Positions 1 through 20,948 of a DNA stretch of 20,948 nucleotides are shown here, piece after piece. The stretch is taken from positions 1 to 20,948 of the IMG/VR virus record IMGVR_UViG_3300000385_000031; one strand, written 5' to 3'. Made by a program: the position numbers and the translations under genes. Below the pieces are notes generated by a model. That model made no database searches. It was not told the origin of the DNA and worked only from the letters and a program-made list of their open reading frames with translations. The DNA is from a virus. Position 1 is the stretch's first letter. The number at the start of each line of letters is the position of its first letter.

Positions 1-243
1 GGGGTTGTCCTGCCACAGTGCACCAATAACGTAGCGGATCGGCCCGGATGGGTCGTCACGATACACCGCAGACAGTTCAATCAGGTCAGTGTCGTGGGCT
101 GTGATCTCCACATGGCCAAACGTCATGTTCCACCCGGCAAGATACCCCACGGCTTGGTGAAGGGCCTCGTAGCCCGTGACCTCCGCGATCTTGGTCTTCA
201 GGTCTGCATCCATGTTGAGGGTGATGGTCCGTGTTTCTGGCAT
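1..243 (-). CDS. Unknown leftward phage protein, C-terminus beyond window
   Basis: An open frame of 81 codons runs leftward from an ATG at 243 to the window edge with no stop, so the C-terminus is missing. It begins MPETRTITLNMDADLKTKIA and continues with a mixed helical/polar composition (residues W38, W77, several D/E). A GTGGAG Shine-Dalgarno-like stretch lies about 10 nt upstream of the ATG, and the 16-bp motif at 267-282 lies 23 nt upstream. Codon use matches the other leftward genes. I do not recognise a family. The position beside the putative origin and the leftward direction suggest an early, non-structural role, but that is inference. The reading frame itself is well supported. Confidence 0.7.
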   Translation of the reverse strand, partial: MPETRTITLNMDADLKTKIAEVTGYEALHQAVGYLAGWNMTFGHVEITAHDTDLIELSAVYRDDPSGPIRYVIGALWQDNP

Positions 244-266
244 GGTGGGGGTCTCCACTTTTCTTG

Positions 267-282
267 TGTTTACGTGTTGACA
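267..282. promoter_or_regulatory. 16-bp recurrent motif, site 1
   Basis: TGTTTACGTGTTGACA, identical to site 2. It is near-palindromic (TGTnnACnnGTnnACA) and lies 23 nt upstream of the leftward gene starting at 243. It also contains a perfect TTGACA for a rightward -35 box. It is probably an operator or a phage-specific promoter. Confidence 0.65.
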
Positions 283-305
283 GGTGGGGCGAACGGTTGT
301 AAGCT
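277..305 (+). promoter_or_regulatory. Putative rightward sigma70-type promoter
   Basis: TTGACA at 277-282 is followed by a 17-bp spacer and TAAGCT at 300-305. The -35 is perfect; the -10 keeps the three most conserved positions (T, A, final T). The -10 lies inside the left arm of the inverted repeat 296-323, so a protein bound there would block it. Predicted start is near 312, only a few bases before the terminator at 327-360. The same arrangement recurs at 737-765. Confidence 0.4.
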
Positions 306-323
306 GCGGAGGCAGCTTACAAC
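296..323. repeat. Perfect 12-bp inverted repeat, operator-like
   Basis: The left arm GTTGTAAGCTGC (296-307) and its exact reverse complement (312-323) flank the four bases GGAG. The arms resemble those of the palindrome at 756-781 (shared pattern GWTGTAASCTGC), and both begin exactly 13 bp after a copy of the 16-bp motif. It is probably the binding site of a dimeric regulator. As RNA it could also form a strong hairpin. Confidence 0.6.
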
Positions 324-326
324 AGA

Positions 327-360
327 GACCGGGCCGATTTGGTCCGGTTTTTTCGTTTTT
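327..360 (+). terminator. Rho-independent terminator, rightward
   Basis: The stem ACCGG (328-332) pairs with CCGGT (344-348) across an 11-nt loop and runs into TTTTT, CG, TTTTTT. No rightward gene precedes it. It would therefore end a very short transcript from the promoter at 277-305, or stop read-through toward the origin-like region. Confidence 0.55.
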
Positions 361-380
361 TGGGCGGGGACGCCACGGGT

Positions 381-697
381 ATGTAGACGCCAGGTGCTAA
401 ATAGACGTTGTAAATAGACAAAACTTGACTCTGTCTATTTAGGCTAAGCCATTGGAAATAAACATAAAATCGGCCTATGTAGACAAAAAGACGTTTCTCC
501 AGAGGATAGACTGGGTGGGTGGAGTGTGTGCTGAGCGCGGCGCGCTCGCGTCTCCCAATGCCAGGGGTAAACGCCAATCCCAATACACTCTTATTTAATG
601 TCTTTTTGTCTTTTTGTCTATTTACAAGGGTTTTAGTAAAGAAAAACAGTCACTTAAAAAAAGACAACCTAAATAGACGCCAAAACTGGCGTCTACA
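381..697. repeat. Iteron-like repeat cluster, candidate replication origin
   Basis: AT-rich non-coding DNA is filled with copies of a TAGAC-centred motif in both directions. TGTAGACGCCAG occurs at 382-393 and inverted at 686-697. CTAAATAGACG occurs at 397-407 and 669-679. TTGTAAATAGACAAAA occurs at 408-423, and TTTTGTCTATTTACAA inverted at 613-628. GTCTATTTAG is inverted at 433-442, and TGTAGACAAAAAGACG starts at 478. A GC-rich hairpin (GAGCGC 533-538 with GCGCTC 542-547) sits in the middle, and TAGACGCC/GGCGTCTA (674-681 and 688-695) form a hairpin at the right end. Clustered iterons, AT-rich flanks and roughly mirrored outer repeats fit an origin bound by an initiator. Control of a nearby promoter is the alternative. 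Confidence 0.5.
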
Positions 698-726
698 CCT
701 GCACTGGTTTTCTGGCGCTTTTGTGG

Positions 727-742
727 TGTTTACGTGTTGACA
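727..742. promoter_or_regulatory. 16-bp recurrent motif, site 2
   Basis: TGTTTACGTGTTGACA, identical to site 1. In the leftward direction it is followed not by a credible gene but by the iteron-like cluster. If it is a promoter, it would transcribe into the candidate origin. Confidence 0.65.
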
Positions 743-765
743 CCAGCCGCAAACAGATGTAACCT
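737..765 (+). promoter_or_regulatory. Putative rightward sigma70-type promoter
   Basis: TTGACA (737-742), a 17-bp spacer and TAACCT (760-765), the same geometry as at 277-305. The -10 again lies within a palindrome (756-781). A transcript from here would be antisense to the leftward gene at 804-1052. Confidence 0.35.
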
Positions 766-781
766 GCATGCAGGTTACATC
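756..781. repeat. 26-bp perfect palindrome, operator-like
   Basis: GATGTAACCTGCA (756-768) is followed directly by its exact reverse complement (769-781). Its arms match the inverted repeat at 296-323 in most positions, and it also starts 13 bp after a copy of the 16-bp motif. A regulator binding site is the simplest reading. Confidence 0.65.
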
Positions 782-803
782 CAGACAGGTAGGGAAGCGG
801 GAA

Positions 804-1052
804 TTACGGACGCGCAAGCGCGTCCACAGCCTGGGTCACGCAGTCGAACCGCGCCACGATATTACCACCCACCACATGGCACCATGATGAGTCGTGCTGC
901 TGGATTTCTACCCTATGCAGTTTGGCGCGTAGTTTGGTGGTGGCCACATGACCGCGCGTGGTGGCGCGGCGCAGCATGTCACGTGATGCAGTGCATGCCG
1001 GTTTACCTTTTGTCTTGGACGGGCGGTTTGGTGAGGCGAGGCAGCTATCCAT
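804..1052 (-). CDS. Small basic protein of unknown function
   Basis: This is an 82-residue leftward frame. I chose the ATG at 1052 because AAGGA lies about 9 nt upstream; a TTG at 1082 is also open but has no better site. The N-terminal half is rich in K, R, S and T; the C-terminal half (ending VDALARP) contains a W-C-H-V-V-G-G stretch that reads like a folded domain. The 16-bp motif (site 3) lies 67 nt upstream. The last codons and the stop lie in a hairpin (GGACGCGC at 808-815, complement at 818-825) that may slow or end transcription, although no T-run follows. I recognise no family. The gene is supported by its ribosome site and by the spacing of the regulatory motifs, but is less certain than its neighbours. 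Confidence 0.55.
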   Translation of the reverse strand: MDSCLASPNRPSKTKGKPACTASRDMLRRATTRGHVATTKLRAKLHRVEIQQHDSSWCHVVGGNIVARFDCVTQAVDALARP

Positions 1053-1119
1053 ATCCTGTTTCCTTCTGCTGAGTGGACACAATCAAACGCCCCACATGTG
1101 GCATGCAGGGCGCTCGGGG

Positions 1120-1135
1120 TATTCACGTGTTGGCA
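1120..1135. promoter_or_regulatory. 16-bp recurrent motif, site 3
   Basis: TATTCACGTGTTGGCA matches the consensus with a few changes and ends 2 bp before the stop codon of the leftward gene at 1138. It precedes the gene at 804-1052. A 10-bp palindrome, CCACATGTGG, lies between them at 1092-1101. Confidence 0.5.
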
Positions 1136-1137
1136 GA

Positions 1138-1746
1138 TTACTCGGCGGCAATGGCGAGGCGCGTCTGTTGTTTGGCGATCTCATTGCTCAGGGCGTCACG
1201 CAGGGCCATCATATAGGCCATGTTGTCGTGGCCAGCCTTAGCCGCAGTCTTGGCCAGACGTGGCGCGTCTTTCTCGGCTTTCTCGCGCGTCTCAGCCGCA
1301 GTCTTGGCCACGACTTCCTTGGGGCGCGTCACGGCTTTCAGCCAGCCCTTGAACGCATCACCCTTGCGGGTATGGCCCTCGGCCACGATGACACGCAGCG
1401 CGTCCCGCGCATCCGTGGGGTCGACGTAGTAATCCGCGTCGTCAGACAGTTCCATAGTATAGGCCACGCCCGACGCTTTCTTGGCGTCTTTCTTGAAGCG
1501 CAGGTCAGGCATGCAAGCCGCAAGGATTTTCTTCAATGGCGTGGCGTATTCCATGCGTTGCTTTTCGATGACAGGCACAAGGTCAGTCTTGAACCCATGC
1601 GTGACGGTCAGAAGGATAGACAGGTCCGTGCGGTTGCCTTGCTCAAACTGGTCCATCGCTTCCAAGACAGCAGGCAGAAAGCCCTTTTCTTGTTCGACAG
1701 CATTTTCAGCCCACAACATGACGGGGGATACATTGGTATTGGTCAT
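1138..1746 (-). CDS. Unknown leftward phage protein, charged and helical
   Basis: 202 residues from the ATG at 1746, chosen because AAAGGTG lies about 6 nt upstream; an in-frame GTG at 1755 overlaps that site and is less likely. The N-terminal half is mixed; residues about 45-85 contain a H-G-F-K ... P-L-K-K-I-L stretch. The C-terminal third is a long alanine-, lysine- and glutamate-rich segment (EVVAKTAAETREKAEKDAPR region, about residues 138-165) typical of a helix or coiled coil. There is no signal peptide or membrane segment. It is the first gene of the leftward unit, with the 16-bp motif (site 4) 141 nt and an inverted repeat 36 nt upstream. I do not recognise the family. An early role, for example in replication or takeover of the host, is only an inference from position. 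Confidence 0.8.
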   Translation of the reverse strand: MTNTNVSPVMLWAENAVEQEKGFLPAVLEAMDQFEQGNRTDLSILLTVTHGFKTDLVPVIEKQRMEYATPLKKILAACMPDLRFKKDAKKASGVAYTMELSDDADYYVDPTDARDALRVIVAEGHTRKGDAFKGWLKAVTRPKEVVAKTAAETREKAEKDAPRLAKTAAKAGHDNMAYMMALRDALSNEIAKQQTRLAIAAE

Positions 1747-1781
1747 TTGATACACCTTTGCTTAGTGAGATTGACGGTCAA

Positions 1782-1807
1782 TAATACGCACACACGTGTG
1801 CGCATTA
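1782..1807. repeat. 26-bp imperfect inverted repeat
   Basis: CGCACAC (1787-1793) and GTGTGCG (1796-1802) flank the bases AC; the repeat extends outward to TAAT and ATTA with one mismatched pair. A second short palindrome, ATTGACGGTCAAT, abuts it at 1770-1782. Both lie in the leader of the leftward gene at 1138-1746 and look like regulator sites. Confidence 0.45.
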
Positions 1808-1887
1808 CACGCCGCCAACGTGTCGCCAGCTCGCATGTCCAGATTTAAGGCTTTGCTTTCACACCGGCGCAGAACCATTGCCCACGT

Positions 1888-1903
1888 ATATCATGTGTTG
1901 GCA
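1888..1903. promoter_or_regulatory. 16-bp recurrent motif, site 4 (divergent copy)
   Basis: ATATCATGTGTTGGCA shares TCA-TGTGTTGGCA with site 3. It is the least conserved of the nine copies and lies 141 nt upstream of the first leftward gene. Confidence 0.4.
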
Positions 1904-2484
1904 CATCACGGATGACGCTGCGGGCACGTATAGATTCCGCGCGTCAATTATGTGAGTGCGATACACACTAGGCCCGTGGGGCTTCGCTTGTATTGGTTCT
2001 GTCGTGTCGTCTACGTGTCGGGGTCGTCCCGCCACCTTTTATTTACCTAGCGCCGCGCTCGCGCACGATACCGCGTCGGTGGCCATTCCAGCCAAGGCGC
2101 AGACACACTACGCCTACCTCATTTCCTATAGCCCGACGTCAAGCGGAGGCACTTGCCCTACAATACGCCAGCCGTATCCCATTGGTTAGGGAATTAAGCG
2201 CGCGCACTTCGAGGGATTATCGGACGGATTTGTCCTACCAACGCGGGAAAATATCAATGTCAAAGAGCGTCACACACGCGGGGGGAAAGACTGGACACTC
2301 GCGCGTCCCTATGCCTGACCACCTGATCAACTCGCTACACCAATGGCGCAGCGTAAACAGAGGGGGGGAGGGACCGATGGGGGTGGCCACCCCACCCAGC
2401 CCTTAGGCATCGCGTATAACCCAAACCAAATTTTGACCCTTTTTAAACACACAACACATTACACACTTAAAACCAGCCCAATCC
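1904..2484. other. Gene-poor control region between divergent units
   Basis: About 580 bases have no frame with a ribosome site or protein-like composition. Frames that stay open here are rich in R, P, T and S, as expected from non-coding GC-rich DNA. It contains a GGGGTGG/CCACCCC palindrome (2380-2393) and becomes AT-rich from about 2410. No tRNA-like cloverleaf was seen. It lies between leftward and rightward transcription and so probably holds control signals that I cannot name. Confidence 0.5.
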
Positions 2485-2513
2485 TTGACACACACCCCAC
2501 CAAACCATACGGT
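2485..2513 (+). promoter_or_regulatory. Putative sigma70-type promoter
   Basis: A perfect TTGACA (2485-2490), a 17-bp spacer and TACGGT (2508-2513) lie 27 nt upstream of the small membrane-protein gene at 2540. This is the most conventional promoter in front of the rightward unit. Confidence 0.5.
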
Positions 2514-2539
2514 CGCAGCCCCCAATTACAGGACACCCC

Positions 2540-2686
2540 ATGAACCTTGACCCAAAAAACCCGACCCTCGTGGTACTCGTAGCGGCCGCATGCCTTTTGG
2601 CGCTCTATTACATTGCCTCGCCATACCAGAACTGCGTACGCAGTGGCATTATGACCGGGATATGCCTTAAAAACACGAGCTGGTAG
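2540..2686 (+). CDS. Small single-span membrane protein
   Basis: 48 residues, beginning MNLDPKNPTLVVLV and ending LKNTSW. AGGA lies 6 nt before the ATG, and a TTGACA-type promoter lies upstream. Residues 9-26 form one hydrophobic membrane span (LVVLVAAACLLALYYIAS). A short polar tail follows with C32 and C42 and a conserved-looking Y-Q-N-C. It is the first gene of the rightward unit, ahead of the terminase genes. From memory, small proteins with a Y-x-N-C tail and a terminal SW are common in marine phages, but I know of no function. It could be an early membrane-acting peptide. A lone holin cannot be excluded, although the lysis genes lie far downstream. Confidence 0.7.
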   Translation: MNLDPKNPTLVVLVAAACLLALYYIASPYQNCVRSGIMTGICLKNTSW

Positions 2687-2700
2687 GGCCAGTCTGGCCC
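2686..2700. repeat. Short hairpin after the small membrane-protein gene
   Basis: GGGCCA and TGGCCC pair across a 3-nt loop, starting on the last base of the stop codon. No T-run follows, so it is a weak terminator at best. It may separate the small gene from the terminase unit or protect an RNA end. Confidence 0.4.
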
Positions 2701-2730
2701 TTACCAACACACTTCAGATTGACCAATATG

Positions 2731-2746
2731 TGTTTACGCGTTAGCT
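2731..2746 (+). promoter_or_regulatory. 16-bp recurrent motif, site 5
   Basis: TGTTTACGCGTTAGCT ends only 9 nt before the terminase small subunit ATG. At that distance it cannot be the -35 box of an ordinary promoter for a transcript containing that ATG. This favours an operator, or a phage promoter whose start site lies inside or just after the motif. Confidence 0.6.
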
Positions 2747-2755
2747 TATGAACCT

Positions 2756-3100
2756 ATGAGCAAAGTCGACAAAATCTCTGACCCGACCCGAGGCGACAAA
2801 CCCATCCTCTCCCGTGGCCAGCTGGAGATGATCGAGGAAGACCCCACCAAGGTGGAGGTCGTGGCACGCCTGATGGGTGCAGTGAATCTCGACAACCTAT
2901 TTCGGTTCATGCAGGGCCCGGACATCAACCCGATGGCCCGGATCGAGTTCCAGAAGCTCCTCAACAAGATGGGCAAGTTGGACCCGGAGAAAGAGGATGC
3001 CAACGCCGGTGGCGGCCCGCAGGTGGTGATCAACATCACTCGCGCCAAAGACGCCGAGGAAGGCGTTACGATCGAGGGTAAGGCAGTCTCTGATGCATGA
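2756..3100 (+). CDS. terS: Terminase small subunit (by position)
   Basis: 114 residues, directly upstream of the large terminase gene and overlapping it by 8 nt. Residues about 10-75 are helical and charged (LSRGQLEMIEEDP, then a FQKLLNKMG helix), as expected for DNA-recognition and oligomerisation regions of small terminases. The tail has a G-G-G-P-Q-V-V-I-N-I-T strand-like segment. No family motif proves the role; it rests on location and size. There is no Shine-Dalgarno sequence before the ATG at 2756. The 16-bp motif ends 9 nt upstream, and a three-codon frame (ATG AAC CTA TGA, 2748-2759) overlaps the start. The next in-frame ATG (codon 25) has no better signal. The protein would select phage DNA for packaging together with the large subunit. 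Confidence 0.65.
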   Translation: MSKVDKISDPTRGDKPILSRGQLEMIEEDPTKVEVVARLMGAVNLDNLFRFMQGPDINPMARIEFQKLLNKMGKLDPEKEDANAGGGPQVVINITRAKDAEEGVTIEGKAVSDA

Positions 3101-4502
3101 GATCAATTTCGAGGTCATCGAGAGCCTGGACGGGTTCTTTTACTCGGAGAAGTTCATCTCGCTGGCGATCGGCCCTGTGGGGTCTACGAAGACAACAGCT
3201 GGGATTATGAAAATCTTGCACCATGCGGCGCAGATGGCGCCGTGCAAGGATGGCGTCCGACGATCTCGGTGCATCTGGGTGCGCAACACGCGCGAGCAGC
3301 TGCGCGACACGAGTATTCCTGACTTCCTGAAGTGGATTCCCAACGGGGTCATGGGGACGTTCCTGAAAACCGAGTACAAGTTCATCATCAAGGTGGGTGA
3401 TATTGAGTGCGAGGTGCTGTTCCGCGGCCTGGACGACCAGAACGACGTGCGTCGACTGCTGTCTTTGCAGGCGAGTTTTATCATCTTCGACGAGTTTCGC
3501 GAGATTCACCCAGACATCTACAACGCCGCCCAGGGCCGTGTGGGTCGATACCCGGACAAGATGATGAACGGGGTTGGATGTAAGACCGACGACGGGCGCA
3601 TGAACGCCCACTTGTGGGGTATGACCAACCCGCCGGACCAGGATACTTTCTGGGAAGATTTGATCTCGAACCCACCGGACAACGTACACATCACGATCCA
3701 GCCGTCTGGTCTCAGCCCTGAGGCCGATTGGACGAAGTTCCTGCCTGATGATTATTACGACAACCTGGCGCAGGGTAAGACCGAGGACTGGATCGACGTC
3801 TACATCCACGCGAAATTCGGCAAATCACTGTCTGGGCAGCCTGTGTTCAAGTCGTTTGACCGGTCTGCGCATGTCGCCAAGCATGAGATCACCCCGATGT
3901 TTTCCCAAGCCCCCCTGATAATTGGGGTGGATGCAGGGCTTACGCCGGCCGCGGTGATCGGACAGCAGGGGTACGATGGCCGCCTTGTGGTCTACGACAG
4001 CCTGATTTCTGAGGATATGGGCGCGTTACGGTTCATCCAGGAGCGTTTGAAGCCTCTGTTGACGAACAAGTTCCCTGGGCGCCAGGCCATGGTGGTGATT
4101 GATCCCGCGGCGTTCCAGCGCGTCCAGACAGATGAGCGGACGGTGGCTGACATCTACAAAAACGAGGGGTTTTTGGTCAAACCGGCGCGGACGAACTCGA
4201 TCGCTGCGCGGATCGCGGCTGTGGAGAAGTACCTGACCCGCGTGGTTGACGGGAAATACGGCCTGATCGTGGACCCCGAGCACGCGAACTCGTTGGTGCA
4301 GGCCCTGGCGGGGAAGTACCGGTATAAGATCAACACGAAGGGTGTGAAGGACGAAAAGCCGGAGAAGAGCCACCCCTGGTCGGACATATCGGACGCCTTC
4401 CAGTACCTGTGCCTGCATGCAGATGGCGGTGAGGTGTTCGGTGGGAGTGTTGGCGAAGAGCGCCGCGAAGTGCGCAGAGTGTCTGCCGGAGGGTGGACGT
4501 AG
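3093..4502 (+). CDS. terL: Terminase large subunit
   Basis: 469 residues, the packaging motor ATPase and headful/cutting nuclease. The N-terminal ATPase has a Walker A at 27-34 (GPVGSTKT; T32 stands where the canonical motif has glycine) and a Walker B at 129-134 (FIIFDE, catalytic E134). The C-terminal RNase-H-like nuclease shows three acidic motifs: GVDAG (D280), VVIDPA (D337) and SDISDAFQY (D431, D434). Length and motif order match phage large terminases. The start ATG at 3093 lies within the end of the small-subunit gene, so the two are translationally coupled. It works at the portal (5054-7087) to translocate DNA into the prohead. The identification is secure; the subfamily is not assigned. 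Confidence 0.95.
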   Translation: MHEINFEVIESLDGFFYSEKFISLAIGPVGSTKTTAGIMKILHHAAQMAPCKDGVRRSRCIWVRNTREQLRDTSIPDFLKWIPNGVMGTFLKTEYKFIIKVGDIECEVLFRGLDDQNDVRRLLSLQASFIIFDEFREIHPDIYNAAQGRVGRYPDKMMNGVGCKTDDGRMNAHLWGMTNPPDQDTFWEDLISNPPDNVHITIQPSGLSPEADWTKFLPDDYYDNLAQGKTEDWIDVYIHAKFGKSLSGQPVFKSFDRSAHVAKHEITPMFSQAPLIIGVDAGLTPAAVIGQQGYDGRLVVYDSLISEDMGALRFIQERLKPLLTNKFPGRQAMVVIDPAAFQRVQTDERTVADIYKNEGFLVKPARTNSIAARIAAVEKYLTRVVDGKYGLIVDPEHANSLVQALAGKYRYKINTKGVKDEKPEKSHPWSDISDAFQYLCLHADGGEVFGGSVGEERREVRRVSAGGWT

Positions 4503-4514
4503 AAAGGGGATCAC

Positions 4515-4778
4515 ATGGCTAAAACAGATGCACGCCTGAAAAACGCCGGTGTCAGCGGGTATAACAAGCCCAAGCGGACGCCGAACCACCCCACGAAGTC
4601 ACATGTCGTCGTGGCGAAAGAGGGGGACAAAGTGAAGACTATTCGTTTCGGCCAGCAGGGTGTCAAGGGATCGCCTGATGGCTCGAAGCGGAACAAGGCC
4701 TTCAAAGCGCGCCACGCGAAGAACATCAAGAAGGGCAAGATGTCGGCGGCATACTGGGCGGATCGCGTGAAGTGGTGA
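4515..4778 (+). CDS. Small basic conserved phage protein (DUF6321-like)
   Basis: 87 residues with AAAGGGG 8 nt before the ATG. It is very rich in lysine and arginine, with the blocks NKPKRTPNHPTKSH (17-30), IRFGQQG (43-49) and FKARHAKNIKKGKMSAAYW (63-81). This pattern is familiar from small proteins in many marine phages, and I believe it corresponds to the family called DUF6321/DUF5872; the name is from memory. There are no membrane spans or cysteines. It lies between the large terminase and portal genes, suggesting a role in DNA packaging or as a nucleic-acid-binding virion protein. No function is established that I know of. Confidence 0.85.
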   Translation: MAKTDARLKNAGVSGYNKPKRTPNHPTKSHVVVAKEGDKVKTIRFGQQGVKGSPDGSKRNKAFKARHAKNIKKGKMSAAYWADRVKW

Positions 4779-4809
4779 ACACCGCCAGCGGTAAGAAAAG
4801 GACATAGAT

Positions 4810-4926
4810 ATGGCTTACGGCAAAAAGACAACGAAAAAAGCGTTCAAACCCTGCAGTGGGTGCCCGACGCCGGCGAAGTGTAAGGCGGCCGGCAAGTGCC
4901 TGAAGAAAAAAGCGCGCCGTAAATAA
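4810..4926 (+). CDS. Tiny cysteine-motif basic protein
   Basis: 38 residues, MAYGKKTTKKAFKPCSGCPT onward, with AAGGA 8 nt before the ATG. Four cysteines are spaced C15-x2-C18-x5-C24-x5-C30, flanked by lysine/arginine-rich ends. That could be a small metal-binding knuckle or a disulfide-stabilised peptide. It lies 31 nt after the other basic small protein and shares its lysine richness. I recall similar P-C-x-G-C-P peptides next to terminase/portal genes in marine phages, without known function. Codon use and the ribosome site make it a real gene despite its size. Confidence 0.75.
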   Translation: MAYGKKTTKKAFKPCSGCPTPAKCKAAGKCLKKKARRK

Positions 4927-4958
4927 AGACTGCCGTGTTTGCCCCTGCGGTGCGCGGC

Positions 4959-4988
4959 TGACCCCTGACTCTAACGGGTTGGGGGTCA
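4959..4988 (+). terminator. Possible weak terminator
   Basis: TGACCCC (4959-4965) and GGGGTCA (4982-4988) can pair across a 16-nt loop, followed by AATTTGTTG. The T content is poor, so termination would be partial. It lies between the small-gene pair and the promoter-like motif of the portal gene, a sensible place for attenuation. Confidence 0.3.
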
Positions 4989-4991
4989 ATT

Positions 4992-5007
4992 TGTTGACGT
5001 GTAAGCA
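4992..5007 (+). promoter_or_regulatory. 16-bp recurrent motif, site 6
   Basis: TGTTGACGTGTAAGCA, followed by TATAACGG, 46 nt before the portal start. It could also be read as TTGACG with a 17-bp spacer to TACTGT (5018-5023). A separate 12-bp perfect palindrome, TGTGACGTCACA, follows at 5028-5039. Confidence 0.65.
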
Positions 5008-5053
5008 TATAACGGCTACTGTGCTTTTGTGACGTCACATAAGAGATAGTGCT

Positions 5054-7087
5054 ATGGAGCTTGGACCAGCCTTGATTCCGGTTGCTCGCGCCTCAGACAT
5101 TGAGGAAGCGGCCCGGAGAGAATCCGCTGAAAAGCAGAACACGCCGTTGATCCAAGGTCTTGCTGCCCATGTGCGGCGGCGGTGGGAGGTGATGCGTGAC
5201 CACAAACGACTGGAAATTGAGCCGCGGCTCACAGACTGCCTCCGCGCCCGAAGCATGGAGTATTCCCCTGAAAAACTGGCTGAAATCCGCGAGCATGGCG
5301 GCTCGGAGATTTTTATGGGTGTCGTCTCGACGAAATGTCGAACCGCCACAGCCTGGCTGCGGGACACTCTGCTCGGGACTGGGGATGACAAACCCTGGGC
5401 CTTGTCCGCGACGCCTGTCCCGGAAGTGCCTCCACAGGTACAAGAGCGGCTCCAGCGCATAATGGAGCAAAACCTGCAGCAGTACTATGCTGCAGGAAAC
5501 CCGCCGGTTGACCCGATGGAGCTGCAGCAGCTGGCAGCTGGCATGAAAGACACCGCGATGCGGGCCATGAAGGAAGAGGCGGATAAACGCGTCGACCGCA
5601 TGGAGAAGAAAATGGAGGACCAGCTCGTTGAGGGTGGGTTCACGAAAGCTCTGTATGAGTTCACCAACGACATCGCGACGTTCCCGTTCGCTGTCCTGAA
5701 AGGGCCGATCCCGCGTAAACGTAAGGCCATGAAGTACGTCGAAGGTGGCTTGGCCGCTGTGGATGTGCTGCGCGATGAGTGGGAGCGTGTCGACCCGTAC
5801 AAATTCTACTGGGCGCCGTGGGGAGATGACCCCCAAGAGATGCCGATCATCGAGCTCCACCACCTCACCCGCGAGGATGTTGAGGGTATGATTGACGTGG
5901 ATGGGTACGATGAGGCCGCGGTGAGGTCGATACTGTCTAATTTTGGCATCGGGATGCTCGATTGGCTGGAGAACGATGACTCCGAGATCGAAGATGCCAT
6001 GGGTAAGGACTACGACGACGCCCACGACGACCTGATTACTGCGCTCCAGCTGTGGGACTCGATCCCTGGCAAGATGCTGCTGGATTGGGGGATGGATGAA
6101 GCTGAGATTCCTGACCCGCAGATGTCCTACCCCTGCGAAGTGTGGATGGTGAACAACACTGTGATCAAGGCGGTGCTGAACTATGACCCGATGGGCCGAA
6201 AGCCGTACTATGTGACGTCATTTGAGAAAGTGCCGGGGCGCATCGACGGGAACGGCGTGGCTGACCTCTGCATGGACGCCCAGAACATGTGTAACGCGGC
6301 GGCGCGTGCGCTGTCGAACAACATGGGGATTTCGTCGGGGCCGCAGGTTGGGGTGAATATCAGCCGGTTGCCCGCCGGCGAGGACGTTTCGCAGATGTAC
6401 CCCTGGAAGATTTGGCAGTTTCGCCAGTCTGACTATAACGATGCGTCCCCGCCCATGACGTTTTTCCAGCCGCAGTCGAACTCGCAGGAGCTCATGGCGG
6501 TGTTTGACCGGTTTTTGTCGATTGCCGATGAGGTGTCAGGTATCCCGCGCTACATGACCGGTGAGCACGTGCCAGGGGCAGGGCGGACGTCGTCAGGCCT
6601 CTCGATGCTGATCTCGAACGCAGGCAAGAGCATCAAACAGGTGATCGGGAACATCGACTACGATGTCATTCAGCCGATGCTGCAGCGCCAATACCAGCGC
6701 AACATGCGTTACTCACAGGACCCCGACTTGATCGGTGATGTGCAGATCGAAGCCCGTGGCGCTATGTCCCTCGTCGTCAAGGAGGCTGAGGCGGTACGGA
6801 AGAACGAGTTCTTGCGCTTGGTCCTCGAAAGCCCGGTGGCCCAGCAGATCGTTGGCCTGCCGGGGACGGCGGAGCTCATGCGAGACTTGGCGGGCAACCT
6901 CAACACCAATGTCGACAAGCTGGTACCGACGCGAGAGCAGCTCATGCAGCAGCAACAGGCCGCTCAGATGGCCGCAATGCAGCAGCAACAGATGGGGGCT
7001 GACCCGTCCCAGAACCTCCAAGAAGACGGCAGCCAGGTCGGCGGTCGGCAGAGTAATACGATCAGCGCACGCCCCAATGGCCGATGA
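5054..7087 (+). CDS. Portal (head-tail connector) protein
   Basis: 677 residues, large as is usual for podovirus-type portals. The N-terminal region is helical. A middle portion (about 230-460) has the mixed strand/helix character of the stem and wing. Residues 508-515 (GAGRTSSG), followed by L-S-M-L-I-S-N-A-G-K, are a hallmark of this portal class. The C-terminus is glutamine-rich (about 629-648) and ends in a polar tail. The protein forms the dodecameric ring through which the terminase packages DNA and to which the adaptors (9791-11096) attach. Order after the terminase and before the scaffold supports this. Site 6 of the 16-bp motif precedes it; the ribosome site is weak (AAGAGA). Confidence 0.9.
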   Translation: MELGPALIPVARASDIEEAARRESAEKQNTPLIQGLAAHVRRRWEVMRDHKRLEIEPRLTDCLRARSMEYSPEKLAEIREHGGSEIFMGVVSTKCRTATAWLRDTLLGTGDDKPWALSATPVPEVPPQVQERLQRIMEQNLQQYYAAGNPPVDPMELQQLAAGMKDTAMRAMKEEADKRVDRMEKKMEDQLVEGGFTKALYEFTNDIATFPFAVLKGPIPRKRKAMKYVEGGLAAVDVLRDEWERVDPYKFYWAPWGDDPQEMPIIELHHLTREDVEGMIDVDGYDEAAVRSILSNFGIGMLDWLENDDSEIEDAMGKDYDDAHDDLITALQLWDSIPGKMLLDWGMDEAEIPDPQMSYPCEVWMVNNTVIKAVLNYDPMGRKPYYVTSFEKVPGRIDGNGVADLCMDAQNMCNAAARALSNNMGISSGPQVGVNISRLPAGEDVSQMYPWKIWQFRQSDYNDASPPMTFFQPQSNSQELMAVFDRFLSIADEVSGIPRYMTGEHVPGAGRTSSGLSMLISNAGKSIKQVIGNIDYDVIQPMLQRQYQRNMRYSQDPDLIGDVQIEARGAMSLVVKEAEAVRKNEFLRLVLESPVAQQIVGLPGTAELMRDLAGNLNTNVDKLVPTREQLMQQQQAAQMAAMQQQQMGADPSQNLQEDGSQVGGRQSNTISARPNGR

Positions 7088-7097
7088 TGTGCCATTA

Positions 7098-7113
7098 TGT
7101 TGACACGTTAGCA
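7098..7113 (+). promoter_or_regulatory. 16-bp recurrent motif, site 7
   Basis: TGTTGACACGTTAGCA, one of the best copies, followed by CATATAGAG. It begins 10 bp after the portal stop and ends 21 nt before the next ATG. Confidence 0.65.
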
Positions 7114-7134
7114 CATATAGAGTAGCGTTTTCGC

Positions 7135-7368
7135 ATGATTGACCTGAATAGTGCTGACCCACAGGCGGTAAAGGCTCTGAGCCGGTTCCAGGAGATGGGA
7201 AATGAGGCGCTGTTGAGGTTGCTGACCTCCGAGTTGGAGGCGGCGAAGCAGAAGCTGGTCCACGCGGGCGACATGGCCATGATCCACCGCCTGCAGGGTC
7301 GAGCGGAAGCATTTGAAGATTTGCTGAGGGCGGCTGAAGAGTCGGCCGAGGTAGTAAAACGCGCTTAG
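7135..7368 (+). CDS. Small helical protein of unknown function
   Basis: 77 residues, almost entirely predicted helix: acidic/basic heptad-like pattern (ALLRLLTSELEAAKQKL, then RAEAFEDLLRAAEESAEVV). It has no cysteine or membrane span. It lies between portal and scaffold and has no clear Shine-Dalgarno sequence; the 16-bp motif ends 21 nt upstream. Small helical proteins at this location are frequent in podoviruses, and a scaffold accessory or portal-associated role is conceivable, but I do not recognise a family. Confidence 0.75.
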   Translation: MIDLNSADPQAVKALSRFQEMGNEALLRLLTSELEAAKQKLVHAGDMAMIHRLQGRAEAFEDLLRAAEESAEVVKRA

Positions 7369-7449
7369 GCGCACAACCGAAGCACACCATGACGGGAGCA
7401 GCATACTTCGGGCGCTGTGAAACAGAGTTGGTGCTTTAAGGAGATAAAC

Positions 7450-8442
7450 ATGGCGTTGCCAAAACAGGTGCAAGCCCAGCTTGCCGAAGTCGAAGAACTG
7501 GAAAAGACACTGAAGGCCCCGAAAGAGACCCCGAAAGCTGAAAAAACGGCTGAAACGGGGGATCAAGAGGACACTGGAGCTGTTGACGCCGACACCGAGA
7601 CTGAGGAAGCCGCCGAACCTGCGAGTGCAGAGCCAGCTGACACGTCACCGACGGACGTAGCGGACGATTTCAAGCAGAAGTACAACACCCTGCGGGGCAA
7701 GTACGACGCTGAGGTTCCCCGACTGCACGAACAGGTCAGGGACTTGACATCGCAAGTGGATGAGCTGCGCAGGCAGCTGTCCGAGCGCGAAAAGTCGAGT
7801 GAGCCGACGAAGCCGGAGGAGAAAGTCAGTTATGTGACTGATGCCGATCGAGAGGAGTTTGGTGAAGAACTGATCGACGTTCAACGACGCGTGGCGCGCG
7901 AGGTGGCTGCCGAGTATGAGCAGCAGCTCAAGGCCCAGTCGGAGGTGATCGAAGATTTGCGGTCGCAGATCGCGAAAACCGGGAACCAGGTCGGGGAGAT
8001 GAGTTTTGCGCAGCAGTTGAATCAGCTGGTGCCGGACTTTGCCCAAGTTGACCAGGATGAACGTTGGGTTGCGTGGCTGAATGAGTATGACCCCATGCTC
8101 CGAGGCCCCCGCCGGGTTCAGGCCAAAGCCGCTTTTGACGCCGGAGATGCTGAGGCAGTCGCACATTATGTGAAGCTGTTCAAAGAGAGCATCGCCGAGA
8201 CGAAAGAGCCGGTGGCCGACAAACGCCAAGCCGAACTTGAAAAGCAGGTCGCGCCAAATCGTTCCGCAAACTCCGCGCGGACGCAGAGTGCCGGCAAGGA
8301 CGCCAAAATCTACTCCGAGCGAGAGGTGAAGGGCGCCTGGGACAAAATCCGGCAGCTGAACACGCGGGGGATGTTTGACGAGGCGGCCAAACTTGAAGCG
8401 AACATAACGGCTGCGTACCTTGAAGGTCGCGTGAGAGCTTAA
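7450..8442 (+). CDS. Capsid assembly scaffold protein
   Basis: 330 residues from the ATG at 7450, chosen for its excellent AAGGAGATA ribosome site; an in-frame GTG at 7417 would read through that site. Composition is typical of scaffolds: an acidic, A/E/T/P-rich N-terminal third (about 20-75), a long coiled coil (about 76-185, LHEQVRDLTSQVDELRRQL), a short folded section around W213 and W216 (ERWVAWLNEYDPM) and a basic C-terminus likely to bind the coat. It lies directly before the major capsid gene. Scaffolds guide prohead assembly and are then lost. Identification is by position and composition, since scaffolds diverge strongly. Confidence 0.85.
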   Translation: MALPKQVQAQLAEVEELEKTLKAPKETPKAEKTAETGDQEDTGAVDADTETEEAAEPASAEPADTSPTDVADDFKQKYNTLRGKYDAEVPRLHEQVRDLTSQVDELRRQLSEREKSSEPTKPEEKVSYVTDADREEFGEELIDVQRRVAREVAAEYEQQLKAQSEVIEDLRSQIAKTGNQVGEMSFAQQLNQLVPDFAQVDQDERWVAWLNEYDPMLRGPRRVQAKAAFDAGDAEAVAHYVKLFKESIAETKEPVADKRQAELEKQVAPNRSANSARTQSAGKDAKIYSEREVKGAWDKIRQLNTRGMFDEAAKLEANITAAYLEGRVRA

Positions 8443-8448
8443 AATAAG

Positions 8449-8464
8449 TGCTTACGTGTTAGCA
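8449..8464 (+). promoter_or_regulatory. 16-bp recurrent motif, site 8
   Basis: TGCTTACGTGTTAGCA is the copy with the clearest dyad symmetry (TGCT-AC ... GT-AGCA). It lies just after the scaffold stop and 30 nt before the major capsid ATG. Confidence 0.65.
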
Positions 8465-8494
8465 GCTGTTGGAACCAACTTATAGGAGGCCACA

Positions 8495-9496
8495 ATGGCT
8501 GTTTTTCCCACCACTGGTGATTTCACCACCAACCCCGAATACAGCGGCGGTTTTATCCCGCAGCTCTGGTCGAACAAGCTGAACGCGAAGTTCTACGCCA
8601 ACACCATGATGACCGAGATCGCCAACACCGACTGGGAAGGCGAGATCAAAAACCAGGGTGACACGATCCGCATTCGCACTGCGCCGTCGATCACGATCAA
8701 CGACTATGCTGGCGCGGGCACGACCCTGCAGTCGGAAGTTCCGGCTCCGGTCTACACCGACATGCAGATCGACAAGGGCAAGTACTTCAGCGTCCAAGTC
8801 AACGACGTGATGGCGCACCAGGCGGACATGGACCTGATGAACATGTTCACCGACGACGCAGCCAAGCAGCTGAAGATCAAGATCGAGGAAGATTGCTTCT
8901 TCCAGTGGTTCGTGAACGATGGGGCCAACGCCGCCAACGCAGGCGCCACAGCCGGTGCTCTGTCGGGCGAGTACGACCTGGGCACGGACACCGCGCCGGT
9001 CGACCAGGCGACGCCCTCGAACATCCTCAAGACCATCCTCCGCATGTCGGCGGCCCTGGACGAGCAGAACGTTCCCGAGGAAGGTCGTTGGCTGATCATT
9101 ACGCCCTACGACCGTCAGCTGCTGATGCAGACCGACATCGCACAGGCGTACTTCACCGGTGACGCGTCGTCGACGATCCGTTCCGGCAAGATCGGCATGC
9201 TGGACCGTTTTGAGGTCTATGTGTCGAACCTGTTGCCGAAAGGCGCCGCTGGTAAGGCTCTGGTCCCCGGCTTGGCTGCAACGTCGAGCGGTGCTGACGT
9301 CACCAACGCGAAGGCGCGCCGCATGATGGTTGCAGGCACCAAGGCCTCCTGTGCCTTCGCCTCGCAGATCAGCAAGACTGAGCCGCTGCGTAACCAGACC
9401 GATTTCGGTGACATCGTCCGCGGACTGGCCGTGTATGGCCGCAAGGTCATCAAGGACGAAGCGCTGATCACATCGCTGGTTGGCTCGGCCACCTGA
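8495..9496 (+). CDS. Major capsid protein
   Basis: 333 residues with a strong TAGGAGG ribosome site. It begins MAVFPTTGDFTTNPEYSGGF. It contains the segments typical of podovirus coat proteins: an antigen-like N-arm, the stretch VPAPVYTDMQIDKGKYFSVQ (about 76-95), a long helix (MDLMNMFTDDAAKQLKIKIEED) corresponding to the HK97-fold spine helix, and later RWLIITPYDRQLLMQTD (about 192-208). The HK97 fold is inferred from role and layout; the Pfam family is not certain. It forms the icosahedral shell. Strong codon bias and a private copy of the 16-bp motif just upstream fit high expression. Confidence 0.9.
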   Translation: MAVFPTTGDFTTNPEYSGGFIPQLWSNKLNAKFYANTMMTEIANTDWEGEIKNQGDTIRIRTAPSITINDYAGAGTTLQSEVPAPVYTDMQIDKGKYFSVQVNDVMAHQADMDLMNMFTDDAAKQLKIKIEEDCFFQWFVNDGANAANAGATAGALSGEYDLGTDTAPVDQATPSNILKTILRMSAALDEQNVPEEGRWLIITPYDRQLLMQTDIAQAYFTGDASSTIRSGKIGMLDRFEVYVSNLLPKGAAGKALVPGLAATSSGADVTNAKARRMMVAGTKASCAFASQISKTEPLRNQTDFGDIVRGLAVYGRKVIKDEALITSLVGSAT

Positions 9497-9510
9497 TCAC
9501 TGACCTAAGT

Positions 9511-9530
9511 GGAGGGGCTTCGGCCCCTCC
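9511..9530. terminator. UUCG-loop hairpin after the capsid gene
   Basis: GGAGGGGC (9511-9518) pairs perfectly with GCCCCTCC (9523-9530) across a TTCG tetraloop, an exceptionally stable RNA hairpin. It begins 14 nt after the capsid stop. No T-run follows, so it may protect the capsid mRNA 3' end or cause partial termination rather than full stop. Confidence 0.6.
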
Positions 9531-9553
9531 CGACCCTTAGAGAGGATACCGAA

Positions 9554-9778
9554 ATGGACCCGTACAAGCTGATTAAAGAGATGGACGCAGAGATTGCCTG
9601 CAACCGCGCGGTAGCGCGTGTCGGCGACCAGCGCGTCGTGATCGCCAAAGTCATGGGTGATGGCCTTGTGTTGACCGCGGAAGGTGAAGAGTTGGCGAAG
9701 ACCTTCAAACCTGCCTCCAAAGCCAAGGCAAGCGCACCCAAAACAAAACCGTCAGCACCCGACGCCGCTGACGCCTAA
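9554..9778 (+). CDS. Small protein of unknown function, basic A/K/P tail
   Basis: 74 residues from the ATG at 9554, chosen because GAGAGGAT lies about 7 nt upstream; an upstream GTG at 9509 would include the whole hairpin. Residues 1-50 look folded (short helix MDPYKLIKEMDAEIA, then strands RVVIAKVMGDGLVLT). Residues 51-74 are an alanine-, lysine- and proline-rich tail like a flexible linker. It follows the major capsid gene and precedes the adaptors. A minor head or decoration role is possible but not shown by any motif. Confidence 0.75.
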   Translation: MDPYKLIKEMDAEIACNRAVARVGDQRVVIAKVMGDGLVLTAEGEELAKTFKPASKAKASAPKTKPSAPDAADA

Positions 9779-9790
9779 GGGGGACGCTCA

Positions 9791-10480
9791 ATGCCCACCG
9801 TAAAAGTCACCGACATTATCCGCCGCGTGGAGGATGTTCTTCAGGATACTAACATCCGCTGGCCTCGCCTGGAGCTGCAGAATTGGCTCAACGAGTCTTA
9901 CCTTGCGATCACGCTGTTGCGGCCGGATGCGAATGCGAAGTCCGGCACTTTTACGTGCACCGAGGGCACGCGTCAGGTCATCACATCTGAGTTCCCGTCA
10001 GCGTTGCGGCTTTTGGATGTCACCAGGAACGTGGCGGCGACGTCATCGAAAAAGGTCATCCGCTTGGTGGCCAGGAGCGTCCTCGATGACCAGCGCCCCG
10101 CATGGCACGCCGAAACCAACACGGTGGACATCCAGCACTACACGTTTGACGCCCGCCAACCCAAAGAGTTTTTCGTCTACCCGCCGGCTACAACTGCGGC
10201 CCAGATCGAGGTGGTTTACGCGGATGCGCCTGACACGCACAACCTAACCGAGGCCGAGTTGGACCCGGCCACGGGGAGTTCGGAGGTCATCAAGCTCGAT
10301 GACATCTACATGTCGCCGATTATCGACTGGGTGTTGTACCGAGCCTACTCAAAAGATGCGGAGTACGGGGCGAATGAGGCCCGCGCTTCTGCGTCCTACC
10401 AGGCATTCAACGCTGCGATCGGAGCCAAGTCTCAGACTGACTCCGCGGTGGCTCCAGCCAATGCAAGTACGGTGACCTGA
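9791..10480 (+). CDS. Head-tail adaptor protein (DUF6682-like)
   Basis: 229 residues with GGGGGA before the ATG. The N-terminus (VTDIIRRVEDVLQDTNIRWPRLELQNWLNES) is the helical start of phage adaptor proteins that join the portal. The C-terminus has DDIYMSPIIDWVLYRAYSKDAEY (about 172-194) and NEARASASYQAF, which I associate with the family DUF6682 (name from memory). It is the first connector after the capsid genes, in the usual place for the ring under the portal. The next gene begins 1 nt after its stop. Confidence 0.8.
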   Translation: MPTVKVTDIIRRVEDVLQDTNIRWPRLELQNWLNESYLAITLLRPDANAKSGTFTCTEGTRQVITSEFPSALRLLDVTRNVAATSSKKVIRLVARSVLDDQRPAWHAETNTVDIQHYTFDARQPKEFFVYPPATTAAQIEVVYADAPDTHNLTEAELDPATGSSEVIKLDDIYMSPIIDWVLYRAYSKDAEYGANEARASASYQAFNAAIGAKSQTDSAVAPANASTVT

Positions 10481-10481
10481 T

Positions 10482-11096
10482 ATGGCTAAGCGGTGGGAAG
10501 ACTTCTACAAGCACGTCCAACCGCACGTGCCAGGCTGCCCGGAGGTTGTCATTGAGCAGCACCTTCGGGACGCGGCCATAGATTTCTGCGAGCGTTCGCA
10601 GGTCTGGGTCTACCAAAGCCCGGAGTTCACCACCGAAGCAGGGCAGACTGATTATTTCGTTGAGATCGAAAGCGGGGCTCTGCTCGATAACATCCTGGCG
10701 CTCAGTGTGGATGGGCTGCCTATCAACCGTATAGCCCCTGCGCATACCCCGCGCGATATGGCTGCTCCTGACCAGCGGCCAGATAGGTACTACATATTTC
10801 GGGGCCAGGAGGTCCGGCTCCTGCCGGCTCCGGATGCGGCATACACCATTAATGCCACGGTTGCCCTGAAGCCCTCACTAAGTTCCCGCGGGGTTCCGGA
10901 CTTTGTGTTTGAGACCCACGGGCGCACGATCGCTTGCGGAGCGATTGCCTCCCTGGCGGTCATCCCCGGCAAGGAATGGACCAATCCCGACATCGCTAAC
11001 TACTACAAGGGTAAGTTTTTGCGAGAGGCTGATGACGCCGCCGGCCTGGGGGTCCGACGAACAAATTTACGCGTGCGAGGCTCTAACTTCGCATAA
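10482..11096 (+). CDS. Head-tail connector / tail tube-like protein
   Basis: 204 residues. The N-terminal helix pattern (VIEQHLRDAAIDFCERSQVW, about 23-42) and the C-terminal EWTNPDIANYYKGKFLREADDA block (about 164-185) are typical of podovirus connector proteins that lie after the first adaptor, functionally like T7 gp11 or P22 gp4-type components. The central part contains a GRTIACGAIASLAVIPGK segment. The gene begins 1 nt after the previous stop, so translation is coupled. The exact family is not certain; a structural connector role is likely from order and size. Confidence 0.7.
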   Translation: MAKRWEDFYKHVQPHVPGCPEVVIEQHLRDAAIDFCERSQVWVYQSPEFTTEAGQTDYFVEIESGALLDNILALSVDGLPINRIAPAHTPRDMAAPDQRPDRYYIFRGQEVRLLPAPDAAYTINATVALKPSLSSRGVPDFVFETHGRTIACGAIASLAVIPGKEWTNPDIANYYKGKFLREADDAAGLGVRRTNLRVRGSNFA

Positions 11097-11126
11097 CCAC
11101 CCAGCCGCCATACAGGAGACGCAACC

Positions 11127-11498
11127 ATGGCATTTCTCGACAACCGCGTGTTCGACAACGGCTTGACCGTTCTGGACACCGAAGCAAACGAAATTCACAT
11201 CACTTCGCAAGAGGCAACCAGCTACACCGACGCGACAAGCACAAGCAGCTTGGGCAACAGCACGTCATTGTCGATTGGCGCGCCGCAAGACCGCTCCGGC
11301 GGTGGCCGTGAAGTCGTCGTCGCAGCTATCACCGATGGATCGGTGACAGGCACCGGCACCGCAACCCATTATGCCATTGTGGACACGGTGAATAGCCGCC
11401 TGCTGGCCACCGGCTCACTGACCGCTTCTCAGTCTGTGACATCGGGCAACACCTTTACTCTGTCGTCTGTCGCAATCGGCATCCCTGATCCGGCGTAA
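11127..11498 (+). CDS. Small structural protein of the fibre module
   Basis: 123 residues with AGGAG 9 nt before the ATG. It begins MAFLDNRVFDNGLTVLDTEA, then is rich in T, S, G and A with short strands, suggesting a small beta-rich virion protein. Similar proteins beginning with F-x-N-R-V-F-D-N-G-L and V-L-D-T-E-A-N are, to my recollection, common in phages of alphaproteobacteria next to tail genes. No catalytic motif is present. It could be a decoration or fibre-attachment protein. Confidence 0.7.
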   Translation: MAFLDNRVFDNGLTVLDTEANEIHITSQEATSYTDATSTSSLGNSTSLSIGAPQDRSGGGREVVVAAITDGSVTGTGTATHYAIVDTVNSRLLATGSLTASQSVTSGNTFTLSSVAIGIPDPA

Positions 11499-11531
11499 GC
11501 TGAACTACGGCAACACTGGCACAGGTGAACC

Positions 11532-12914
11532 ATGACCAAACTCGTCAACCGTGCAAAAATGACCACGGCCACCACTGGCACAGGGACGATCACCCTTGGG
11601 TCAGCGGTTGACGGCTATCAGACCTTTGCGGCAGCAGGGGTTTCTGACAGCGATGTGGTGCGCTACGCTATCGAGGATGGCGGCGCGTGGGAGATCGGCC
11701 TTGGCACCTACACCGCTTCTGGGACGACCCTAAGTCGATCATTGACGGAAAGTTCGACAGGATCGCTGCTCAACCTGTCTGGTGGGGCGATTGTTTTTGT
11801 ATCTGCGGCAGGGGTCGACATTCAGCAACCCCCTTCCGAGGGTGCGTTTGTCGACGGCGACAAGACAAAGTTGGACGGTATTGAGGCTGGCGCAGACGTA
11901 ACCGACACGGCCAACGTGACTGCGGCGGGTGCTCTGATGGACAGCGAGGTCACCAACCTTGCTGCGGTGAAGGCGTTCGACCCGACAGACTATGCAACGG
12001 CTGCTCAGGGCAGTCTTGCTGATACCGCCACGCAGCCGGGCGATAACATATCCACCCTGACCAACGACGCCGGTTACACGACAAATGTGGGCGACATCAC
12101 GGGTGTGACTGCTGGTAGCGGTCTCACGGGCGGTGGCACGAGCGGCAGTGTAACGCTCAACCACGCTGATACATCAACACAAGGCTCAGTAAACAACTCC
12201 GGCCCAACTGTTGTCCAAGACGTCACGCTTGATGGTTTTGGGCATGTAACGGGCCTAGGCTCTACAACGCTCGACGCTTCGAGCGTTGGCGCGCTTCCGA
12301 CGTCTGGAGGCACTGTTACTGGAGATTTATACCTAGACTCTGGCCAGATATATGGAGGATTTGGGGCTGAAACTTCAGGGGGGGTGCAAGACTGGAATGA
12401 TGTGACCAACGCTAGGTCTGGCGGCGGTCGCACACTGCTGCAGGGTAATGATGCTAACGGACCAGACGGAACGAGCACCTACTACCATTCATTTAGTTGG
12501 GAGTATTCTAGCAAAGACGGCTCTGGCAACCTGACACAGTTGGCAGTACCTTATAACGGGGTAAGCCTCCACTATAGAACAAGGTATTCATCTTCGTGGT
12601 CGTCTTGGTATAAAATTTGGTCATCTAGCAACGATGGCTCTGGCTCTGGTCTAGACGCTGACTTGTTGGATGGCCAGCACGCCTCTTCCTTCGCTACCTC
12701 TGCGCAAGGCGCTTTGGCCGACAGTGCTGTTCAACCGGGCGACAACCCTACTTTCGGCACCATTAATGCCACGACGGTCGATCTTGGAAACTGGACAGTC
12801 ACTGAAAGCGGCGGGGTACTATATTTTGCCACTGGCGGCGTCAACAAGATGAAGCTGGACAGCTCTGGCAACCTTACAGTGGTTGGTGACGTGACTGCTT
12901 TCGGGGTGATATAA
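11532..12914 (+). CDS. Tail fibre with knob-like insertion
   Basis: 460 residues. The N-terminal about 100 residues ([20 protein letters not shown]) are the virion-anchoring type found in many phage fibres. A short linker ([12 protein letters not shown]) follows, then T/G/D-rich fibre repeats ([16 protein letters not shown]). Residues about 260-370 form a distinct W/Y-rich domain resembling a pyocin-knob receptor binder, encoded by visibly more AT-rich DNA. Then come [13 protein letters not shown] (about 375-387) and a terminal strand segment ending GDVTAFGVI. Two copies of an internal repeat, [10 protein letters not shown] (about 156) and [10 protein letters not shown] (about 389), flank the central part. 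It likely contacts the host surface. Confidence 0.8.
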
Positions 12915-12915
12915 C

Positions 12916-13698
12916 ATGCCACTACCGACAACAGGACCAATTTCTCTGGCCGACATCGCTGCCGAGTTTGGTGGCAGCGCGCCGCATTCTATCAGCGAGT
13001 ATTACAGCGCTGCCGCTGGGGTCCCCTCCAACGGATCGGTCGGGATTGGTGTGTTTCGCGGCAAGTCGGCGATCACAACATTTTTTGCTAATATCACCAC
13101 GAACCAGCAAGAGTTGAACCTTTATAACTACTTGGTCAGCCAAGGCTGGGACGGCACTTCCCCGGCGGAAGTGACTATCGACGCCGGCGTTTATATCTGG
13201 TCAGACAACACGTCAGTCGCCGCACTCCATACTGGCGGTGCCTACCCCGGCGGGCTGACAATCATCAACAACGGCTTCATCATGGGCAAGGGGGGCAATG
13301 GTGGTTACCAGAACGCAGACTTGGCCACCTACACTCCGCCGACATCGGGTGGCCCTGCCATCATTTTGACCCAGGCTGTCACCATTGAGAATAGCAACGG
13401 CTATATTGGCGGCGGCGGCGGCGGCGGCGCTGGTTCTACGGGTGGGCCAATAAACATTCTTAACACCCCTGCTTACGCCCCCGGCGGCGGCGGCGCCGGC
13501 GGTGGTTTAGGGGCCCCATCCATGACAGGAAATAGTAGTACAGGCTACGCGTTAGGATCGTTTGGCCTTGGGGGCGCGTTGGGGCAGCATGGAACGGTTG
13601 CTCAAAACCTAAATACTTTCGTGGGCCATAACGAGAGCTCCCCCGGTGGTGCCGGGGGCGCGAGTGGTGCTTCGTCGCTCACAGGAACCGGCGTCTAG
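12916..13698 (+). CDS. Glycine-rich tail fibre adhesin, N-terminal part
   Basis: 260 residues, starting 1 nt after the preceding stop. The N-terminus (MPLPTTGPISLADIAAEFGG, then G-V-F-R-G-K-S) is a common virion-attachment start in phage fibres. Residues about 60-160 have a beta-rich body (VTIDAGVYIWSDNTSVAA). From about 165 on there are glycine runs (seven consecutive G; GGGGAGGG; GGAGGASG) suited to a polyglycine-II adhesin tip, as known for T4-like gp38 adhesins. It ends in SSLTGTGV at a TAG before any terminal cap. The next gene carries the expected C-terminal cap, so the two together look like one adhesin split in two. Confidence 0.75.
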   Translation: MPLPTTGPISLADIAAEFGGSAPHSISEYYSAAAGVPSNGSVGIGVFRGKSAITTFFANITTNQQELNLYNYLVSQGWDGTSPAEVTIDAGVYIWSDNTSVAALHTGGAYPGGLTIINNGFIMGKGGNGGYQNADLATYTPPTSGGPAIILTQAVTIENSNGYIGGGGGGGAGSTGGPINILNTPAYAPGGGGAGGGLGAPSMTGNSSTGYALGSFGLGGALGQHGTVAQNLNTFVGHNESSPGGAGGASGASSLTGTGV

Positions 13699-13715
13699 AC
13701 AGGAGGAAGAAAACT

Positions 13716-14195
13716 ATGGGTGGTGGTACTCCTGTAGTCACGAATTTAGGGGGAGTGTCAGGCCAAGGCGGTGGTCGCATAATGCCGGGCACGTCTACTG
13801 GGGTCGGCGAACTCATTTTGGTAAGCTCTCGCATCGACGTCGATGCGCGCGTCGACCCTGCGCAAGTAGACCGTCGGCCAACACCACCTTACGGCGCAGT
13901 AATTGATACTGCGTTTACTGCTCCTGGCGGGGGACCCGGCCAAAGTGGAGCCGGGGACGGGTACGCTATCTGGTTCGACTTAAACGCGCAGACTCCCCCT
14001 GGCGGCGTTTACCCCCTCGGCGGTGGCGGTGGCGGCTGGGGCGGCAGCGGGGGGTCAGCGACTGCCCACGACGCTTCCGGCCTCCCGACCCGCGGGCAAA
14101 ACTTAGGCGCTGCAGGCGGCAAGGCGATTGATACGAACGGCCACTCTGTGACGTGGCTTGGCGGCGCAAATCGAGTTTATGGAGCAGTTGGATGA
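13716..14195 (+). CDS. Glycine-rich tail fibre adhesin, C-terminal part
   Basis: 159 residues starting at an ATG with a very strong AGGAGG site 8 nt upstream, 17 nt after the previous stop and in a different frame. It begins MGGGTPVVTNLGG, contains glycine runs (GGGGGGWGGSGG, about 107-118) and ends with AAGGKAIDTNGHSVTWLGG and a Y-G-A-V terminus, which I know as the closing cap of long glycine-rich phage fibres. Its upstream frame (13632-13715) is open but not glycine-rich, so a simple frameshift is not evident. It is more likely translated separately. The stop overlaps the next start (ATGA). Confidence 0.75.
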   Translation: MGGGTPVVTNLGGVSGQGGGRIMPGTSTGVGELILVSSRIDVDARVDPAQVDRRPTPPYGAVIDTAFTAPGGGPGQSGAGDGYAIWFDLNAQTPPGGVYPLGGGGGGWGGSGGSATAHDASGLPTRGQNLGAAGGKAIDTNGHSVTWLGGANRVYGAVG

Positions 14196-14851
14196 AGGTA
14201 TCCATGCAGATGTTGCGGGATTTGGGCGTGTGCGATGGAGCCAACCAGTATATTGGAGACTGGTTCGCGGCCAATAACGTCGAGGTGATCGACTACGATT
14301 TCGCCTTGCAAACTCTTCTTGATTACCAAGAGGCCGGGCAAGAGTGGATTGACGCCAACTACGCCGGCACAGAGCACAGCGATTACGCTGGATGGGTGCA
14401 GTGGATGCGCGAGCTTTCTTCGCGGCATGACGCCATCACTTATTTCGGCGATCACACCGAGGAAAATCTGTTCCGGACTGATGATACTTATCTGCATGAA
14501 ACACTATCAGCGGCTCAAGCACACCGAGCCCGTGTTTACCAAGAGCTGCGCGATGACCACGCCAGCAAGCGGGTGATAAACGGCGTCAAGGTTGCCGCGA
14601 ATGGCGCTGAAACTTGGTCTGTCATAGACCTCCACACCGCCGATGTGTCGGAGTTCGATGCCTTCGTTTGGCACGATGCAAAGACTGGTTTGAACCACCG
14701 CACGGTTAGCCCTACCGTCGCGGCTGTTTTTGACGCGGAGCAGCAGAAGATTTTGCATGCGATCAATGCGGCTGAGCAGGCGGCGAAGATAGAGCGCAAG
14801 ATCACCGATGAGAGCGGGCAATACTCCGTATGGGTGGAGGTGGAAGAATGA
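14192..14851 (+). CDS. Unknown protein of the fibre module
   Basis: 219 residues from the ATG at 14192, which overlaps the previous stop as ATGA, with GGAG 10 nt upstream. An upstream in-frame start at 14153 lies within the adhesin gene and lacks a site. The N-terminus (MKVSMQMLRDLGVCDGANQY) resembles a short domain seen at the start of phage tail accessory proteins. The middle is acidic and aromatic (DYDFALQTLLDYQEAGQEW). The C-terminal about 90 residues are a helix-rich region (VAAVFDAEQQKILHAINAAEQAAKIERK). It may be a fibre assembly factor or fibre-bound protein, by analogy with gene order, but no family is identified. Confidence 0.75.
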   Translation: MKVSMQMLRDLGVCDGANQYIGDWFAANNVEVIDYDFALQTLLDYQEAGQEWIDANYAGTEHSDYAGWVQWMRELSSRHDAITYFGDHTEENLFRTDDTYLHETLSAAQAHRARVYQELRDDHASKRVINGVKVAANGAETWSVIDLHTADVSEFDAFVWHDAKTGLNHRTVSPTVAAVFDAEQQKILHAINAAEQAAKIERKITDESGQYSVWVEVEE

Positions 14852-15051
14852 TTGACGCGAACAATTTGGATCAGTTCAAGGTCGAGCTGCAAGATGTTGA
14901 CATCTTTCCGATCGACGTGGAGTACATCGTCTACGGCGCAGACATCGAGGCGCCGATCACAGCGGAGGAGCCAGCACCCGGTGATACCCCTTATTTGAAG
15001 GCCCCAGATGCAGACGTCTGGCTGAGAATTGTACCTAAACACCCGGAGTAG
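14848..15051 (+). CDS. Small acidic protein of the fibre module
   Basis: 67 residues from the ATG at 14848, overlapping the previous stop as ATGA and preceded by GAGGTGGAAG. It is strongly acidic (many D and E), with short strands (FPIDVEYIVYG; VWLRIVPKH) and no membrane span or cysteine. It lies between an unknown fibre-module protein and the repeat fibre, and the next gene begins 3 nt after its stop. A cap or chaperone for the repeat fibre is possible but unproven. Confidence 0.7.
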   Translation: MIDANNLDQFKVELQDVDIFPIDVEYIVYGADIEAPITAEEPAPGDTPYLKAPDADVWLRIVPKHPE

Positions 15052-15054
15052 GTT

Positions 15055-16935
15055 ATGCTTGGCTTCGCCCCAATAGCTTCTGTACCCCTCGCGGATGATG
15101 GGGCGGTTGTCGTCTACGAGTTGGGCGGCAATGATGCCACTGCGGGCAACCCTGCCGTCGAGTCGTCTGCGGTTGCCCAAAAGCATGATCTTTTCTGTGT
15201 GGAGGTGGCAACTGGCCAGCCTTTTGCGGGGCCGCCCAGCATCAACCAAGAGCATAATCTTGCGACCAATGGGGTTGCAACAGGCCAACCACCGGTTCCC
15301 GGCATTACGATGTCCGAGGACGAAACGCTTAACGCAGCGCCGTTCGCTTCTGGCGCGCCCGTCGTGCAGGCGCCAAACATCGCCCAAGAGCATGATCTTA
15401 ACTTAGGGGCAATAACTACAGGCACGACGATTGCCCAAGCGTCAGAAATCGTCCAGAGCCATAACTTAGCTCTGACAGGCATCGCGGCAGGTCAGCCAAC
15501 CTTTCCAGCAATCGCGATGGCAGAGGATGAGACTTTTGTCGCCGCCCCGATACCCGCTGGGCAACCGATTCTTGGTACCCCTGAGATTACCCAAGCGCAT
15601 GACCTAACGCTTGCGTCTATCGCACTTGGGCAACCTGTTGTTGGTGCTTCTGGCATTACCCAAGATCACGACCTGAGCTTTGACTCTACCACCACGGGTC
15701 AGCCGAGTGTCGGCGACGGCAGCATGGTTGAGACTGTCCCTCTTTTTGGCGATGGCATTACCGCGGGTCAGGCGGCTGTCGGCGATTCTGCTATTGAGCA
15801 GGAACACCCCTTCAGTGCTGATGACATTACTGTAGGCCAGCCGACCATCCTTGGCATTACGATGTCGGAAAAGGAGACCCTCAACGCCGACCCGCTTTCT
15901 GCTGGCGTTCCAGGGTTTGAATCTCCAGAAATTGGCCAAGGCCACAAACTTGGTGCGGAACGTATCACCGTTAGTTCACCCACCGCAGGCGCTTTCTCGG
16001 TTGCACAGGAACATAAGCTGCTGGGTAGCGGTGTCAGCTCTGGTGCACTGCTCGTTGGAACCTCCACCCCGAAACAAGAACACAATCTTTTTGCCGCCAA
16101 TACCGCGACCGGCGAGGCTGATGTTTCTGCTGCCACGATGCAGGAAGATGAGACCCTGTTTGCCGGTCCAACCACCGCCGGTGCGCCGACTCTTATTTCA
16201 CCGGACATCACGCAAGAGCACCAGCTGGCGCTGCAAGCAATTGAAGCGGCTCAGCCAGTCGCCAGCACACTTGCTATCGAGCAAGAGCAGTTATTCGTAG
16301 GCAACAACGTTACGACTGGCCAGCCGATCGCCCCCGGCATTTCCATGTCGGAAGAAGAGACGTTCAACGCCGACCCGCTTGTCTCAGGCGTTCCATCGGT
16401 CGGCACAGTTTCGCTCACCCAGGACCACACTCTCGTTTCTGAGCCGGTCACCACAGAACAACCTACCGCAAGTGTTTCGCCTATTACCCAGAAACACCAA
16501 CTGGGCTGCGTGGGTGTTGACACGGCCGAGCCCGGTGTTGGCGACGGCAGTCTGCACATCACTTACGGGTTCGAGGCGGCGAACATTAACGCTGCCCCGT
16601 CAAATGTACCCAGCGGCACATTGACCCAGCGGCATCATCTGGGCGCAGTTGAGGTTCTAGGTGCAAACCCGTCGATCGAACAGTTGCACGTGGTTGTGGA
16701 GGTCCACTTTGAGGCCGCGCACATTACTGCGCTGGACCCAACCGTTACTGCTGCTTTTTACAATGCGACCCTTCGCCGGCGTGCCCTACTGGGGGCCTTT
16801 GACGGCCAATCCCACGTTCACTTTCGAGACACCGTCAATTCGGCCACCTTACCGACCACGGCTAATTCGGCCCGTACACGGACAACCGTAAACCTCGTCA
16901 GCGTTACCAGCGATTGGAAAAGCACGGCTGCGTAG
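15055..16935 (+). CDS. Fibre protein with 23 tandem 23-residue repeats
   Basis: 626 residues with GGAG 6 nt before the ATG. After a 41-residue head, residues 42-570 consist of 23 units of exactly 23 residues with no insertion or deletion. Most units (type A) have Q-x-H-x-L at the start, then an I/V position, T-G-Q-P and a final I-x-Q turn. Others (type B) start E-x-E-T-L/F and carry D-P-L and S-G-V-P. Such regular H-x-L / T-G-x-P repeats are known to me from alphaproteobacterial phage tail proteins and fit a rigid beta-solenoid or beta-helical shaft. The last 56 residues (571-626) are unrelated, with R-R-R and T/S-rich text, and may cap or trimerise the shaft. It is the longest fibre protein complete in the window. 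Confidence 0.8.
   Translation: MLGFAPIASVPLADDGAVVVYELGGNDATAGNPAVESSAVAQKHDLFCVEVATGQPFAGPPSINQEHNLATNGVATGQPPVPGITMSEDETLNAAPFASGAPVVQAPNIAQEHDLNLGAITTGTTIAQASEIVQSHNLALTGIAAGQPTFPAIAMAEDETFVAAPIPAGQPILGTPEITQAHDLTLASIALGQPVVGASGITQDHDLSFDSTTTGQPSVGDGSMVETVPLFGDGITAGQAAVGDSAIEQEHPFSADDITVGQPTILGITMSEKETLNADPLSAGVPGFESPEIGQGHKLGAERITVSSPTAGAFSVAQEHKLLGSGVSSGALLVGTSTPKQEHNLFAANTATGEADVSAATMQEDETLFAGPTTAGAPTLISPDITQEHQLALQAIEAAQPVASTLAIEQEQLFVGNNVTTGQPIAPGISMSEEETFNADPLVSGVPSVGTVSLTQDHTLVSEPVTTEQPTASVSPITQKHQLGCVGVDTAEPGVGDGSLHITYGFEAANINAAPSNVPSGTLTQRHHLGAVEVLGANPSIEQLHVVVEVHFEAAHITALDPTVTAAFYNATLRRRALLGAFDGQSHVHFRDTVNSATLPTTANSARTRTTVNLVSVTSDWKSTAA
15178..16764 (+). repeat. 69-bp tandem repeat array coding the fibre shaft
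   Basis: Twenty-three consecutive units of 69 bp encode residues 42-570 of the fibre protein. Sequence identity between most units is low at DNA level, but B-type units keep long shared stretches near 15301, 15853 and 16336 (for example GGCATTACGATGTC). This array is a likely target for recombinational change of shaft length. Confidence 0.75.
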
Positions 16936-16944
16936 TGCGGTTCG

Positions 16945-16960
16945 TGTTGACGCGTAACCA
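16945..16960 (+). promoter_or_regulatory. 16-bp recurrent motif, site 9
   Basis: TGTTGACGCGTAACCA, followed by TATTGAG, 59 nt before the gene at 17020. It starts 9 bp after the repeat fibre stop and would head the late fibre/lysis/tail unit. Confidence 0.6.
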
Positions 16961-17019
16961 TATTGAGTTTTGTGTGCGTTTCTGCGAGTATTCAAAGCGT
17001 AAACGGATGAGGAGGCCCC

Positions 17020-17343
17020 ATGGCGTTCACGATCAAACAAGGCGACACATCGCCAGCGCTACTGGCCGACTTAGAGACGCCGTCCCGAGAACCTGCTCAA
17101 CTGGTAGGTGCGACCGTCCTATTTCACATGCGCAGCTCCCGGCCTAATGCTCAGCCCCTGGTGGCACCCGTGGTTGTCGTGGACGCCGAACTCGGCCGTG
17201 TTCGTTACGACTGGCAGCCAGAGGATACTGCGGTGTCGGGAGACTTTGAGGCGGAGTTTGAGGTCACCTATGCGGACGGCTCTATCGAGACGTTCCCTAA
17301 TGAGGGGTACATTGAAATCTTCATCCCGGAGCAGATTGCATGA
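17020..17343 (+). CDS. BppU-N-like immunoglobulin-fold tail protein
   Basis: 107 residues with AGGAGG 6 nt before the ATG. The pattern (IKQGDTSPALLADLETPSRE, L-V-G-A-T-V-L-F-H-M-R, R-V-R-Y-D-W-Q-P-E-D-T, F-E-A-E-F-E-V-T-Y-A-D-G) matches the N-terminal domain of BppU-type baseplate/fibre-holding proteins. These are beta-sandwich modules that attach fibres to a tail. Here it stands alone as a small protein. The following start overlaps its stop (ATGA). It lies at the join between the fibre and lysis genes and is probably a virion protein. Confidence 0.8.
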   Translation: MAFTIKQGDTSPALLADLETPSREPAQLVGATVLFHMRSSRPNAQPLVAPVVVVDAELGRVRYDWQPEDTAVSGDFEAEFEVTYADGSIETFPNEGYIEIFIPEQIA

Positions 17344-17618
17344 GTGACGATCGCCTAGACCGCATCGAAAAGAAGCTCGACGACATGGCCAAGGCTATTG
17401 TTTCTCTCGCGCGTATGGAGGAACGTATGCTCACACTCTTCAAACGCATGGATGCCTATGATGAGGGGCAGAAGGACATCGCGAAGCGGGTGCGCTCGCT
17501 GGAAGATTCTGTCGGGACCAACGGGCAAGCGCTGCGGTTTGCCGAAAGGCTGTTTTGGATCATAGCCTCTGCCGGGGTTGCGTCTTTGTTTTATTTTGTT
17601 CGAGGGGGCGTGGCATGA
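17340..17618 (+). CDS. XhlA-like holin-associated membrane protein
   Basis: 92 residues, starting at ATGA overlapping the previous stop. Residues 1-65 are a charged coiled-coil (DRLDRIEKKLDDMAKAIVSL; QKDIAKRVRSLEDSV). Residues about 69-87 form one membrane span (LFWIIASAGVASLFYFV) near the C-terminus. This layout is that of XhlA-type lysis proteins that work with a holin. The next gene, the endolysin, overlaps its stop by ATGA. It may itself be the pore-former, since no other holin is seen apart from the membrane tail of the endolysin. Confidence 0.75.
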   Translation: MSDDRLDRIEKKLDDMAKAIVSLARMEERMLTLFKRMDAYDEGQKDIAKRVRSLEDSVGTNGQALRFAERLFWIIASAGVASLFYFVRGGVA

Positions 17619-18277
17619 ACGCAGCATACCAACTCGCAAAGAAAGATGTCGGAACGTGGGAGTGGGCTGAAGGCCACAACCCGAAAGTCGTCCAGTATTT
17701 TCACGACGTCGGCCATGAGTGGGTAAAAGATGACGAGACCGCATGGTGTGCTGCGTTTGTCGGCGCCATGCTTAAAAGGGCAGGTATGCCACATACCGGC
17801 AAGCTCAATGCGAGGTCGTACCTCGACTGGGGTGAGCCTGTTGACCCGGAAGATGCGCGCGAGGGAGACATATTGGTTTTCTCTCGAGGCGACCCGAACG
17901 GCTGGCAGGGCCACGTGGCGTTCAACGCAGGCCGCACCACCTCTGGCGATTGGCGGTGTTTAGGGGGCAACCAGGGCAACCAGGTGAATGTGAAGACCTA
18001 CGACCACGCTCGACTGTTGGGTGTTAGGCGGGCGCCCAGCACCGTTTCACCATCTTCTGTAGCAGTATCCAAAGGGCGGCGTTCGAAGGCTGAGTCTAAG
18101 ACTGTTCGCGGAGGTGTTGTCGGGGTGATCAGTGGCGTGGGCACAGCCGTTGGTGCTTTATCGGGCCTTGATCAATACGCGCAGTATATAATTCTCGGCT
18201 TTTCGGGTGTTGTTGTGCTAACGTGTACGCTAATTTTGCGTGAGCGGCTGAAGGCTTGGGCCGACGGCTGGAGGTAG
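17615..18277 (+). CDS. Endolysin, TIGR02594/CHAP-like peptidase with membrane tail
   Basis: 220 residues from the ATG at 17615 (ATGA overlap); an upstream start at 17555 lies inside the previous gene. Residues 1-140 are a cysteine peptidase of the CHAP/NlpC type: catalytic C45 in A-W-C-A-A-F-V, H100 in G-H-V-A-F and the G-G-N-Q-G-N-Q-V motif (117-124) define the TIGR02594 group. They cleave peptidoglycan at the end of infection. A linker (141-165) is followed by a glycine-rich helix (166-183) and a strong membrane span (about 191-208) ending in a basic tail. The membrane part is unusual for a soluble lysin and suggests membrane tethering or holin activity in one chain. Confidence 0.85.
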   Translation: MNAAYQLAKKDVGTWEWAEGHNPKVVQYFHDVGHEWVKDDETAWCAAFVGAMLKRAGMPHTGKLNARSYLDWGEPVDPEDAREGDILVFSRGDPNGWQGHVAFNAGRTTSGDWRCLGGNQGNQVNVKTYDHARLLGVRRAPSTVSPSSVAVSKGRRSKAESKTVRGGVVGVISGVGTAVGALSGLDQYAQYIILGFSGVVVLTCTLILRERLKAWADGWR

Positions 18278-18278
18278 C

Positions 18279-18539
18279 ATGTTAAACGAGTACGTCATCG
18301 GCGCGGTCACTGTGGTCATGCTGAGCACGGGCGGTTGGGGGTACTACCAAAAACACCGTGCCGACGTGCTGGCTGTCGAAGCCGTGGCCCTGCGAGCAGA
18401 GTTGATGACGTGTGGAGCGCGACTGAGCAACATTTTGGCAGACGTGGAGAGCGACCGTGAAGTGGACAACATTCCTGATGACCAGCTGCACAATGTTCCT
18501 TCTCACTGGTTGCGGCCAGAAGGAGCCGGCGGCCATTGA
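18279..18539 (+). CDS. Inner-membrane spanin, Rz-like
   Basis: 86 residues, starting 1 nt after the endolysin stop. Residues 4-22 are an N-terminal membrane span (EYVIGAVTVVMLSTGGWGYY). The rest is a polar helix (HRADVLAVEAVALRAELMTCG) and a hydrophilic tail, the layout of an i-spanin (Rz). It would sit in the inner membrane and connect through the periplasm to the outer-membrane partner encoded in the overlapping gene to fuse the membranes at lysis. Assignment is by topology and gene order. Confidence 0.75.
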   Translation: MLNEYVIGAVTVVMLSTGGWGYYQKHRADVLAVEAVALRAELMTCGARLSNILADVESDREVDNIPDDQLHNVPSHWLRPEGAGGH

Positions 18540-18705
18540 AGAGCCGCTATTTTGTGATGTCGAAGAGCCGCGTAAGTTCTCGCAAGAAGAGCTCGATTGG
18601 CGAGCTGAAAACGCCCCGTGGAACTTGCGGCGAGACTACAAAACAAACCTGACTTGGGACCGCGAGTGTCCCGGAGGGCCGAACAATGCCAGTCGTGTCG
18701 ATTAA
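18457..18705 (+). CDS. Outer-membrane lipoprotein spanin, Rz1-like
   Basis: 82 residues starting at a GTG at 18457 (GGAG about 8 nt upstream), inside the Rz-like gene in another frame and running 166 nt past its stop. Residues 1-18 are a signal segment and LLTGC (15-19) is a lipobox, so C19 should be lipidated. The mature part has C33 and a conserved-looking E-L-D-W-R-A-E-N-A-P-W-N-L-R-R-D-Y block (about 44-60). A nested reading frame with a lipobox beside an inner-membrane spanin is the classic Rz/Rz1 architecture. It is longer than most Rz1 proteins and not especially proline-rich. Confidence 0.8.
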   Translation: MKWTTFLMTSCTMFLLTGCGQKEPAAIEEPLFCDVEEPRKFSQEELDWRAENAPWNLRRDYKTNLTWDRECPGGPNNASRVD

Positions 18706-20305
18706 ATCTTTTGGGGGTATCGCGCCAGCCGTCCCACCGCGCTATCTTAAAGATACGCAGGCTCAAGTTGCGCTTAATTGCCCAGTCTTTACAGGGAGCA
18801 TACAGCCACTGCCAGATGTCACACCGTCGATTCTCACGCTGCCAAAGTCCGGAACCCCGGAAACCATATACCGTTTCGGACAGGATACTGTCTCTGATAC
18901 ACAGTATTGGTTCCACTGGACTTCTGATGTGGATGTTTGCCGAAGCCAGATTGCCGGTGACACATCCGAGTGGACATTTTTTACCGGGGACGGGGAGCCG
19001 AAAGCAACTTACGCCGCCTTGGCCACAAGTGGATCAGACTACCCCTCTGCGGCGCGCCGCCTCGGACTACCAGCTCCGCCGTCTGCAGCGATTGCCACGG
19101 AGAACGGAACTGCAGACGATACCGCAGTGCCGGAAACGCGTGTTTACACGTACACGTGGGTGAGCAAAGAAGCCGGGTTTGAGATTGAGTCAGCGCCCGC
19201 GCCTGCCTCGCTCGATGTGACGGTTACTCCTAACCAATCGGTCACGGTCAACGGGTTTGCTCCGATCCCGGCGGGCGCCTACAACATCACGCATCTGCGC
19301 ATTTATCGTTCTGTGAGCGGGGTGTTTTTGTTTGTGGACGAGATCGCTGTGTCTGCGTCGAGTTACGAGGACAGCGTTGCGGCTGATGCGTTGGGTGAAG
19401 AGCTCCCATCTTTGTATTGGTCCCAGTCGCCCGATGACCTGCAGGGGCTCACCAACATGCCGAACGGCATGATGGCCGGGTTTGTTGGCCGCGACGTTTA
19501 TTTCTGCGAACCGTACAGACCCTACGCGTGGCCTGAGACTTACATCCAAACGGTCGACTACCCGGTAGTGGGTTTAGGCCGCATGGATACTACCTTGGCT
19601 GTTCTCACCACTGGCGTTCCGTACCTGATGCAGGGCGCGCATCCGGACTCAGTCGCCGTTGTCAAATCTGACCTCGAGCAGGCTTGCGTGTCCAAGCGGA
19701 GCATCGTGAGCTTCGGCAGCTCTGTCGTCTATGCCGCCCCTGATGGGCTTATGATGCTGTCCCCCGGTGGTTCTCAGATCATCACGGAAGACTTGTTCAA
19801 CTACAAGCAGTGGCAGGCATACTTTAAGCCGGAGTCGATCCACGCCTATGCGCATGACAACCAGTATATCGCGTTCTACGACACGGGCACGACCCAGGGC
19901 GGCTTTATTCTCGACATGTCGACCCGGCAGTTCATTCTACACGACATCTACGCCACCGCGGGGTTCCGCGACACGCAGCGGGACAAGCTGTTTTTGGCGT
20001 TCGATGATCGGTCGCTGCGGACATGGTACGAAGGCGACCCAAAGCAGTATATTTGGCGGTCCAAAAAGTTCACGATGCCGCAGATCATGGGGTTTTCATG
20101 TGCGCAGCTAGAAGCTGAGGCCTACCCGATGACTCTGAGCATCATCGCCGACGGGGCGGTTGTCCACACCCAAACCGTGACATCTCGAAACCCGTTTCGG
20201 TTGCCGTCCAAGGTGGGTCGCGACTGGGAGGTGCAGATCGAGGGTAGCAGTGAGGTTTTCGCTGTCCACATGGCCACATCAATGTCGGAGCTTGCCGGTG
20301 GCTAA
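18686..20305 (+). CDS. Beta-propeller-like tail protein (P22 gp10-type)
   Basis: 539 residues with GGAGG 9 nt before the ATG; the start overlaps the spanin gene by 20 nt. It begins MPVVSIKSFGGIAPAVPPRY, a typical start for podovirus tail hub/nozzle proteins. Repeated blade-like segments follow: VYTYTWVSKEAGFEIESAP, HLRIYRSVSGVFLFVDEIA, NGMMAGFVGRDVYFCEPYRPYAWP, SFGSSVVYAAPDGLMMLSPG, DNQYIAFYDTG, then KLFLAFDD. This pattern is characteristic of the DNA-stabilising/tail-hub beta-propeller class, which plugs the connector and anchors the tail tip. Length is somewhat above P22 gp10. The function is inferred from pattern and from order after the connectors and fibres. Confidence 0.65.
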   Translation: MPVVSIKSFGGIAPAVPPRYLKDTQAQVALNCPVFTGSIQPLPDVTPSILTLPKSGTPETIYRFGQDTVSDTQYWFHWTSDVDVCRSQIAGDTSEWTFFTGDGEPKATYAALATSGSDYPSAARRLGLPAPPSAAIATENGTADDTAVPETRVYTYTWVSKEAGFEIESAPAPASLDVTVTPNQSVTVNGFAPIPAGAYNITHLRIYRSVSGVFLFVDEIAVSASSYEDSVAADALGEELPSLYWSQSPDDLQGLTNMPNGMMAGFVGRDVYFCEPYRPYAWPETYIQTVDYPVVGLGRMDTTLAVLTTGVPYLMQGAHPDSVAVVKSDLEQACVSKRSIVSFGSSVVYAAPDGLMMLSPGGSQIITEDLFNYKQWQAYFKPESIHAYAHDNQYIAFYDTGTTQGGFILDMSTRQFILHDIYATAGFRDTQRDKLFLAFDDRSLRTWYEGDPKQYIWRSKKFTMPQIMGFSCAQLEAEAYPMTLSIIADGAVVHTQTVTSRNPFRLPSKVGRDWEVQIEGSSEVFAVHMATSMSELAGG

Positions 20306-20948
20306 GTTACCATCCATAACGAGCAGCATCCCTCGCGATTTGCGCACGTTCTTGGACCGTGTCCGCGAGGCCTTTAACGCGACGGGCGACGGCGAGCTTG
20401 TAACCAAGGGCGCTTTGCGGGAAGCCGGAGTTATCAACGTCGAAAACGGCAGCATTGTGCCCCCCGACTCTGCGGGGGGTGACTACGTCACACCACCTGC
20501 GCCGATGAATCTCACCGCTGACGGCGCTCTCGCAAACATCATTCTCACCTGGGATACCCCCGTATATCTCGGCCACGCGTACGCAGAAATCTGGGCGGCA
20601 GAAGAGCCAGTTGGCGGCGGGTCTCCCTCTCTAGGCGACGCTGTTCTTATCGGGCAGGCGCCAGGTACTGTTTTTTCCCATAACCTTGGCAGCGGGGCGA
20701 CGCGGTGGTATTGGGTGCGTTTTGTCAATATCGGCGACGAACGCGGACCGTACAACGCGGTTGAAGGGGTTCAAGGTCAGACCGGCCAAGACCCGGCGTA
20801 TCTTATGGACGTTCTGAGCGAAGCCTACGGTACCGGAAGCGGGTCGCCTTACTTTACCTTGTCCACACCGCAGGTAATTGACGGCGTTGAGGTTCCCGCC
20901 GGCGTGTATATGTACGATGCCTTTATCTATAACGGCTCGATCACCAAC
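20298..20948 (+). CDS. Central tail fibre / tip attachment protein, partial
   Basis: 217 residues from a GTG at 20298 (GGAG 7 nt upstream), overlapping the previous stop by 8 nt; it runs off the right edge. After a short helix (LPSITSSIPRDLRTFLDRVREAF) there is a fibronectin-III-like domain (about 75-150): PPAPMNLTADGALANIILTW ... YAEIWAAE ... RWYWVRFVN. It ends with GVQGQTGQ and a beta-rich region resembling the phage J-protein central region. Fibronectin domains of this kind occur in host-contacting tail tips. The missing C-terminus probably carries the receptor-binding part. Confidence 0.75.
   Translation, partial: MAKLPSITSSIPRDLRTFLDRVREAFNATGDGELVTKGALREAGVINVENGSIVPPDSAGGDYVTPPAPMNLTADGALANIILTWDTPVYLGHAYAEIWAAEEPVGGGSPSLGDAVLIGQAPGTVFSHNLGSGATRWYWVRFVNIGDERGPYNAVEGVQGQTGQDPAYLMDVLSEAYGTGSGSPYFTLSTPQVIDGVEVPAGVYMYDAFIYNGSITN

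What the first reader, a model, noticed from the sequence alone, without database searches (positions are those of the whole stretch)
15055..16935. Fibre shaft of 23 repeats, each exactly 23 residues
From residue 42 to 570 the 23-residue period never slips, although the units have diverged strongly in sequence. This implies strict structural selection on repeat length, as in a solenoid where each unit is one coil.
Basis: seen in the sequence. Interest (0 to 1): 0.65.

Follow-up and report, generated by a model that had tools for sequence, protein, structure and literature searches.

The report
Marine phage fibre with 23-residue rungs
This gene makes a long virus protein built from 24 copies of a 23-residue unit whose length is kept exactly although its sequence drifts, and it belongs to a widespread, undescribed family of marine phage proteins that change length by whole units, most likely the shaft of a fibre on the virus particle.

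Summary
The 626-residue protein (15055-16935) holds 24 units of exactly 23 residues, residues 19-570 (one unit more than claimed), with no slip, although units are only 25% identical. It is no oddity: 118 distinct family members, nearly all from uncultured phage contigs plus one isolate (Roseobacter phage CRP-6 gp57), keep the same register (1845 of 1910 unit steps are exactly 23), while copy number runs from 7 to 34. Close relatives differ by whole units only: one pair is 100% identical except for one extra unit; others differ by 2 or 4. The gene forms a two-gene cassette with a BppU_N-domain protein directly downstream (101 of 108 loci), among virion genes of otherwise unrelated phages. The window protein has no Pfam or PHROGs hit and no convincing PDB match. 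Virion presence is untested. Side finding: 40 loci carry a collagen lysyl-hydroxylase/glycosyltransferase-like gene, tied to collagen-like fibre genes.

The parts
15055..16935 (+). 23-residue-repeat protein gene (626 aa), whole
15055..15108 (+). N-terminal leader, residues 1-18 (MLGFAPIASVPLADDGAV), of the family pattern MLGFxPLASAPLxDDG; candidate attachment segment
   Evidence: similar start in many relatives; first unit starts at residue 14-23 in all 94 complete genes
15109..16764 (+). 24 tandem units of exactly 23 residues (residues 19-570)
16765..16932 (+). C-terminal tail, residues 571-626, ending STAA; relatives end in short Asn-containing repeats and often NxAA
17020..17343 (+). 107-aa BppU_N-domain protein, partner gene of the cassette
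   Evidence: Pfam PF10651 E 1.9e-7; directly downstream of the repeat gene in 101 of 108 related loci
11532..12914 (+). tail fibre protein with a widespread fibre N-terminal domain; relatives lie upstream of the repeat gene in many loci
   Evidence: PHROG 24456/892 tail fiber; BLAST matches upstream in 38 of 117 loci
11127..11498 (+). 123-aa protein (PHROG 240 'head protein') that precedes the fibre genes, also upstream in 29 of 117 loci

Best explanation
A virion fibre (or whisker) shaft whose length is set by the number of 23-residue rungs. A short N-terminus (about 18 residues) probably anchors the protein to the particle, possibly through the 107-aa BppU_N protein encoded next to it. Each unit (hydrophobic at positions 5, 10, 17 and 22; T12-G13-x-P15; almost no Lys, Arg, Cys or Trp) adds one structural rung. 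A short Asn-rich C-terminus may cap the fibre. Whole units are gained or lost by recombination; an indel of any other size breaks the register and is purged. Because a single chain is not predicted to fold, the shaft is most likely a homo-oligomer (probably a trimer) in which the rungs of different chains interlock. Shown: the register, its conservation, whole-unit length changes, the BppU_N pairing, the place among virion genes. Inferred: presence in the virion, oligomer, anchor and cap roles.
For: Register 23 in 1845/1910 steps over 118 distinct proteins, 7-34 units, first unit at residue 14-23 in every complete gene. L033 and L036 are 100% identical over 468 aa apart from one extra 23-aa unit; L116/L118 differ by 92 aa, L101/L082 by 46 aa, with no other gap. 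Positions 5, 10, 17, 22 are V/I/L/M/F in 99, 98, 93 and 90% of 2028 units, K+R at most 3% at any position. BppU_N partner in 101/108 loci while the window's portal, capsid and terminase match nothing in the flanks. Neighbours are tail fibres, tail-fibre assembly chaperone, portal, head protease, capsid and tape measure genes. Units with ExE at positions 1-3 avoid being neighbours (15 seen, 29.3 +/- 3.2 expected, 0 of 1000 shuffles, 18 divergent representatives), which suggests that successive units touch. AlphaFold2 finds no intrachain fold.
Against: No proteomics or microscopy shows the protein in a virion. No sequence match to any solved fibre. Low pLDDT can also mean disorder or an alignment that is too shallow. 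Between-unit couplings are weak and confounded by shared ancestry of units. In the window the gene lies between fibre genes and lysis genes, which alone would also fit a non-virion product.
Confidence: 0.55

Rival explanations
1. Monomeric beta-solenoid: each 23-residue unit is one coil, stacked along one chain.
For: Fixed unit length with drifting sequence, regular hydrophobic positions, ExE units avoiding each other as neighbours, some coupling between positions 12-18 of consecutive units (z about 2.5-4.6).
Against: AlphaFold2 gives no intrachain strands with an 82-sequence alignment (mean pLDDT 47, pTM 0.20) and no confident fold alone, although monomeric solenoids with such alignments are normally predicted well (own knowledge). 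Loops of solenoids usually tolerate small insertions (own knowledge).
Confidence: 0.2
2. Flexible, largely disordered acidic tether with periodic sticky motifs, for example a linker between particle and a receptor-binding or decoration protein.
For: Low pLDDT throughout; rich in T, S, A, G, D, E and poor in K, R, W, C.
Against: A disordered linker would not need a register of exactly 23 with four nearly invariant hydrophobic positions and G13/P15 over 118 proteins; tethers usually change length freely, as the C-terminal tails here do (23-112 aa).
Confidence: 0.15
3. Not a virion part: a secreted or cell-surface phage product (moron) that happens to sit in the structural region.
For: Virion presence is unproven; in the window it is followed by lysis-type genes (XhlA-like, endolysin-like, spanin-like).
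Against: Recurrent place among head, tail and fibre genes in very different phages, same strand, tightly coupled to a BppU_N protein.
Confidence: 0.08

Closest known systems
Roseobacter phage CRP-6 gp57 (QBQ72781.1, hypothetical protein)
   Same: Same family: 15 units of 23, similar N-terminal pattern, BppU_N gene (gp56) directly downstream
   Different: 25% identity over the matched pieces (71% of the query); CRP-6 carries a collagen-like fibre and a PLOD-like enzyme upstream that the window lacks; genome otherwise unrelated
Trimeric phage and viral fibre shafts (triple beta-spiral of adenovirus, reovirus and PRD1; triple beta-helix of T4 gp5), as a way of working
   Same: Shaft of short repeats with Gly/Pro turn and spaced hydrophobics; length set by repeat number; single chain not expected to fold alone (own knowledge)
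   Different: No Pfam or PDB sequence match; the unit of 23 with the motif ITTGxPxV...I.QxHxL is not one of their repeats as far as I know
BppU of lactococcal phages (Pfam PF10651, BppU_N)
   Same: The downstream partner protein carries this N-terminal domain
   Different: Here the domain stands alone as a 107-aa protein and the shaft is a separate gene
Rhizobium phage RHph_TM3_14A EVB41_008 (QIG67473.1)
   Same: A short-repeat protein of about 21-residue units with an xxEGxDVPxFxV core, downstream of the capsid and virion structural genes of the phage whose portal is closest to the window's
   Different: Units of about 21, few copies, no score with the 23-residue profile; homology not shown

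Membership tests
23-residue-repeat family defined here (CRP-6 gp57 type) | tandem units of 23 with hydrophobics at 5, 10, 17, 22 and TGxP at 12-15, in one register | tested here: met
   24 units, no slip; family profile
23-residue-repeat family defined here (CRP-6 gp57 type) | BppU_N-domain gene directly downstream | tested here: met
   17020-17343, PF10651 E 1.9e-7, 84 bases after the repeat gene
Monomeric beta-solenoid | coils stacked within one chain | tested here: inconclusive
   AlphaFold2 shows no periodic intrachain strands, which speaks against it, but confidence is low, so it is not a disproof
Trimeric fibre shaft | homotrimer with strands shared between chains | not testable with these tools
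   only single chains could be predicted
Trimeric fibre shaft | sequence match to a known shaft family (Pfam, PHROGs, PDB) | tested here: not met
   no Pfam or PHROGs hit for the window protein; no convincing PDB profile hit, best E 0.098
Virion protein | present in purified particles | not testable with these tools
   no proteomics of a carrier phage was found; passages on CRP-6 in its paper (PMC6918029) do not mention the gene
Leucine-rich repeat (also period 23) | LxxLxLxxNxL core with leucines at fixed places | tested here: not met
   only a chance-level PDB hit (4u08, E 0.098); position 13 is Gly where an LRR has Leu
Collagen-like fibre | (Gly-X-Y)n | tested here: not met
   Gly is conserved once per 23 residues

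The most novel reading that the evidence does not exclude
A new class of viral fibre fold: an interlocked homo-oligomeric shaft with a strictly invariant 23-residue rung, used as a mobile, length-adjustable cassette (shaft plus BppU_N adaptor) by many unrelated marine phages, with an acidic/neutral unit alternation rule that governs how successive rungs pack.
Probability: 0.35. Interest if true: 0.7.

Novelty: new variant of a known kind. Interest (0 to 1): 0.52.

Why it matters
An undescribed family, present in more than a hundred viral contigs and in an isolate of a phage group reported to be widespread in the ocean (CRP-6 type, PMC6918029), gives a clean natural series of lengths: 7 to 34 equal units, with pairs that differ by a single unit. 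If it is a fibre, reach towards the host can be related directly to copy number, and the repeat would be a ready-made ruler or scaffold for protein design. It also gives a testable role to a gene now annotated as hypothetical.

Tried and rejected
AlphaFold2 on the whole protein without an alignment: pLDDT 34, unusable. Foldseek in the viral library with the low-confidence model: best E 1.3, meaningless. PDB profile search: only chance hits; the LRR protein 4u08 shares only the period of 23. PHROGs hits of some relatives (5070, 9274, 7964, 13866, 13928) are weak, of unknown function and scattered; Pfam and NCBIfam hits are single-member matches to unrelated families. Two scans of bacterial genomes found no relative, so no prophage copy was seen; the patterns may miss divergent ones. 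Idea that the PLOD-like enzyme modifies the 23-residue repeats: not favoured, because Lys is 0.15-0.55% of the repeats while it fills 28.5% of Y positions of the collagen-like fibres that accompany the enzyme. A 69-residue super-period, strongest in the window's self-comparison, is not general (lag 3 not enriched). A pairwise gap census at 40% identity and above is noisy but peaks at 23 (805 of 2380 gaps are multiples of 23; uniform expectation 103). Paper searches for a 23-residue phage repeat and for solenoid repeat tail fibres found nothing on this family.

Full report
CHECK OF THE OBSERVATION. The ORF at 15055-16935 is complete and codes for 626 residues. Its self-comparison peaks only at multiples of 23 (lags 23 to 184, mean BLOSUM62 score +0.60 to +0.79; shuffles -0.73 +/- 0.09, maximum -0.29). 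A slip-tolerant profile parse gives 24 units, residues 19-570, with every step exactly 23 (score 557; shuffles at most 9.7). Units average 24.7% identity (7.6% when shuffled) and 42% at DNA level; Tandem Repeats Finder reports nothing there. So the array is old and its register has been held while the sequence drifted.

RELATIVES. Scans of IMG/VR with four family members, plus Roseobacter phage CRP-6 gp57 as the only clear isolate among 50,697 phage records, gave 118 distinct proteins, 94 of them complete. In them 1845 of 1910 unit steps are exactly 23; most of the others fit one unit of 22, 24 or 25 (steps 45, 47, 24, 25). Copy number in complete genes is 7 to 34, most often 20; the first unit begins at residue 14-23 in all; the C-terminal tail varies freely from 23 to 112 residues and so acts as an internal control for the fixed unit length. 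Close pairs show how length changes: L033 and L036 are identical over 468 residues apart from one extra 23-residue unit, within a run of units that are identical at DNA level; L116/L118 (87% identical) differ by 92 residues, L101/L082 (80%) by 46, and none of these pairs has another gap. Whole-unit change by recombination between units keeps register by mechanism; the absence of other indels at 13-20% divergence, and in arrays whose units are too divergent to recombine readily, such as the window's, points to selection.

THE UNIT. From 2028 units: [QE]-x-[HE]-x-[LF]-x-[ATG]-x-x-[ILV]-x-T-G-x-P-x-[VLI]-x-x-x-x-[IMF]-x. Positions 5, 10, 17, 22 are V/I/L/M/F in 99, 98, 93 and 90%; G13 77%, P15 77%, T12 65%. 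Lys and Arg together never exceed 3% at any position. Two main unit types occur, QxH and ExE (often MSEEETF), tied together by the strongest coupling found, position 22 with position 3 of the next unit (z 18). ExE units avoid being neighbours: 15 adjacent pairs against 29.3 +/- 3.2 expected, 0 of 1000 shuffles, in 18 divergent representatives. One lineage (L055/L067) breaks this rule with a run of ExE units. This is indirect evidence that successive units lie against each other.

SURROUNDINGS. The window is a fragment of a podovirus-like genome: terminase large subunit 3093-4502, portal 5054-7087 (closest to Rhizobium phage RHph_TM3_14A, 36%, then the HMO-2011/CRP-1 group), capsid 8495-9496, structural proteins 9791-11096, fibre genes 11532-14195, then the repeat gene, the BppU_N protein 17020-17343, XhlA-like, endolysin-like and spanin-like genes, and an internal-virion-type protein 18686-20305. 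In 101 of the 108 related loci that hold the end of the repeat gene, the BppU_N gene follows it directly, while the window's terminase, portal and capsid match nothing in the flanks of the relatives (the flanks are at most 6 kb in most loci). In other phages the pair lies between portal and fibre genes on one side and head protease, scaffold, cement and capsid genes on the other (31 of 69 loci with enough flank have head genes downstream; CRP-6), or ahead of tail genes including the tape measure. So shaft plus BppU_N behaves as a cassette of the virion region that is carried by different phages. A stand-alone BppU_N protein also follows a laminin-G-domain protein in Halorubrum virus HRTV-25 and lies between terminase and portal in HGTV-1, which hints at an attachment near the head or neck rather than only at the tail tip.

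STRUCTURE. AlphaFold2 gave no usable model alone (pLDDT 34), nor for the last ten units plus tail with 82 sequences in the alignment (pLDDT 47, pTM 0.20, no strands). The alignment is not the obvious cause: rows of the near-identical earlier alignment are 99.8% in phase with the query. This argues against a stable monomeric solenoid and fits either an interlocked oligomer or a disordered tether. The fixed register and four near-invariant hydrophobic positions argue against disorder. Hence the best explanation, at 0.55: a homo-oligomeric fibre shaft with one rung per unit, length set by copy number, N-terminal anchor, BppU_N protein as probable adaptor. Oligomer, anchor and virion presence are inferred.

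COMPARISON WITH THE KNOWN. Pfam, PHROGs and NCBIfam have no hit for the window protein, and the PDB none of weight. CRP-6 gp57 is annotated as hypothetical, and the passages on CRP-6 in its paper do not mention it (PMC6918029). It works like other repeat-built phage fibre shafts, as far as can be told, but cannot be filed under any of them; I rate it a new variant of a known kind.

Noticed in passing
L052:1745-3505, L026:10130-11899 (CRP-6 gp58) and 38 further loci: A ~585-aa fusion of PLOD-type glycosyltransferase, GT25 and 2OG-Fe(II) oxygenase (collagen lysyl hydroxylase/glucosyltransferase-like) lies just upstream of the repeat gene in 40 of 117 loci. It goes with collagen-like (GXY)n fibre genes (18 of 20 enzyme-bearing loci with 4 kb upstream, 0 of 35 others, Fisher p 1e-12), whose Y position is Lys in 28.5% and X never (GAKGQKGE), like the animal hydroxylysine sites: these phages may hydroxylate and glycosylate their own collagen-like fibres.
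   Followed up: partly
12916-14195: Glycine-rich, Gp38-adhesin-like fibre (weak PF05268) runs in one frame to 13698 and seems to go on in another frame from about 13716: a frameshift (assembly error or real) may split it.
   Followed up: no
L148:20078-20626 (Rhizobium phage RHph_TM3_14A EVB41_008): A different short-repeat protein of about 21-residue units (xxEGxDVPxFxVTSTTLLS) downstream of the virion structural genes; possibly an analogue or distant relative.
   Followed up: no
L058, L077, L079, L086, L092, L093, L100: Some long members carry inserts of roughly 110-290 residues between units of the array, as if a domain were plugged into the shaft.
   Followed up: no
L146:6992-7330 (HRTV-25 gp8); L147:3250-3603 (HGTV-1 gene 6): Stand-alone BppU_N proteins 38-44% identical to the window's occur in haloarchaeal tailed viruses beside a laminin-G protein, terminase or portal.
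   Followed up: partly
16765-16932 and C-termini of relatives: C-terminal tails of relatives hold a second, shorter repeat of about 9-11 residues with Asn (e.g. NAVVLQNTNPRNSAVLSNTGRNRAA) and often end in NxAA.
   Followed up: no
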